Shown: positions 1-54,497 of the stretch, piece after piece
Layout of the letters: every line of letters begins with the position of its first letter
Position numbering within the stretch: position 1 is the stretch's first letter
From: a virus
Direction: 5' to 3' (one strand)
IMG/VR virus record: IMGVR_UViG_3300046171_000026
Location: 1-54,497 of that record
DNA: 54,497 bases
The notes under the pieces: model-generated
Databases searched by the model: none
The model's input: the letters and a program-made list of their open reading frames with translations, nothing else
Told to the model about the DNA's origin: nothing
Position numbers and translations under genes: made by a program

Positions 1-146
1 CAAAAATTCAAGGGCTATCCTCAGTAAAACCCCGAGAACCACCCCCAAAAAACACTTAAAAAAATTACAAGGAATAAATCAAGGTACACACTAGGGAAAT
101 AAACTAGGGGATATGCGAGTGACCACCCCCATACCTACCTATATAC
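1..146. repeat. Left copy of the terminal direct repeat
   Basis: This stretch is repeated in the same orientation at 54352-54497. The two copies match along all 146 bases except positions 45-46 (CC here, AG at 54396-54397). A repeat joining the two ends means the contig is a circularly complete genome, or a linear genome with short direct terminal repeats as in T7-like phages. The two mismatches show the copies are not one read placed twice. The repeat includes ACCACCCCCATAC (122-134), which recurs at 49224-49236. Confidence 0.93.
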
Positions 147-254
147 ATATAGGATTATGCTAAAATACCCAGTTTCCCTGTAAACCACCTAGTGGCTACA
201 TTTATGCACTTAATATTCTGTAAATCTCTTGGCAATATGCTTGGGTATTCCCTA

Positions 255-298
255 GGGGGTATGTATAAATAGGTATATATTATATATAAAACCCCCCC
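255..298. other. G-tract/C-tract hairpin
   Basis: GGGGG at 255-259 can pair with the seven C at 292-298, and the AT-rich centre can pair with itself. The left arm continues TATGTATA. A similar G-tract hairpin with TAT-rich centre occurs after the capsid genes (11104-11129) and near 49205-49232. No T-run follows, so a terminator role is not clear. It could be a processing or packaging-related structure. Confidence 0.4.
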
Positions 299-396
299 GT
301 AGTATCTTCAATACTATTATACACCTCCTTTTTACTTTTGTCAATGCTGATATGTTACAAAAGTGTCGCAGATTACAAATAATCTTAAATTAATAC

Positions 397-425
397 TTGA
401 CAAAAGTCAATATCGTGTGTATACT
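397..425 (+). promoter_or_regulatory. Sigma70-type promoter for the rightward arm
   Basis: TTGACA at 397-402 and TATACT at 420-425 are separated by exactly 17 bp, which is near-perfect consensus for the host housekeeping sigma factor. It points toward the broken gene at 562 and the terminase genes, and no phage RNA polymerase gene is visible in the window. Confidence 0.85.
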
Positions 426-561
426 AGAATCAGGTACACTTTAAACGGGCACACAAACACAATCGCATGCATACATGCACAACGGGTCATCACTAAACTG
501 TACCAATTTTATCGGGAACACCTAGGATTCCCATAAAGTTTAACAATTAAAGGATATAATT

Positions 562-1111
562 ATGGCATATATGTATTATGGTAAAAAGTATGATACCAAA
601 GCTGAACTAAAAGCTGCACAAAAAAAAGCAGTATAGTCAGGGAAGTGGAAAAAAGAAAGGATCATTCTTTGAAAAATTCTATAGAAGGAGTCAAATCTAA
701 AGAAGCTAGAGCTGAAAAAGCTAGATAGCTCAGGAAAAGCTAATAGAGCTGCAACTAAAAAAATGTACGCTGCAGAAAGCTATGTTTAAGACTGCAAAAG
801 CTAGAGATGAGCAAAGTTAAACCAGGAAAGGATAGATCTTTCAAATGCTAATTGATGCTGCTACAAAAGCAGGTAAAGTAGATTTTACTTATGAGGAAAG
901 ATCTTTTACTACTAAAGGTGCTGAAGATAAAGAGATAAGATGAAAACTAGAATTGCACAAAGGTACATTCAAGAAGAAATCAAATCTAGACGCTGATACT
1001 GTTGCATCTTACAAAAAAAGAATTAAGTACATGAAAGACAGAAAAGCTAAAGGTAAAAACTTCTCTGCTAAAAACTTAAAAGAATTAGAAGCAAAATTAG
1101 CAGCAAACTAA
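562..1111 (+). pseudogene. Lysine-rich protein gene broken by multiple frameshifts
   Basis: An ATG at 562 has a good ribosome binding site (AAAGGA, 549-554). The start frame encodes MAYMYYGKKYDTKAEL and stops at 634-636. Coherent Lys/Ala-rich coding continues to the TAA at 1109-1111 only if the frame is changed about five or more times: successive pieces are rich in KARAEKA, KPGKDRSF, AATKAGKVDFTYEERSF and ASYKKRIKYMKDRKAKGK. Together they would make a basic protein of roughly 180 residues. Function is not recognised. Every other rightward gene is intact, so this is either a truly decaying gene or a local consensus error zone near the contig end. Confidence 0.75.
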
Positions 1112-1180
1112 AAACAATGTTAACCAAGAAAGCTTTGGATCTTCCATTTAAGGAAATCATGGAGCTTGTAAACGCAAACA

Positions 1181-1603
1181 ATGGATTCTACTATTCTAAA
1201 GACTCAAAACAAAAGCTTAACAGATACTCAGGAGAAGTTTCTAGACGCTTTGTTCGGAGAAGCACAAGGAAACCCAAAGCGAGCAGGTGAGCTTGCAGGT
1301 TACTCAGAACATTCATATCCTAAAGTTCTACGTAATCTTAAAGACGAGATTGTTAAACGAGCAGAAAACTATTTAGCCATACATTCTGCAAAGGCTGCAA
1401 CTAAAATGGTAAACATGCTAGAAGAGGATGGAACAACACCTCATGCTAGTATCAGAATGGAAGCAGCAAAACAAATATTAGATCGTATTGGTATTGTAAA
1501 GAAAGATCAAGTAGATATTAATATGAATCTAAAACATGGTATGTTTATATTACCAGCAAAAGACGAAGTGGAAGAATCAATTGTTACTCCAGTCCAAGAT
1601 TAA
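1181..1603 (+). CDS. terS: Terminase small subunit (probable)
   Basis: This 140-residue protein lies just before the large terminase gene, the normal place for the DNA-recognition subunit of the packaging motor. Residues about 16-60 (QEKFLDALFGEAQGNPKRAG, then AGYSEHSY and a basic helix) look like the helix-turn-helix domain of small terminases. The middle is helical and the tail acidic. The ATG at 1181 is the first start after an in-frame TAA at 1169, and its ribosome binding site is weak. The 3' end overlaps the next gene. The call rests on size, HTH pattern and position. Confidence 0.7.
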   Translation: MDSTILKTQNKSLTDTQEKFLDALFGEAQGNPKRAGELAGYSEHSYPKVLRNLKDEIVKRAENYLAIHSAKAATKMVNMLEEDGTTPHASIRMEAAKQILDRIGIVKKDQVDINMNLKHGMFILPAKDEVEESIVTPVQD

Positions 1604-1862
1604 ACGAAAAGCTAGAACTATTCCTTTTGGATACAAACTAGCAGAAGACACAGATTATATTGAACCAATAGAATCTGAATTAGAAGCTTTAGAAGAAGCA
1701 AAGAAATTTTTAAAAACATGTTCATACCGAGAGGTAGCTATTTGGCTAACAAGAAAAACAGGAAGGTACATATCATATGTCGGACTTAGAAAAAGAGTCG
1801 CAAGAGATACCGCTTCCAAAACCAAAGAAGAAAGTAAAAACCAAAGCCAAGCAGTCAGCTAA
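1536..1862 (+). CDS. Small HTH-like protein overlapping both terminase genes
   Basis: The frame encodes up to 108 residues. The part from about residue 28 to 90 looks like a real folded domain (TIPFGYKLAEDTDYIEPI, then SYREVAIWLTRKTGR and YVGLRKRV). The IPFGYKL and VGLRKRV pattern resembles the helix-turn-helix part of serine-recombinase-type domains, but no catalytic domain is present, so a DNA-binding role is more likely than recombination. The ATG at 1536 would overlap terS by 68 bp. A TTG at 1581 with GGAAG about 8 bp upstream is a plausible alternative start. The 3' end overlaps terL by 86 bp. Confidence 0.6.
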   Translation: MVCLYYQQKTKWKNQLLLQSKIKRKARTIPFGYKLAEDTDYIEPIESELEALEEAKKFLKTCSYREVAIWLTRKTGRYISYVGLRKRVARDTASKTKEESKNQSQAVS

Positions 1863-3411
1863 ACAAGCTTTAGCTAGAACACGTAAAAAAGTTGCAAAGG
1901 CAGAACAATCTCTACGTTCAGCCAAGGCTCATGCAAAAAATGTCAAGGATAAATTGTTAACCATTGACAAAGTATTGGATGGTAAAGAACAGCAACTTAT
2001 AACCCAAGACGTAATAGAAGATGTTCCAGAAAATATTCAAGAACATCTAGCTGCACAGAATATAATCTTTAAACCTAATGAAGGTCCACAAAGAGATTTC
2101 CTAGCAGCCTCAGAACGAGAAGTGTTTTACGGTGGAGCAAGAGGTGGTGGTAAATCATATGCCATGTTAATAGATCCTCTACGATACTGTCATAAAGAAC
2201 ATCATCGTTGTCTATTACTCAGAAGAACAATGCCTGAGTTAAGAGATTTGATTAATCATTCTCAAAGATTATACTCAAGAGCATTTCCAGGAGCAAAATG
2301 GAGAGAGCAAGAAAAAGAGTGGAGATTCCCGTCAGGAGCAAAGATAGAGTTCGGGTACGCAGAGAACATGACAGATGTTTTACGTTACCAAGGGCAATCA
2401 TACACATGGATAGGAATAGACGAACTTCCACAATATCCTTCGCCAGATATATATAATTTTCTAAGATCGTCACTTAGATCAGTTGATCCAAGTATACCAG
2501 TATACATGAGGGCTACAGGTAACCCAGGTAACGTTGGATCACAGTGGGTTAAAGAAATGTTTGTAGATCCTATAGATCCAAACACAGCTTTTAACATAGA
2601 GATTTCTACACCCTCAGGTATAAAATATATAACAAGAAGATTTATACCAGCTAAGTTACAAGATAATCCGTACCTTATGCAGACTGATGATTACTATGCA
2701 ATGTTATCATCACTACCAGAAGTACAAAGAAAACAATTTTTAAATGGAGACTGGGATGCATTTTCTAATGCAGCATTCTCAGAATTTGACAGAGATGTAC
2801 ATGTTGTCGAACCTTTTGAGATACCTAGAGGCTGGCAGAGATTTCGTGCTGCTGACTGGGGTTATTCTTCTCCTGCTTGTTGCTTATGGTTTGCTATTGA
2901 CTACGATAATAATCTATGGGTTTATAGAGAACTGTATACTCAAAAGATTACGGCAGATGTATTCGCAAGAAAAGTCATAGACCTAGAGCACGGAGAATAT
3001 ATACGTTACGGGGTCTTAGACGCTAGTACATGGGCAAGAAGAGGTGATGTGGGTCCAAGCATTGCAGAGACAATGATTCAAGCTGGATGCCGTTGGAGAC
3101 CTTCTGATAGAACTCCAAGAAGTAGAATTAGTGGAAAGTTAGAAATCCACAAAAGATTAAAGGTTGAAGATAATGAACCTGGTATTCGTATATTCTCTAG
3201 TTGTAGAAATTTACTAAGAACATTTCCTACACTACCAATAGATGATAGTAATCCAGAAGACATTAATACACACGTAGAAGATCACGCATATGATGCATTA
3301 AGATACGGATGTATGAGTAGACCAATGCATACAAGTTATGCAAACAAAGCATTTGGTAATAGTAACAGAACAACTAATTTTGTCCCCTCAGATAAAATAT
3401 TTGGATATTAA
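1777..3411 (+). CDS. terL: Terminase large subunit, packaging ATPase and nuclease
   Basis: This 544-residue protein is the motor that pumps DNA into the procapsid and cuts it. Visible motifs: Walker A GGARGGGKS (119-127), Walker B WIGIDE (211-216), coupling motif ATGNPG (246-251), then a nuclease domain with acidic residues D360 (AADWG), D415 (VLDAST) and D506 (HAYDALRYG). The first ~75 residues are a Lys/Ala-rich extension, partly encoded over the neighbouring overlapping gene. The ATG at 1777 has GGAAGG upstream. Length and motif order match phage terminases. Confidence 0.97.
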   Translation: MSDLEKESQEIPLPKPKKKVKTKAKQSAKQALARTRKKVAKAEQSLRSAKAHAKNVKDKLLTIDKVLDGKEQQLITQDVIEDVPENIQEHLAAQNIIFKPNEGPQRDFLAASEREVFYGGARGGGKSYAMLIDPLRYCHKEHHRCLLLRRTMPELRDLINHSQRLYSRAFPGAKWREQEKEWRFPSGAKIEFGYAENMTDVLRYQGQSYTWIGIDELPQYPSPDIYNFLRSSLRSVDPSIPVYMRATGNPGNVGSQWVKEMFVDPIDPNTAFNIEISTPSGIKYITRRFIPAKLQDNPYLMQTDDYYAMLSSLPEVQRKQFLNGDWDAFSNAAFSEFDRDVHVVEPFEIPRGWQRFRAADWGYSSPACCLWFAIDYDNNLWVYRELYTQKITADVFARKVIDLEHGEYIRYGVLDASTWARRGDVGPSIAETMIQAGCRWRPSDRTPRSRISGKLEIHKRLKVEDNEPGIRIFSSCRNLLRTFPTLPIDDSNPEDINTHVEDHAYDALRYGCMSRPMHTSYANKAFGNSNRTTNFVPSDKIFGY

Positions 3412-3423
3412 CAGAGAGGATAG

Positions 3424-3714
3424 ATGAAGAAAGTAAAGTTACCTACTATAAATAAAAAGAATTTTCCCTATGACTTAGTACAAGTAATATGGGAAGATAT
3501 CGTTGGAGATGCAGGCTGGGCTGAGATTCCAGATATTAAAAATGCTAGCACAGCAATATGTTGCAGTCTAGGATACTTAGTATTTCAAGACGATAAGAAA
3601 ACTGTTATCATGTCAGATTTTATATTTGAAGATAATGGTAAAGTAAAAACAGGTGGTGGTTATACTGCCCTCCCAACAACAAACGTTTTACAAATAAAAA
3701 AAATAAAAACATAG
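3424..3714 (+). CDS. Small conserved phage protein, unknown
   Basis: A 96-residue soluble protein follows the large terminase gene by 12 bp, with ribosome binding site GAGAGGA. It has a compact pattern with W23, GDAGW, a Cys pair (AICCSLGYLVFQ) and a Thr/Gly-rich C-terminus, which looks like a small beta-rich fold. I do not recognise a named family. Its place between terminase and portal suggests a late morphogenesis or packaging accessory role, which is inference only. Confidence 0.75.
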   Translation: MKKVKLPTINKKNFPYDLVQVIWEDIVGDAGWAEIPDIKNASTAICCSLGYLVFQDDKKTVIMSDFIFEDNGKVKTGGGYTALPTTNVLQIKKIKT

Positions 3715-3721
3715 GAACAAT

Positions 3722-3949
3722 ATGGAAACTAAATTTGACCCCAAAGCTAAAGTTAAGCAAGGTGATCTAAGTTCAGCTCCTGATGGAAAGCAACCAAATC
3801 AACAACCAGGTAATTTAAAAATTACTTACGGTAAAGAAGAACGTGCTATGGAAACTCAGGATGGTAAGTTTGACTACTATGAACCAAAGAAATTCAGAAG
3901 TCAATTAGATGCTAACTTTAATACGTTAGCTGATGAAAAGGATTACTAA
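3722..3949 (+). CDS. Small hydrophilic protein, unknown
   Basis: This 75-residue, charged, probably disordered protein starts at an ATG 7 bp after the previous stop. It contains DPKAKVKQGDLSS near the N-terminus and ends in LADEKDY. The gene two places downstream has a related layout (DPNSKVTHGSTAG and end AEERDY), so the two may be distant paralogs. The stop overlaps the next ATG (TAATG), so translation is probably coupled. Function unknown. Confidence 0.7.
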   Translation: METKFDPKAKVKQGDLSSAPDGKQPNQQPGNLKITYGKEERAMETQDGKFDYYEPKKFRSQLDANFNTLADEKDY

Positions 3950-4137
3950 TGAGTGACTTTTTAAAAAAGAAAACATCAGATCCTAAATTTTATGGTTATA
4001 CAGGACCTGTAAAGCCAGAAAAAAAATCTAAATATATTACAAAAAAATCTGATAAAGATAATAGCTCATATGGTTATTCAGGAAAACCTAGAGAAGTAAA
4101 AAAGAAATCAAAATATATTACATACAAAGGAGACTAA
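3949..4137 (+). CDS. Small basic protein with an internal tandem repeat
   Basis: The 62 residues consist mostly of two copies of a ~22-residue unit: YGYTGPVKPEKKSKYITKKS, then YGYSGKPREVKKKSKYITYK. The repeated Tyr-Gly-Tyr and KKKSKYIT elements are visible directly. It overlaps its upstream neighbour by one base. Such a basic repetitive peptide could bind nucleic acid or a capsid protein, but nothing in the sequence proves this. Confidence 0.7.
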   Translation: MSDFLKKKTSDPKFYGYTGPVKPEKKSKYITKKSDKDNSSYGYSGKPREVKKKSKYITYKGD

Positions 4138-4138
4138 C

Positions 4139-4333
4139 ATGGACATAAATACAAGATATAAACATGGAGAACTTGCACCAGATGTGGCTAAAGTTAAAAA
4201 TGAAAAATTAGCTATAGACCCTAACTCAAAAGTTACTCACGGTTCAACTGCTGGAGACGGCAATGATAAGCCAGGTGCTAAATCAAAAGTTGATCCATCA
4301 ATCTTTAGAATGGCTGAAGAAAGAGACTACTAG
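4139..4333 (+). CDS. Small hydrophilic protein, unknown
   Basis: A 64-residue charged protein starts one base after the previous stop, with AAAGGAG as ribosome binding site. It has no hydrophobic segment. The pattern DPNSKVTHGSTAGDGNDKPG and the end MAEERDY echo the gene at 3722, which suggests duplication and divergence of small head-associated genes. Function unknown. Confidence 0.7.
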   Translation: MDINTRYKHGELAPDVAKVKNEKLAIDPNSKVTHGSTAGDGNDKPGAKSKVDPSIFRMAEERDY

Positions 4334-4335
4334 TC

Positions 4336-4614
4336 ATGGCACTAACTGATAAGAAGTATGCTAACGAACATCCTAAGTTTAATATGTTCGATAGGTACAA
4401 AGCAGATAAAGATTCTTTAGTAGGTGCTAGAGCTGATATATCTGGTAAAGATGTTGATGCTTCTAAGATGAGAGGATATTCTTCAGTAGATTTAGATACT
4501 GCTAGAATGATAAGTAATAATCCTACATTGACTCAAGAAGAGTTAAAGCAATTAAAAAAAGCAGCTAAAGAAAGAAAAGAAATAGAGCCAACAGGACAAT
4601 TTAAAAAGGACTAA
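4336..4614 (+). CDS. Small hydrophilic protein upstream of portal, unknown
   Basis: This 92-residue, lysine-rich protein has a predicted helical C-terminal half (LTQEELKQLKKAAKERKEI). It has no membrane segment or known motif. It sits 2 bp after its upstream neighbour and ends directly before the portal ATG, so it belongs to the same late head transcript. It may be a minor head protein, but that is inferred only from place. Confidence 0.7.
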   Translation: MALTDKKYANEHPKFNMFDRYKADKDSLVGARADISGKDVDASKMRGYSSVDLDTARMISNNPTLTQEELKQLKKAAKERKEIEPTGQFKKD

Positions 4615-6696
4615 ATGGATAATAACGAAAAGGATAATTACGATCCGTTTGTCGGATACGTAAGAGAGAAGTTCCAACAAGCAGAAACATCAAGACTTCA
4701 AGATGAGAAAAGATGGTTACAAGCTTATAGAAACTACAGAGGACTATATGGTCCAGAAATGGCTTTTCGTGATAGTGAGAAATCTAAAGTATTTGTTAAA
4801 GTAACAAAGACTAAAGTGCTTGCTGCATTTGGTCAGATTATAGAAGTATTATTTTCTAGTGGTAAGTTTCCAATTGGTGTAACACCTACATCAATGCCAG
4901 AAGGTGCACCAGAATATGCATACTTAGATCCAAAGAAAAAAGAACAAGGTACACAAGAACCAAAACAAGAAAGCCCATATGGTTTTCCAGGTGATGGTGG
5001 TGGTATACCTGCTGGTGCTACAGCAGAATCTTTAATGAAAGATTTAGCACAACAATATGAGAACTTAGGTTTTGAAGAAGGAGATGCTCCTGATCTAAAG
5101 ACTCAACCACAAATAGAGCCAGCTGCAATGGCAGCAGCTAAAATGCAAAAAGTAATACATGATCAGTTAGAAGAAACTGATGCTATCTCAGTTATGAGAC
5201 ATGTGTTTTTTGAAATGGCTTTACTTGGGACAGGAATTTTAAAAGGTCCATTTACAAATGTAAAAACACAATACAAGTTTTCTAGAGATGAGGAAACTGG
5301 AACATCAGCAATGATGGAGATTGGTAAAGATGTACCAGGTATTGAAGCAGTATCATGTTGGGATTTTTACCCAGATCCTAATGCAACAAGTATGAATGAT
5401 GCTGAGTATGTAATTCAAAGACATTCTTTTAACACTGAACAATTTGCAGAACTTGCAAAGAAACCATTGTTCAATTCAGAAAAGATTAGAGAATGTATTG
5501 AGATGGGACCTAATTATCAAACAAGAGGATATGAATCTTCTTTGTATGATAGAGAGAATGTAGCTTCACTATATAAAAATAGATTTGAAGTATTAGAATA
5601 TTGGGGTACAATTAGTAGACAGTTAGCAGATCAATTAGATTTTGAATATGATGATGAACTAGATGTTGTATCAGTTAACGTTTGGATATGTGGTGGTAAA
5701 GTTTTAAGAGTAGTAGAAAATCCTTTCTCACCAAAAAGAATACCTTATATGGTTTGTCCATATGAATTAAATCCATATCAATTCTTTGGTGTAGGTATAC
5801 CAGAGAATATGCAAGATTCACAACAAGTTATGAATGGTCATGCAAGAATGGCAATTGATAACTTAGCACTATCAGGTAACTTAGTATTTGACGTAGATGA
5901 AACTATGTTAGTACCAGGTCAAGATATGAAAGTATTTCCTGGTAAAATATTTAGAAGACAAAGTGGACAACCAGGAGCAGCAATTCATGGTGTTAAGTTT
6001 CCAAATACTTCTAATGAAAACTTAATGATGTTTGATAGATTTAGACAGTTAGCTGATGAAGCAACTGGTATTCCATCATACTCACATGGTACAACTGGTG
6101 TTCAGTCTACAACTAGAACTGCAGCAGGTATGTCTATGTTGATGGGAGCTGCAGCATTAAGTATTAAAACAGTTATTAAAAATATTGATGACTATTTATT
6201 AAAGCCCCTAGGTAATTCATTGTTTCATTGGAACATGCAATTCAATAGTGAAAGACCTGAGATACAAGGTGATCTAGATATTAAAGCACAAGGAACATCT
6301 TCTTTGATGCAGAAAGAAGTAAGATCACAAAGACTAATGACATTTATGCAAACAGCATCTAACCCATCGTTAGCACCGTTTGTTAAATGGCATACATGTT
6401 TAAAAGAAGTTGCTAAGTCACTAGACATTGATCCAGATCAATTAATTAATGATCCAGAGAAAGCAGCTATATACGCACACATAATGGGGATGGCAAATGG
6501 AAATCAAACGAATACAGGCAATAGTGGACAACCAGGTCCAATGGACAATATGGGAGGAGTACCTCCTGGAGCTTCGCCAACAGATCCAACAGGAAATGGA
6601 GGTGGCAACATCGGAACAGGCAATGTACCGATGCCAGGGGAAGCTGGTTTTACTACGCAAGATACTCAGCCTCAAAGAAACAATAAGACACAATAA
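4615..6696 (+). CDS. Portal protein
   Basis: This 693-residue protein is the head-tail connector that forms the DNA channel at one capsid vertex. Typical podovirus portal stretches are visible: a charged N-terminal helix around RLQDEKRWLQAYRNYRGLYG, the core SVMRHVFFEMALLGTGILKG, VSCWDFYPDPNA, and the segment PYELNPYQFFGVGIPENMQD with a following helix rich in Asn and Met. The C-terminal ~70 residues are Gly/Pro/Asn-rich and probably disordered. Length fits large podovirus portals, and it sits downstream of terminase and upstream of scaffold and capsid as expected. Confidence 0.93.
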   Translation: MDNNEKDNYDPFVGYVREKFQQAETSRLQDEKRWLQAYRNYRGLYGPEMAFRDSEKSKVFVKVTKTKVLAAFGQIIEVLFSSGKFPIGVTPTSMPEGAPEYAYLDPKKKEQGTQEPKQESPYGFPGDGGGIPAGATAESLMKDLAQQYENLGFEEGDAPDLKTQPQIEPAAMAAAKMQKVIHDQLEETDAISVMRHVFFEMALLGTGILKGPFTNVKTQYKFSRDEETGTSAMMEIGKDVPGIEAVSCWDFYPDPNATSMNDAEYVIQRHSFNTEQFAELAKKPLFNSEKIRECIEMGPNYQTRGYESSLYDRENVASLYKNRFEVLEYWGTISRQLADQLDFEYDDELDVVSVNVWICGGKVLRVVENPFSPKRIPYMVCPYELNPYQFFGVGIPENMQDSQQVMNGHARMAIDNLALSGNLVFDVDETMLVPGQDMKVFPGKIFRRQSGQPGAAIHGVKFPNTSNENLMMFDRFRQLADEATGIPSYSHGTTGVQSTTRTAAGMSMLMGAAALSIKTVIKNIDDYLLKPLGNSLFHWNMQFNSERPEIQGDLDIKAQGTSSLMQKEVRSQRLMTFMQTASNPSLAPFVKWHTCLKEVAKSLDIDPDQLINDPEKAAIYAHIMGMANGNQTNTGNSGQPGPMDNMGGVPPGASPTDPTGNGGGNIGTGNVPMPGEAGFTTQDTQPQRNNKTQ

Positions 6697-6707
6697 AGAA
6701 GAATAAT

Positions 6708-8093
6708 ATGGCACAAACATTTGATACATCAAGAGTTGGAGGTGGTACTTACGAACTAGAACAAGATGCTAGTGGTAATTACAAATTAAAATCAGTAGGA
6801 TTTGCTCAAGTAAATAAATTAAATTTACCTGATCTTGCAACTAGTGATGTTGCACCACCTACTATAGGTCCTATAACAAAACAACCAGTTGATGATCCTA
6901 AGGTAGCAGACCCTTTTAAAAAATTAGGTGCACAAAATACTGGTGGTGGAGAAGGTGGTGGTCAAGACTACAGTGGTGTTATGCTTAAGACTCCAGAAGT
7001 AAAAGATGTTTCAGTTAGAGATGCTGGAGAAATGAGAAAACAACAAATTGAAAAAGCAGGTGGTGTTGAAACAAGTAAAGGTCAAATGTATGCAACTGAT
7101 GCTGGATTTCAAATAGCAGAAGATCAAGCTAATCAACAACGTGCAGAAATGACTGATAATAATATAGGCTTTCAACAATCTCAAACTGTTGATCCTATTA
7201 CAGGTGCTGGTAGATCACAATCAGATAAATTTAAAGAAAGATTTGATCCTACAAAAATAAAAGCAGCACCAGAAAGAGTTACAGGTCTACAAAAAGTAAA
7301 ATCAAAAGCTTCAGATGCTATATCAAAAACTAAAAAAGTAATTGGTACTGTAGCAAAAATGTTAATACCAGGTGCAAATTTAATAAGTGCTATAATGCCA
7401 GAAGAAACAGCTGTACAAAAAGTAAATAAAAGTTATTTTAATGTTAGAGGTGGTAATGTTGATGGTAATAGAATAGCTGGTAATCCTGCAACAGATTTAT
7501 ATGCAGGTATGAATAGAACCTCAGATTTTGGTAATTTAGAAAAAGCTGGTAATAAAAGATTAGCTACAAGACAAAAAACAATTGAAAGAAAAGGCTATAA
7601 AGCTGGTGATAAATTTTTTGATGATACTCAAAAAATGAAAGAAGATGCTAGAGCATACAAACAAGCAAAAGAAACTGCAACAGATACAAGTCCAGGAGCA
7701 ACTGGTGGAGAAGGTGGTGGTGGAGGTGGCTCAGATAGTGGAAGAGTTATCTGCACAGATCTACATAGAACAGGGGAATTATCTACTAGAGATTGGATAA
7801 GAGATACAAAATTTACATTTAAAACATTATCTATAAAACACGTTAAAGGTTATTTACTTTGGGCAGAACCTACTGTAAAACATATACAAAAGTATCCTAG
7901 ATACAGAAAGATATGGAAACATATTGCACAACACAGAGCAAATGATATTGCATGGAGATTAAACGAAGGTAAGTTTGATTTACTAGGTAGAATATATGCA
8001 GGTATAGGTGAACCCGTATGTTGGATGTTAGGTAACTTTGTAAGTGATAAACAAATTAGTAAATATAATTTAACACATTGGAGAAGAGCATAA
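6708..8093 (+). CDS. Virion-associated protein with conserved C-terminal domain
   Basis: A 461-residue protein between portal and scaffold. Residues 1-340 are low-complexity and hydrophilic with Gly-rich stretches (GGGEGGGQD near 80, GGEGGGGGGSDSG near 335) that look like a flexible linker. A compact C-terminal domain of about 115 residues follows, with ICTDLHRTGELSTRDW, HVKGYLLWAEPTVKHI and NEGKFDLLGRIYAGIGEPVC. Such domains occur at the end of phage virion proteins, but I cannot name the family with certainty. The stop overlaps the next ATG (TAATG). Confidence 0.75.
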   Translation: MAQTFDTSRVGGGTYELEQDASGNYKLKSVGFAQVNKLNLPDLATSDVAPPTIGPITKQPVDDPKVADPFKKLGAQNTGGGEGGGQDYSGVMLKTPEVKDVSVRDAGEMRKQQIEKAGGVETSKGQMYATDAGFQIAEDQANQQRAEMTDNNIGFQQSQTVDPITGAGRSQSDKFKERFDPTKIKAAPERVTGLQKVKSKASDAISKTKKVIGTVAKMLIPGANLISAIMPEETAVQKVNKSYFNVRGGNVDGNRIAGNPATDLYAGMNRTSDFGNLEKAGNKRLATRQKTIERKGYKAGDKFFDDTQKMKEDARAYKQAKETATDTSPGATGGEGGGGGGSDSGRVICTDLHRTGELSTRDWIRDTKFTFKTLSIKHVKGYLLWAEPTVKHIQKYPRYRKIWKHIAQHRANDIAWRLNEGKFDLLGRIYAGIGEPVCWMLGNFVSDKQISKYNLTHWRRA

Positions 8094-8617
8094 TGGCAAT
8101 AGGACCAGATGGTAAAGTAACAACAACAGGTTTAATGGATAGTCCTGCTAAAACAGCAGAAGCACCTGATATGTCAAACTTAAAAGCACCAGCTCAACCA
8201 AAAGAAAAAACATCACCAGCAGCTATGGTAGAAAAACCAGAACCTAAAGATCCTGCTGTTATAGAAAAATTAAATGCTTTATCTGAGCAAGAAAAAGTAC
8301 AATTAGATATGGTACTAGCTCCAAGTTTAGCAACTATATTAAAAAAAATAGCACCTGATGCAAGTTCAGTAATAGATCAATTTACAAGTACAGAAGAAAA
8401 TGTTGTATTACCAGTATCAGTAGTAAAGAATTTTGCCGTTATGAAATACCCAAGTTCTAGCGAGCAGGAATCCCTACAAGGATTCGTTACAGAATTGTCT
8501 GAGTCACAATCAGATAATACAAATGTGCCACCTGAAAATATGCAGGCATCTCAAGGAATGATGGCTCCAGAGCCAGACATGACTAATACAGATGCTATAG
8601 ATCAAGATCTAGCATAA
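8093..8617 (+). CDS. Acidic virion or scaffold-assisting protein
   Basis: I chose ATG 8093 (MAIGPDGKV) because GGAGAAG lies 10 bp upstream. A longer version would need a TTG at 8078. The ~174-residue product is Pro/Ala/Glu-rich at both ends with a helical middle (SEQEKVQLDMVLAPSLATIL). It is hydrophilic and acidic, without membrane segments. Place between portal and scaffold suggests a head-assembly helper. Function is not recognised. Confidence 0.7.
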   Translation: MAIGPDGKVTTTGLMDSPAKTAEAPDMSNLKAPAQPKEKTSPAAMVEKPEPKDPAVIEKLNALSEQEKVQLDMVLAPSLATILKKIAPDASSVIDQFTSTEENVVLPVSVVKNFAVMKYPSSSEQESLQGFVTELSESQSDNTNVPPENMQASQGMMAPEPDMTNTDAIDQDLA

Positions 8618-8640
8618 ATTCAGCCCACAAATTATGGAAG

Positions 8641-8668
8641 TGAGCTACCCTTATCCATAAGGCACTCA
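8641..8668 (+). other. Inverted repeat in the leader of the scaffold gene
   Basis: CCTTAT (8649-8654) and ATAAGG (8657-8662) can pair, flanked by TGAG (8641-8644) and CTCA (8665-8668), giving a hairpin with an internal loop in an otherwise unused 68-bp gap. It sits 18 bp before the scaffold start. There is no T-run, so an mRNA processing or translation-control element is more likely than a terminator. Confidence 0.4.
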
Positions 8669-8685
8669 ACCTAAGAGGAAAAATA

Positions 8686-9633
8686 ATGGAAGAAGAAAAA
8701 AAAGTAACTGAAGTTTCAAATGAAACAGAAGTTAAAAAAGATGATAAACTATTTAAGAAGCCTGAAGGCAAAGCTATGTATCAAAAGCAAAGAGATGACG
8801 CTGATGATGCAGAAGTTGAAGCATTCGCAAAAGGTGAATTAGGTAAATATCATCAAGAGAAAGCAGACACAGCAACCGTTCAAGAGGACACTGAAACATC
8901 TGAAGAAATTGCAAGCTCCGATGGCGAAGCTACTCCTTCAACTGAACGCCCTGAAAATGCAGAAGATCGTGTTTTTAAAAAACGTTATGACGATTTGAAG
9001 AAACACTATGATTCTACTTTATCAAAGCACAAAGATGAGGTTAGAACTTTAAGAACGCAATTGGAAACATCTACAAAAGAGTTTGTTCCACCTAAGTCTA
9101 AAGATGAACTTGAGGCTTGGAGAAAAGAGTATCCTGATGTTTATGATATGGTTGAAACCATAGCTATGACAAAAGCTGATACTAGAGCAAAAGAGATTGA
9201 GGAGAAATACCAAAATCTACAAGCTCAACAGGAACAGATAAGCAAAGAAAAAGCTGAAGTAGAATTGTTAAAGATGCATCCTGACTTTAGTGAGATTCGT
9301 CAAAAAGATGAGTTTCATCAATGGGCTAGTAAACAAGATCCAGTTATTCAAAGTTGGTTGTATGAAAATACATCTAATGCACAACTAGCTGGAAGAGCTA
9401 TTGACCTTTATAAAATGGACAATGGTACTAGTAAATTAACTAAAAAACAGGAAACATCTATTAAAAAAGAAGCAGCTAAAGCTGTGACTAAAACTACTAA
9501 AGCAACAGAGACAGAAATTCCTACAAAGAAAATCTGGTCTAACTCTGAAATTGCTAGAATGAATCCAAGAACGTTTGCGAAGTACGAAGCCGAAATTGAT
9601 GAAGCTATTAGAGAAGGTAGAGTCCAACCTTAA
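8686..9633 (+). CDS. Scaffolding protein
   Basis: This 315-residue, very hydrophilic and largely helical protein lies directly upstream of the major capsid gene, the standard position for the internal scaffold that guides procapsid assembly. The N-terminal ~100 residues are acidic and disordered. A long coiled-coil runs about 105-200 (KKRYDDLKKHYDSTLSKHKD and EEKYQNLQAQQEQISKEKAE). The C-terminus is basic, as in scaffolds that dock on coat protein, and ends in EIDEAIREGRVQP. The ATG has AGAGGAAA upstream. Confidence 0.85.
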   Translation: MEEEKKVTEVSNETEVKKDDKLFKKPEGKAMYQKQRDDADDAEVEAFAKGELGKYHQEKADTATVQEDTETSEEIASSDGEATPSTERPENAEDRVFKKRYDDLKKHYDSTLSKHKDEVRTLRTQLETSTKEFVPPKSKDELEAWRKEYPDVYDMVETIAMTKADTRAKEIEEKYQNLQAQQEQISKEKAEVELLKMHPDFSEIRQKDEFHQWASKQDPVIQSWLYENTSNAQLAGRAIDLYKMDNGTSKLTKKQETSIKKEAAKAVTKTTKATETEIPTKKIWSNSEIARMNPRTFAKYEAEIDEAIREGRVQP

Positions 9634-9664
9634 TAATAACAACTATAAACAATAGGCAATCATT

Positions 9665-10606
9665 ATGGCAACAATGGGAAAAGCAGCGGGATACCAAAAC
9701 TTACCTTCAGGTAATTGGGCTCCAGCGATTTATAGTCAGAAGGTTCAAAAGTTTTTCAGACGTGCATCAGTTGTAGAAGATATTACTAACACTGATTACG
9801 CTGGAGAAATTGAAAATTTTGGCGACACAGTAAACATAATCAAAGAGCCTTCAATTACAGTGAATGACTACGCTAGAGGTCAAACAGTAAACACAGAAAC
9901 ACTTGCAGACGATCAAATTCAATTGACTGTCGACCAAGGTTCGTACTTTGCGTTTAAAGTAGATGACATCGAAGAAAGACAATCACATGTAAACTTTGAA
10001 GCTCTTGCAACTTCTTCAGGTGCTTACGCACTTAAAAAGAACTACGACTACAATGTATTAAAAGCGATCTATGACGGTGCGTCTACATCAGCTGCTAATA
10101 CAGGAACTGACGGTTCACCAATTGATGGTGATGCAGCAGCAGATACTTTAGTAGATGTTATGTCAGCAGCAAAAACAGTTCTTGACAGTACAGATGTACC
10201 AGAAGAAAACAGATGGTTCGTAGCTCCACCAGCTTTCTATCAACAAATTAGAAAAGCAGGTGCGAAAATTATGGATCAATCTGTAATGAATGATGGTTCA
10301 GCATCATCTATGAGAAATGGTATGATTACAGACAGACCTTTATTTGGTTTTAGAATGTACTCTACTAATGCCATAGCTGTATCAAGCGGATCAGCGGCAA
10401 ATAAAACTTTTGGATCAGCAGGTTCTAATGAATATGCTTTCCTTTATGGTCATCAGTCAGCGGTAGCTACTGCAAACCATATTGCGAAAACAGAACTTAT
10501 CAGAGACCCTGATTCATTTTCAGACATCGTTAGAGGTCTGCACGTTTTTGGAAGAAAAATTCTAAGAACTGAAGCAGTATACTCAGGTGTTATAACAATA
10601 GGTTAA
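9665..10606 (+). CDS. Major capsid protein
   Basis: The 313-residue product follows the scaffold gene and has the composition of a coat protein. It has an N-terminal arm (ASVVEDITNTDYAGEIENFG), a beta-rich segment with VNDYARGQTVNTETLADDQI and DQGSYFAFKVDDIEERQS, a helical stretch with KKNYDYNVLKAIYDGA, and a C-terminal domain with RNGMITDRPLFGFRMYSTN. This resembles HK97-fold coat proteins of podoviruses. The gene has slightly higher GC and more regular codon use than its neighbours, as expected for the most highly expressed protein. Confidence 0.92.
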   Translation: MATMGKAAGYQNLPSGNWAPAIYSQKVQKFFRRASVVEDITNTDYAGEIENFGDTVNIIKEPSITVNDYARGQTVNTETLADDQIQLTVDQGSYFAFKVDDIEERQSHVNFEALATSSGAYALKKNYDYNVLKAIYDGASTSAANTGTDGSPIDGDAAADTLVDVMSAAKTVLDSTDVPEENRWFVAPPAFYQQIRKAGAKIMDQSVMNDGSASSMRNGMITDRPLFGFRMYSTNAIAVSSGSAANKTFGSAGSNEYAFLYGHQSAVATANHIAKTELIRDPDSFSDIVRGLHVFGRKILRTEAVYSGVITIG

Positions 10607-10626
10607 TTAGAGGGAGATAGATAGAT

Positions 10627-11091
10627 ATGGCAACTTATGACGTAACAGGCGTAGGTGGAACTACTGGACACCCGTCTAATGGTAGAACACCTTACTTAGT
10701 AGAAAACACTATTGACGTATCAGCGGTTAATGGAGATTCTGGAGCAGCACAAAATGATGTTCTTAGAGTTCTTGACATCCCTGCTGAAACTTTAGTTATG
10801 GAAGCTGGAATTGAAGTGCTTACTGCACTTTCTTCTTCAGTTACTTTAGACTTAGGTATCACAGGTGGTGACGTTGACATTTATGTTGATGGTGACACAA
10901 ATGCTACAGGATACTCAGCACCTACAGCTACAGCAAGACACGTAGCTGCATCAGCTGATACTCTTGATGTATTGGTATTAAGTGCAGCAGCAGCAGCTGG
11001 TAAAATCAGAGTGTGGGCTGTAATGTGTGATATATCAGGTGTTAGTGAAACTGATAATAATACAGATTCACAACACGATACAGCAGTATAA
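10627..11091 (+). CDS. Capsid decoration-type structural protein
   Basis: This 154-residue protein lies 20 bp after the coat gene with GGGAG as ribosome binding site, and is followed by a terminator, so coat and this gene end the head transcript together. It is Ala/Thr/Val-rich and beta-like (DVLRVLDIPAETLVMEAGIE, VTLDLGITGGDVDIYVDGD), with an acidic Asn/Thr/Asp tail. Size, composition and place fit a protein that coats the head surface, but the family is not identified with certainty. Confidence 0.75.
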   Translation: MATYDVTGVGGTTGHPSNGRTPYLVENTIDVSAVNGDSGAAQNDVLRVLDIPAETLVMEAGIEVLTALSSSVTLDLGITGGDVDIYVDGDTNATGYSAPTATARHVAASADTLDVLVLSAAAAAGKIRVWAVMCDISGVSETDNNTDSQHDTAV

Positions 11092-11103
11092 TACTTATAA
11101 TTT

Positions 11104-11129
11104 TAAGGGGGGTATTTATATCCCCCTTA
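11104..11129 (+). terminator. Hairpin terminator after the capsid genes
   Basis: TAAGGGGG (11104-11111) and CCCCCTTA (11122-11129) form a perfect 8-bp stem with a 10-base loop, in a 70-bp gap. The following TTAAAAC is only weakly U-rich, so termination may be partial, which would lower tail-gene expression relative to coat protein. It could also stabilise the 3' end of the coat mRNA. Confidence 0.65.
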
Positions 11130-11161
11130 TTAAAACCCTTTCATAACTAATAGGATAAACA

Positions 11162-11356
11162 ATGGCTACATACGACTTAACAAAAAAACAATATGGAGTA
11201 TCTGGACAATCAAAAGTTATTCTAGGTAATACTAATAATGAAAGTGGTTGGAAAAGATTACAAAATTTAGAAAATAAAGTTGCAGAACAATCTGATAAAC
11301 TAGATCAGATTACTGCACTACTCAATGAAATATCAAAAAAGACATCAGCTTCTTGA
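11162..11356 (+). CDS. Small coiled-coil protein
   Basis: This 64-residue protein has a charged N-terminus (MATYDLTKKQYGVSGQS) and a C-terminal coiled-coil (LQNLENKVAEQSDKLDQITA). It starts after the capsid terminator with AGGATA upstream. Its 3' end overlaps the next frame by 32 bp. It is probably a minor head-tail or assembly protein, and the function is unknown. Confidence 0.65.
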   Translation: MATYDLTKKQYGVSGQSKVILGNTNNESGWKRLQNLENKVAEQSDKLDQITALLNEISKKTSAS

Positions 11357-11507
11357 GATAATATCTGAGTACAAATCTGACAAGTCTGCATTAACAAAAC
11401 AGATTGATGATTTGAAGAGACAATTAAATGAAGCAGAATCTCGTATCAAAAGATTATTAATTAGATGCGAACAGTTTGCTGAAGACAATAACAAAACAGA
11501 GGAATAG
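11325..11507 (+). CDS. Small coiled-coil protein
   Basis: The 60 residues are almost entirely helical with a heptad pattern (KSALTKQIDDLKRQLNEAES). The ATG at 11325 overlaps the upstream gene and lacks a good ribosome binding site, so translation may be coupled or the true start may lie downstream. Two coiled-coil genes in a row here suggest an interacting pair. Function unknown. Confidence 0.55.
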   Translation: MKYQKRHQLLEIISEYKSDKSALTKQIDDLKRQLNEAESRIKRLLIRCEQFAEDNNKTEE

Positions 11508-11511
11508 TTAT

Positions 11512-11664
11512 ATGACATTAAAAGATAGTAAGACTAAAAAATTGTATACTAATGTAGTTAGACAAATAGGACAAAAAGCTGGACAGACATTTAGTGTTGA
11601 AAAACTATTAAATAAAAAAGCTAAAATAATTACATTAGATCCAAATAAAAAAAAGAATAAATAA
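11512..11664 (+). CDS. Small basic protein
   Basis: I chose ATG 11512 (MTLKDSKTKKLYTNVV) because AGAGGAA lies at 11498-11504. A longer version would need a TTG at 11476. The product is a 50-residue, lysine-rich, soluble protein ending in DPNKKKNK. The stop overlaps the ATG of the tail adaptor gene (TAATG), so it belongs to the same operon. Function unknown. Confidence 0.6.
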   Translation: MTLKDSKTKKLYTNVVRQIGQKAGQTFSVEKLLNKKAKIITLDPNKKKNK

Positions 11665-12758
11665 TGGCTACAACTTACTTAGTATTATCCAACAGAGTAC
11701 TTAGAGAATTAAATGAAGTTGAAATGACTTCATCTAATTTTTCTAGCAGCAGAGGTATTCAAACTGCTGTTAAGGATTTTGTTAATAAATCTATTCATGA
11801 TATTTATAATGAAGGTGCAGAGTTACCTTTATTACACACATCAACGACTCAAGCTACTTTTCCTGGTGATGGAGAATATGCATTTCCAACAGATATGCGT
11901 AGAGTAGACTTCGAGTCGTTTTTTTTAAAGCCAAATGAATTAATTACTAATGGTGAGTTTGAATCTAATATAACTAGTTGGACTACAGGAGATGGATCAC
12001 CATCTTATACTTCAAGTGGTAATGGTAGATTAAACTTAAATGATGCAGCAGCATATCAAGCTATATCAACTATAGTAAATAAAAATTATAAACTACAAGT
12101 TAGAGTTTTAAGTCCAAACAGTTCTACAAGTGGACTGATTGTTAGAGTTGGAACATCTGCAGGTGGAACACAAAATTTAAATACAACACAAGCTGTAACT
12201 AATTTTAGAGAAGGTGCTATACTAGATACTACATTTACAGCTACAGCACAAACATCTTATGTGTATGTAGAATCAGATGGTGTACAATTAGATGTAGATT
12301 ATGTTAGAGTATCAAGAGCAGACGTAACTACAAGAAAAATAAGATATATATCTTATGATGATTACTTACAAAGATTTAAAGAACAAGACGATAGAAATAG
12401 CAGTGGACATCATGGTATGCCACAATATGTATATAGAAAACCAGACTATAGTTCATTTGGTTTAACTCCTATACCTGATAAAAATGATTATTTAATTAGT
12501 TATGATTACTATACAACACACACAGACTTATCAGCACATGGAGATACGATGGCATTGCCAGATAGATTTTCACCATTGATTGTAGATAGATCTAAATACT
12601 ATGTATATATGTTAAGATCTGATCCAGATCATGCTAATTTATCAAATAGAGATTATCAAAGAAAACTAAATTTATTAAAAACTGATTATGCTTCTAGAGC
12701 TGATTATATGAGAGATACTAGAATATCATCAGGTAACTCGAGATTAGCAATAGTATAA
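11664..12758 (+). CDS. Tail adaptor (tail tubular protein A-like) with inserted lectin-like module
   Basis: The ends of this 364-residue protein look like the podovirus gp11-type adaptor that joins the portal to the tail. The N-terminus is helical (LSNRVLRELNEVEMTS; AVKDFVNKSIHDIYNEG) with YAFPTDMRRVDFESFFL, and the C-terminus is helical (YQRKLNLLKTDYASRADYM). Between about residues 92 and 218 sits an extra beta-rich module starting ELITNGEFESNITSWTTG and ending VQLDVDYVRVSR, the pattern of carbohydrate-binding jelly-roll domains. Standard adaptors are near 200 residues, so the insert explains the added length. Confidence 0.8.
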   Translation: MATTYLVLSNRVLRELNEVEMTSSNFSSSRGIQTAVKDFVNKSIHDIYNEGAELPLLHTSTTQATFPGDGEYAFPTDMRRVDFESFFLKPNELITNGEFESNITSWTTGDGSPSYTSSGNGRLNLNDAAAYQAISTIVNKNYKLQVRVLSPNSSTSGLIVRVGTSAGGTQNLNTTQAVTNFREGAILDTTFTATAQTSYVYVESDGVQLDVDYVRVSRADVTTRKIRYISYDDYLQRFKEQDDRNSSGHHGMPQYVYRKPDYSSFGLTPIPDKNDYLISYDYYTTHTDLSAHGDTMALPDRFSPLIVDRSKYYVYMLRSDPDHANLSNRDYQRKLNLLKTDYASRADYMRDTRISSGNSRLAIV

Positions 12759-12759
12759 T

Positions 12760-14304
12760 ATGCCAGATACTTCTTTATTAAAACCATACAATGCAACATG
12801 TGGTGGTGGCTTAGTATTAAACAAAGATGTTTATGATATGGCTCCAGGTGAAGCATTACAATTAGTAAACTTTGAACCATCTACAGAAGGTGGATACAGA
12901 AGATTAAATGGTACTACTAAATACAATTCTACAATAGTGCCTCAAGTATCTTCTAGTACAGAAAGAGTACAAATGTCTGCAATATTTAATGATAAAATAA
13001 TTGCAGCTAGAGGTGGTACTGTAGTATATGGTGATACAAGTGGATCATGGACATCTCTTGCAACTAGTAAAGGTACTACACATACTTATGATTTTGATAA
13101 ATTTAATTTTAATGGTACAAGTAAAATTATAATAGCAACAGGAGAAGCTGCAGCATTTACAGTAGATTCAAGTTTTAATGTAGATGTAATAAATGCAACA
13201 GGTGGTGGTACTGCACCTACTAATCCTAAGTTTGTTAAGACATTTGCTAATCATGTATTTTATGGTGGTATGTCTAACTCTACTCATAGTATATTATTCT
13301 CTGTACCTTTTTCAGAAGATAACTTTACATCAGCAAGTGGTGCAGGTGAGATTAAAGTTGGTGATATTGTTACAGGACTAAAAGTATTTAGGGATGAACT
13401 ATTTATATTTTGTCAAAGAAAAATTTATAAACTTACTGGTACTACATCTAGTAATTTTGCATTAGCTGAAGTAGCTAAAAATGTTGGTACAATTGCACAT
13501 CACTCTATTCAGGAATTAGGTGGTGACCTTATATTTCTTGCAGCTGATGGTTTAAGAACTGTTGCAGGTACAGAAAGAATTGGTGACGTTGAACTTGGTA
13601 CTATCTCAAAACAAGTACAAGAAAGAATTAATGAAATTGAATATGATAATGTTACAGCAACTGTAGTTAGAAATAAATCTCAATACAGATTATTTTATCC
13701 TAAAACTACAGGTGTAGAAGCTAGCTCAAAAGGATTATTAGCTGTTATTAAAACAAATCCAAATACAGGACAATTAGGATTTGAGTATGCAGATATAAAA
13801 GGTTTAAAAGTTTCAAGTTGTGATTCTGATTATATTAGTAATGTAGAAACAATTGTTCATGGTGGATATGATGGATATATTTACAAACAAGAATCAGGAA
13901 ATGTATTTACAACAGCAAGTTCAACTAGTGCTATTGATGCTACATACAGATCTCCAGACATGACAATGGGAGATGCAGGTATTAGAAAATCAATGGATAG
14001 AGTTAATATAAACTGGGAACCAGAAGGTATTGTTAGTTCTAGTTTATTTGTAAGATATAATTATGATGATATAAATACTCCTCAACCAAGTGTTATTACT
14101 TTAGCATCTTCTGGAAGTGGGGCATATTATGGAATCGGGACATTTGGTACAGCAGCATATGGTCAAGGAGATCTTCCTATTACAAGAGAATCAGTAGAAG
14201 GATCAGGTTTTGCTGTAGCATTAAAAATAACAGATACAAGTACAAATGCACCTTTTGCAATAAAAGGATTTCAATTAGAATTTACACCAGGAGGAAGAAG
14301 GTAA
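12760..14304 (+). CDS. Beta-propeller-type tail protein (tail tubular protein B / nozzle-like)
   Basis: This 514-residue protein follows the adaptor by one base. It opens with a Cys-containing, Gly-rich segment (LKPYNATCGGGLVLNKDVYD) and FEPSTEGGYRRLNG, then shows repeated four-strand-like blocks (VFRDELFIFCQRKIYKLTG; LIFLAADGLRTVAGTERIGD; YRLFYPKTTG) as in propeller proteins of podovirus tail nozzles. The C-terminus ends GFQLEFTPGGRR. Position after the adaptor and before the fibre fits the nozzle. The exact family match needs a profile search. Confidence 0.75.
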   Translation: MPDTSLLKPYNATCGGGLVLNKDVYDMAPGEALQLVNFEPSTEGGYRRLNGTTKYNSTIVPQVSSSTERVQMSAIFNDKIIAARGGTVVYGDTSGSWTSLATSKGTTHTYDFDKFNFNGTSKIIIATGEAAAFTVDSSFNVDVINATGGGTAPTNPKFVKTFANHVFYGGMSNSTHSILFSVPFSEDNFTSASGAGEIKVGDIVTGLKVFRDELFIFCQRKIYKLTGTTSSNFALAEVAKNVGTIAHHSIQELGGDLIFLAADGLRTVAGTERIGDVELGTISKQVQERINEIEYDNVTATVVRNKSQYRLFYPKTTGVEASSKGLLAVIKTNPNTGQLGFEYADIKGLKVSSCDSDYISNVETIVHGGYDGYIYKQESGNVFTTASSTSAIDATYRSPDMTMGDAGIRKSMDRVNINWEPEGIVSSSLFVRYNYDDINTPQPSVITLASSGSGAYYGIGTFGTAAYGQGDLPITRESVEGSGFAVALKITDTSTNAPFAIKGFQLEFTPGGRR

Positions 14305-16095
14305 ATGGGAGCAACATACACACGACAAAGTTCATCAGCTATTGTTGATGGTGCAGTCATTGAAGCGTCAGATATAAATGCAGAATTTGATCAAATTCTT
14401 GCAGCATTCGCTGTAACTTCAGGGCACACTCACGATGGCACAACAGCAGAAGGTGGACCAATTACAAAATTATTAGGCACTGCAATCACTATTGGTGATG
14501 GTACTGCAGGGACAGATATTGCTGTAACTTTTGATGGAGAGACAGGTGATGGTGTTCTTACATGGATGGAAGATGAAGACTACTTTCAATTCTCAGATGA
14601 TTTATTATTAACAACTACAGAAAAATTACAGTTTAGAGATACTGCAATATATATTAATTCATCAGCAGATGGCCAATTAGATTTAGTTGCAGATACAGAA
14701 ATACAAATAGCAGCTACTACAATAGACATTAATGGTGCTGTTGCTTTAAATGGTGCTATTACAGGTGCTACTAATATAACTCTTTCAGGTGAATTAGATG
14801 CTGCAACATTAGATATCTCAGGTGATGCTGATATAGATGGGACATTAGAAACTGATGCTTTATCTATAAATGGTACAACAGTTACTTCAACAGCAACAGA
14901 ATTAAATTTAGTTGATGGTATTACAGCAGGAACTGTAAGTGCATCTAAAGCAGTAATAGTAGATTCTAATAAAGATTTAACTGGACTTAGAAATTTAACT
15001 ATATCAGGAGATCTTACAGTATCTGGTGATGATATTACTATGGGTACAAATACTGCAGGTAATATTTTAGTTGCAGATGGTACAAACTTTAATTCAGTTG
15101 CAGTAGGTGGTTTATCAGAAATATCTACAGTTGCTAATGATGATGTATTCTTAGCGGTTGATACTTCAGGTGGTGGACTTAAAAAAATTACAAGATCAGC
15201 AGTTGTATCAGGACTTGCTACATCAAGTGCTATATCAAATGTATCAGAAGATAGCACACCTCAATTAGGTGGTAATCTTGATTTAAATGGTTCAGATATT
15301 GTAACCACTTCAAATGCAGATTTAGAATTAGCACCAAATGGTACAGGTCATGTTACTGTTAAAGGTAATACAAATGCAGGTGCTATACAATTTAATTGTG
15401 AATCTAATTCACATGGACAGATATTAAAATCCCAACCACATTCTGCAGGTGTTACAAATGTTATGTTATTGCCTGCTGGTGCTGATTCAACTTTAGTATC
15501 TTTGGTATCTACAGATACTTTAACAAACAAAACTTTAACATCGCCTAAAATAAATGAGAATGTAGTAGTAACTTCTACTGCAACAGAATTAAATTTATTA
15601 GATGGTATTACTGCTGGTACAGTATCAGCTTCATTAGCAGTTATAGCTGATTCAAATAAAGATATATCAGGATTTAGAAATGTAACTTTAACAGGTGAAT
15701 TAGATGCAGGATCACTAGATATTAGTGGAGATGCAGATATTGATGGTACATTAGAAGCAGATGCTATTACAATTAATGGTACAACTTTAGCAGAAACTAT
15801 ATCAGATACTGTTGGAGCAATGGTAGGATCAAATACTGAGACTGGTATTGCTGTAACTTATGATGATTCAGATAATACATTAGATTTTGTAATATCAGCT
15901 TTACCATTAAGTAGTATAGATATAGATGGTGGTACAGATATAGGTGCAGATTTAACAACATCAGATTTAATTGTAGTAGATGATGGTGCTGGTGGAACTA
16001 ATAGAAAAGCTGCTTTATCTAGAGTAGTAACTTTAATGACAGCTCAAGGATTTAGTACAGATGATCCTACAGCTCTAGCCATCGCACTTGGATAA
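14305..16095 (+). CDS. Repeat-rich tail fibre protein
   Basis: A 596-residue protein with a conserved phage-fibre N-terminus (TYTRQSSSAIVDGAVIEASD, then FDQILAAF and GHTHDGTTAEGGPI). The rest is built from beta-repeats. The block TATELNLVDGITAGTVSASK ... DSNKDLTGLRNLTISG recurs as TATELNLLDGITAGTVSASL ... DSNKDISGFRNVTLTG, and DISGDADIDGTLE with INGTT is also repeated. Such repeats form trimeric fibre shafts. No endosialidase-type chaperone domain is seen at the C-terminus. It starts with its ATG directly after the propeller gene stop and is the last gene before the 16103 promoter. Confidence 0.88.
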   Translation: MGATYTRQSSSAIVDGAVIEASDINAEFDQILAAFAVTSGHTHDGTTAEGGPITKLLGTAITIGDGTAGTDIAVTFDGETGDGVLTWMEDEDYFQFSDDLLLTTTEKLQFRDTAIYINSSADGQLDLVADTEIQIAATTIDINGAVALNGAITGATNITLSGELDAATLDISGDADIDGTLETDALSINGTTVTSTATELNLVDGITAGTVSASKAVIVDSNKDLTGLRNLTISGDLTVSGDDITMGTNTAGNILVADGTNFNSVAVGGLSEISTVANDDVFLAVDTSGGGLKKITRSAVVSGLATSSAISNVSEDSTPQLGGNLDLNGSDIVTTSNADLELAPNGTGHVTVKGNTNAGAIQFNCESNSHGQILKSQPHSAGVTNVMLLPAGADSTLVSLVSTDTLTNKTLTSPKINENVVVTSTATELNLLDGITAGTVSASLAVIADSNKDISGFRNVTLTGELDAGSLDISGDADIDGTLEADAITINGTTLAETISDTVGAMVGSNTETGIAVTYDDSDNTLDFVISALPLSSIDIDGGTDIGADLTTSDLIVVDDGAGGTNRKAALSRVVTLMTAQGFSTDDPTALAIALG

Positions 16096-16102
16096 ATAAT
16101 CA

Positions 16103-16131
16103 TTGACTTTTTTAAAAAATAACAGTATAAT
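16103..16131 (+). promoter_or_regulatory. Sigma70-type promoter for the host-recognition genes
   Basis: TTGACT (16103-16108) and a perfect TATAAT (16126-16131) are 17 bp apart in the 62-bp gap between the fibre gene and the cassette region. The spacer is a T-run then an A-run. This would give the 16158-23126 genes their own transcript. Confidence 0.85.
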
Positions 16132-16157
16132 AGTATAAAGTAAATAGGAGAAAATAA

Positions 16158-16523
16158 ATGGCAAACACGTTTAAGGTAGTAAATTTCGCAGCAGAACCTG
16201 CTAGTGCTGGCACTGCATACACCATGTATACGGTGGCAGGGTCAACTACAACAGTTGTTCTGGGCTTAATACTTACTAACATCCATACTACTGCAGTTAC
16301 TGCAGAGGTAGAGCTTCATAGTGATACAGCAAATCGTGCTGTAGCTAATAATACTGCAAATGGAATATCTATTCTTGCAAAAGATGTAAGTATTCCAGCA
16401 GGTACATCACTTGAGCTTTTATCTGGAGGAAAGATTGTTATGGAAGCAACCGATGTATTAAAAATCGATTGTTCTGTAGCAGATAAGCTTTCAGGTACGT
16501 TAAGCATAATGGAGATCACATAA
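16158..16523 (+). CDS. Small beta-rich structural protein
   Basis: This 121-residue protein is the first gene after the 16103 promoter, with TAGGAGAA as ribosome binding site. It is Ala/Thr/Val-rich with alternating strands (VVLGLILTNIHTTAVTAEVE; IPAGTSLELLSGGKIVMEAT) and ends in GTLSIMEIT, a pattern like small Ig-like or collar/decoration proteins of phage virions. It probably joins the fibres encoded next to the tail, but the role is inferred from position. Confidence 0.72.
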   Translation: MANTFKVVNFAAEPASAGTAYTMYTVAGSTTTVVLGLILTNIHTTAVTAEVELHSDTANRAVANNTANGISILAKDVSIPAGTSLELLSGGKIVMEATDVLKIDCSVADKLSGTLSIMEIT

Positions 16524-16524
16524 G

Positions 16525-17373
16525 ATGGCCTATATTGGTATTCAACCTGCAGAGAAGTTTACTTCATTCGCTACTCAAGAATTTTCTACGAGTGCTACGA
16601 CCTCCTATACTCTAGATCACGCTGTAGCTAATGAAAATGAAATAGCTTTATTTGTAAATAACGTAAGACAGCAACCTGGATCTGGTAAAGCATATACTGC
16701 TACGGGCACAGCTTTGACGCTATCTGCGGCTACGGCTTCGACAGATACTATGTACTGTGTGTTTCTAGGAAGAGCGTTACAAACTGTTGTACCTGCAACT
16801 AATAGTATTACAGCTGCTATGGTTGGTAATGATTTAATATCTGGTAAAGATGCATTAGCTGCTGCACCAGCAGATACGGATGAATTACTACTTTCAGATG
16901 CGGGAACTTTAAAAAGAATAGATTATTCTCATGTTAAAAGTATTAAACAAATTGTTAATGGAAATTTTGGAACTGAACAAAATATATCAAACACCAGTTA
17001 TGCTGATAGTGCTATAACTCTTAATATAACTCCATTATCAACTTCGCATAAAGTGTTGGTTATAGTTGCACCTAATACTGATGGTTATGTAAATATAAGC
17101 GATCATAGACAATTTTATTTAAGATTAAATAGAGGTTCAACTGTATTAATGTATAAACAAATTCAAATAGGTGCTGTTAAAAATCCTACTAATGATTATG
17201 TGTATGGTTCTATTGATGGAACTATGGTTTATCTTGATAGCCCATCAAGCACAAGTCAACTTACATATACAGTAGCAGCCAAAGTTAGTGATACAAATAA
17301 TAATTGTAACGTAAGATTTAATGGTACTAGTTCTGCTGGCCATAGTACAATGACTTTATTAGAGGTAGATTAA
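16525..17373 (+). CDS. Tail fibre protein, cassette A
   Basis: A 282-residue fibre. The N-terminal ~130 residues form a conserved head (MAYIGIQPAEKFTSFATQEF; FVNNVRQQPGSGKAYTA) ending in APADTDELLLSDAGTLKRID. The same arrangement is in the gene at 19678 (APADTDELLISDAGTIKRID). The C-terminal half is AT-rich, beta-like and not alike between the two, as expected for a tip that meets the receptor. Base composition drops from GC-richer to AT-rich near the head/tip border, a sign of modular exchange. Its stop overlaps the next ATG (TAATG). Confidence 0.82.
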   Translation: MAYIGIQPAEKFTSFATQEFSTSATTSYTLDHAVANENEIALFVNNVRQQPGSGKAYTATGTALTLSAATASTDTMYCVFLGRALQTVVPATNSITAAMVGNDLISGKDALAAAPADTDELLLSDAGTLKRIDYSHVKSIKQIVNGNFGTEQNISNTSYADSAITLNITPLSTSHKVLVIVAPNTDGYVNISDHRQFYLRLNRGSTVLMYKQIQIGAVKNPTNDYVYGSIDGTMVYLDSPSSTSQLTYTVAAKVSDTNNNCNVRFNGTSSAGHSTMTLLEVD

Positions 17374-17669
17374 TGATAAATGTAACTGAAGCAATAAAAG
17401 CAATAAATTCAAATGCTAAATATTCAATAACAGGAAGTGATATAGACACTTGCGAAATAGAATGGATTGATACAACAGCAATTTCTAAATCAGATATAAA
17501 AGCAAAAATGGCAGAATTAAAAACTGCTTATAATAATAATAAATATCAAAGAGATAGAGCAGCAGAGTACCCATCAATCGTAGATCAATTAGATAAAATA
17601 TATCATGATGGTATAGATGAATGGAAAAAAGTAATTAAAGTTACTAAAGATAAATATCCAAAGGAGTAA
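17373..17669 (+). CDS. Small fibre-associated protein, chaperone-like, cassette A
   Basis: The 98-residue protein is paralogous to the gene at 20526. Both begin MIN with AINSNA, then DIDTCEIEW or DIDNCIIKW, AELKTAYNNNKYQRDRA or AELQTAYDNNKYQRDRA, and end in a helix with YHD and KDKYPK or KDANPK. The helical C-terminus resembles small phage tail-assembly chaperones. It follows a fibre gene with a TAATG overlap in both cassettes, which supports a fibre-folding or assembly role. Confidence 0.75.
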   Translation: MINVTEAIKAINSNAKYSITGSDIDTCEIEWIDTTAISKSDIKAKMAELKTAYNNNKYQRDRAAEYPSIVDQLDKIYHDGIDEWKKVIKVTKDKYPKE

Positions 17670-17672
17670 CCC

Positions 17673-18350
17673 ATGGCACTCTCTAAGGTCAACTTTAATA
17701 GTATGAATGTAACGCCTTCAGCAAGCAAGGCGATTAAGTTTAATTCAAGCAACAATGGTCTAGAGACAGGGGATATTAGTGGAAGTTTAGTTTTGATATC
17801 TACAACTACAGTATCATCTAGTTCATCAACAGTAAACATTACATCAGGTATAGATTCAACATATAAAGAATATATTATAAAAGCTATTAATATTCACCCA
17901 TCAGCTAATTCACAGTTTATGATACATTTTAGTGTAGATGGTGGTAGTAATTTTAATACAAATATGCAAACTACAGCTTTTCAATCTTATCATAAAGAAG
18001 ATGATAGCTCGACACAATTAAATTATAGAGCTGGAGATGACCTTACCAATGGCACTAATGGAGATGGTGATACAAGCACTTATGCATTTTTGTCTAATAC
18101 AATAGGGAATGATGCTAAAATGTGTGGAGAAAGTATTATACATTTGTTTGATCCCAGTTCTACAACTTTTGTAAAACATTTTATGGCAACAACACAAATA
18201 TATATGGATAGAGATACTCCTCAGTTAGCATCTGTTACTCAATATTATGCTGGATACGTTAATACAACAAGTGCAGTTAATGCTGTTTCTTTTAAAATGT
18301 TTGAGGGAACTATAGATTCAGGAACATTTAAACTATATGGGGTAGAATAA
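17673..18350 (+). CDS. Fibre-tip-like paralog A1
   Basis: First of six paralogs of 204-225 residues. The head is MALSKVNFNSMNVTPSASKA (type A head). The body carries the shared signatures: DSTYKEY, NIHPSAN, a long variable stretch with YHKEDDSST, DPSSTTFVKHF, AGYVNTTSA and the end DSGTFKLYGVE. The fold is probably all-beta. It lies 3 bp after the small chaperone-like gene with AAGGAG as ribosome binding site, and overlaps the next paralog by one base. Receptor binding or fibre decoration is inferred. Confidence 0.75.
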   Translation: MALSKVNFNSMNVTPSASKAIKFNSSNNGLETGDISGSLVLISTTTVSSSSSTVNITSGIDSTYKEYIIKAINIHPSANSQFMIHFSVDGGSNFNTNMQTTAFQSYHKEDDSSTQLNYRAGDDLTNGTNGDGDTSTYAFLSNTIGNDAKMCGESIIHLFDPSSTTFVKHFMATTQIYMDRDTPQLASVTQYYAGYVNTTSAVNAVSFKMFEGTIDSGTFKLYGVE

Positions 18351-19012
18351 TGGCCCTTACAAAATTTAATTATAATAGTTTTGATTTAACAACTGCAGCT
18401 AGCAAAGGTCTTGCATTTAATTCTAGTGCTAATGGTTTTGAAACATCATCAGGTACATCCATGACTTTAATTAAAACTTTGACAGCAAGTTCTGATTCTA
18501 CTTTATCATTTGTACACGGAAGTTCTGATGTCGTATTAGATAGTACATATCCTGTTTACTTATTTAAGTTTATTAGTATGCATCCAAGTGCAGATGGCAA
18601 AATGTTTCAAGTAAATTTTTCTTCAGATAGTGGTTCAAATTACAATGTCACTAAAACAAGCACAAGTTTTAGAGGATATCATGATGAAGCTAATAGTTCT
18701 GCTTCTTTACAATATACCGATGGATTTGATCAAGCACAAGAAACAGGTTTTCAAACAATTTCAGCTCCTATTGGAAGTGACAATGACCAATCAGTATCAG
18801 GTGAATTATATTTGTTTTCACCATCTTCAACAACTTTTGTAAAACATTTTACTGCAGTAAGTAATGGTTGTCACAGTGGTGATGCTTCTAGTAATATTTA
18901 CACAGCTGGTTATGGAAATACAACATCAGCAATAGATGCAGTACAATTTAAATTTTTAACAGATAATATGGATTCAGGAACAATAAAACTTTATGGAATA
19001 GCGGATAGTTAA
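18350..19012 (+). CDS. Fibre-tip-like paralog A2
   Basis: A 220-residue paralog with a type A head (MALTKFNYNSFDLTTAASKG, then LAFNSSANGFET). Family signatures: DVVLDSTYPVY, SMHPSADGKMF, SPSSTTFVKHFTAV, AGYGNTTSAIDAVQFK and the end DSGTIKLYGIADS. The middle, about residues 85-150, differs most from its sisters. Both junctions are one-base TAATG overlaps, so the three copies are translated as a coupled set. Confidence 0.75.
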   Translation: MALTKFNYNSFDLTTAASKGLAFNSSANGFETSSGTSMTLIKTLTASSDSTLSFVHGSSDVVLDSTYPVYLFKFISMHPSADGKMFQVNFSSDSGSNYNVTKTSTSFRGYHDEANSSASLQYTDGFDQAQETGFQTISAPIGSDNDQSVSGELYLFSPSSTTFVKHFTAVSNGCHSGDASSNIYTAGYGNTTSAIDAVQFKFLTDNMDSGTIKLYGIADS

Positions 19013-19668
19013 TGGCACTTAATAAATTAAAATTTAATAGTTTAAATGTAACACCAACAGCAGGTAAGACAGTTGGATTTAATTCTAGTGCTAATGGATT
19101 AGAGGCTACATTTAGTGGTGGAGCTATGACTTTTATTAAAAAGTTGACCGCTAGTTCAAGCGGTGATTTAACATTTCATAATGGGACATCAGATGTAGTT
19201 TTTGATTCTACTTATAAAGAATACTTATTTATTTTTAAAAATATGCACCCACAAACTGACATGGTTGATTTTCAATTTCAAATAAATGCTGCAGGTGGTG
19301 CTGATTTTAATGAAACAATTACATCTACTTACTTTAGAGCATACCATACAGAATCAGATGGAAATGCACTTGGATATTATAGTAGTGGAGATTTAGCACA
19401 AGGAACAGGATTTCAAATGTTATCAGATGATTGGGGTAATGCTAATGATGAAAGTTTATCAGGATACTTACATTTTTTTAATCCATCATCAACTACATTT
19501 GTAAAACATTTTCAAGGAAATATTATTCAAGTTCATGGGGATGAGGCAGCTTGGACAGGGCGTATGGCTGGTTATGTAAATACAACATCAGCAATTGATG
19601 AGGTAAGATTTAAAGCCTCTAGCGGCAACATAGATGCAGGAACAATAACACTATATGGAATTAATTAA
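19012..19668 (+). CDS. Fibre-tip-like paralog A3
   Basis: A 218-residue paralog with a type A head (MALNKLKFNSLNVTPTAGKT, then VGFNSSANGLEA). It keeps DVVFDSTYKEYLF, NMHPQTD, NPSSTTFVKHFQGN, AGYVNTTSAIDEVRFK and the end DAGTITLYGIN. It is the last member of cassette A; ten bases later cassette B begins with AAGGAGAA and a new fibre gene. Confidence 0.75.
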   Translation: MALNKLKFNSLNVTPTAGKTVGFNSSANGLEATFSGGAMTFIKKLTASSSGDLTFHNGTSDVVFDSTYKEYLFIFKNMHPQTDMVDFQFQINAAGGADFNETITSTYFRAYHTESDGNALGYYSSGDLAQGTGFQMLSDDWGNANDESLSGYLHFFNPSSTTFVKHFQGNIIQVHGDEAAWTGRMAGYVNTTSAIDEVRFKASSGNIDAGTITLYGIN

Positions 19669-19677
19669 GGAGAAACA

Positions 19678-20526
19678 ATGTACATAGGAAAAACACCCAC
19701 AGTAGGTAACTTCCAAGTCTGTGATGCGATATCAGTCGTAAACGGACAGGCAGCTTATACCCTACAAGTAGGAGGCGTAAATGTCGCCCCAGAATCAGCT
19801 AATCATATGCTGGTGTCACTCAATGGAATTTTACAAAAACCAGGATCATCCTTTACAATTTCAGGTAGTACGATGACCTTCGCCTCGAATTTGGCGACAG
19901 GGGATGTTATCGACTTTGTTCAGATATTAGGCAATGTGCTCGACATCGGTGCACCTTCAGATGATACTGTGACCGCTGCTAAATTAAACAATGATGTTAT
20001 ATCAGGGCAGACAGCTTTAACTAGTGCCCCTGCAGATACAGATGAATTACTGATATCAGATGCGGGGACTATAAAGAGAATTGATTACTCTTTAATTAAA
20101 GGTGGAAAAGTAAAATCAATAAATGCTACAGCAAATAGCACATTAGCTCAAGTATCATCAAATTCTGAAACTTTTGCTGATGTAAGTGGTCAAGATTTAG
20201 TTATTACGCCAGCGTCAACTTCTTCTAAATTTGTTTTATTTGTAAGCACACATACAGATACAGGAGGTGATGGCCATGGTCTTACAACAAGATTAACATA
20301 TAATCATTCTGGCATTTCTCAAACAGAACTTGATGATAATTATGACAGTTATGGTTATCATGCAAGAGCAGATAGAACTAATACTTGGCAATCTATGAAT
20401 TATTATCTAGCACCAAGCACAACTAATGAAATAACTTTTAGATTACAAATTGCAACAGTAACAGCTGGAGAATCTGCTTATTTTAACAGAAGAGCTTACA
20501 GATGTATAGCAGTGGAGTATGAATAA
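19678..20526 (+). CDS. Tail fibre protein, cassette B
   Basis: A 282-residue paralog of the 16525 fibre. The head region has MYIGKTPTVGNFQVCDAISV, LVSLNGILQKPGSSFTISGS and APADTDELLISDAGTIKRID. The first ~330 bp are clearly GC-richer than the rest. After the shared border near residue 140 the C-terminal half is AT-rich and unlike cassette A. It is preceded by AAGGAGAA and overlaps the next ATG (TAATG). Confidence 0.82.
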   Translation: MYIGKTPTVGNFQVCDAISVVNGQAAYTLQVGGVNVAPESANHMLVSLNGILQKPGSSFTISGSTMTFASNLATGDVIDFVQILGNVLDIGAPSDDTVTAAKLNNDVISGQTALTSAPADTDELLISDAGTIKRIDYSLIKGGKVKSINATANSTLAQVSSNSETFADVSGQDLVITPASTSSKFVLFVSTHTDTGGDGHGLTTRLTYNHSGISQTELDDNYDSYGYHARADRTNTWQSMNYYLAPSTTNEITFRLQIATVTAGESAYFNRRAYRCIAVEYE

Positions 20527-20846
20527 TGATTAATATATTAGACGCAATAATAGCAATAAATTCAAATGCAAGAGCATTTGTTGAAGGTACAGATATAGAT
20601 AATTGTATTATCAAATGGATGGATGGAACTTCTGAAATATCTAAAGCAGATATAAAAACTAAAATAGCAGAACTTCAAACTGCCTATGATAATAATAAAT
20701 ATCAAAGGGATAGAGCTGTAGCTTATAAACAATTAAAAGAACAATTAGATTTATTATACCACGATATGACAGCAGGCAAAGGTGACAAAACTGGAGAGTG
20801 GTACAAACATGTTAAAGCAGTTAAAGATGCTAACCCTAAAGGATAA
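20526..20846 (+). CDS. Small fibre-associated protein, chaperone-like, cassette B
   Basis: A 106-residue paralog of the gene at 17373, sharing AINSNA, KADIKTKIAELQTAYDNNKY and QRDRAVAY, with a slightly longer C-terminal helix (AGKGDKTGEWYKHVKAVKDA). It is the second gene of cassette B, translationally coupled to the fibre. The same fibre-assembly role is inferred. Confidence 0.75.
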   Translation: MINILDAIIAINSNARAFVEGTDIDNCIIKWMDGTSEISKADIKTKIAELQTAYDNNKYQRDRAVAYKQLKEQLDLLYHDMTAGKGDKTGEWYKHVKAVKDANPKG

Positions 20847-20849
20847 TAG

Positions 20850-21464
20850 ATGTCAATCAATGTATGCAATGACAGATCCATGGCATCCATTACCAGTCTC
20901 CCTTCAGGGGTCTCTGGTAGTAGCTTAGTATTATTATCTACAGTAACTGCGTCTAGTTCATCTACAGTAACTTTTGATAGTGGTATAGATTCTACTTATA
21001 AAGAATATGTTTTTAAGTTTATTAATATTCATCCATCTACAGATGATAGTGGAAATGGAGTTAATTTAAATGTTAATTTTAGAGATGGAAGCACTGCATA
21101 TGACGCTACCAAAACAACTACTTATTTTAGTACATATCATAATGAAGGAGATTCAAGTACAGGTTTAGCATACTCAACAAGTTTTGATTTAGCACAAGGA
21201 ACAGGTGTTGCGATATTAGGTAGTGGTACAGGCGGTGATGCTGATCAATCTGCTTCTGGAGAAATGATATTATTTGACCCTTCATCTACAACATTTGTAA
21301 AACATTTTATTAGTAAAGTTCATAATTCACAATCAGATGACCATGCAACTACAAATTTTGTAGCTGGCTACTGTAATGTAACTGCAGCTATTGATGGAGT
21401 GCAGTTTTCAACAAATACAGGAAATATAGAAAGTGGAACATTTAAATTATATGGAGTTGTGTAA
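20850..21464 (+). CDS. Fibre-tip-like paralog B1
   Basis: A 204-residue paralog with a type B head (MSINVCNDRSMASITSLPSG) instead of the type A head. The body keeps DSTYKEYVFKFINIHPSTDD, DPSSTTFVKHFISK, AGYCNVTAAIDGVQF and the end ESGTFKLYGVV. The head switch with a conserved body suggests that heads dock to cassette-specific partners while bodies do the same job. Confidence 0.75.
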   Translation: MSINVCNDRSMASITSLPSGVSGSSLVLLSTVTASSSSTVTFDSGIDSTYKEYVFKFINIHPSTDDSGNGVNLNVNFRDGSTAYDATKTTTYFSTYHNEGDSSTGLAYSTSFDLAQGTGVAILGSGTGGDADQSASGEMILFDPSSTTFVKHFISKVHNSQSDDHATTNFVAGYCNVTAAIDGVQFSTNTGNIESGTFKLYGVV

Positions 21465-22081
21465 TGTCAATTGTAACTTATAACAACAGAAGCATTGCAA
21501 ATATCTCAGCTATACCTGGGGCAGCTAAATCATTAACACATATTAAAACTTTGACTGCTAGTAGTTCAGCTAATTTAAGTTTTGTGGACGGAAGTTCAGA
21601 TGTAGTTTTAGATAATACATATCCCATATATTTATTTAAGTTTATTAATATTCATGGTGCAACAGAAGATGCAGAATTTCAATTTCAAGGAAGTACAGAT
21701 AGTGGAAGTAATTATAACACTACAATCACATCTTCAGCATTTCAAGCTAATCAAACAGAAGGTGCTTCAACATTTTTTGGATATAATAGTAATTGGGATT
21801 TAGCACAATCTACAAATTTTCAAACTCTATTTAATAATTTAGATGCTGATAATGACGAATGTTTAAGTGGACATCTACATTTATTTAACCCAAGCAACAC
21901 AACTTTTGTAAAACATTTTATGAGTAGAATACAAGGTGTTACTTCTGCTGATTCCTCACAAGATGATTTTAGAGGTGGTTATTTCAACTCTACATCAGCT
22001 ATTGACGCAATACAATTTAAAATGTCTAGTGGCAACATAGACGCTGGCACTATCAAACTCTACGGAATAAAGGATTCATAA
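21464..22081 (+). CDS. Fibre-tip-like paralog B2
   Basis: A 205-residue paralog with a type B head (MSIVTYNNRSIANISAIPGA). Signatures: DVVLDNTYPIYLFKFINIHG, NPSNTTFVKHFMSR, NSTSAIDAIQFKMSSGNIDA and the end GTIKLYGIKDS. It shares DAIQFK-type residues with paralog A2, which suggests exchange between copies. One-base overlaps with both neighbours. Confidence 0.75.
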   Translation: MSIVTYNNRSIANISAIPGAAKSLTHIKTLTASSSANLSFVDGSSDVVLDNTYPIYLFKFINIHGATEDAEFQFQGSTDSGSNYNTTITSSAFQANQTEGASTFFGYNSNWDLAQSTNFQTLFNNLDADNDECLSGHLHLFNPSNTTFVKHFMSRIQGVTSADSSQDDFRGGYFNSTSAIDAIQFKMSSGNIDAGTIKLYGIKDS

Positions 22082-22698
22082 TGAGCATAGTTACACTTAA
22101 TAATAGGGGAGTTAGATCGGTCACAACCTTTGGGTCAGTTAGTGGTGGATCTATGGTGTTTATTAAAAAGTTGACTGCTAGTTCTAGTGGTACTTTAAGT
22201 TTTGTTAATGGTAGTTCTGATGTGGTGTTAGATTCTACCTATAAGGAATATGTATTTACATTTAATAATATTCATCCATCAGCTAATGATAGGCATTTTC
22301 AATTTAATGGTAGTACAGATAGTGGAAGTAATTACAATGTTACTAAAACAACTACATACTTTAATGCTTATCATAATGAATCAGACTCTGCCACTTCCTT
22401 AACATATGATACTGGTGCTGATTTAGCACAATCTACAGGATTTCAAGGAATTGGATTTGGTCTAGGTAATGATGCAGATCAAAGTTTGTCTGGAACTTTA
22501 CATTTGTTTAACCCGTCATCAACTACGTTTGTTAAACACTTTATCTCTACTTGTAATTTTACTCAACATTCAGATTATAGTTGGAATGGATATGTTGGTG
22601 GATATTTTAATACTACATCAGCAATTGATGCAATAAGATTTCAATTAAATGCTGATAACATAGACGCTGGAGATATTTGCCTTTACGGAATTTTATAA
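22081..22698 (+). CDS. Fibre-tip-like paralog B3
   Basis: A 205-residue paralog with a type B head (MSIVTLNNRGVRSVTTFGSV). It keeps DVVLDSTYKEYVFTFNNIHP, NPSSTTFVKHFISTC, NTTSAIDAIRFQLNADNIDA and ends GDICLYGIL. It closes cassette B and is followed by TAGGAGAAA and a tail-assembly chaperone gene. Confidence 0.75.
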   Translation: MSIVTLNNRGVRSVTTFGSVSGGSMVFIKKLTASSSGTLSFVNGSSDVVLDSTYKEYVFTFNNIHPSANDRHFQFNGSTDSGSNYNVTKTTTYFNAYHNESDSATSLTYDTGADLAQSTGFQGIGFGLGNDADQSLSGTLHLFNPSSTTFVKHFISTCNFTQHSDYSWNGYVGGYFNTTSAIDAIRFQLNADNIDAGDICLYGIL

Positions 22699-22716
22699 CA
22701 ATAGGAGAAAAAAACA

Positions 22717-23004
22717 ATGCCAAGATATCATAATATAAATGGTAACAAAGTACAGTTTACAGCTGAAGAAGAAGCTGCAAGAGATGCTGAAGAAAAAGCG
22801 TGGGCAGATGCTGCCCCTGCTAGAGCTTTAGCTGACCTTAGAGCTAAAAGAAATAGACTTCTTGCTGAGACTGATTACTTAGCTTTATCTGATAATACTC
22901 TATCTGATGATATGAAAACATATCGTAAAGATCTTAGAGATTTACCTTCAGGTAAAGATACTGTTGCAAAATGTGAAAACGCTACGTGGCCGACTAAACC
23001 TTAA
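22717..23004 (+). CDS. Tail fibre assembly chaperone-like protein
   Basis: The 95-residue protein has an N-terminal strand region (HNINGNKVQFTAEEEAARDA) and a helical C-terminus with LRAKRNRLLAETDYLALSD, MKTYRKDLRDLP and WPTKP. The RxxRNxLLxxTDY ... YRxxLRDLP pattern is the hallmark of phage tail-assembly chaperones (Phage_tail_APC type) encoded after fibre genes. It may serve both upstream cassettes. The stop overlaps the next ATG. Confidence 0.82.
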   Translation: MPRYHNINGNKVQFTAEEEAARDAEEKAWADAAPARALADLRAKRNRLLAETDYLALSDNTLSDDMKTYRKDLRDLPSGKDTVAKCENATWPTKP

Positions 23005-23126
23005 TGGCTAGAGTAAATTTTGTACATTTTGTACCAAGACCAAAACCTAAGAAACGACCAGGAAGACATAGAAAAAATTTAAACAAAAGATCAACATTTA
23101 AAAAATACAATCGACAAGGAAGATAA
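23004..23126 (+). CDS. Small, very basic protein
   Basis: A 40-residue peptide starting at ATG 23004, coupled by TAATG to the gene before. It contains FVPRPKPKKRPGRHRKNLNK and ends KKYNRQGR. The mass of Arg/Lys suggests nucleic acid or ribosome binding, but no function is known. It was found by reading the frame by eye, as it is shorter than usual ORF cut-offs. Confidence 0.65.
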   Translation: MARVNFVHFVPRPKPKKRPGRHRKNLNKRSTFKKYNRQGR

Positions 23127-23129
23127 ACA

Positions 23130-24509
23130 ATGGTAGCAACAGTAGATACAGTAGCATTGCAGACAGGGGCAGTTAAGCCTACATCTAGTAATCAGACTAC
23201 AGCAAGTAAAGCTACATCTTTAATTGAGTCTATAGTAGCTAAACCTACTATGCCTACGGGGACTACTATATCTCCACAATTACAAAATGTAGGACCTAAC
23301 GAATTAATGAGTACTGCAGGGGTTACAGGTACTACAGCAGCAGCAATGCCAACAGCCGCAGCAGCACCTACAATAACAGGAGCCGCAGCACCTACAAGTA
23401 CAGCAGCAACTATGCCTACAGCACAGACTGCAAATACTTATACACAAGCTGGAGTAGCAGGATCAACTCCTACTATGACTGCAGCTCAAGGTACAGTAAC
23501 AGCACCTGCAGTAGCAGCTCAAGGTACAGTTAGTACAGATGCTACAGTTAGAGGTCAGTTAGCTGATTTACAACAAGATGTAACTACAGCAGTACAATCT
23601 GGTAATCCTTTACCTGTATGGGCTAGAGGTGCAGCAAAAGCTACTGAAGCAGCTATGGCTAATAGAGGTATGAGCCAAAGTTCTATGGCAGCTGAAGCAT
23701 TAGCTGAAGGTATTATGAATGCAGCTGTTCCAATAGCAGCAGCAGATGCACAGACTTATAAAGATATGATCTTTCAAAATCTGGCAAATAATCAACAAGC
23801 TGCAATTACAAATGCTCAATCATATCTTAAAATGGATATGGCTAACTTGTCTAATACACAACAAGCTAACTTACAAAATATTCAAGCAAGACAATCTTTT
23901 TTATTATCAGATCAAGCAGCAGCAAATGCAGCTTATCAATTTAATGCTACTAGTCAAAATCAAGTTAATCAATTCTATGATAATATGTCTGCAACATTGT
24001 CTCAACAAAATGCATCTAGAGCAGATGCTATGAAACAATATGCAACTAGTGAAGCAAATAAAATTTCAGCATTAAATGCACAAAATACTGTGCAAGTAGA
24101 TGAAGCTAACGCACAAAGAGAATCAGCTATTAATCAATTTAATGCTACATTAAGTAATCAAAGACAACAATTTAATGTTAATAATCAAAGAGAAATTGAT
24201 CAATCAAATGTAGTTTGGAGAAGAGGTATTAATACTGCAAATACTGCAGCTGTTAATGCAGCTAATCAAACTAATGCACAAAATTTACTAAACTTATCTA
24301 ACTGGGCAATGTCAGCAGCATGGCAACAATGGAGAGATGAAGCTTCATGGGTTAATACATCTTCTGAAAATGAACAGAATAGAAATCATAATTTAGCTAT
24401 GGCTGCACTTGAGAGATCTACAGCAGTAGATTTACAAGATCAATCATCTAAAGATGCTATGTATCAAATGATTGGTAAGTTTGGTTTTGATTTATTAACA
24501 GGTAAGTAG
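23130..24509 (+). CDS. Internal virion protein, Ala/Gln/Asn-rich
   Basis: A 459-residue protein. Residues 1-130 are Thr/Ala/Pro-rich and probably disordered. Residues 140-430 form a long helical region rich in Gln and Asn (NLANNQQAAITNAQSYLKMD; TSQNQVNQFYDNMSATLSQQ; NQFNATLSNQRQQFNVNNQR) like internal ejection proteins. The end is DAMYQMIGKFGFDLLTGK. It starts a group of four to five genes ending in the 1175-residue protein, the usual place of ejectosome genes. Confidence 0.75.
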   Translation: MVATVDTVALQTGAVKPTSSNQTTASKATSLIESIVAKPTMPTGTTISPQLQNVGPNELMSTAGVTGTTAAAMPTAAAAPTITGAAAPTSTAATMPTAQTANTYTQAGVAGSTPTMTAAQGTVTAPAVAAQGTVSTDATVRGQLADLQQDVTTAVQSGNPLPVWARGAAKATEAAMANRGMSQSSMAAEALAEGIMNAAVPIAAADAQTYKDMIFQNLANNQQAAITNAQSYLKMDMANLSNTQQANLQNIQARQSFLLSDQAAANAAYQFNATSQNQVNQFYDNMSATLSQQNASRADAMKQYATSEANKISALNAQNTVQVDEANAQRESAINQFNATLSNQRQQFNVNNQREIDQSNVVWRRGINTANTAAVNAANQTNAQNLLNLSNWAMSAAWQQWRDEASWVNTSSENEQNRNHNLAMAALERSTAVDLQDQSSKDAMYQMIGKFGFDLLTGK

Positions 24510-24518
24510 GAGATATAA

Positions 24519-24875
24519 ATGTTTAAAAGTATAGGAAATGCATTGAAAGGGGCAGTATCTGGAGCAGCAGCTTGGGCAGGAAGTGCTATAGGTGGTGCTA
24601 TAGGTGGTCCAACTGGAGCAAAGATAGGAGGTACTCTTGGTGGTAAGCTTGCTAGTAGTCTATTAGAAAAAAAAGCTGGTGGTGGAGATTATAAAATTCA
24701 AGACACTAGCGTTGCAGCACCTAACTTAGCTCAGTTTGGAAACATGAGTTCATATAGACCAGGTGAAGCTAGAGGAGTAGATCAAAGATTAACTACTGTA
24801 GATGCAGATACATTAAATCAAGAATGGGAATACAGATTAACAAAAGGTTTTAGAAATAAAAATCTATTTACGTAA
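24519..24875 (+). CDS. Small internal virion protein with glycine-zipper segment
   Basis: The first ~50 residues of this 118-residue protein are a Gly/Ala-rich segment (AGSAIGGAIGGPTGAKIGGT) with GxxxG spacing, typical of membrane-inserting helices. The rest is polar and ends WEYRLTKGFRNKNLF. It has AGGAGA upstream. A role in crossing the cell envelope during DNA entry is suggested by composition and neighbours. Confidence 0.7.
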   Translation: MFKSIGNALKGAVSGAAAWAGSAIGGAIGGPTGAKIGGTLGGKLASSLLEKKAGGGDYKIQDTSVAAPNLAQFGNMSSYRPGEARGVDQRLTTVDADTLNQEWEYRLTKGFRNKNLFT

Positions 24876-24883
24876 GGAGATAC

Positions 24884-25402
24884 ATGGATCAATTTAAAGA
24901 AGCACCAAATAACCCTTTTGATGCCCCAGTACCTGGACAAGGTTTAACTGATAAACCAGGTAATTATCCTTGGGAGCATCCACCACAATTTACAAATACA
25001 TCTGAAGCTGCAGATTTTGTTTGGGATAAATTAACTCAACCACAATTTGCTGAACAAGTAATTGCTATGTTAGATTCAGGAATACCTGTAGAAGCTATTG
25101 GTAGAATTATTATATTTAGTGGTTTTATAGAAGGTAAGTGGACTCCAGATGTTGCATTTATAATTGCAGAACCTGTAATGAAAATGATTGCAGCAATGGG
25201 TATTCAAGGTGGTGTTAAAAAATTTAGAATATCTATGTCAGATTTAACAAATAATAAAGCAATGAAAACTATATTAGATGTTAAAAAAAATAAACAAGAA
25301 TTTGAAAAAGCTGCTATGGGTGCTACAAAAAGTTTAGAAAAACCTATGGCACAAGGGCTAATGGCTCCACCCCCACAACCAGAAACTGAGGAGATGATAT
25401 AA
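24884..25402 (+). CDS. Virion-associated protein, unknown
   Basis: A 172-residue protein with a Pro-rich N-terminus (NPFDAPVPGQGLTDKPGNYP), a helical core with an amphipathic stretch (IPVEAIGRIIIFSGFIEGKW; DVAFIIAEPVMKMIAAMGIQ) and a Pro-rich acidic tail. It has AAGGAG upstream and overlaps the next ATG by one base. It probably belongs to the internal/ejection protein group. The family is not recognised. Confidence 0.7.
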   Translation: MDQFKEAPNNPFDAPVPGQGLTDKPGNYPWEHPPQFTNTSEAADFVWDKLTQPQFAEQVIAMLDSGIPVEAIGRIIIFSGFIEGKWTPDVAFIIAEPVMKMIAAMGIQGGVKKFRISMSDLTNNKAMKTILDVKKNKQEFEKAAMGATKSLEKPMAQGLMAPPPQPETEEMI

Positions 25403-26448
25403 TGGCTATAGATTTTGGAAGAATGGCAAGAGGTATTGCTACAGGATATCTTGGGCAAAAGCTAGCAAATACAGCAGCTAATGATGAATTAAAAAGTAGA
25501 ATTATTGAGAGAGCAGGAATTAATTTTTATGAAAATACATTACCTGAATTTCAAAAAAAAGAAAAAAGTAGAGAAGAAACATACAAAAAATTAAGTGCAA
25601 GATATGGTGCTAATGTTGCAGAGTATATGGATCAAGAAGGTTTTATAACTGGTAATCCAAATGATTATGCTAATATTGAAAAAGATTTAGGTGCTAATGA
25701 TAATTTTAATGAAACAAAATTAAAAGCATATTTAGAAGCTACTAATGCTGGTAGTTATGAATCTAGAAAAGAAGGTAGAGTTAGTGCTATACAGGACAGA
25801 GAAAAATTTGTTACAGGTAATTTAAGTAAAAATCAAATAGGTGATATGACAGCTAAATTGTTTTTAAGTCAAGGTGAAACAATGACTGACGCAAGTGAAG
25901 CTACTGCACCTAAGATGACTACAGAGCAAGTAACTATTCCAGGTGAAATGGTTCCAGGTACTCCTATTAAAACTATGGATACTGTAGAAACTAGAGAAGT
26001 TCCTGTAGAGAGTAAAACAGCTGAACTACCTAGCTATGAAGAAATATTTGGAGATGGTGTAGAAAAAGCTGAAACAGTATATTTAAAAATGGACAGAGAG
26101 GACAAAATTGCTTATAGAAAATTATCTGATGATCAATTTAAAGCTGATACTTTAAATGAAGTTAGTGGTATGAGATCATTACAAAAAGGATATAAAGAAG
26201 ATTATAATAAACTTTCTGATGATGTTAAAAATCAATTTACATTAAATGAGTATGCGAGAGAAAGATATTTTAAAGAAAAATTTTTACCTAATCAAGGTTT
26301 AAGTTATCAAACAGCAGAGCCTTCAGATATCACTACAGCTAGAGAGTTAATAAATTATTATAATGCTGATGGTCAGGATAATATAGTTGAAGAAATTAAA
26401 AATAGGCTACGTGAAAAAGGATATAATTTAACAGATTATAATTTATAA
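25402..26448 (+). CDS. Virion-associated protein, unknown
   Basis: A 348-residue, hydrophilic, mostly helical protein. The N-terminus has DFGRMARGIATGYLGQKLAN and a charged helix (LPEFQKKEKSREETYKKLSA). A Pro/Thr/Val-rich linker follows at about 170-215 and a helical C-terminus ends REKGYNLTDYNL. No catalytic motif is visible. Two bases separate it from the large internal protein, which suggests partners in the ejection apparatus. Confidence 0.7.
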   Translation: MAIDFGRMARGIATGYLGQKLANTAANDELKSRIIERAGINFYENTLPEFQKKEKSREETYKKLSARYGANVAEYMDQEGFITGNPNDYANIEKDLGANDNFNETKLKAYLEATNAGSYESRKEGRVSAIQDREKFVTGNLSKNQIGDMTAKLFLSQGETMTDASEATAPKMTTEQVTIPGEMVPGTPIKTMDTVETREVPVESKTAELPSYEEIFGDGVEKAETVYLKMDREDKIAYRKLSDDQFKADTLNEVSGMRSLQKGYKEDYNKLSDDVKNQFTLNEYARERYFKEKFLPNQGLSYQTAEPSDITTARELINYYNADGQDNIVEEIKNRLREKGYNLTDYNL

Positions 26449-26450
26449 TC

Positions 26451-29400
26451 ATGTCAGAATTATTTAACGATTTAAAACCTAAAGAAAAAAAGATTCCTGA
26501 TAATATACAGATTAATAAAAGTATGTTTAGTGATCTTATGCCATCTGAAGATAAACATCAGTATAAAATAACTGAAGAAGGTAATCGTGGAACTAATCTA
26601 ACTAATGAAGATAAGATAGAACCTGGATTATTTGATGATTTAAAACCTACAAATACAGAAGAAGATAGAGAAGATATTGATGGAGATGCAGATCTTTGGG
26701 ATAAAATTGCATTTGCTACTAAATTAGGATTTACAGATACTTATAGAGGTGTAAAACAAATTGCTAATGTAGGTAAAGAAGAAATGAAAAAAGATCAGGA
26801 AAAACTATATCAATATATGGAAAATCCTGATGGTAGTACTAACTATGCAGTTGCAGCAGCTTACTTTGGTAGTGCTATATTAGATCCTGCAGGTTGGTTA
26901 ATACCTGTAACTAAAGCAAGAACATTATATAAAGCAGCTAAGTATGGTTTTGTAAGTTCTGGTATAGCTGGAGGTTTAGGCTATGTTGACGAAAATAGTA
27001 TATTAGATAGTAGAGGTAAACAAGCTGCAGCTAGTGCAGTTGGTGGTACAATATTATCTCCAGTAATTACAGCTGTTGGTAAAAAAATAAAAGGTGAAAA
27101 AGTATTTACAAGAGAGTCTTTAGGTATACCTGGATTTGATGCACCTAGTGTTAAAACACAAGCTGACGTAGAATTACAAAAAGTTAAACTACAGAATGAA
27201 GCAGGTAAAAAAGATAGAGATGCACTTGCTAGAAAAAAAATTGAAATAGATGATCCTGAAATGTTAAAGGATATGCCATCTAATAAAACTCAAATGTTAA
27301 GAGGTCCTAGACTTTGGTTTAGAGAAAATGTAGTTAAACCATATGAAAAAAAATTTGGTAAACCTATTTTAAATTATTTAACTAATGGTGAATATGGTGC
27401 AGAAGCAGGCGGTGCAGCTACAGGTGGAATTGTAGGATATGCTTCATCTGAAAGTGATGCACCCATTACAACTAAATTTGCTAGAGCATTTACTGGTGCA
27501 TTAATAAGTGCAGGTGGTATTAAAGCTACTAGACATATTAATTTACCAACAAGAACATTTGGTAAAGGTGAAGACCAGACAGAAGAAGTAAGTGAAAGTA
27601 TAGCAGAATGGCTAGGTAGAAATTTTATTGATGGTTATGGTCTACCAAAAGAATTTAAAGCATTGCAAGCAGAAGCACAGGGATTTTCTAATCATATAGC
27701 TATGAGATTTAGTTTTATGGCACAGAAAATTAAAAATAATTTAACTGATGATGAACAAAAAATTTTACATAATTTATTACAAGGTGATACAAAAATAAAA
27801 GTTGCACCTGCAAAATTACAAGAATTGAGTAAAGATGCTAGAAAATTAATTACAGAAGTTGCACAAGAATATGTTGATGCAGGATTAATAACTAGAGAAA
27901 CTTTTACAAAAAATAAAAATATATATTTAAAAAGATCATACAGAGGTAAACTTAAAGATAGACCATTTGGAGAAGAATTAAAATTAAGAGGTGCTACTTT
28001 AAAAGTTACTAAAGATGAGTATAATAAAATATATAAAAAACAAAAAGCATATACAACTACATCTGAAGCTGTACAAAAGAAAACAGGTTTATTTGTAGAA
28101 AAAGAAGGTACTAAAAAATTAATTAAAAATCACAGAGGTTGGGAATTATTACCTAGTTCAGAAACTAATTTTAAAAAATTAAAAAAGAATGATATGGTTG
28201 AGATTAGATGGGAGTATACTAAACCTCAACGAGTTGGATTAAGTGAAATAGAAGACGCATCATATGCTATAGCTGAAACAGGTAGAGCTTTTTCAACTAC
28301 ATTAAGTCAATTTAGATTATACAAAAATATATCTAAAACAGATTATGTATTTGATTCATTAAAAAATATACCTATAGCAGAAAGAGGTAACTATAAAATG
28401 ATACCTACTACTGACATGGGTAAAACAGGTGGTAAAAAAAGATTTGGTGCACTTGCTGGTAAGTATGTACCAGAAGAAATATATAAAAATTTAGTTGCTG
28501 CTAATAAATATGCTAGAGCAGAATCTAGTGCATTTTATAAAGGGTATAGAAAATTAAATTCTGTTTGGAAAATATCTAAAACAGCATGGAATCCTACAGT
28601 ACATGTAAATAATATAATGAGTAATTTTGTATTACATGATTTAGTAGATGCAGAAATAAAATATTTACCTAAAGCATGGACAGCTTTAACAACTCATGGT
28701 AAAAAGAATAAAGCTGGTAAATTACAAAGATCAGAATTAGTAGAAACTGCAACAAAATATGGTGTATTTGATTCAGGTTTTATACAAGTTGAATTAAAAA
28801 ATATTCAAAGCGGAACTAAGTTTCCATATAAATTTGATGAAAATTTAGATACCTTTAATAACTCTGTTAATGCAGCAAAAAATATATATGAAAATGGAGT
28901 ACTAAAAAATAAGCTAGGTTTAGAAACTTTAACACAATGGTATGGTTTTGAAGATGCAGTATTTAGACTATCAGTATTTCAAGATAGACTTTCAAAAGGT
29001 TGGAGTGCAGCCGATGCAGCATTAGATGCTAGAAAATCTTTTATAGATTATAATATTGATGCACCTGCCATTAACTGGATGAGAAATACAGTTACTCCTT
29101 TTTTAGCATACACATATAGAATTATACCTATACTTGCAGAGACAGCTATTGTTAGACCATGGAAGTATGCAAAATATGCAGCACTTGGTTATGGTTTAAA
29201 TAAAATGGGTGGTATCGTAGGTGGAGGAGACGAAGAAGCAGAACGTGCAGTTATGCCAGAAAGAAAACAAGGTGAGTTTTTAAATATGGGATTTCTACCA
29301 TTTAGAAATATAAAAGTTCCAATACCTCCAGGAGAAGATGGTAAACCTTATTACATGGACTTTACTAGATTTGTTCCTGGCGGAGATATATTAGATTTAA

Positions 29401-29978
29401 ATGGTACATTACCTGGAGTTCCTGCACCTCTACAACCTTCAGGTGGATTAGCTGGTGAAATTTTATTTCCATTAGCAGGCTATGATTTGTTTCAAAGAAA
29501 AAAAATAGAAGGTCAAACAGGTATTCCTAATGAAGATTGGGCTATAAGATTAGGTGCTATTAAAGATAAATTAATGCCTAATATACCTTTTGTACCTGGA
29601 TCATACTCAAGTAAAAAATTAGAAAGAACAAGAAAAGGAATGGAGTCACCATTTAGACCAGAGCAGAGTGAGATGGTCTCTCTTGCACAGGCATTAGGAT
29701 TTAAAATAGAAAAAGCAGATCTTGATAAATTAAAAGCAGGAAAAGCATTTGAATTAAAAAGAAAACTAGATGGCTATAAAGAACAAATAAACTTGCAAAG
29801 AAAAAAATATAGAGATGGTTTAATAAGCCAAGAAACTGCACAAGTAGAAATAGAAAAGATAGCAGGTAAAATGGAAGAGTTAGCTGCTAAATATGGAGTT
29901 GCTTTTGAGAAAGCAGATTATGCAAAAAACAAAAAACCTTTTGAAGATATAAAAGGATTATTTAAAGGAAAGAATTAA
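26451..29978 (+). CDS. Large internal virion / DNA ejection protein
   Basis: The 1175-residue protein is the largest in the window. The N-terminus has three copies of a short motif: LFNDLKP (4-10), MFSDLMP (25-31) and LFDDLKP (60-66). A region with hydrophobic, Gly/Ala-rich segments follows (YAVAAAYFGSAILDPAGWLI near 132-151; GFVSSGIAGGLGYV near 166; ASAVGGTILSPVITAVG near 194). Further on are ISKTAWNPTVHVNNIMSNFV and APAINWMRNTVTPFLAYTYR. Size, place after small virion genes and membrane-like segments fit an ejectosome protein. No transglycosylase motif is seen. Confidence 0.8.
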   Translation: MSELFNDLKPKEKKIPDNIQINKSMFSDLMPSEDKHQYKITEEGNRGTNLTNEDKIEPGLFDDLKPTNTEEDREDIDGDADLWDKIAFATKLGFTDTYRGVKQIANVGKEEMKKDQEKLYQYMENPDGSTNYAVAAAYFGSAILDPAGWLIPVTKARTLYKAAKYGFVSSGIAGGLGYVDENSILDSRGKQAAASAVGGTILSPVITAVGKKIKGEKVFTRESLGIPGFDAPSVKTQADVELQKVKLQNEAGKKDRDALARKKIEIDDPEMLKDMPSNKTQMLRGPRLWFRENVVKPYEKKFGKPILNYLTNGEYGAEAGGAATGGIVGYASSESDAPITTKFARAFTGALISAGGIKATRHINLPTRTFGKGEDQTEEVSESIAEWLGRNFIDGYGLPKEFKALQAEAQGFSNHIAMRFSFMAQKIKNNLTDDEQKILHNLLQGDTKIKVAPAKLQELSKDARKLITEVAQEYVDAGLITRETFTKNKNIYLKRSYRGKLKDRPFGEELKLRGATLKVTKDEYNKIYKKQKAYTTTSEAVQKKTGLFVEKEGTKKLIKNHRGWELLPSSETNFKKLKKNDMVEIRWEYTKPQRVGLSEIEDASYAIAETGRAFSTTLSQFRLYKNISKTDYVFDSLKNIPIAERGNYKMIPTTDMGKTGGKKRFGALAGKYVPEEIYKNLVAANKYARAESSAFYKGYRKLNSVWKISKTAWNPTVHVNNIMSNFVLHDLVDAEIKYLPKAWTALTTHGKKNKAGKLQRSELVETATKYGVFDSGFIQVELKNIQSGTKFPYKFDENLDTFNNSVNAAKNIYENGVLKNKLGLETLTQWYGFEDAVFRLSVFQDRLSKGWSAADAALDARKSFIDYNIDAPAINWMRNTVTPFLAYTYRIIPILAETAIVRPWKYAKYAALGYGLNKMGGIVGGGDEEAERAVMPERKQGEFLNMGFLPFRNIKVPIPPGEDGKPYYMDFTRFVPGGDILDLNGTLPGVPAPLQPSGGLAGEILFPLAGYDLFQRKKIEGQTGIPNEDWAIRLGAIKDKLMPNIPFVPGSYSSKKLERTRKGMESPFRPEQSEMVSLAQALGFKIEKADLDKLKAGKAFELKRKLDGYKEQINLQRKKYRDGLISQETAQVEIEKIAGKMEELAAKYGVAFEKADYAKNKKPFEDIKGLFKGKN

Positions 29979-30154
29979 TGCCTAGAAAATCAGCTACAGA
30001 AGTAAAAATAGATTTCTTAGTAAGAGAAATAAAAGAACTTAGAACTGAGACTAAATGTCTAAGGGCTGACATTAACAAAGGTAAAGGAGCCGTCTGGGTA
30101 CTTGTTATAATTGCAAGTATAATAGGTGGTGTATATAATTATTTTAATACGTAA
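29978..30154 (+). CDS. Small C-terminally anchored membrane protein
   Basis: A 58-residue protein starting with a TAATG overlap. A charged coiled-coil (DFLVREIKELRTETKCLRAD) is followed by one membrane segment (VWVLVIIASIIGGVYNYF). It opens the lysis/envelope region and could be a holin partner or a spanin-like factor, but no family is recognised. Confidence 0.65.
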   Translation: MPRKSATEVKIDFLVREIKELRTETKCLRADINKGKGAVWVLVIIASIIGGVYNYFNT

Positions 30155-30166
30155 CAAGGAGATAAT

Positions 30167-30289
30167 ATGATAACTAAACTAAAACAAAAATTTTATCACG
30201 GAAGTAAGATAGAAAGCCTATGGATGAACCATAGCCACTGCGTCATTTCTGCAGTTGCAGGTTTTGTATTGGGTGCTATAATATTATAG
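30167..30289 (+). CDS. Very small membrane protein
   Basis: This 40-residue peptide starts at ATG 30167 with AAGGAG upstream. It has a basic N-terminus (MITKLKQKFYHGSKIES) and a C-terminal hydrophobic stretch (VISAVAGFVLGAIIL). It lies one base before the holin gene and is probably part of the lysis set. Confidence 0.6.
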   Translation: MITKLKQKFYHGSKIESLWMNHSHCVISAVAGFVLGAIIL

Positions 30290-30290
30290 T

Positions 30291-30683
30291 ATGGCATTCC
30301 CAATTTTATCAGCACTAAAATTAGCTGTAAATGCTGGCACTCATATCTATAAAAAGAAACAAGAAACTAAGATGCTTATGGCTGATGCTCAAGCCACGCA
30401 GGCTGCGAAGATGGCTCGTGGGGAAAGCGAATACCAAGGCAAGCTGCTTGAGGCTAGGCAATCGGACTGGAAAGACGAGTTCGTTTTGGTCGTTCTAACG
30501 CTGCCAATTTTGGTGATTGCGTATGGGGTCTTCTCGGATGATCCTGGTGCAGCTTCTAAAATAAAAGAGTTTTTCGAGCAGTTTCAACAGCTGCCGAGCT
30601 GGTTTACCAATTTATGGATACTTGTCGTGGCTAGTATTTATGGTATAAAAGGCACTCAAATATTTAAGGGTGGCAAAAAATAA
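30291..30683 (+). CDS. Holin, three transmembrane type
   Basis: A 130-residue protein. The N-terminus holds an amphipathic part (LSALKLAVNAGTHIYKKKQE), followed by a charged helix and two strong membrane segments (FVLVVLTLPILVIAYGVF and WFTNLWILVVASIYGIKGT) with a basic end FKGGKK. This matches phage holins of the 3-TM family that open the inner membrane before the endolysin acts. From about 30390 to 30610 the DNA is distinctly GC-richer than the flanks, a sign of recent transfer. Confidence 0.8.
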   Translation: MAFPILSALKLAVNAGTHIYKKKQETKMLMADAQATQAAKMARGESEYQGKLLEARQSDWKDEFVLVVLTLPILVIAYGVFSDDPGAASKIKEFFEQFQQLPSWFTNLWILVVASIYGIKGTQIFKGGKK

Positions 30684-30694
30684 TGGAGAGTAGT

Positions 30695-30763
30695 ATGAAT
30701 TACTATTTTACAGGAGTACTAATTATATTGTTTGTAGCATTTGCTATGTTAGTAGCACAGTGA
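30695..30763 (+). CDS. Tiny membrane peptide
   Basis: ATG 30695 is preceded by GGAGAG and encodes 22 residues, MNYYFTGVLIILFVAFAMLV and AQ, nearly all membrane segment. A start at 30683 would add four residues. Its TGA overlaps the GTG start of the next gene (GTGA), a strong sign of real translation. Confidence 0.55.
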   Translation: MNYYFTGVLIILFVAFAMLVAQ

Positions 30764-30972
30764 AGTTTATATTAGTACTTGCTTTATGCAGTCAGACATA
30801 TGGAAGCTGTATGCCTCCAATACAAAATAGTATTTACTATGATTCTTTTAGAGATTGTACTATGGCTGGCTATGGAGAGTCTCTTAATATATTACAAGCT
30901 TTTCCAATAAAAGAATTTGAAGATAAAAAATTATATACAAGCTTTGCTTGTACCATGCAAGGAACAACCTAA
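30760..30972 (+). CDS. Small secreted Cys-containing protein
   Basis: A 70-residue protein starting with GTG and overlapping the stop of the tiny gene before. The N-terminus is a short signal-like segment (MKFILVLALCSQTYG), and the remainder has three Cys (SCMPP, RDCTMAGY, FACTMQ) that could form disulfides outside the cytoplasm. It probably acts in the periplasm during lysis. Function unknown. Confidence 0.65.
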   Translation: MKFILVLALCSQTYGSCMPPIQNSIYYDSFRDCTMAGYGESLNILQAFPIKEFEDKKLYTSFACTMQGTT

Positions 30973-30974
30973 AT

Positions 30975-31646
30975 ATGAAATACCTCTCAATATTATTACT
31001 ATTATTATTTACCTCATCAGCAATTGCAGGATCAACACAGACTAATACATCTGGATCTAACACAGCTATCGAAGGTGGATATACATCTACTGCTACTACA
31101 ACGTATCAGTCTGGATCTAGTTCTAATAGTACAACGACTAACAGCTCTACTTCTAATGTTAAGTCAGCACCACCAAGTGCAGGTGCACCATCATACAATA
31201 GTATGACACAAGATGTTTGTGCTGTAGGTGTATCACTAGGTGTTCAAACATTTGGTATTGGTATTAGTGGTGGTAAGCATGCAATAGATAAAAATTGTGA
31301 AAGATTAAAGTTAGCTAGAATACTTAATGACTTTGGTATGAAAGTTGCAGCAGTTGCTATACTTTGTCAAGATGAAAGAGTATTTGAGTCTATGATTCAA
31401 GCAGGTACACCTTGTCCTATAGATGGTAAAATAGGTAAAGATGCTCAAGCTTTATGGTCTAAGTATGATCATGAAAGACCAGACTATACTACCTATGTTA
31501 AACGTATGGAAGATAGAAAAAAAGCTGATGAAGAAATGCAAGCAAAAATTACAGCAGAACTAGATGCTATGGATAAAGCCAAAGCTATAGAAGATGCAAA
31601 ATTAAACAATGCAAAGAAAATGAAAGAATGGAAACATCCTAGATGA
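30975..31646 (+). CDS. Exported protein with Ser/Thr-rich region, unknown
   Basis: I chose ATG 30975 (MKYLSILLLLLFTSSAIAG) because it starts a clean signal peptide with cleavage near residue 19 and AAGGAA lies upstream. A longer frame would need a TTG at 30948. After the signal comes a low-complexity Ser/Thr/Gly/Asn stretch, then a domain with three Cys (QDVCAVGVSLGVQTFGIGIS; DKNCERLK; LCQDERVF; GTPCP) and a charged helical tail. Periplasmic or outer-membrane role inferred. Length ~223 residues. Confidence 0.72.
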   Translation: MKYLSILLLLLFTSSAIAGSTQTNTSGSNTAIEGGYTSTATTTYQSGSSSNSTTTNSSTSNVKSAPPSAGAPSYNSMTQDVCAVGVSLGVQTFGIGISGGKHAIDKNCERLKLARILNDFGMKVAAVAILCQDERVFESMIQAGTPCPIDGKIGKDAQALWSKYDHERPDYTTYVKRMEDRKKADEEMQAKITAELDAMDKAKAIEDAKLNNAKKMKEWKHPR

Positions 31647-31780
31647 TAGATAGATTAATATATAAATTTTGTGGTTTTTTAGATAACTCAATAGCATTTG
31701 TAGAAACTGGTATTATTAAAATGGTAGAATGGTGCTGGCATACAAGAGTTAAGTTATTAAATAAAAAAAGAAAAAGATGA
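31643..31780 (+). CDS. Small protein with amphipathic helix
   Basis: A 45-residue peptide from ATG 31643 to TGA 31780 with four-base ATGA overlaps at both ends, which supports real translation. It reads MIDRLIYKFCGFLDNSIAF then VETGIIKMVEWCWHTRVK and a basic tail LLNKKRKR. It may associate with the membrane. Function unknown. Confidence 0.6.
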   Translation: MIDRLIYKFCGFLDNSIAFVETGIIKMVEWCWHTRVKLLNKKRKR

Positions 31781-32157
31781 ACAATAAACCATTAAACATA
31801 TCTGAATCGGCTGCTGTACAAATGCCGATGAAGACAGTTGCTAGTCTTATAGTGCTAGTAGCAATGGGTGTGTTTGCATATACAGAGCTGACTTCAAGGT
31901 TAGTATCGTTAGAGACATCAAGAGAATTATTTGAAAATGATTTACTTAAAAAATCTGAGCAAGTACCTGTAGACCAGGAGCAACATTTTTTATTAGAAGA
32001 TTTGTATAAGTCTGTAGAAAAAATGGAAGAGACTCAAGAGATGAATATGACTAATAAAGTTAATATAGAATTTTTAAGAGATCAATTAGACCAAGCATTA
32101 AGAGATATAGAAGACTTAAAAGATAAGGTAAGAGCAAACGGTAACGGAGCACATTAA
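31777..32157 (+). CDS. Single-pass membrane protein with coiled-coil (spanin-like candidate)
   Basis: A 126-residue protein with one membrane segment near 20-37 (TVASLIVLVAMGVFAYTEL) and a long periplasm-facing helix with heptads (LVSLETSRELFENDLLKK; FLRDQLDQALRDIEDLKDKV). That architecture is shared by i-spanins of lysis cassettes, and the gene sits between holin and endolysin, but no outer-membrane partner with a lipobox is obvious. Call is tentative. Confidence 0.65.
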   Translation: MNNKPLNISESAAVQMPMKTVASLIVLVAMGVFAYTELTSRLVSLETSRELFENDLLKKSEQVPVDQEQHFLLEDLYKSVEKMEETQEMNMTNKVNIEFLRDQLDQALRDIEDLKDKVRANGNGAH

Positions 32158-32372
32158 TGACAGAGTTGATCATAGCCCTACTTATGATTGTCAACGGAGA
32201 GATTAAGGAACATAGAATACAGGAATCTATGTCTGACTGTTTAAAAGGCAAACGTATTGCAACAAGAACTAATAAAAATAATAACATAAATTACACTTGC
32301 ATTAAGTCGATGGCTGAACTTGAGTCTAACATAGACGGAAGTAAATCAATTAAAAAATTAATATTAGAATGA
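32157..32372 (+). CDS. Small exported protein, unknown
   Basis: This 71-residue protein has a hydrophobic N-terminus (MTELIIALLMIVNGEIKEHR) and two Cys (SDCLKGKRIA, YTCIKSMAEL). It ends SKSIKKLILE. It is coupled to both neighbours by TAATG and ATGA overlaps. The look is of a short signal-bearing lysis-region protein. Function not known. Confidence 0.68.
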   Translation: MTELIIALLMIVNGEIKEHRIQESMSDCLKGKRIATRTNKNNNINYTCIKSMAELESNIDGSKSIKKLILE

Positions 32373-33709
32373 AATGGTTAGTTACGTTTTTAGTATTAAC
32401 CCTAGTTATTTTTGGTGCTAAAGCAGAAGAGATAACAACAGGTAATCTAATTACTAATGGTAACTTTGAAACAGGCAACTCTAATGGTTGGACTACATCT
32501 GGTGATGTACAAGTATTAAATGATTGCTGTGAGTTAAATGGTGTATCAAGTAATTATGATTTAGAATTTGGTGACAGTGGTTCTATTGAACAAGACTTTA
32601 ATTTATCCACAAATACTATAACACAAAATATGCTAGATAATGGTATTACATTAGACTCTAGTATGGATGCACAAAATGGTGAGTGTGGTGTTGTGGGATG
32701 TTGGGGTGGAAGTGGAGATGCTGATACCTTTACAAATGTATTAACTATAAAAGACTCTGATGGTAATACTCTTGCATCAAATACTACAATAAGAACTGAT
32801 GTTACAGGTATTAATGGTGCAATATTTACAGACAGATTAATATATAATGGCACAGGATCTAACGTAGGTAATATAAATATATCTGGATCTGATGCTAATG
32901 CCCCTGCTAATCTAGGTGGTCCTAATATAGATAACATTTCTGTTACTATGACCTATGATACCTCTGTATTAGATAATGATATAGTAGATGAGATTGGTGA
33001 AGTATTTGAAGATTTAGAAGACGTATTTGAATATATAGAGTTTACTCAAATAGAAGAATTATTTGAAGAATTTATACCATCTTTTGAGGAACCGCCAATG
33101 GAAGAAGAATTATTTTTTGAGCCTATGGAAATGCAAGAAGAGTTTGCCATGGAAGAAGAGTCTATAATTGAAGAAGAAATGATTGAAGAAGAGATAATAG
33201 AAGAAGAATATATAAAAGAAGAGTTTACAGAAGAAGAAGAGATAATAGAAGAAAAACCTACACAAATGGCAGAAGAACCTAATGAAAAAGAAGAAGAATC
33301 CAATAGCAAAACTACTGAGACTGCCAAAGTTAAGAATGAAAATAATACAAAACAAAAAAATATACAATCGAAAGAAACAACCAAAACTAACCTAGTAAAA
33401 ATTATGGATAAAGTAGATAAAGACATTAAAGATATATCAAAGAATTTACAAATTAAAAATATTATTAAGCTAGATGCTATGACAAGTGACCAGGCATCTC
33501 TTGATTCTTACGACATACCCTTCTACAAAAGTGAAAATATCTATATGGATCAAATACAGATACAAGATATGAGACAGTTATATACTGAAGTTAGTTTAAA
33601 CAATTACATATCTAATGATCCTGTAGTAATTATGGAAAATAAACTAAGAGATATAGAAACTAAAAAACAATTATTAATAATTGAACTAGAGGCATTAAAA
33701 AATGGATAA
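32369..33709 (+). CDS. Secreted protein with lectin-like domain and glutamate-rich region
   Basis: A 446-residue protein with a signal peptide (MKWLVTFLVLTLVIFGAKA, cleaved near 19). A beta-rich domain of ~165 residues starts NLITNGNFETGNSNGWTTSG, a pattern of carbohydrate-binding jelly-roll modules also seen in the tail adaptor insert at 11664, and has two Cys pairs (NDCCEL, GECGVVGCW). Residues about 205-310 are extremely Glu-rich with short EEE-I-EE units. The C-terminal ~120 residues are basic then helical. Secreted or surface role inferred. Confidence 0.72.
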   Translation: MKWLVTFLVLTLVIFGAKAEEITTGNLITNGNFETGNSNGWTTSGDVQVLNDCCELNGVSSNYDLEFGDSGSIEQDFNLSTNTITQNMLDNGITLDSSMDAQNGECGVVGCWGGSGDADTFTNVLTIKDSDGNTLASNTTIRTDVTGINGAIFTDRLIYNGTGSNVGNINISGSDANAPANLGGPNIDNISVTMTYDTSVLDNDIVDEIGEVFEDLEDVFEYIEFTQIEELFEEFIPSFEEPPMEEELFFEPMEMQEEFAMEEESIIEEEMIEEEIIEEEYIKEEFTEEEEIIEEKPTQMAEEPNEKEEESNSKTTETAKVKNENNTKQKNIQSKETTKTNLVKIMDKVDKDIKDISKNLQIKNIIKLDAMTSDQASLDSYDIPFYKSENIYMDQIQIQDMRQLYTEVSLNNYISNDPVVIMENKLRDIETKKQLLIIELEALKNG

Positions 33710-34028
33710 AATAAAAAATCAATTAGCAGGTGTAGCTGCATTACTTGGAGTCATTGCCGCAATAGGTGGTGGCTTTGTAAAGTATGGAGAGATTGTAACT
33801 AAATTAGATGCATTAGAAGGTGCATCAGGTGGTAAAGATTGGTCTGCAGAAATAGCTGTATTAGAAGAAAAAGTAGGTGCATTAGAAAATGCAGATACTT
33901 CACATACTCATGATACATCTCACTCTCATGACAACACTGCAGTTAAGATTCTTGAAAAAGAAATACAATTACTTAAAGTACAAATAGAAGAAATTAAAGT
34001 ATCAACATCTAACCCATTAGCAAACTAA
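33702..34028 (+). CDS. Membrane-anchored coiled-coil protein with His-rich segment
   Basis: The 108-residue protein has an N-terminal membrane segment (LAGVAALLGVIAAIGGGFV), a coiled-coil (IAVLEEKVGALENADTSHT), a striking His/Asp/Thr segment (HTHDTSHSHD) that could bind metal, and a second coiled-coil (ILEKEIQLLKVQIEEIKV). It lies immediately upstream of the zinc endolysin. A lysis helper role is inferred from place. Confidence 0.68.
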   Translation: MDKIKNQLAGVAALLGVIAAIGGGFVKYGEIVTKLDALEGASGGKDWSAEIAVLEEKVGALENADTSHTHDTSHSHDNTAVKILEKEIQLLKVQIEEIKVSTSNPLAN

Positions 34029-34477
34029 TGAAATTAAGTGGACATTTTAGTTTAGCAGAACTAACTAAATCACAAACTGCTATAAGAAAAGGTATAGATA
34101 ATCAACCTACTCTTGATCATATAGAAAATTTAACAGAACTATGTACTCACGTACTAGAACCAACACGTAGAAATTTTGGTAAACCTATGGTAATATCTTC
34201 TGGATATAGATCAGAAGAATTATGTGAGGCTATTGGCTCGTCTAAAAACAGCCAACATGCTAAAGGTGAGGCAGCAGATTTTGAAATGTTTGGTGTAGAT
34301 AATAAAGAATTAGCAAAGTACATTAAAAATAACCTAGTGTTTGATCAGCTTATACTAGAATTTTATAATCCAGATGACCCTTCAAGTGGATGGGTGCATT
34401 GCTCATATAGTAAAGAAGAAAACAGAAAACAATCATTATTATATAACGGAAAGGATTATACAGAATGGCTTACTTAA
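34028..34477 (+). CDS. Endolysin, M15-family zinc peptidase
   Basis: A 149-residue enzyme expected to cut peptide bridges of peptidoglycan to release progeny. Metal ligands are visible as H77 (SQHAKGEAADF), D84 and H124 (GWVHCSY), with E111 (LILEFY) as probable catalytic base; GYRS at 59-62 is also typical. No signal peptide is present, so it needs the holin encoded at 30291. It starts with a TAATG overlap. Confidence 0.92.
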   Translation: MKLSGHFSLAELTKSQTAIRKGIDNQPTLDHIENLTELCTHVLEPTRRNFGKPMVISSGYRSEELCEAIGSSKNSQHAKGEAADFEMFGVDNKELAKYIKNNLVFDQLILEFYNPDDPSSGWVHCSYSKEENRKQSLLYNGKDYTEWLT

Positions 34478-35121
34478 ATGCAAATATACCTGTAATAGAA
34501 TGTTATGTTAGAGGTAATTACTTAAGAGATCAAAAAGATTCACACGATAAATACTTTGAATGCGTGGTATTTGGTTTTACATCAATACCTAAACAAGTAC
34601 CACTGTTTCATTTTATGATGACAGATGGGGGTATATGGTGGAGAGCACCTATATCAGCATTTTGTAAAAAACCAGGAACAAAAGAATTACCTTTAGACGA
34701 GTTATGTTTATGGGATTCATTTAGTTACAATGTAAGTGTTACAACTTTCTATCAAATGGCAGGTTGTAAAATGAAATACATATCAAGACGTAAGGTAGAT
34801 AGAGAAGGTATTTATTTATTTACAATTGATTGGTCTGCAGGAGACTATAACGAATTAAATTATGGTTATGCAGAGAAACCAGATCAACACAAGTGTGGTC
34901 ATGTAATTGAATTAGATGATGGTAATTATGCAATACAACCCAACAATAGACTAAGGATTTTTGATCCATCAATGGCAGCAGATCCTTCAAAACCCCTTAT
35001 TAATAGACTAGTAAATACTAACATATGGTCTGTAGAAACTACATCTAAGTGGATCACTGATGAACACGAAGAAGGTAGCTACGACTATAAATATACGGAG
35101 TTAAAAGATGGCAGTAAATAA
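34465..35121 (+). CDS. Conserved phage protein, unknown
   Basis: A 218-residue soluble protein overlapping the endolysin by 13 bp. It is rich in Trp, Tyr and Cys (FECVVFGFTSIPKQVPLFHF; MTDGGIWWRAPISAFC; LDELCLWDSFSYNV) and looks like a compact beta fold with Asp-rich C-terminus. I recognise no catalytic signature. Its strict coupling to the endolysin suggests a late function. Confidence 0.7.
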   Translation: MAYLNANIPVIECYVRGNYLRDQKDSHDKYFECVVFGFTSIPKQVPLFHFMMTDGGIWWRAPISAFCKKPGTKELPLDELCLWDSFSYNVSVTTFYQMAGCKMKYISRRKVDREGIYLFTIDWSAGDYNELNYGYAEKPDQHKCGHVIELDDGNYAIQPNNRLRIFDPSMAADPSKPLINRLVNTNIWSVETTSKWITDEHEEGSYDYKYTELKDGSK

Positions 35122-35278
35122 AGCAGGAAACTATACTAAACCTGGAATGAGAAAACAAATCTTTAATAGGATAAAAGCAGCTAATACTCATGGTACAGCT
35201 GCAGGTAAGTGGTCGGCTAGAAAAGCACAAGCACTAGCTAAAGCTTATAAGAAAGCAGGCGGTGGGTACAAATCGTGA
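35108..35278 (+). CDS. Small basic protein
   Basis: A 56-residue, Lys/Ala-rich peptide (MAVNKAGNYTKPGMRKQIFN; SARKAQALAKAYKKAGGGY). It overlaps the gene before by 14 bp and is the first of seven small, mostly basic genes up to 36433. The ATG has AAAAGATGG context and no ideal ribosome binding site. DNA binding is plausible. Confidence 0.65.
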   Translation: MAVNKAGNYTKPGMRKQIFNRIKAANTHGTAAGKWSARKAQALAKAYKKAGGGYKS

Positions 35279-35379
35279 TAAACTTTATTAAAAAAGTTTT
35301 GGGTATAAGTGATCTAGAATATAAAATTAGATTACTTGAAAGAAAAAATTATTGGAGAGAGAAATACAAACATGGCTAG
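35275..35379 (+). CDS. Very small charged protein
   Basis: A 34-residue peptide starting at GTG 35275, which overlaps the stop before it (GTGA), and ending at TAG 35377-35379, overlapping the next start. It reads MINFIKKVLGISDLEYKIRL then LERKNYWREKYKHG, a basic amphipathic helix. Supported only by the coupled overlaps. Confidence 0.45.
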   Translation: MINFIKKVLGISDLEYKIRLLERKNYWREKYKHG

Positions 35380-35527
35380 AGTAACAAAACAATTAAAAGG
35401 AAATCAATATAAGATTGCAGCACAAGCAGGTAATCCTAGAAAAATAGAAAAAGCAGATTTTAAAAAATTAGCACAACTAAGAAAAGGAAAAAAGAATGGC
35501 GTTAGCAAAAAGTCAAAGATCGCTTAA
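35372..35527 (+). CDS. Small basic protein
   Basis: I chose ATG 35372 (MARVTKQLKGNQYKIAAQAG) with GGAGAGAG about 10 bp upstream. A longer frame needs a TTG at 35336. The 51-residue product is Lys-rich and ends KGKKNGVSKKSKIA. Part of the basic small-protein run. Function unknown. Confidence 0.65.
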   Translation: MARVTKQLKGNQYKIAAQAGNPRKIEKADFKKLAQLRKGKKNGVSKKSKIA

Positions 35528-35744
35528 AGCTTGGGGAGATCAGAAGTGGAGAACAAAATCTGGTAAGCCATCAAGTAAAACAGGTGAAAGATATTTACCA
35601 AGTAAGGCTATAAAATCTTTATCAGCTTCTGAGTATGCTGCTACAACTGCAGCTAAAAGAAAAGGTAAAGCAGCAGGTAAACAATTTGTTAAACAGCCTA
35701 AGACTATAGCAAGTAAGGTAAAAAAATATAGGAGTTTTGCATAA
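35496..35744 (+). CDS. Small basic protein, conserved phage type
   Basis: An 82-residue protein with MALAKSQRSLKAWGDQKWRT, the SGKPSSKTGERYLPSKAIKS stretch and a Lys-rich tail (KQFVKQPKTIASKVKKYRSF). This pattern occurs widely in marine phages without known function. It overlaps both neighbours. The charge suggests nucleic-acid binding. Confidence 0.7.
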   Translation: MALAKSQRSLKAWGDQKWRTKSGKPSSKTGERYLPSKAIKSLSASEYAATTAAKRKGKAAGKQFVKQPKTIASKVKKYRSFA

Positions 35745-35992
35745 TGGCTAAAGCAGCATGGACTAGAAAAGAAGGTAAAAATCCTGAAGGTGGATTAAAT
35801 CAGAAAGGTCGTGATAGTTACAACAAAGAAACAGGTGGTAATTTAAAAGCACCTAGTAAAGTTGTTGGTAACAAAAGAAGGGCTAGCTTCTGTGCGAGGA
35901 TGAAAGGCATGAAGAAGAAACTTACTTCTAAAAAAACTGCTAATGATCCACAAAGCAGAATTAATAAAGCTTTAAGAGCCTGGAATTGTTAG
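35744..35992 (+). CDS. Small basic protein with Cys pair, conserved phage type
   Basis: An 82-residue protein with AWTRKEGKNPEGGLNQKGRD, RRASFCARMKGMKKKLTSKK and NDPQSRINKALRAWNC. The SFCARMxGMK ... SRINKALRxWNC pattern is a recognisable phage family of unknown function. TAATG coupling to the gene before. Confidence 0.72.
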   Translation: MAKAAWTRKEGKNPEGGLNQKGRDSYNKETGGNLKAPSKVVGNKRRASFCARMKGMKKKLTSKKTANDPQSRINKALRAWNC

Positions 35993-35993
35993 T

Positions 35994-36266
35994 ATGGCTA
36001 AAGATCCTAAAGTAGGCACAGGTAAAAAGCCTAAAGGTTCTGGTCGAAGATTATACACAGATGAGAATCCTAAAGATACTGTCTCTATAAAATTTGCTAC
36101 TGTTAAAGATGCAAAAGATACAGTAAAAAAAGTTAAAAATGTTAATAAACCTTTTGCTAGAAAAATACAGATACTAACTGTTGCAGAACAAAGAGCTAAA
36201 GTTATGAATAAAGATAGTGTAGTTAAAATATTTAAAGCAGCAAAGAATGATTTAAGGAGGGCATAA
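35994..36266 (+). CDS. Small basic protein, conserved phage type
   Basis: A 90-residue protein (MAKDPKVGTGKKPKGSGRRL; DENPKDTVSIKFATVKDAKD; ARKIQILTVAEQRAKVMNK). It has a Gly/Lys-rich arm followed by a mixed alpha/beta core. The family looks conserved across phages, with no known activity. The next ATG overlaps its stop. Confidence 0.7.
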   Translation: MAKDPKVGTGKKPKGSGRRLYTDENPKDTVSIKFATVKDAKDTVKKVKNVNKPFARKIQILTVAEQRAKVMNKDSVVKIFKAAKNDLRRA

Positions 36267-36433
36267 TGAGAGATACTAAACTTATTAATGCATATGCACT
36301 TAAACAAAGTAAAGATAAAAAACAAAAAGAACTATTTATAAATTTAAAAAAAGAAGTAGAAACAGGTGCTAACGGTACTCAAAACTACATGATAAAGAAA
36401 GGTATAAATAAAAATACAATAGCTAAGAAATAA
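36266..36433 (+). CDS. Small basic protein, last gene of the rightward arm
   Basis: A 55-residue protein with excellent ribosome binding site AAGGAGG and a TAATG overlap. It reads MRDTKLINAYALKQSKDKKQ and ends MIKKGINKNTIAKK. The terminator hairpins begin within a few bases of its stop. Function unknown. Confidence 0.65.
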   Translation: MRDTKLINAYALKQSKDKKQKELFINLKKEVETGANGTQNYMIKKGINKNTIAKK

Positions 36434-36457
36434 AAAAGGGGAAGCGTTAACTTCCCC
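36432..36457 (-). terminator. Terminator for the leftward arm
   Basis: GGGGAAG (36438-36444) and CTTCCCC (36451-36457) form a perfect 7-bp stem with a 6-base loop. On the minus strand the stem is followed by a run of six T (36432-36437), so it stops transcription arriving from the 52 to 36 kb genes. Confidence 0.8.
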
Positions 36458-36470
36458 CAGCAGGCAACAT

Positions 36471-36500
36471 AAGGGCTCCTTTTAGGGAGCCTTTTTTTTT
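36471..36500 (+). terminator. Terminator for the rightward arm
   Basis: GGCTCC (36474-36479) pairs with GGAGCC (36486-36491), extended by AAG/TTT pairs, with loop TTTTAG and then nine T (36492-36500). This is a classic rho-independent terminator for the late rightward genes. With 36432-36457 it separates the two convergent arms. Confidence 0.88.
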
Positions 36501-36504
36501 GGTG

Positions 36505-36738
36505 TTAAATTTTTTGTATCATTTGTTTAATATCATCTTCTAGTTTTTTACCAGCAGAGTTTGCATGATTAATAATTGCTGCACATAAATTAGCTTGGTA
36601 CTTGTAGTCTTTTAAAGCTTCTCTTATCTTACCCACTGGCTTTCCTCCATAGTCAATTACAATAGCATTGTCTTTGTTTAGTCCAATCTTTAATTCAAAC
36701 AATAAACCTGTATGTTTACTTACACTATTTTTTTGCAT
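36505..36738 (-). CDS. Small protein, last gene of the leftward arm
   Basis: I chose the ATG at 36738 (MQKNSVSKHTGLLFELKIGL) because GGAGG lies 6 bp upstream; a longer frame exists. The 77-residue product has a mixed core with VIDYGGKPVGKIREALKDYK and a helical C-terminus ending KQMIQKI. It overlaps the gene before by 14 bp. No known family. Confidence 0.65.
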   Translation of the reverse strand: MQKNSVSKHTGLLFELKIGLNKDNAIVIDYGGKPVGKIREALKDYKYQANLCAAIINHANSAGKKLEDDIKQMIQKI

Positions 36739-36937
36739 TAGCATCCTCCATTGGCTTCTTAACAAAGTCTGCACCAATCTTTGGATCTAGTTGATTTAAT
36801 CTTGCTAACATAGCCATAAGATTTGCTACTTCTCCATATGGTCTAGTCATAAGATATTTCATTATATCTTGTAGTTGCATAGAATCTATTAAATAAGTTC
36901 TAGATCCTAAACTGTTTTCTCCTTTCTCTTTAGTCAT
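36725..36937 (-). CDS. Small helical protein, unknown
   Basis: ATG 36937 (MTKEKGENSLGSRTYLIDSM) has GGAG 6 bp upstream and is preferred over a TTG four codons earlier. The 70-residue product contains LQDIMKYLMTRPYGEVANLM, a helical segment like small phage regulatory or assembly proteins. It overlaps genes on both sides. Function unknown. Confidence 0.65.
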   Translation of the reverse strand: MTKEKGENSLGSRTYLIDSMQLQDIMKYLMTRPYGEVANLMAMLARLNQLDPKIGADFVKKPMEDANAKK

Positions 36938-37148
36938 TATGTTCTCCAAAATGTTTATGTATTGTTTTTATATTTTCTTCTGCAGTAGAAACTATGTTTA
37001 TTAACTTGTCTAGTTCTTCTGTAAATTGTGGGTGCTCACCAATACCTACAGGATTATGTAAGTATATAACTATCTTTGCTGTAGCATCATCTACTTGTGC
37101 TCTATATTTTGCTAGTAAAGCATCTATAAGAAGTTGTCTTACATCCAT
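36930..37148 (-). CDS. Small conserved phage protein, unknown
   Basis: The 72-residue protein begins MDVRQLLIDALLAKYRAQVD and continues with IVIYLHNPVGIGEHPQFTEE and a helical end. The NPVGIGEHPQ segment looks conserved in phages, but no activity is known. One-base overlap with its upstream neighbour suggests coupled translation. Confidence 0.68.
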   Translation of the reverse strand: MDVRQLLIDALLAKYRAQVDDATAKIVIYLHNPVGIGEHPQFTEELDKLINIVSTAEENIKTIHKHFGEHND

Positions 37149-37333
37149 TATTCCTGCCCTCTAAATTGATAATATTTATCTTCAATAAGATCAGCATCAT
37201 CTAAGTAAGGATTAAATTTAGCTTGCACAGATTCTTTTGCATCTCTTATTGTTTGATTGAGTGTCCGACCTTGTTTAAGACAACCTGCTACAAAGTCTTC
37301 TACTTCTATTATTGCTTGTTTAACTTGACCCAT
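37148..37333 (-). CDS. Small helical protein, unknown
   Basis: A 61-residue protein (MGQVKQAIIEVEDFVAGCLK; FNPYLDDADLIEDKYYQF). It is acidic and probably all-helical. It overlaps the DUF3310 gene by 14 bp. The role is unknown; its neighbours suggest a replication or nucleotide accessory set. Confidence 0.68.
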   Translation of the reverse strand: MGQVKQAIIEVEDFVAGCLKQGRTLNQTIRDAKESVQAKFNPYLDDADLIEDKYYQFRGQE

Positions 37334-37619
37334 CTTTGACCTCCTTTATTAGTCTATTTAAATACCATTGTGCTTTTTCTAAATCTTGCAATGGCTCTCC
37401 TTTAAATTTATATCTTGACACATACTTCAAGACATTACCTTTTAAGTATCCATGATACTCATCATTCTCCATACAATCACGAATAACATCTATAGTTTCT
37501 TTCTTACCATGTTTGTAATGTGCAGGTGAATTTACATTATCAAACTGCACTTCATTCTCATATGATATATCATTACTATGATCTATCTTTTTTAGATAGA
37601 CACGTTTATCTTTTACCAT
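37320..37619 (-). CDS. DUF3310 family protein
   Basis: A 99-residue protein. Residues ~31-92 carry the family signature: VNSPAHYKHGKKETIDVIRD, YHGYLKGNVLKYVSRYKFKG and LEKAQWYLNRLIKE. Proteins of this family are common in phages, sometimes labelled nucleotide-kinase-like, without firm biochemical evidence. The ATG overlaps the phosphoesterase stop region by 14 bp. Confidence 0.88.
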   Translation of the reverse strand: MVKDKRVYLKKIDHSNDISYENEVQFDNVNSPAHYKHGKKETIDVIRDCMENDEYHGYLKGNVLKYVSRYKFKGEPLQDLEKAQWYLNRLIKEVKDGSS

Positions 37620-38349
37620 ACTTTCTCCTTACTGTATTATACTCAATCATCTCAAGATCATACTCTCCTTTGTCTACATTACGTTTAACTACAAGTCCAC
37701 TCCACCACATTTGCTGTGTAGCTTTAGCATAGTTTTCCTTATGATGCAAGTAACATCCTGCAGATAATCCCATAAGTTTTTTACCAGAAGGCAACGCACA
37801 CATAGCATAATCAAATGTATGTATATGACCTACAGTAGAAGATACTTTATTTTTTATTAATAAAGAACGAGCAACATTGTCACCACTGATAGGCTTACCC
37901 ATGACACCAGTAGGATAATTGTGGCAGTAATATACACCATCCACAACAACGGGCTTCTGATACTCATGTACCTCCCAACCAAACTTTTCAAATTTAAAAT
38001 CGTCTGTACTAATTGTGCCTTCAAGTTCTGGTATCTCATCTACTGTTCTATCTATCCTATCTTCGTGATTACCAAGTAACATGATTTTTCTTGGTCGTCT
38101 TCCATTAAGACCTTTGTTAAATTTTTCCAATGCATCATGAACATGGTTTATATCTTTCTTATATCTTCTACCTTCAAATGATTTCTTACCTTTATCATAA
38201 CTAGATAGTGAATCCATACTTGCAAAGTCACCCATGCATACTATGGTATTTGGTTTCAGATCATGTGCAAATTTACCTGCCCATAAAAATCTGTCATTGC
38301 TTGCCTTTGGAGTACAATGAGGGTCTCCTATTACTAAATGTGTTGACAT
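37606..38349 (-). CDS. Metallophosphoesterase (calcineurin-like)
   Basis: A 247-residue enzyme with the full metal-binding motif set: D9 and H11 (IGDPHC), GD at 40-41 (CMGDFAS), GNHED at 93-97, H143 (YYCHNY) and GHIH at 174-177. It should hydrolyse phosphodiesters or phosphomonoesters with two metals. In phages such enzymes may process nucleic-acid ends or nucleotides, but the substrate cannot be read from sequence. It is coupled to its neighbours by short overlaps. Confidence 0.92.
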   Translation of the reverse strand: MSTHLVIGDPHCTPKASNDRFLWAGKFAHDLKPNTIVCMGDFASMDSLSSYDKGKKSFEGRRYKKDINHVHDALEKFNKGLNGRRPRKIMLLGNHEDRIDRTVDEIPELEGTISTDDFKFEKFGWEVHEYQKPVVVDGVYYCHNYPTGVMGKPISGDNVARSLLIKNKVSSTVGHIHTFDYAMCALPSGKKLMGLSAGCYLHHKENYAKATQQMWWSGLVVKRNVDKGEYDLEMIEYNTVRRKYGKR

Positions 38350-38681
38350 TAGTTCAACTCCTTATCACGTTTGTTTTTTAAGTATTCAATAAAATCAATA
38401 ACATTATCTTCACTATCAAACTCTGCTACAGAATTAATAGCTAGATCTTTTTTGTTATCTTTCTTATCATCTGCAAACCCACGTAGTCCATACATAAATG
38501 TAGTCTGAGGGTCTGATGTTGCCATTTTAATCATACCTCTTGCAATAGTAGAACATAACTCATACTGTTCTGTTGTCATTGCGGCTTTACTATCCATAAC
38601 TATTCCACAAGTAAAGCCTTTATCCCAAGGTGTAACTAAAACTTTTATTGCATTCTCTGCATTAAACTTTTTCTTTCTCAT
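38349..38681 (-). CDS. Conserved phage protein, unknown
   Basis: I chose ATG 38681 (MRKKKFNAENAIKVLVTPWD); the longer frame starts with TTG three codons earlier. The 110-residue product has FTCGIVMDSKAAMTTEQYEL, MIKMATSDPQTTFMYGLRGF and a charged end. It lies between the exonuclease and phosphoesterase genes of the DNA-metabolism block. Function unknown. Confidence 0.65.
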   Translation of the reverse strand: MRKKKFNAENAIKVLVTPWDKGFTCGIVMDSKAAMTTEQYELCSTIARGMIKMATSDPQTTFMYGLRGFADDKKDNKKDLAINSVAEFDSEDNVIDFIEYLKNKRDKELN

Positions 38682-38809
38682 TTGTACCAATACCTTTCAT
38701 GGTTGTCTTCATTATACTCAACTACCTTATGTTCAAATCCTCTTTTCATACTCTTTCTACCAAATTCTTCTGCAGTCTTTTCATTATCAAATAAAACATT
38801 TGTAAACAT
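38678..38809 (-). CDS. Very small protein with optional hydrophobic extension
   Basis: ATG 38809 has AAGGA 7 bp upstream and gives 43 residues (MFTNVLFDNEKTAEEFGRKS; ending DNHERYWYK). The frame is open further upstream and would add a hydrophobic stretch (FSTLVLMMLYFVLYKNKK), which could make a membrane-anchored form from an internal ATG. The short form is favoured by its ribosome binding site. Confidence 0.55.
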   Translation of the reverse strand: MFTNVLFDNEKTAEEFGRKSMKRGFEHKVVEYNEDNHERYWYK

Positions 38810-38922
38810 TTTGTAGTCCTTATCTTTTTTATTTTTATATAATACAAAATACAGCATCATAAGTACAAGGGTGGAAAATAGACCCCTCAAAACTACTCCC
38901 CACCCAGTTAAAGTTACAATCT

Positions 38923-39282
38923 CTATTCAAAAGTTTCCTCTTTCTTAGGATTGTTTACTTCAGTGTACCAAACCCACTTAGGGTTCTTGCCTTGCGATTG
39001 TTGTTGTGGTAACAATTGCAATTTACTTCCCCAACAAGGAAGCTTGTATGGGCAAAATGTACAAGCCATGCCCAAAACTTTATTACCTGTTTTCTTAGTA
39101 CGGAATGTTTCTTCTATATCTTTAAAGCATCTTTTAAAAGGTACTTTATTTTCAATAGCTGTTATGTTTTCTTCTGCACTAGCTAACGCTTTAACTCTGT
39201 ATTCGTTATCATCTATAGGAGTTTCACATACTGTCCACTCACCTGTAGATTTATTAATTACAATCCATCCACCAAAAGGCAT
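38923..39282 (-). CDS. C-terminal part of a frameshifted Cas4/RecB-like exonuclease
   Basis: This 119-residue frame (MPFGGWIVINKSTGEW ...) carries CTFCPYKLPC, the CX2CX5C Cys triplet that in Cas4/AddB-type nucleases completes an iron-sulfur cluster with an N-terminal Cys. Reading upstream in the same frame gives FEEVAKDDAFGYVPQGYLYS, which continues the exonuclease encoded by the overlapping 39258-39806 frame. The two are therefore one gene split by a single-base shift. A separate start at 39282 is unlikely to be the natural one. Confidence 0.8.
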   Translation of the reverse strand: MPFGGWIVINKSTGEWTVCETPIDDNEYRVKALASAEENITAIENKVPFKRCFKDIEETFRTKKTGNKVLGMACTFCPYKLPCWGSKLQLLPQQQSQGKNPKWVWYTEVNNPKKEETFE

Positions 39283-39806
39283 CTTCTCACTTTCACTATA
39301 AAGATATCCTTGAGGTACATATCCAAACGCATCGTCTTTTGCAACCTCTTCAAATCCACTTCCAAATTTTTATCAAATGAATATGGTGATGCACTTTTAA
39401 TATCCCACACTTTCTCATCAATCTTAACATCAAGCCTGCCTTCAATTTCTGATTCTTTAAATTTAAGTTTAACTTTTTTCTGTTCATCTTTTACTTCTAC
39501 CCCTGCTGATTTCATTACAAATATAGCCAATGCCTCAACAAGATCACCAAAAGTATTTCTCATCTTAACATTGTATGGCTGACCTTCACCCTTTACATTC
39601 TTTGCCTCCATCTGCAATTGACATAATGGTCTACCTATACTTGACATTCTTGGTTTAAAGCCCTCTCGTCTTTGCTCAGAGAACTGTTTGCGTAAGGCAC
39701 TTTTACATGCCTCACCAAACTCTTCTACTAGTGTATCAGATATATCAATAGATTCTTTATTGCATTTATCTAAATACGTTTGAACTTTTAGAAGTATATC
39801 GTTCAT
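39258..39806 (-). CDS. N-terminal part of a frameshifted Cas4/RecB-like PD-(D/E)XK exonuclease
   Basis: The 182-residue frame has the nuclease core: C62 (RPLCQ), E91 (GDLVEAL), D126 (EGRLDV) and D135-K137 (WDIKSAS), the order of Cas4/RecB-like exonucleases. After SPYSFDK (near residue 146, in GATAAAAATTTGG) the frame is lost, and the true continuation is in the -1 frame (KFGSGFEEVAKDD ...). One missing A in the A-run would restore a protein of about 290 residues. Such enzymes chew host DNA or prepare ends for recombination. It lies beside other replication genes. Confidence 0.85.
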   Translation of the reverse strand: MNDILLKVQTYLDKCNKESIDISDTLVEEFGEACKSALRKQFSEQRREGFKPRMSSIGRPLCQLQMEAKNVKGEGQPYNVKMRNTFGDLVEALAIFVMKSAGVEVKDEQKKVKLKFKESEIEGRLDVKIDEKVWDIKSASPYSFDKNLEVDLKRLQKTMRLDMYLKDIFIVKVRRCLLVDGL

Positions 39807-40384
39807 TATGATGCCAACACATCTACAGGATCTTCAACTTGATCCACAACTTTCTTCATATCTTTATCAGATGAATCATAGTTGCTCTTCTTTGCAGCTT
39901 TATATAGATCTATCACTTCTGTATTTTCTTTAGTGATAACTTCTTGAAATACTCCAAGAGTTTCCATATCTTCTTTTGACATCTCTAAGCCAGCATCAGC
40001 ATTAACAGCAATCTCTGGTGTGTAATAAACATTACCACCTTTTTTCTGTCTCTTAGTATCTACTGATAGTGTAGTAGTAAACATAAGTTTTTTACGTTTA
40101 GTTATCTGGTCTAACGCAGAGCCAACTGGAGCAAATGCTGTACCTGTAACCCTCCATAGAGCAGGCAAATTAGAAACAGTGTGTTCTTCGCCATTTGCTT
40201 TTACTCCTTTAAATGATAACAGACCATACAATAATCTATAACATCTTATTGTTCTTTGTTCTGCTAGTTGTTCTGGTGTTAAAGATTCCCTATCTTTAAA
40301 CGGAACCTTACCACACTTTGTACCTCCAAGTATATCTACAGCTTCTTCTTTCCAATTCTTGAAAATAATAGATCTGTTTGTCAT
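39806..40384 (-). CDS. C-terminal part of a frameshifted replication-block protein (SSB-like candidate)
   Basis: From ATG 40384 this frame gives ~192 residues (MTNRSIIFKNWKEEAVDILG; LWRVTGTAFAPVGSALDQIT; KLMFTTTLSVDTKRQKKGGN) with an acidic, helical tail (SDKDMKKVVDQVEDPVDVL). Acidic tails and a beta-rich core are typical of phage single-strand DNA binding proteins, and the gene precedes an exonuclease, but identity is not proven. It is the continuation of the 40308-40655 frame; an extra G in GAGTATGACAAAC breaks the frame and creates this ATG. Confidence 0.7.
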   Translation of the reverse strand: MTNRSIIFKNWKEEAVDILGGTKCGKVPFKDRESLTPEQLAEQRTIRCYRLLYGLLSFKGVKANGEEHTVSNLPALWRVTGTAFAPVGSALDQITKRKKLMFTTTLSVDTKRQKKGGNVYYTPEIAVNADAGLEMSKEDMETLGVFQEVITKENTEVIDLYKAAKKSNYDSSDKDMKKVVDQVEDPVDVLAS

Positions 40385-40655
40385 ACTCAGATTTATCTGG
40401 ATCATAGTGCATGTATTGCATTGCACTTATGAATGGTCTAAATGTAACTGGCTTACCATATACATTCTGACCTACACTAGAATCAAAAGTAAATAAATTA
40501 CCAACAGGTAATTGATTACCTTCATCATCTTCTGGTGATCTGTTGATGCCAAGTCTAGGAATATTTACTCCTTTACTTGAGCCATCATCTTGCCCAATCG
40601 CTTCCATAATTTGCTCTTGGGACATTTCGTTTATATTTGTTATGTTATTATCCAT
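40308..40655 (-). CDS. N-terminal part of a frameshifted replication-block protein (SSB-like candidate)
   Basis: The frame begins MDNNITNINEMSQEQIMEAI with GGAGG upstream and runs in a coherent way (INRSPEDDEGNQLPVGNLFT; SAMQYMHYDPDKSEY) up to about residue 92. Then coding sense moves to the overlapping frame of 39806-40384. Without the shift the protein would be about 280 residues. It is expressed from the promoter at 40681-40709. Alternatives are a consensus error or a real split into two polypeptides. Confidence 0.72.
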   Translation of the reverse strand: MDNNITNINEMSQEQIMEAIGQDDGSSKGVNIPRLGINRSPEDDEGNQLPVGNLFTFDSSVGQNVYGKPVTFRPFISAMQYMHYDPDKSEYDKQIYYFQELERRSCRYTWRYKVW

Positions 40656-40680
40656 AATAACCTCCTTAATTATTGATTTG

Positions 40681-40709
40681 CTTATACCACATTTTTACTA
40701 ATTTGTCAA
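40681..40709 (-). promoter_or_regulatory. Sigma70-type promoter
   Basis: On the minus strand TTGACA (40704-40709) and TATAAG (40681-40686) are 17 bp apart, 26 bp upstream of the ATG at 40655. It would drive the SSB-like gene, the exonuclease and the rest of the leftward arm. Confidence 0.82.
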
Positions 40710-40712
40710 GTG

Positions 40713-40799
40713 TTATTTTTTGTATGGTGGATAAAAAATATCGCATATCCATAATAAAACAATCACTATAAAACCAGTGCCTAATAATATTTCTAGCAT
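40713..40799 (-). CDS. Tiny membrane peptide
   Basis: A 28-residue peptide, MLEILLGTGFIVIVLLWICD then IFYPPYKK, from ATG 40799 to TAA 40713. It overlaps the end of the previous gene by 7 bp and ends just before the -35 of the 40704 promoter. One membrane helix with a short cytoplasmic tail is predicted. No known function. Confidence 0.55.
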   Translation of the reverse strand: MLEILLGTGFIVIVLLWICDIFYPPYKK

Positions 40800-41014
40800 A
40801 CTTTAGTCTCTCCTTCAGTAATCTCGTATTCTAAATCTTCTAAACGAGCAAACCACATTAAATAACTTTGTAGTTCTTCATGTTCATTTATATATAATAT
40901 TGTAGGTTTAGCATCACACTGTGCTTTTAAATCTTGTAGCATATCATAAGCTTCTTCTTGCTCATCATCAGCATAGTCTTCCCACAACTCTTTGTCTAGT
41001 AGAGGTATACTCAT
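40793..41014 (-). CDS. Small acidic protein, unknown
   Basis: A 73-residue, strongly acidic protein (LWEDYADDEQEEAYDMLQDL; LQSYLMWFARLEDLEYEI) coupled by a one-base overlap to the gene before. Strong negative charge could mean DNA mimicry or a regulatory partner, but there is no direct evidence. Confidence 0.65.
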   Translation of the reverse strand: MSIPLLDKELWEDYADDEQEEAYDMLQDLKAQCDAKPTILYINEHEELQSYLMWFARLEDLEYEITEGETKVC

Positions 41015-41232
41015 TAGTACTCCTTAGATGTATCTATTGTTATATTACAAGTAGTCTCACCACAAAATCTGTGACCTTGATCTTCTTGTAAACTTTGTAA
41101 AAACTTGGATAAGTCTTTAGATTGAATGCCATCATCAAAGTTAAACTCTGATAATGTAGCATTCTTTTTTTCTTTACCACCACGTTCATACTTAGTACCT
41201 ATTACTTTTATTTTAGTTTTTTCTATATACAT
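41014..41232 (-). CDS. Small protein, unknown
   Basis: A 72-residue protein (KTKIKVIGTKYERGGKEKKN; FCGETTCNITIDTSKEY) with two Cys near the C-terminus. It starts at ATG 41232 with a purine-rich upstream region (AGGAGTAAT). It lies in a run of four small genes downstream of the polymerase. Function unknown. Confidence 0.63.
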   Translation of the reverse strand: MYIEKTKIKVIGTKYERGGKEKKNATLSEFNFDDGIQSKDLSKFLQSLQEDQGHRFCGETTCNITIDTSKEY

Positions 41233-41244
41233 ATTACTCCTATA

Positions 41245-41472
41245 TTAAAATGGTATACTATCATCATCGTAGACTTCTTTAGTCAAGACTGGTATATCAA
41301 TTGTTTGCACAAAATAAGATGTTGTGTTTTCATCTTTTGCTTTCGCAACGTCATTAAGTTTATCAGATATATCTAAAGCATCGCTATAGTTATCCATGAC
41401 TAACTCAATTGTTATTAGTGGTTTAATGTGGCTAAACCTCACCATCTTTAGTATTAGATTTGTTTGTGTCAT
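41245..41472 (-). CDS. Small protein, unknown
   Basis: A 75-residue protein (MTQTNLILKMVRFSHIKPLI; DNYSDALDISDKLNDVAKA) ending in an acidic EVYDDDSIPF tail, a style of tail seen in DNA-binding accessory proteins. It overlaps the preceding stop by one base. The family is not recognised. Confidence 0.63.
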   Translation of the reverse strand: MTQTNLILKMVRFSHIKPLITIELVMDNYSDALDISDKLNDVAKAKDENTTSYFVQTIDIPVLTKEVYDDDSIPF

Positions 41473-41660
41473 TAGACCTCCTCTATTAAATCTACTTCTA
41501 TATTTTCCATACCATGTAGTTCTGGCTCATCTTCTCTAGCCTCAAAATATTTATCATCGTGAGTTTCAAAAAGAGTTTTAGCATGTTCTTTTGAGTCAGC
41601 TTCAACTATTACACTTTCCCAAATATCGGCTGTGTAATTTACTTTATATCGTTTAGTCAT
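41472..41660 (-). CDS. Small acidic protein, unknown
   Basis: A 62-residue protein (MTKRYKVNYTADIWESVIVE; EAREDEPELHGMENIEVDLI). The first gene after DNA polymerase, overlapping its end by 8 bp. The look of alternating strands then helix resembles small DUF-type phage proteins that share a beta-alpha-beta fold. Function unknown. Confidence 0.63.
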   Translation of the reverse strand: MTKRYKVNYTADIWESVIVEADSKEHAKTLFETHDDKYFEAREDEPELHGMENIEVDLIEEV

Positions 41661-43698
41661 TGGTTTGTACCTCCTTCATATTTAACCAATCATATCCCAT
41701 TTTGATCTCTGTGTCAAGTGGAACATTAAAGTTTATTCCATAATACTCTTTCAATGCAGGTATTACAGATGCTGTACCCTCGTCAAATATTCTACTCATT
41801 ACAGCTTCTTCTCCAGGATAAACATCAGCCACAATAGAATCGTGAACTGTGTTAATAAGTAAACTCTTTACCTTTTGCTCATTCATTAGTTTATATATTT
41901 TTATACATGCTAATGGTACAATGTCAGCAGTAGCTAAACCTTGTACAGGATAATTTTTTATTTGAGTACCATAACTAGATCCACCCCATGGCATACGTTC
42001 TGCATATGGAAATGCATACTCTCTACCTGTAGGTAACTTAATTCTTTTATAAGTTATAGCTTGAGTTTGTAACTCATCATGCCATTTAGTTATGCCTTTA
42101 TATTTTTCTGCAAATGTTTTATAGTATTTCTTTTCATCATCTGTACCTGTTGTACCACCATACAAAGGTTTAAATGTATGTGCCTTTGCATCTTGTCTTG
42201 ATACGCCAATTACATCTGCAGTAAATTTATGTACATCTATTTTATTTTTTATATCTGCCATACCTTGCTCATCTTGTGCAAGAAATACTGCAGTTCTAAA
42301 CTCTAGCTGTGCAAAGTCTACTTCTATAATCTGCCCACCTTCAAATCTAGATTGTATAACTTTACGTATTGGAAACGTACCACCTCTAGGTTGGTTTTGA
42401 AAGTTAGGATCACGACTAGATAGTCTGCCTGTAGCTGTTACTGCTTGCATAAATTTAGGATGTAGTAATCCATTATCATTTGTAAAGTTTTGTAATCCCT
42501 CTACAAAAGTATTTAGATATGTAGAGATAGCATTGTGCCTAAGTATAGCATCAATAAATTCTCTAAACTCTCCTTCAGCTTCTCCTGCAATTTTATTTAA
42601 TGTAAGTCTATCTGTTTTAAATCCAGAGTCTGATACATCATATACACTTCTAGGTCTTTGATTAAACCCTGCAAGTTTAGCCATCTTAGCATATACAAAT
42701 CCTTCACCATTACATTCATCACACTTACTATATTTTTTATATGGTGTACCATCTACTTTAACTTTTCTTATTACACCTTTACCTGCACAATGTAAACATT
42801 GACTGGCAATTGTTTTGTGTATAGGCTCAGAGTTATTAGCTACTAGTGTTCTAAACTGTGCAAAAGAAAACTTAGGTCTTTTTTTATTTTTCTTTGTAAA
42901 TTTATCTACACCTGTATTAAATATCTTAGCCCACTCATGCTTGTCTTTAGGTTTCTTAGAATAGATTAACCATGATAATTGTTCTGGACTACCTAGATTA
43001 ATCTTAGTATCACCCATCTTATCATATACAATCTTATCTATCTTTTGTTTTAGATATGCAAACTCTGCTCTGTATTCTTTTTCTACTTGTTTAAGATCAT
43101 CTAAGTTTACATTTATACCATTACGTTCCATATCAGTAAGCACAATTAAAAACTCATTCATAACTTTTATTGTCTTTAACAAACCTTTATGTTTATCTGT
43201 TCTTAAGTCTGCCATTTGTGAATCAAACAATTGTCTAGTAATAGCTACGTCTATCTTACCATACTGCTCTACAATTTCTGCAGGTATATTTTCAAATGAT
43301 ACTCCTCTGTCCATATATTCTTTTACTGCATCATCTTTAGCGTCTAGCTTTCTTCTTTGACAACACATAAGAAGTGTTAAACTTTTTCTTACACCACGAT
43401 TAAGTACATACTCTGCTATCATTGTATCATATACATTGCCATCGTATTTGAATCCTGCTTCAAGTAACCAACTTAAATCAAATTTAATGTTATGACCTAC
43501 AAGTATTTTAGTTTCATCTAGTATCTTTTGTATCTTATGAAAACATCCTTCATCTATTCTTTCACTGTGATTAGTAAAATAATATTCATCATTAATACCT
43601 ACACTAACTAATATATTGTTAGGATTAAATGGTGATGGATCAAACCCACCTGCCTCTGTTTTTTGATAAGATGTTTCTACATCTATTGTTGTTATCAT
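41653..43698 (-). CDS. DNA polymerase, family A, with inserted zinc-finger-like segment
   Basis: A 681-residue replicative polymerase. The 3'-5' exonuclease has D6/E8 (TIDVETS), D74 (GHNIKFD) and Y146/D150 (QYGKID). The polymerase domain has TATGRLSS (421-428), motif A with D461 (VDFAQLEFR), motif B R501-K505-F509-Y513 (RQDAKAHTFKPLYGG) and motif C VHD (618-620). The residue matching E. coli Phe762 is Phe (F509). Between the domains lies an unusual CLHCAGKG (301-308) plus CDECNGEG (326-333), a DnaJ-like CXXCXGXG pair that probably binds zinc. The start follows the helicase gene. Confidence 0.96.
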   Translation of the reverse strand: MITTIDVETSYQKTEAGGFDPSPFNPNNILVSVGINDEYYFTNHSERIDEGCFHKIQKILDETKILVGHNIKFDLSWLLEAGFKYDGNVYDTMIAEYVLNRGVRKSLTLLMCCQRRKLDAKDDAVKEYMDRGVSFENIPAEIVEQYGKIDVAITRQLFDSQMADLRTDKHKGLLKTIKVMNEFLIVLTDMERNGINVNLDDLKQVEKEYRAEFAYLKQKIDKIVYDKMGDTKINLGSPEQLSWLIYSKKPKDKHEWAKIFNTGVDKFTKKNKKRPKFSFAQFRTLVANNSEPIHKTIASQCLHCAGKGVIRKVKVDGTPYKKYSKCDECNGEGFVYAKMAKLAGFNQRPRSVYDVSDSGFKTDRLTLNKIAGEAEGEFREFIDAILRHNAISTYLNTFVEGLQNFTNDNGLLHPKFMQAVTATGRLSSRDPNFQNQPRGGTFPIRKVIQSRFEGGQIIEVDFAQLEFRTAVFLAQDEQGMADIKNKIDVHKFTADVIGVSRQDAKAHTFKPLYGGTTGTDDEKKYYKTFAEKYKGITKWHDELQTQAITYKRIKLPTGREYAFPYAERMPWGGSSYGTQIKNYPVQGLATADIVPLACIKIYKLMNEQKVKSLLINTVHDSIVADVYPGEEAVMSRIFDEGTASVIPALKEYYGINFNVPLDTEIKMGYDWLNMKEVQTND
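41689..41717 (-). promoter_or_regulatory. Sigma70-type promoter inside the end of the polymerase gene
   Basis: On the minus strand TTGACA (41712-41717) and TATGAT (41689-41694) are 17 bp apart and lie in the last ~60 bp of the polymerase gene. It would transcribe the small genes from 41660 on. Because the bases also encode conserved-looking polymerase residues, chance is possible. Confidence 0.55.
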
Positions 43699-43711
43699 AT
43701 TTGCCTTTCCG

Positions 43712-44926
43712 TTAATCTGTAAATCTACTTATGTATTTATCTAACAAGCAAGATGGATCTCCATGCCAACCTGTTATTTTATTTTTACTTATGTTTAATA
43801 CTCTACTGTTATTAGTAGGATCATTAGATGCTCTATTACCAATACCAATAATTAAATCTGCTTCAGCTGCCTTACCTGTTTTAGAGTTCTCCATCATATC
43901 AAATGATATATGATCTCTGTTGTGTGCATCTGCTGATGCCTGTGATATAGCAATGACAACACATTCTCTTCTCTTTGCTATCTCTCTTGCACTTGTATAG
44001 ATTGCTCGTAACTTTTCATCTGTCCGTGCATATGTACCTTTCATATTTACTTTGTCTAACTGATCTATAACAATAATATCTGGTTTGTGTTTCTCACAAT
44101 GACTATCAATATCATCCATAGACCAATCAACTGTATCAATCATTTTAATATTATCTTTTATTTTAATCCATTCCTCATGTGCCTTATCAACATCTTCTAC
44201 AATTTGTTCTTTGTTAAGTCCTGTAAAAGAACTGATGGCTCTCATCTGTGTACGCACTGCAGGTTCCTCATTTATAAATGCGTGTACCTTTGCACCTTGT
44301 TCAGCAAATCCATATGGTGCTGATACAAGACTTACCCAAAACGCAGTCTTACCTGTCTCTGGTCTAGCAAATGCAATCATTAAATTTCCTGGACCAATTC
44401 CACCTATATTATTTTTTAGTACAGATAAATTAAAACTCCATTTACTTACAACATTTAACTCATCAAGTAGTTCAGTAATATTATTTGTTACTGCTTCTAA
44501 TTTTTCTGTAGGTAATCCTGTCTTATGCTTTTCAATTAGATTAGTAATCATATTAAAATCTGCAGGCTTACCATTAAATATTTCTGTAGCTTCAATTGCT
44601 ATCTTCTGTGCAACATCTCTTTCAATTAATATTTTAATTATGTCATCTGCTATTTCTTTTGATGGCTCTTGTGTTTCTTTTATATCTTCAAGTAATTCAC
44701 TAAACTGTTCTTTCGCTGCTCGTGTTAATGCAGGATTAAATACAGTAGTATGCAGAGAATATAACTCATCAATACTTATATCAGCATCATACTTCTCATG
44801 TGCTTTTTGTATTGTGTCATACAAAGAACCAAAGCTACCTTGAAATACATTACGAGATACTTGACCTTTATACTCTGTATAAAAATTTTTATCTAACATT
44901 AATTTTATTATTTGTTTTTCTATCAT
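43712..44926 (-). CDS. Replicative DNA helicase, DnaB/RecA-fold type
   Basis: A 404-residue ring helicase that should unwind the fork for the family A polymerase. The C-terminal RecA-like domain has Walker A ARPETGKT (187-194), a following strand with HAFINEEP, Walker B IIVIDQ (284-289) and a sensor-type region VVIAISQASA. The N-terminal ~140 residues are helical, as in DnaB-type proteins. It is shorter than full DnaB and lacks a fused primase, which is encoded separately at 45289. Confidence 0.92.
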   Translation of the reverse strand: MIEKQIIKLMLDKNFYTEYKGQVSRNVFQGSFGSLYDTIQKAHEKYDADISIDELYSLHTTVFNPALTRAAKEQFSELLEDIKETQEPSKEIADDIIKILIERDVAQKIAIEATEIFNGKPADFNMITNLIEKHKTGLPTEKLEAVTNNITELLDELNVVSKWSFNLSVLKNNIGGIGPGNLMIAFARPETGKTAFWVSLVSAPYGFAEQGAKVHAFINEEPAVRTQMRAISSFTGLNKEQIVEDVDKAHEEWIKIKDNIKMIDTVDWSMDDIDSHCEKHKPDIIVIDQLDKVNMKGTYARTDEKLRAIYTSAREIAKRRECVVIAISQASADAHNRDHISFDMMENSKTGKAAEADLIIGIGNRASNDPTNNSRVLNISKNKITGWHGDPSCLLDKYISRFTD

Positions 44927-45129
44927 CTACATTCCTTAATTTTTTTTGTGTTATAATAATAATTATAATTATTTCCCTCTCCTATTTTTTTAAAATTTTT
45001 ATTAATCCAGTTATCAGCTTGATCCCAATAATCAAATTCTTTTATAATAATATCTTCATCATGTATATTATTACAAACAAAAACTTTATCACATAAAGTT
45101 ATACTTAATCTGTATAATTTTTCTATCAT
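44923..45129 (-). CDS. Small protein, unknown
   Basis: A 68-residue, Asn/Tyr-rich protein (MIEKLYRLSITLCDKVFVCN; FDYWDQADNWINKNFKKIGE) with ATGA overlaps on both sides, so it is translated with helicase. No known motif. It might be a helicase or primase accessory. Confidence 0.62.
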   Translation of the reverse strand: MIEKLYRLSITLCDKVFVCNNIHDEDIIIKEFDYWDQADNWINKNFKKIGEGNNYNYYYNTKKIKECR

Positions 45130-45296
45130 CTTCTTTTAACTGCTTTCTGCAATTGTAGTTGCTCTTCTAAAATTGCTGTTATCATATCTAATTTACTTTG
45201 ATCTCTTGTATTCCATTCACTCTTATTCATATCTTCAATATCATACTTCCAACTATTCCAATCATCTAATATTTCTTGCATCATTTCTTCAGTCAT
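45126..45296 (-). CDS. Small acidic helical protein, unknown
   Basis: A 56-residue, Glu/Asp/Met-rich protein from ATG 45296 (MTEEMMQEILDDWNSWKYDI; DMITAILEEQLQLQKAVKRR). It overlaps primase by 8 bp and the next gene by four bases (ATGA). A small regulatory or loader role is possible but unproven. It is too short for common ORF cut-offs. Confidence 0.6.
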   Translation of the reverse strand: MTEEMMQEILDDWNSWKYDIEDMNKSEWNTRDQSKLDMITAILEEQLQLQKAVKRR

Positions 45297-46017
45297 TAAA
45301 CATCTCCTCTATATCCTTTGTTCCATAATATTTTAAATCATCTTCTAAAGTTTTAACATGAACATTCTTAATACCATAAGATTTAAGTTCATTAGCAATA
45401 GCAAATGATTTAGTTGTTGCATCTCGATCTAACCCTATATACAATTTTTTGTATTGTGTCAAGTGTTTCTTATGAGATTCTTTTAATGATGTACCCATCA
45501 AAGCTATGCCAGTTAGTACATTAGATACTGCACAAGCAGAGGCACAGTCTTCTACAAGTATAGCCTCCTTATGTTCTGTCAACCCACAAGTAAATGGTAC
45601 ATCTTTATTACCATACATATACCATTTAGGATAGACTTTAGAATTTAATCCTCTACCTACTGCACCTACAATCTCATCTGTCTCTGGGTCTTTAACACAA
45701 AAGACTACTCTGTTCTGTGCTATGTCAAACTTTATTGTTGCTCTACCCCAACTCCATGCTTCCCAACAATTATTTTTATGTAGGTACTTCATTGCTTTTT
45801 CATCTGAGTATACAGATGTAAAACTATCTGGTATTTCAAATGTTAAATTTTGTATTTCTTCTTTCTGTTTAAATGTATCTGTTACATAACTCATATTCTT
45901 TTCTCCTTGATATTTACCTTTGGCATTACATGATGCATGAAAACAATACCAACTAAGATTGTTGGCTGATGTGTCTACTGATAAAGTATTTTTACCAGAA
46001 CAAAAAGGGCAGTCCAT
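45289..46017 (-). CDS. DNA primase, zinc-finger plus TOPRIM
   Basis: A 242-residue primase that makes RNA primers for lagging-strand synthesis. Zinc ligands C3, C6, C25 and C30 (MDCPFCSGKN, YCFHASC) form the template-recognition finger. The TOPRIM part has E156 (ILVEDCASACAVSN) and D197/D199 (YIGLDRDAT). The ATG at 46017 lacks a ribosome binding site and sits only two residues before the zinc finger. The frame is open upstream to about 46094 (ending VIEGLFIPPDTSVR before MDCPFC), so the natural start is probably upstream at a non-ATG codon, such as CTG behind AGGAAA. Confidence 0.9.
   Translation of the reverse strand: MDCPFCSGKNTLSVDTSANNLSWYCFHASCNAKGKYQGEKNMSYVTDTFKQKEEIQNLTFEIPDSFTSVYSDEKAMKYLHKNNCWEAWSWGRATIKFDIAQNRVVFCVKDPETDEIVGAVGRGLNSKVYPKWYMYGNKDVPFTCGLTEHKEAILVEDCASACAVSNVLTGIALMGTSLKESHKKHLTQYKKLYIGLDRDATTKSFAIANELKSYGIKNVHVKTLEDDLKYYGTKDIEEMFND
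45434..45462 (-). promoter_or_regulatory. Possible sigma70-type promoter inside primase
   Basis: On the minus strand TTGACA (45457-45462) and TATAGG (45434-45439) are 17 bp apart within primase codons for the TOPRIM region. It could add transcription of helicase and polymerase. The -10 is only a partial match and the bases are constrained by coding, so this is tentative. Confidence 0.35.
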
Positions 46018-46072
46018 TCTAACAGATGTATCTGGTGGAATGAATAGCCCTTCTATTACTGCTAGCTGTTGT

Positions 46073-46276
46073 TTATAATTCAGTTGGCATTTCCTCGTAT
46101 GTTATTGTGTACTTATCTCTTGCAAAGAAATCACTAGCTTCTATTTTCATTAGTCCTTCATTTAGATATTCAGCAACAGCATTCTCAATCATCTCTATCG
46201 TTGGTTCGTATGGGAATGGTATCAGTGCCTTTGCGTCTATTCCTAGTCCGAAGATTCTTACTTTGTATTTTTTCAT
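46073..46276 (-). CDS. Small protein, unknown
   Basis: I chose ATG 46276 (MKKYKVRIFGLGIDAKALIP) with AGGAG 7 bp upstream. The 67-residue product has a beta-alpha-beta look, similar in style to the small protein at 46679 that also starts MKKYRV. It ends EEMPTEL. It may be a small DUF-type phage protein. Function unknown. Confidence 0.65.
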   Translation of the reverse strand: MKKYKVRIFGLGIDAKALIPFPYEPTIEMIENAVAEYLNEGLMKIEASDFFARDKYTITYEEMPTEL

Positions 46277-46361
46277 CATGATTCTCCTTATCATAGTTGT
46301 CTTTGTTTGTCAAGTTCTTTCGTAATTTTTTATAATAATCTGGGTGTTTAAACTCAAACAT
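46188..46361 (-). CDS. Possible small basic protein (weak)
   Basis: A frame from ATG 46361 (MFEFKHPDYYKKLRKNLTNK) to TGA 46188 would give 57 residues and starts inside the stop of the gene before (ATGTTTGA). It fills the otherwise empty 46277-46353 stretch but overlaps the better-supported 46073 gene by 89 bp, so its second half may be noise. Confidence 0.3.
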
Positions 46362-46530
46362 CGTTTAGTACATCCTCATCCCATAAGTCAACACTATAAG
46401 ACTTGCCATTTAAATCAAAAGAAAACTGTGTACCCTTACCTTCAAGATAATCCTCATGACCATTTGCTTTGCCACCTAATTCTTTTTCTATTTTATCTAT
46501 TAATTGTTTTCCTATTTCATATGGTATCAT
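46354..46530 (-). CDS. Small protein, unknown
   Basis: A 58-residue protein from ATG 46530 (MIPYEIGKQLIDKIEKELGG; FSFDLNGKSYSVDLWDEDVL) with AGGAG 5 bp upstream and an ATGA overlap with the gene before. It resembles small phage accessory proteins with helix then beta hairpin. Function unknown. Confidence 0.6.
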   Translation of the reverse strand: MIPYEIGKQLIDKIEKELGGKANGHEDYLEGKGTQFSFDLNGKSYSVDLWDEDVLNDV

Positions 46531-46682
46531 TCATTCTCCTTTTCTTCACAGTATTCAGTTAAAAAAGTATCAACAGATGAAGCTGTGTCATCATCTATAT
46601 CTGTAATGGTATCTGTATACCAAGTACCATCTGGTCTTTCCATTGTTGCAACTATAGCCCAACCTGTACATTTATGTTTCAT
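46527..46682 (-). CDS. Small acidic protein, unknown
   Basis: A 51-residue protein from ATG 46682 with a very strong ribosome binding site (AGGAGGAGAG). It reads MKHKCTGWAIVATMERPDGT then WYTDTITDIDDDTASSVDTF with an acidic end. ATGA overlaps at both ends. Function unknown. Confidence 0.6.
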   Translation of the reverse strand: MKHKCTGWAIVATMERPDGTWYTDTITDIDDDTASSVDTFLTEYCEEKENE

Positions 46683-46849
46683 TTGCTCTCCTCCTCATCT
46701 GCATATGCTGTTATATAATCTCCGAGATTCATTTTAACCTGCATCATTGCTTCATTACAGGCTTCTCCTTCATCTTCTGCATCAAAAACTAAATCAAAGT
46801 TTTTAACCCATTCCTCATCTACTTCTAATGATACTCTGTATTTTTTCAT
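46679..46849 (-). CDS. Small acidic protein, unknown
   Basis: A 56-residue protein from ATG 46849 (MKKYRVSLEVDEEWVKNFDL; ACNEAMMQVKMNLGDYITAY) with GAGGAGGA upstream and ATGA overlaps at both ends. Same general layout as the 46073 product. Function unknown. Confidence 0.6.
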   Translation of the reverse strand: MKKYRVSLEVDEEWVKNFDLVFDAEDEGEACNEAMMQVKMNLGDYITAYADEEESK

Positions 46850-47010
46850 TCATCCTCCTCATCTTCGTGCCAGAAAACAATATTATTTTCTATATCATGA
46901 TCTGCTTTTGCTAGTTCTTCTTTTGTATAGGTATCTAAATACCCCCAATTTGTATGACCATAATTGTCTCTACAATAATCGTCTATGTATTCACTGTGAT
47001 CTCCTGCCAT
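46846..47010 (-). CDS. Small acidic protein, unknown
   Basis: A 54-residue protein from ATG 47010 (MAGDHSEYIDDYCRDNYGHT; NNIVFWHEDEEDE) with GAGGAG upstream. It follows the GP88-like gene directly and overlaps the next gene by four bases. His/Asp/Glu-rich. Function unknown. Confidence 0.6.
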   Translation of the reverse strand: MAGDHSEYIDDYCRDNYGHTNWGYLDTYTKEELAKADHDIENNIVFWHEDEEDE

Positions 47011-47011
47011 A

Positions 47012-47647
47012 TTAATGCTCCTCGTAGCTTACTTGTTTAACTTTACGACTCCAACAGGCACGGCAACTACCACACTTATTATCTTGAGTCTGTGATGGAC
47101 ACTCATGACCTATTGCTTTCTTATCTTTATGCACACCAGAAGTCCACTTCCAAAACTTAGGTTGTGGGCTATCAACTTTAGTAGTTGATACTCGTAGGCA
47201 TAGATTTTTTGGTACATCTTCCTCTTTGATCTTATCAATAATCTGATACTCTCTTGTAGCCAGCCAATACTTTATATGTGGTGTAAGTTCACACACTTCA
47301 AATATCTTCATAAGATGTGAGTAAGATTGCACATCACCAGAATCAAACCATCTGTGATATCTGTCTTCCTCTTTTTTGTTTTTATATTTCTGTGTAATAA
47401 GTTCTGCCATGTAGTCTATCCACTCTGGCAACTCAATAGCTTGGTATCTCTTTTCATACATAGCTTTGACAACAGGAAACACATAACAACCTTTACCAGC
47501 GTAACATTTATTACATATTGTACCTTTTACTTCTGCTAATATACTACCTGTCTTACAGTACTCAATAGGTATACCCCACGCATACGAGGGCATTTTAGCA
47601 GGATTAGATAGTGTACCTATCTTTGCTTCTATTTCTTTTAGTTTCAT
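47012..47647 (-). CDS. GP88-like phage protein with Cys clusters
   Basis: A 211-residue protein whose N-terminal half has NPAKMPSYAWGIPIEYCKTG, then ICNKCYAGKGCYVFPVVKAM and a C-terminal Cys cluster (GHECPSQTQDNKCGSCRACW). The CKTG ... CxxCYAxKGxY pattern matches the phage gene product 88 family (Pfam type GP88). The ten or so Cys suggest metal or Fe-S binding. Biochemical function is unknown. It is coupled by ATGA to the small membrane gene before it. Confidence 0.8.
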   Translation of the reverse strand: MKLKEIEAKIGTLSNPAKMPSYAWGIPIEYCKTGSILAEVKGTICNKCYAGKGCYVFPVVKAMYEKRYQAIELPEWIDYMAELITQKYKNKKEEDRYHRWFDSGDVQSYSHLMKIFEVCELTPHIKYWLATREYQIIDKIKEEDVPKNLCLRVSTTKVDSPQPKFWKWTSGVHKDKKAIGHECPSQTQDNKCGSCRACWSRKVKQVSYEEH

Positions 47648-47745
47648 ATAACTATCACTCCTATAATAAAGCCAAAGATAAAACAGACAATCTCTGTTCT
47701 ATAATACAATGACCATACATTTATTTTACTTATTGTCTTCTTCAT
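47644..47745 (-). CDS. Tiny membrane peptide
   Basis: A 33-residue peptide from ATG 47745 (MKKTISKINVWSLYYRTEIV then CFIFGFIIGVIVI): basic N-terminus and one membrane helix. Its stop overlaps the GP88-like start (ATGA) and its start lies inside the end of the gene before. The ribosome binding site is weak, so it is probably translated by coupling. Confidence 0.5.
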   Translation of the reverse strand: MKKTISKINVWSLYYRTEIVCFIFGFIIGVIVI

Positions 47746-47989
47746 ATTCTGGATCATAATAACTTACCATTCCCTTTCTGTCAATTGTTTTACAATATGT
47801 TGCAAATATTTTATTACCTTTGTATGTACCATGTATCCATATCTGACCATTGCCTTCTTCGTAATCTGGATTTTCTATATAGGTAATATACTCTTGTGCT
47901 TTGTCGCTACAAAATTCATAAGGTTGTAGCCTTGCAGGTATTTCTGCAAAGCCACCACCTATAAATAGTAAAGTAATTAATACTTCCAC
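47726..47989 (-). CDS. Small exported protein, unknown
   Basis: An 87-residue protein starting with GTG 47989 that overlaps the stop before (TAGTG). The N-terminus is signal-like (MEVLITLLFIGGGFAEIPAR). The rest has two Cys (EFCSDKAQEYITYI, ATYCKTIDR), which could form a disulfide outside the cytoplasm. An envelope-directed early protein is inferred. Confidence 0.62.
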   Translation of the reverse strand: MEVLITLLFIGGGFAEIPARLQPYEFCSDKAQEYITYIENPDYEEGNGQIWIHGTYKGNKIFATYCKTIDRKGMVSYYDPEYEEDNK

Positions 47990-48261
47990 TAATTACTTTC
48001 TATTGGTTCTACCTCTGCCTCCTGTAATTCAGCTTGAGGTACAGGCTTAGTTGTAGGTATAACCATTTGATGTTTCTCCCACATAGCCGTATCACTATTC
48101 CAATAAGTAAAAGCTTCCATAGCTTTTCTTAGTTCATAGTGAAGTTCCTGTGTAGGTTTCCTATCGTTTTCAATCCTTGCAAGAATGTTGATTGCTCTCT
48201 TTCTTAAAGAACGCATCCATTTCATTTCCCACGAGGTATCTACTGTAGGTGTATTTGACAT
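47989..48261 (-). CDS. Small protein, unknown
   Basis: A 90-residue protein with AAGGAGA upstream of ATG 48261. It is helical and basic in the first half (MKWMRSLRKRAINILARIEN) and acidic at the end (LQEAEVEPIESN). It is the first gene after the promoter at 48304-48332. Function unknown. Confidence 0.65.
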   Translation of the reverse strand: MSNTPTVDTSWEMKWMRSLRKRAINILARIENDRKPTQELHYELRKAMEAFTYWNSDTAMWEKHQMVIPTTKPVPQAELQEAEVEPIESN

Positions 48262-48303
48262 ATGTCTCCTTTGTTGAGGGTTTATTTATATATATATGAT
48301 GTT

Positions 48304-48332
48304 ATCTTAACACATAAAGTCTGGTGTGTCAA
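48304..48332 (-). promoter_or_regulatory. Sigma70-type promoter
   Basis: On the minus strand TTGACA (48327-48332) and TAAGAT (48304-48309) are 17 bp apart, 43 bp upstream of ATG 48261. The -35 lies inside the last codons of the 48307 gene. Confidence 0.7.
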
Positions 48333-48789
48333 CTAAAGTGTACTTAGCAAATCGTTTTTTCTCACCTACATAATAGTTCTTGTATGATTGTATGTAGTCA
48401 TCACACTTGTATTCATCTGGCATACATAGTGGTGGTATAAGAAATGTTTTGTATTCAAACTTATCTTTTATCTTTTCGTTTAAGCATATAAGATTGTTTA
48501 GTATTCTACCTGTCTTGTGAATTTTGTTATGGTATCTGTGTCTGTATTGATTAAGTAAATGACCTAGTAAATCCATTGACCACATATAATTACCAAGTGA
48601 ATCTCCTACCCATATTGTCATTGGGTGTTTGGGGTATGCAGGTTTGTATAACTGTTCATCAATACCACAATGTCTTTGGTATGCAGTTGATAACATCTGT
48701 CCTGTTTCTAATATCATTTTTACTACATGCTTATCACAATGATAGCTAGCACATATCTCTGGATCTTTGTGTAAGTGAAATATATTCAT
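48307..48789 (-). CDS. Conserved phage protein, unknown
   Basis: A 160-residue protein with a strong conserved look: NIFHLHKDPEICASYHCDKH, VVKMILETGQMLSTAYQRH, HPMTIWVGDSLGNYMWSMDL, PPLCMPDEYKCDD and NYYVGEKKRFAKYTL. The many His, Cys and Asp residues are compatible with a metal-binding enzyme, but I know no proven activity. It is coupled to the gene before by an ATGA overlap. Confidence 0.72.
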   Translation of the reverse strand: MNIFHLHKDPEICASYHCDKHVVKMILETGQMLSTAYQRHCGIDEQLYKPAYPKHPMTIWVGDSLGNYMWSMDLLGHLLNQYRHRYHNKIHKTGRILNNLICLNEKIKDKFEYKTFLIPPLCMPDEYKCDDYIQSYKNYYVGEKKRFAKYTLVDTPDFMC

Positions 48790-49109
48790 ATCTTTAACTC
48801 CAATTTTCGTATTGCATATCTTACTTGGTCAAGTGTTACTTTACCAGTATTATAGTTGTACATCAAGTTGTCATGTAGTTTTACAATGTGATCTTGTGTT
48901 GTACCTGCAAGGTCACAGAAGAACTCACAATCTTTAGAACGAAACCATGCTACTGCACTCTGTCGTTCTCGTTCCATTTGTATGTCACTCATAACTCCAC
49001 TCTTTGCATTGAAGATACCAAATGAATCTTCAAACATAATCTGTATCTTTGCAAGACCGAGTTGTTCTTCGGGTGTCTTATCTATCTTTTCGTGATTGTA
49101 TGTTTTCAT
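48786..49109 (-). CDS. Small protein, unknown
   Basis: A 107-residue helical protein (EEQLGLAKIQIMFEDSFGIF; SDIQMERERQSAVAWFRSKD; LDQVRYAIRKLELKI) with AAAGGAA upstream. It is the first gene of the transcript started at 49132-49160. Function unknown; likely early. Confidence 0.66.
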   Translation of the reverse strand: MKTYNHEKIDKTPEEQLGLAKIQIMFEDSFGIFNAKSGVMSDIQMERERQSAVAWFRSKDCEFFCDLAGTTQDHIVKLHDNLMYNYNTGKVTLDQVRYAIRKLELKI

Positions 49110-49131
49110 GATATTTCCTTTTCTGATGTGT

Positions 49132-49160
49132 ATTATAGCATAGATGTGACACTATGTCTA
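49132..49160 (-). promoter_or_regulatory. Sigma70-type promoter
   Basis: On the minus strand TAGACA (49155-49160) and a perfect TATAAT (49132-49137) are 17 bp apart, 22 bp before ATG 49109. The -10 is preceded by TATGC. Confidence 0.78.
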
Positions 49161-49204
49161 CTTGGTTTTTCTGTCATAATATGATAAGGTGTCCTGTCGT
49201 TGCA

Positions 49205-49232
49205 GGGGGGTTAGTATATACATACCACCCCC
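49205..49232 (-). other. G/C-tract hairpin after the 338-residue gene
   Basis: A run of six G (49205-49210) and five C (49228-49232) can form a stem around TTAGTATATACATACCA, itself partly self-complementary. It sits 19 bp after the stop of the 49251 gene and contains ACCACCCCCATAC (49224-49236), also found in the terminal repeat. No clear T-run follows, so it may be a weak terminator or another kind of element. Confidence 0.45.
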
Positions 49233-49250
49233 ATACATTAGTTTGGATTG

Positions 49251-50267
49251 TTAAGAAGCAAGGCTGATACCATTAGCCTGTTTGTAGGCAAGTATCTTCT
49301 CTGCTCTTGTTTGTTTTGGTGCACCAATATTCATAATAGAATCGGCTGCGTCATCAATAGAGATAACCAAGTCCATACCCATTTTATCTGCGAGTATGCT
49401 AGGGTCAATCTTCCATTGTATCTTGTCATGATTAGCAAACTTTTCTACTTGAGAGAACTTAGTCATAGATTTAATTACTTCTTTAAATCTATCAACTCTA
49501 GCCACAACAGTTTTTATCCATTGGGTATGAGTATTGACTACCTCTTGTTTAGCACTAATCATCATTTCAAACTTAGCAAACTCTAAGTCTGAACATGGTA
49601 TTGCACGAGAACGACAACCACCTGTACCAATGATATGCAAAGCATAATCATCTTTCCATGACTGATACTTGTCGCCACTACCTTGACCACCTTGTAGCCA
49701 ATGATGATTGTCATTTCTACATTGTGATAGGTATGGGTTGCTGTTTCTACTGTACCTTGTATCTGACTTCTCTGCTTGTAAGTCAGCTTCAATGTTACAG
49801 TCTGGGTTCAAACCTACTGCTTTCATATCTTCACGATACATAGCATATGCAAAGTTCTTACCATTGTTACTGCTACCACTACCATAACGACTACCATAAT
49901 CTCCATTCAAACTTCCATCTAATTCAAATGAAAAATGTCTGGACTTATCTACTTCGTCATTGTATTGGTCAAGCACTTTAGGTGCGTCAGTTACTTTGAA
50001 AAAGAAACAACTATCTCTACCTACTGCATTGATAGTGTTATGTTTTTTCTGTAGCGACTGAAGTGTAGCAACATCTTCCAATGGAAATCTTCTTTCAACT
50101 ACTTCTTTACAAGTAGCAAACGAAGATTCCAATGTAGACTTTGCGTCATCTCGTGCCTGCTTGAACGCCTCTTTTTCTTCGGTGTCCAATGACTCACAAT
50201 GCTTACGAAAGTCAATCACTAATGACTTACGTTTATCGGCATTGAGCCTTATCTCTTTTTGTTCCAT
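49251..50267 (-). CDS. Early protein, unknown
   Basis: A 338-residue protein, the largest of the early minus-strand genes, with AAAGGAG upstream and its own promoter/terminator unit. The N-terminal ~80 residues are a charged helix (DTEEKEAFKQARDDAKSTLE). The centre is Gly/Ser/Asn-rich with YGSRYGSGSSNNGKNFAYAM and HHWLQGGQGSGDKYQ. Two more helices and an acidic Asp-rich stretch (DLVISIDDAADSIMNIG) follow. No family is recognised. High expression and early timing suggest host takeover or DNA binding. Confidence 0.7.
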   Translation of the reverse strand: MEQKEIRLNADKRKSLVIDFRKHCESLDTEEKEAFKQARDDAKSTLESSFATCKEVVERRFPLEDVATLQSLQKKHNTINAVGRDSCFFFKVTDAPKVLDQYNDEVDKSRHFSFELDGSLNGDYGSRYGSGSSNNGKNFAYAMYREDMKAVGLNPDCNIEADLQAEKSDTRYSRNSNPYLSQCRNDNHHWLQGGQGSGDKYQSWKDDYALHIIGTGGCRSRAIPCSDLEFAKFEMMISAKQEVVNTHTQWIKTVVARVDRFKEVIKSMTKFSQVEKFANHDKIQWKIDPSILADKMGMDLVISIDDAADSIMNIGAPKQTRAEKILAYKQANGISLAS

Positions 50268-50293
50268 GAGTATATACTCCTTTCATGTTGATT

Positions 50294-50330
50294 AAAAAAA
50301 AGACACCACCCAGATAACTGAGTGATGTCT
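50294..50330 (-). terminator. Terminator overlapping the start site of the next promoter
   Basis: On the minus strand a 13-bp stem (50318-50330 with 50301-50313, one G-U class mismatch) with a four-base loop is followed by seven or eight T (50294-50301). The start site of the promoter at 50333-50361 would fall inside the first arm. Read-through from upstream forms the hairpin, while new transcripts do not. Confidence 0.82.
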
Positions 50331-50332
50331 AT

Positions 50333-50361
50333 ATAATATACTATTGTTATTGATGTGTCAA
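50333..50361 (-). promoter_or_regulatory. Sigma70-type promoter for the 338-residue early gene
   Basis: On the minus strand TTGACA (50356-50361) and TATTAT (50333-50338) are 17 bp apart. The -35 overlaps the last codons of the 50358 gene, and a terminator follows immediately. Confidence 0.82.
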
Positions 50362-50783
50362 CTAGCCAAGCCAAGTGTGACTGCTAGTTCTTTAGCTTGA
50401 GTACCATTTATTGTATACCAACTATGATTGTTAGCTATTTGTTCTGGTGTTTGTGCCTGTTCTTGTGTTATAGTTTGATCAACACCTTTTAGTTTATTTA
50501 CTAAATGGTATCTATCATGTGTTTCTGTATTCCAACTGTATCTATATTCTACATACCAAGCATCTTCCAAAGGTAATACTTGTTTATCAATAAAGCCTAC
50601 TGCTTGCATACAGGTATCTCTGTTATCATTAAACCAAGTATCACGACAACCATTGGAACACCAATAGCCTAACCATGTACTAATTTTATTTGATTGATAA
50701 AACTTAGCACCTTTACTGCCACGAATTTGATTTTGATTTTTCTTTTCGGGACATTTTTTATTTTGACACCACTCGCTACTCAT
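50358..50783 (-). CDS. Early protein with zinc-finger-like Cys pairs
   Basis: A 141-residue protein. C6 and C11 (EWCQNKKCPEKK) with C42 and C46 (GYWCSNGCRDTW) look like a zinc-binding set at the N-terminus. The C-terminal half has EYRYSWNTETHDRYHLVNKL and a helix QAQTPEQIANNHSWYTI. It overlaps the gene before by 8 bp. A DNA- or protein-binding early role is possible. Confidence 0.68.
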   Translation of the reverse strand: MSSEWCQNKKCPEKKNQNQIRGSKGAKFYQSNKISTWLGYWCSNGCRDTWFNDNRDTCMQAVGFIDKQVLPLEDAWYVEYRYSWNTETHDRYHLVNKLKGVDQTITQEQAQTPEQIANNHSWYTINGTQAKELAVTLGLAS

Positions 50784-51189
50784 TGATATCTCCTTTTGTC
50801 ATTAGTAATTTAAGATGATTAAATTTTACTTGGTCAAACATCACGATTGTAATGTCATCATTTACCTCTAACCTATTGATTTTATAGACTTTTTTGCCTA
50901 CGCTAAACCACTTCAATCTCTTAACAGATATGTTTCGTGGTGCTTTTTTTTCTAAGTCATGGGCTAGTATGTACTCGTCAGCGTCAGTAGTTCTTTTCTT
51001 ACCTTTACGCTTGTACATAGTGCCATCAGTCTGTTTCCAAGTTGAACGATTTAATAAATCAAACTTGCCTACTCGGTACTCGCCATTCTTTTTTTCAAAA
51101 CCTGCACGAAACTTTTTAGTTTTGGTTGATGTAAGTAAATCATACAATAGATTAGAAACACTACCGACTTGTATGTTTGTTTGTATCAT
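50776..51189 (-). CDS. Early basic protein, unknown
   Basis: A 137-residue basic protein (LLTSTKTKKFRAGFEKKNGE; DGTMYKRKGKKRTTDADEYI; FSVGKKVYKINRLEVNDDIT) with an alternating-strand look and TAGGAGT upstream of its ATG. It is the first gene after the 51218-51246 promoter. It could bind nucleic acid. No family is recognised. Confidence 0.68.
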   Translation of the reverse strand: MIQTNIQVGSVSNLLYDLLTSTKTKKFRAGFEKKNGEYRVGKFDLLNRSTWKQTDGTMYKRKGKKRTTDADEYILAHDLEKKAPRNISVKRLKWFSVGKKVYKINRLEVNDDITIVMFDQVKFNHLKLLMTKGDINE

Positions 51190-51217
51190 ATGTACTCCTA
51201 TTGGTTAATAAGAGTAC

Positions 51218-51246
51218 ATAATACTACATTTAATTGTTGTTGTCAA
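51218..51246 (-). promoter_or_regulatory. Sigma70-type promoter
   Basis: On the minus strand TTGACA (51241-51246) and TATTAT (51218-51223) are 17 bp apart, 28 bp before ATG 51189. The -35 lies within the end of the 51230 gene. Confidence 0.82.
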
Positions 51247-51394
51247 CTAGCTTTTGGATTTCTTCCTTACGTTCATCTAGTTTATGAAGTTCAGAATATA
51301 AGCTAGGGTTATTTAGATATTTAGTTTTAAGTTTAATCATAACTTCATCAAACTTTTTTAGTTTTAATTGTATTTGTCTTGCTAATGTAATCAT
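51230..51394 (-). CDS. Small helical early protein
   Basis: A 54-residue protein from ATG 51394 (MITLARQIQLKLKKFDEVMI; YSELHKLDERKEEIQKLVDN), mostly coiled-coil. It starts 2 bp after the stop of the gene before. The promoter for the next transcript overlaps its 3' end. Function unknown. Confidence 0.6.
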   Translation of the reverse strand: MITLARQIQLKLKKFDEVMIKLKTKYLNNPSLYSELHKLDERKEEIQKLVDNNN

Positions 51395-51396
51395 AT

Positions 51397-51609
51397 TTAC
51401 TCATCTTCAAAAGATTTTCTTGATATTTTTATAAGTAATTTGGCAACTAACATTAGTTCATCTTTAGAACAATTAGAGGTCATTTCATATATTTTATCTT
51501 TTAATGCATCTTCTTGTACTTCAGTTAAATGTTTTTCTATTTCATTTAACTCATCATTAGCAACTTCATTTATTTTTTTATCTATTGCTTCCATGTCATT
51601 GTCGTTCAT
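51397..51609 (-). CDS. Small acidic helical early protein
   Basis: A 70-residue protein (MNDNDMEAIDKKINEVANDE; MTSNCSKDELMLVAKLLIKI) with AAAGGAAA upstream. Strong charge and helices suggest a regulatory partner. It is the first gene after the terminator-promoter unit at 51640-51683. Function unknown. Confidence 0.65.
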   Translation of the reverse strand: MNDNDMEAIDKKINEVANDELNEIEKHLTEVQEDALKDKIYEMTSNCSKDELMLVAKLLIKISRKSFEDE

Positions 51610-51639
51610 GTATTTCCTTTTGTTGATTTATTTATAGTC

Positions 51640-51668
51640 AGTATATAAAAAAACCCCACGACTGTCAA
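51640..51668 (-). promoter_or_regulatory. Sigma70-type promoter nested in a terminator
   Basis: On the minus strand TTGACA (51663-51668) and TATACT (51640-51645) are 17 bp apart. The -35 lies in the 3' arm of the terminator hairpin and the terminator T-run forms the spacer. Confidence 0.85.
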
Positions 51669-51683
51669 GTGACAATCGCAGGG
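51647..51683 (-). terminator. Terminator overlapping a promoter
   Basis: On the minus strand 51670-51683 pairs with 51654-51667 over 14 bp (three G-U pairs), followed by seven T (51647-51653). It ends the transcript of 51717-52110 genes while carrying the -35 of the next promoter. Confidence 0.85.
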
Positions 51684-51716
51684 TAACTTTTAGAGGGAAC
51701 TAAAACTTTTTATATG

Positions 51717-51905
51717 TTATTGCCTACCACCTAACATAATTTCACGAAACTTTTTCATGGTGTATTCAGATATATTATCAAGACCATTTGTTTCTTTAAA
51801 TATATCTTGTGCCTCGTGAAGTTTGGTTGTATTTTGTTTGTCGTAGTACCTAGCTTTGTTTTCTTGTTGTATTACATCAATGCCCCACCTAGTTTGATCT
51901 GTCAT
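51717..51905 (-). CDS. Small early protein, unknown
   Basis: A 62-residue protein (MTDQTRWGIDVIQQENKARY; DNISEYTMKKFREIMLGGRQ) with AAGGTTATT upstream, overlapping the gene before by 17 bp. It is hydrophilic and helical. It ends one transcript before the 51647-51683 terminator. Function unknown. Confidence 0.63.
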   Translation of the reverse strand: MTDQTRWGIDVIQQENKARYYDKQNTTKLHEAQDIFKETNGLDNISEYTMKKFREIMLGGRQ

Positions 51906-52110
51906 AATAACCTTTCTTCATTAGATATTTATATGCAGATTTTTTTGTACGAGGTAAATCTGGAAACCATTGTTTAAGTACATTTACAATACTGCCACGA
52001 TAAAATCGTATGCCCATTGTACTTGTGGCTTCAGCTTTCAAAGTGTTCAAGCACATTTGAAACCTAAAGTTTTCTCGTTGCTCGTCATTACTAAAAGTAA
52101 TTGTTGTCAT
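51889..52110 (-). CDS. Small early basic protein, unknown
   Basis: A 73-residue protein with AAAGGAG upstream (MTTITFSNDEQRENFRFQMC; FYRGSIVNVLKQWFPDLPRT; AYKYLMKKGYYDRSN). The basic C-terminal half could bind DNA. It is the first gene behind the promoter at 52133-52161. Function unknown. Confidence 0.65.
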   Translation of the reverse strand: MTTITFSNDEQRENFRFQMCLNTLKAEATSTMGIRFYRGSIVNVLKQWFPDLPRTKKSAYKYLMKKGYYDRSN

Positions 52111-52132
52111 AAGACTCCTTTGTTATTCTTAT

Positions 52133-52161
52133 ACTATATCAAGGATATATTGTTGTGTCAA
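52133..52161 (-). promoter_or_regulatory. Sigma70-type promoter
   Basis: On the minus strand TTGACA (52156-52161) and TATAGT (52133-52138) are 17 bp apart, 22 bp before ATG 52110. A terminator lies directly upstream at 52173-52210. Confidence 0.84.
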
Positions 52162-52172
52162 ATAGTACAGAC

Positions 52173-52210
52173 AAAAAAAAGCCCTACCGATATTGCTACC
52201 GATAGGGCTT
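52173..52210 (-). terminator. Terminator insulating the next promoter
   Basis: On the minus strand 52197-52210 pairs with 52179-52192 over 14 bp with two G-U pairs and a four-base loop (GCAA), followed by eight T (52173-52180). It ends the small 52226 transcript. Confidence 0.88.
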
Positions 52211-52225
52211 AGACCTGTTCACATG

Positions 52226-52300
52226 TCATAGTGTTCCTATAATTCCGATTATACTACCCATAACGAGCCATATAAGTGAAACATAAATAAATGCTTTCAT
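52226..52300 (-). CDS. Tiny early membrane peptide
   Basis: A 24-residue peptide from ATG 52300 (MKAFIYVSLIWLVMGSIIGI then IGTL) with ideal ribosome binding site AAAGGAG. It is bracketed by its own promoter (52340-52368) and terminator (52173-52210), so this peptide is a complete transcription unit. One membrane helix. Possibly acts on the host membrane early in infection. Confidence 0.65.
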   Translation of the reverse strand: MKAFIYVSLIWLVMGSIIGIIGTL

Positions 52301-52339
52301 ATTTATTTCTCCTTTCTTGAGTTAATTAATAGTAAATCT

Positions 52340-52368
52340 ACTGTATTACAGATGTATTTATGTGTCAA
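52340..52368 (-). promoter_or_regulatory. Sigma70-type promoter for the tiny membrane peptide
   Basis: On the minus strand TTGACA (52363-52368) and TACAGT (52340-52345) are 17 bp apart. The -10 is a partial match, but the spacing and the terminator just upstream fit the pattern of the neighbouring units. Confidence 0.72.
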
Positions 52369-52379
52369 GTGATATGCAC

Positions 52380-52418
52380 AAAAAAAAACGAGAGGGCAAT
52401 TTTAATTTTGCCCCCTCG
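52380..52418 (-). terminator. Terminator after the first early genes
   Basis: On the minus strand 52408-52418 pairs with 52389-52399 over 11 bp (one G-U pair class) with an AT-rich loop, followed by nine T (52380-52388). It ends the 52445-52873 transcript. Confidence 0.88.
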
Positions 52419-52444
52419 CAATTTTGTAAGTTGGTATTTTTAAC

Positions 52445-52528
52445 TTAAAGACCTAGTGATTTAGCTAATAAATGTAGCAATAAATAGCCAATAGTTATTG
52501 ACGAAACCATTACAAATATTAATTTCAT
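52445..52528 (-). CDS. Tiny early membrane peptide
   Basis: A 27-residue peptide from ATG 52528 (MKLIFVMVSSITIGYLLLHL then LAKSLGL) with GAGGAAG upstream and an ATGA overlap with the gene before. One membrane helix. Second of three small membrane genes in a row. Function unknown. Confidence 0.6.
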   Translation of the reverse strand: MKLIFVMVSSITIGYLLLHLLAKSLGL

Positions 52529-52686
52529 TTTTTTATCTTCCTCACTTTCATAAATGACTTATGTAATTCCTGTTGTTTAAATTTTTCTACCTCTATTCCT
52601 CTCAATTTTATTATTGAAACTATTAGAATAATAAAACCAATTACAATTAGAGATAAGCCCCCATATAAAAGAGTATTAACTGTCAT
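52525..52686 (-). CDS. Small early membrane protein
   Basis: A 53-residue protein from ATG 52686 (MTVNTLLYGGLSLIVIGFII then LIVSIIKLRGIEVEKFKQQE), with a membrane helix at about 5-27 and a basic cytoplasmic tail ending MKVRKIKK. It overlaps both neighbours. Function unknown. Confidence 0.62.
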   Translation of the reverse strand: MTVNTLLYGGLSLIVIGFIILIVSIIKLRGIEVEKFKQQELHKSFMKVRKIKK

Positions 52687-52873
52687 ATATATTCTTATGA
52701 ATTGATTTTATCTTATCAGTTGCAATAGGTGTAATGCTCTCAAGTTGTTTATCAGTTAAACTTTTAACAGTATTACTTTCTATTGTATCAATAACCAATT
52801 TTGAACTAGCGATCTTATTACTAATTTCTAATTGTTTATTAATTTTTTCTAATACCTTAATTAATTGTTTCAT
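52676..52873 (-). CDS. Small helical protein, first gene of the leftward arm
   Basis: A 65-residue protein (MKQLIKVLEKINKQLEISNK; SLTDKQLESITPIATDKIKS) with AGAGGTAA upstream. It is helical and charged. As the first gene after the divergent control region it is expected to be expressed earliest on this strand. Function unknown. Confidence 0.65.
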   Translation of the reverse strand: MKQLIKVLEKINKQLEISNKIASSKLVIDTIESNTVKSLTDKQLESITPIATDKIKSIHKNIYDS

Positions 52874-52952
52874 TTATTTACCTCTATTTATTAAGTTTAT
52901 TTATTATGTATAATAATTATATATAAAAGTTATATCTAATTAATATAACTAT

Positions 52953-52981
52953 ATATTATATTTAATTAATATATATGTCAA
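52953..52981 (-). promoter_or_regulatory. Leftward sigma70-type promoter
   Basis: On the minus strand TTGACA (52976-52981) is followed by TATAAT (52955-52960, 15-bp spacer) overlapping TAATAT (52953-52958, 17-bp spacer). It would start the leftward early arm at 52873. The AT-rich context makes the exact -10 uncertain. Confidence 0.65.
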
Positions 52982-52982
52982 A

Positions 52983-53034
52983 TAGATATAAATAATATAT
53001 ATAATAGATAGATATAAATAATATATATAATAAA
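52983..53034. repeat. AT-only direct repeat, period 26 bp
   Basis: A 24-bp unit, starting TAGATATAAATAATATATAT, is present at 52983 and again at 53009, with a partial third copy (AATAGATATATAT) from 53034. The whole stretch is A and T apart from single G. Such easily melted repeats suit a replication origin, but low complexity alone could also explain them. Confidence 0.6.
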
Positions 53035-53156
53035 TAGATATATATATTATATAAATATACTGCCTTATTCTTGCCATATTATAGACAAAGTTATGCCTTA
53101 ATATTATAGTATGGTAAATATATGACAAAGTGTTGCATAAATATCACACCTTTAGA

Positions 53157-53172
53157 TGTTTCACGTGAAACA
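53157..53172. promoter_or_regulatory. parS: Exact chromosomal-type parS site (ParB-binding palindrome)
   Basis: TGTTTCACGTGAAACA is a perfect 16-bp palindrome and equals the consensus centromere site bound by bacterial chromosomal ParB proteins (GTTTCACGTGAAAC core). A chance match of this length in an AT-rich 54-kb sequence is very unlikely. No ParA or ParB gene is visible in the window, so the host ParB is the probable partner. Confidence 0.88.
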
Positions 53173-53178
53173 TTACAG

Positions 53179-53195
53179 ATTAGAATGATTCTAAT
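53179..53195. promoter_or_regulatory. 17-bp palindrome beside parS
   Basis: ATTAGAAT-G-ATTCTAAT is a perfect inverted repeat with one central base, 7 bp after the parS palindrome. It looks like an operator for a dimeric DNA-binding protein. Confidence 0.6.
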
Positions 53196-53265
53196 TAGCA
53201 ATCAATTACAGGTTGTATTAGGGGGGGGGTATTAAAAAAGCTAATAAAATAAGGGTTAATTTAAC

Positions 53266-53283
53266 AATTCAAAATTTTGAATT
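53266..53283. promoter_or_regulatory. 18-bp palindrome upstream of a promoter
   Basis: AATTCAAAATTTTGAATT is a perfect palindrome ending 8 bp before the -35 of the rightward promoter at 53291. The position suits a regulator of the 53388 gene, perhaps its own product. Confidence 0.55.
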
Positions 53284-53290
53284 AAATAAA

Positions 53291-53319
53291 TTGACGTTAG
53301 TTATTAAAAATGCAATAAA
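53291..53319 (+). promoter_or_regulatory. Rightward promoter candidate
   Basis: TTGACG (53291-53296) and AATAAA (53314-53319) are 17 bp apart. The -10 is weak, which fits a regulated promoter. It points to the gene at 53388. Confidence 0.5.
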
Positions 53320-53387
53320 GGTATATGAATATTTTAAAAATAAATAAAAATTTATTGGGTATTCATAATAATAAAAAGGAAAATAAA

Positions 53388-54176
53388 ATGAAAAATGAAA
53401 CTAATGTTAAATTTGATAGACCAATAAAACTATCAGCTGAGCAGACAAAACAAGTTACTCAAGTTGATGATATTTTGACAGCTGAAAATTCTGTTGGAAA
53501 TCAAAAAATAGTTTTAGTTAATATGATTACTGAAACTATCAACTCTAAGAAAGTTAAAATGGAATATACTGAAATCAATAAAACTACAGGCGTTGAGAAA
53601 GTAATTTCATTTGATAGCTTAAACCAAATAACTAATAAAGATGTTAAGGGGTTAGCTGATACTTACAAAAAATGGTTGGGGGTTGATAAGTTAAAATCAT
53701 GGGCTTCAACTACTGACAATGGTAAAGAAAGAATGAGAATTTTAAAAGAGTCTTTATGGGTTGCTATTGTTACAGCTAAAACTGAAGTAATCACAAAAAA
53801 TAAAAAGGGTGAGCAATTTACAGGAAATAAAAATAGTGAAATTTTTGTTGATGGTGACTTTGCTAAAAACTACTCAGATAATGATAAGGGGTTAGATATT
53901 GTTAGCATGAAATTTTCACAGCTAAAAAGAGCAACCCAAAATTATATTGCTGATAAGAAAACACCAATTAATTCAACTGAGGTTTCAGCTAGAAATAATG
54001 GTTTTCAAACTCTAATGAAAAAATCAGTTTTAGCGATTGACGAAGCTAAAGAAAAAATTGTTTTGGGGGAAAATAACCCAAATGATTTAAACGCTGTTAA
54101 AAGTGTTTTCATTAAAGCCCAACAATACATTGAGGAACATAACAGGGTTCAAGCTAGTTTAAAAAAAGCTAGTTAA
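53388..54176 (+). CDS. Rightward early protein, unknown
   Basis: I chose ATG 53388 (MKNETNVKFDRPIKLSAEQT) because AAAAGGA lies 7 bp upstream; the ATG at 53325 has none. The 262-residue protein is basic and hydrophilic: a strand-rich part (QKIVLVNMITETINSKKVKM), a helix with YKKWLGVDKLKSWASTTDN, and a C-terminal helical part (FIKAQQYIEEHNRVQASLKK). It does not show ParB, repressor or replication-initiator motifs that I know. It stands alone between the parS/palindrome region and a strong terminator, so a regulator or origin-linked DNA-binding protein is a fair guess. Confidence 0.72.
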   Translation: MKNETNVKFDRPIKLSAEQTKQVTQVDDILTAENSVGNQKIVLVNMITETINSKKVKMEYTEINKTTGVEKVISFDSLNQITNKDVKGLADTYKKWLGVDKLKSWASTTDNGKERMRILKESLWVAIVTAKTEVITKNKKGEQFTGNKNSEIFVDGDFAKNYSDNDKGLDIVSMKFSQLKRATQNYIADKKTPINSTEVSARNNGFQTLMKKSVLAIDEAKEKIVLGENNPNDLNAVKSVFIKAQQYIEEHNRVQASLKKAS

Positions 54177-54193
54177 TAAAAGCTAACTAAATT

Positions 54194-54227
54194 AAAACCC
54201 CAGACTAATCATCTGGGGTTTTTTTTT
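54194..54227 (+). terminator. Rho-independent terminator after the 53388 gene
   Basis: AAAACCCCAGA (54194-54204) and TCTGGGGTTTT (54212-54222) form an 11-bp stem with a 7-base loop, ending in nine T (54219-54227). It isolates the rightward early gene from the genome end. Confidence 0.9.
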
Positions 54228-54242
54228 GGAATTTTTAAAAGT

Positions 54243-54276
54243 GTTATATTATAACATAACAAATAGAGCTCTATTT
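54243..54276. other. Two perfect palindromes near the genome end
   Basis: GTTATA-T-TATAAC (54243-54255) and AAATAGAGCTCTATTT (54261-54276) are perfect inverted repeats in the noncoding AT-rich stretch between the last terminator and the terminal repeat. They may be binding sites or parts of the packaging/replication end. Confidence 0.5.
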
Positions 54277-54351
54277 AAACTAGGTATAACAATTATATAT
54301 AATAATTATATTTAATTTCTATACATGGTTTACTTAGGGGAATTATAGCTA

Positions 54352-54497
54352 CAAAAATTCAAGGGCTATCCTCAGTAAAACCCCGAGAACCACCCAGAAA
54401 AAACACTTAAAAAAATTACAAGGAATAAATCAAGGTACACACTAGGGAAATAAACTAGGGGATATGCGAGTGACCACCCCCATACCTACCTATATAC
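54352..54497. repeat. Right copy of the terminal direct repeat
   Basis: Same 146-bp sequence as 1-146 with AG instead of CC at 54396-54397. The window ends exactly at the end of the repeat, so this copy closes the genome onto position 147. Confidence 0.93.

Follow-up and report, generated by a model that had tools for sequence, protein, structure and literature searches.

The stretch of DNA analysed here in its entirety (54,497 nucleotides, hereafter the window) is a single IMG/VR virus record with a GC content of ~33%. Its DNA polymerase shares 77.7% identity with that of Pelagibacter phage HTVC033P and 41.8% with that of HMO-2011, its terminase is 76% identical to the HTVC033P counterpart, and polymerase, helicase, primase and terminase, together with the genome plan, are held in common with the HMO-2011-type phages, to which the window phage thus belongs. 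The GC content fits both HTVC033P (33.8%) and SAR11 (29%) (PMC9038755), and this agreement, along with the kinship to HTVC033P, suggests that the host is probably a SAR11-like bacterium. The window appears near-complete, given that a homologous contig (L128) spans from window position 54187 to window position 104, with ~200 nt between the two ends. Two peculiarities of gene content lie outside the locus discussed below: an ORF located between 363 and 36263 on the plus strand gives a weak Bactofilin match (PF04519, E=2.7e-4), which is unusual for a phage, and several proteins encoded at 30282-34474 are 35-87% identical to those of an HTVC023P-like contig (G031), that is, this segment looks like a cassette exchanged between phage families.

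Leftward genes occupy 36.5-52.9 kb and rightward genes extend from 53.3 kb, past the window ends, to the terminase. The two divergent blocks are separated by a 450-nt intergenic gap that contains a parS-type palindrome. The junction comprises the following features:

52676..52873, minus strand: first leftward (early-side) ORF, 65 aa, no family
52880..53060, no strand: A+T-rich repetitive stretch at the minima of cumulative GC skew and AT skew
53084..53144, plus strand: 21-nt repeat (GACAAAGT...), two copies 40 nt apart, upstream of parS
53094..53200, no strand: cassette at the junction, ~107 nt, made up of the upstream block, parS and the second palindrome
53122..53235, plus strand: 37-codon ORF (MTKCCINITPLDVSRET...) that spans parS; each of the 6 cassette carriers has an open frame beginning in a similar way
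53157..53172, no strand: parS-type palindrome TGTTTCACGTGAAACA (extended 53156-53173), identical to the SAR11 chromosomal parS
53179..53195, no strand: second palindrome ATTAGAATGATTCTAAT, 17 bp, 7 nt past parS
53266..53283, no strand: third palindrome AATTCAAAATTTTGAATT, shared with L128 and L129
53325..54176, plus strand: first rightward ORF, 283 aa, with the ATG at 53388 the likelier start; unknown fold

The 16-mer at 53157-53172 agrees with the chromosomal parS consensus at 16 of 16 bases, as a preliminary description of this DNA had claimed, and lies at the centre of a perfect 18-bp palindrome, ATGTTTCACGTGAAACAT. One copy is present in the window, where ~1e-5 would be expected by chance (1.9e-5 from base frequencies and 8.8e-6 from a first-order Markov model); with up to 3 mismatches allowed, shuffles of the window yield 0.35 matches. 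The same description had proposed a search of likely hosts, and the 14-base parS core was indeed found in 164 of the 297 SAR11 genomes, exactly once in 163 of these 164, with no match to the reversed 14-mer used as a control in any of the 297. In the one SAR11 genome inspected (G045), parS lies inside rsmG, where it is read as NVSRETF, and is followed by parA and parB, the latter encoding a protein that matches Caulobacter ParB (6t1f) with E=1e-56. Because the 14-mer is mostly single in SAR11 and adjoins parA-parB in G045, the phage site would correspond to the usually single centromere site of the likely host, and the window palindrome is best read as a genuine host-type parS carried by a phage.

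The single-copy state of the host centromere lends some appeal to the idea of a decoy, whereby replicated phage copies would draw ParB off the only parS of the host and disturb its segregation, for which phage copies numbering only in the tens could suffice. We nevertheless consider this improbable: a decoy would be expected to consist of an array, whereas the window and most carriers of the composite element described below have one site, the gain for lytic killing of a slow-growing host would be small, and the site is missing from close relatives.

The absence of ParA, ParB and integrase noted in the preliminary description was corroborated by a Pfam search of the 90 window ORFs (E<=1e-3), in which none of these families was detected. 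Hence the window, with neither parA nor parB among these ORFs, does not encode a complete ParABS system, and with neither integrase nor partition genes detected by Pfam it has the hallmarks of neither a temperate phage nor a phage-plasmid. According to the HMO-2011 paper, subgroups IV-X, HTVC033P among them, have no lysogeny genes (PMC9038755), and for this reason long-term plasmid-like maintenance seems the weakest of the three roles suggested earlier for the site, namely, maintenance, placement near the host origin, and ParB titration, which the sequence alone cannot tell apart.

The earlier placement of parS in a divergent control region beside other palindromes (53179-53195 and 53266-53283) is correct. 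The minima of cumulative GC skew (52884) and AT skew (52909) are ~250-275 bp from parS, and the GC-skew maximum is at 36607. The A+T-rich stretch at the minima might be origin-like or divergent-promoter DNA; the minima are no proof of an origin, as they also mark a change in gene direction, and no DnaA boxes were found in the window junction region. At 53222-53230 there is a run of 9 G (8 in L128), a homopolymer of possibly variable length. The position of the first rightward gene is filled by members of at least two allele families, in each of which parS is present in some cases and absent in others. The AlphaFold model of its product (window 53388-54173; pLDDT 71) had no PDB match at E<=0.001 and no recognisable domain, and its one BFVD match is an uncharacterised protein of an uncultured virus. 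We rejected the possibility that parS is kept for an encoded peptide because the reading frame over parS varies among carriers; thus, what is conserved is the DNA and not the peptide.

Among relatives, the site is present in some and absent from others. At the homologous junction, parS is present with at most one mismatch in L128, L142, L144, L444 and L478, with the central base changed in the last of these (TGTTTCATGTGAAACA), and in L460 it falls within the opening codons of the junction gene. It is absent from the junction of L129, L131, L132, L411, L416 and others, including the cultured HTVC033P, and was not found at up to 2 mismatches in HTVC033P, HMO-2011, CRP-345 and CRP-1. The terminases of L411 and L416 are 99% identical to that of the window phage, yet both lack parS, and when the terminases of 24 phages are placed on a tree, the six parS carriers are scattered, with at least 5 forced changes. 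Thus, parS is dispensable, and the conservation at the same place in close relatives, by which the preliminary description had proposed to judge its own reading, fails, which by that test would count against the reading. Instead, parS behaves as part of a cassette. Between L444 and the window, the 107 nt around parS are 88% identical and the flanks do not align, and the upstream cassette block, found in 5 viral contigs besides the window, is accompanied by parS in 6 of 6 cases (15-16 of 16 bases); no match to the cassette DNA was found among named phages. The site is therefore better described as belonging to an apparently exchangeable control cassette that keeps parS than as a fixed feature of a clade.

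The second palindrome follows a different distribution, being kept in the parS-less HTVC033P, L131 and L132 as well as in other composite-bearing phages. Searched for as TTAGAATNATTCTAA, it occurs in 1 of 10 SAR11 genomes, approximately the chance level, so that it seems to be a site specific to the phages; for the same reason, its resemblance to the Irr box, an alphaproteobacterial iron control element, is probably a resemblance only. The sequence TTTAGAATNATTCTAAA is found in at least 120 marine viral contigs (L292-L410), often with longer flanking symmetry and mostly without a nearby parS. A fixed helical spacing between parS and the second palindrome was likewise discarded, the centres being ~17.5, 18.5, 20.5, 22.5, 28.5, 29.5, 37.5 and 42.5 bp apart with no phasing.

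The two palindromes recur together far beyond the window. The composite of parS, 4-30 nt and AGAATNATTCT was found in 31 viral contigs (36 with a relaxed pattern), against at most an estimated 0.3 expected by chance, and its carriers show several spacings and GC contents of 0.31-0.57. Those beyond the HMO-2011 type are mostly HTVC023P-like (GC 0.33-0.57), L149 being placed in neither group, so that the proposed search of related phages recovered parS both in HMO-2011-type kin and in unrelated marine phages. The composite lies mostly in a divergent intergenic gap and, in some cases (groups A, B and L494), between co-directional genes. Taken by itself, parS is present in at least 120 viral contigs, compared with 1 for a palindrome of matched composition that served as control, whose count may be lowered by the XhoI site that it includes; given 2 composites in the first 120 parS-bearing stretches, we estimate, very roughly, 1,900 parS-bearing viral contigs in the collection. 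ParB_N was detected in none of the 31 composite records, a weak absence as many of these are fragments. Of 28 longer viral contigs with parS, 4 gave a ParB_N match. Exact parS also occurs in L080, L113, L043, L017, L044 and L087, with several sites in some, and the L080 record (49 kb; GC 0.27 in the stretch examined) encodes ParB_N proteins, so that viral carriers of parS are a mix of self-sufficient and ParB-less ones. In the cultured pelagiphage HTVC027P, whose host is HTCC1062, a near-parS that matches at 15 of 16 bases, CGTTTCACGTGAAACA (MN698241.1 16412-16427; L489:4413-4428), sits inside a nuclease-like ORF that lacks annotation; it is read there as FHVKH and is possibly a coding coincidence.

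This recurrence bears on two further explanations. Under the first, the palindrome would be a chance occurrence or a neutral relic of host rsmG, as its scatter over the terminase tree might suggest; we regard this as very improbable, and chance as nearly excluded, considering the expectation for the window genome, the 31 contigs with the composite, the retention of at least 15 of 16 parS bases in all 6 carriers of the upstream block, and flanks that do not continue the host rsmG sequence outside the palindrome. Under the second, the palindrome would be the operator of a phage or host regulator that equals parS by coincidence and is not bound by ParB. The site does have other palindromes around it and is part of a control region, and TTAGAATNATTCTAA indicates that phage-specific operators exist at this junction. 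That an operator would coincide with the host centromere at all 16 bases, recur in two phage families and at non-homologous positions (the coding sequence in L460 and the gene in HTVC027P), and exceed the control palindrome more than 100-fold in viral contigs is, in our view, hardly to be expected.

The strongest competing explanation assigns parS a role in controlling the divergent promoters. ParB bound between the two operons would dampen or shape their promoters, and dilution by accumulating phage copies would release them, making the site a copy-number timer. The divergent intergenic position beside the second palindrome and repeats in the window, in HMO-2011-type carriers and in most HTVC023P-like ones, the swapping of the cassette in the manner of a regulatory region, and the frequent presence of other palindromes at the junction of parS-less relatives are all compatible with such a role. 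However, promoter-like matches are not in excess over shuffles, parS also lies between co-directional genes or, in L460, within coding sequence, and chromosomal ParB usually affects transcription little. On balance, promoter control is possible but unlikely.

We favour host ParB loading. Chromosomal ParB recognises parS, closes there into a CTP-dependent clamp, slides over kilobases and links the DNA to ParA and SMC. We infer that, after the phage enters, host ParB would be loaded at the phage parS as such a clamp, which would then slide over the DNA that surrounds the origin-like divergent junction of the phage and couple the phage genome to host ParA and SMC, so that the genome would be placed, organised or held together during replication. 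The benefit to the phage, presumably placement or organisation near the replication region, is the least certain step. Taken as a whole, the proposal that a SAR11-infecting phage without ParAB carries a host-type parS at which host ParB loads, aiding genome placement, organisation or cohesion, stands in our estimate at about even chances; the lack of parS in close relatives, its single copy in the window and the altered central base in L478 speak against it. More tentatively, and with somewhat less than even confidence, we extend it to two or more families of lytic marine phages, which would carry the host centromere as a swappable cassette and have their replicating genomes handled by host ParB, with ParA and SMC, and no partition protein of their own. 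What the analysis establishes is the 16/16 match, the identity with SAR11 parS, the lack of detectable phage ParAB, the recurrence of the cassette and the over-representation among viral contigs. Of the earlier interpretation, then, the host-type parS, the missing ParAB and integrase, the control-region position, the host match and the recurrence all stand, and the conservation in the closest kin does not.

If true, this reading would make the chromosome-segregation machinery of the host a target or a tool of infection in cells that rank among the most abundant in the ocean, where hosts with a single parS meet a phage that has no detectable lysogeny genes and bears the host centromere site alone. 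Near-identical phages with and without parS provide natural comparison pairs.

Our literature search, in which coverage was limited and subscription journals lay mostly outside, found no reports of host parS on phages without ParB. Among the closest phages, the HMO-2011-type podovirus HTVC033P shares with the window the genome plan, the junction and the second palindrome, as well as the polymerase similarity given above; unlike HTVC033P, HMO-2011, CRP-345 and CRP-1, the window has parS. HTVC023P-like pelagiphages (HTVC027P, HTVC023P and 023Pt_psg01) are comparable in that their uncultured kin carry parS with AGAATNATTCT, mostly in the divergent region, but they represent another phage family with another terminase, and the HTVC027P site lies within coding sequence without the second palindrome. 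With chromosomal parS of the SAR11 gidA-rsmG-parA-parB locus and of the Caulobacter and Bacillus type, the window site shares the 16-base palindrome, in a single copy as in SAR11, but it resides on a phage without parA and parB, at a divergent intergenic junction and outside rsmG. RedRock and other extrachromosomal mycobacteriophages bring ParA and ParB genes of their own, and as parS they have 8-bp direct repeats in an array (PMC7157519). The window resembles these phages in having a centromere-like site near the phage origin or control region and differs from them in that the site is of the host type and the partition proteins are missing. Phages with their own ParABS are already known (PMC7157519).
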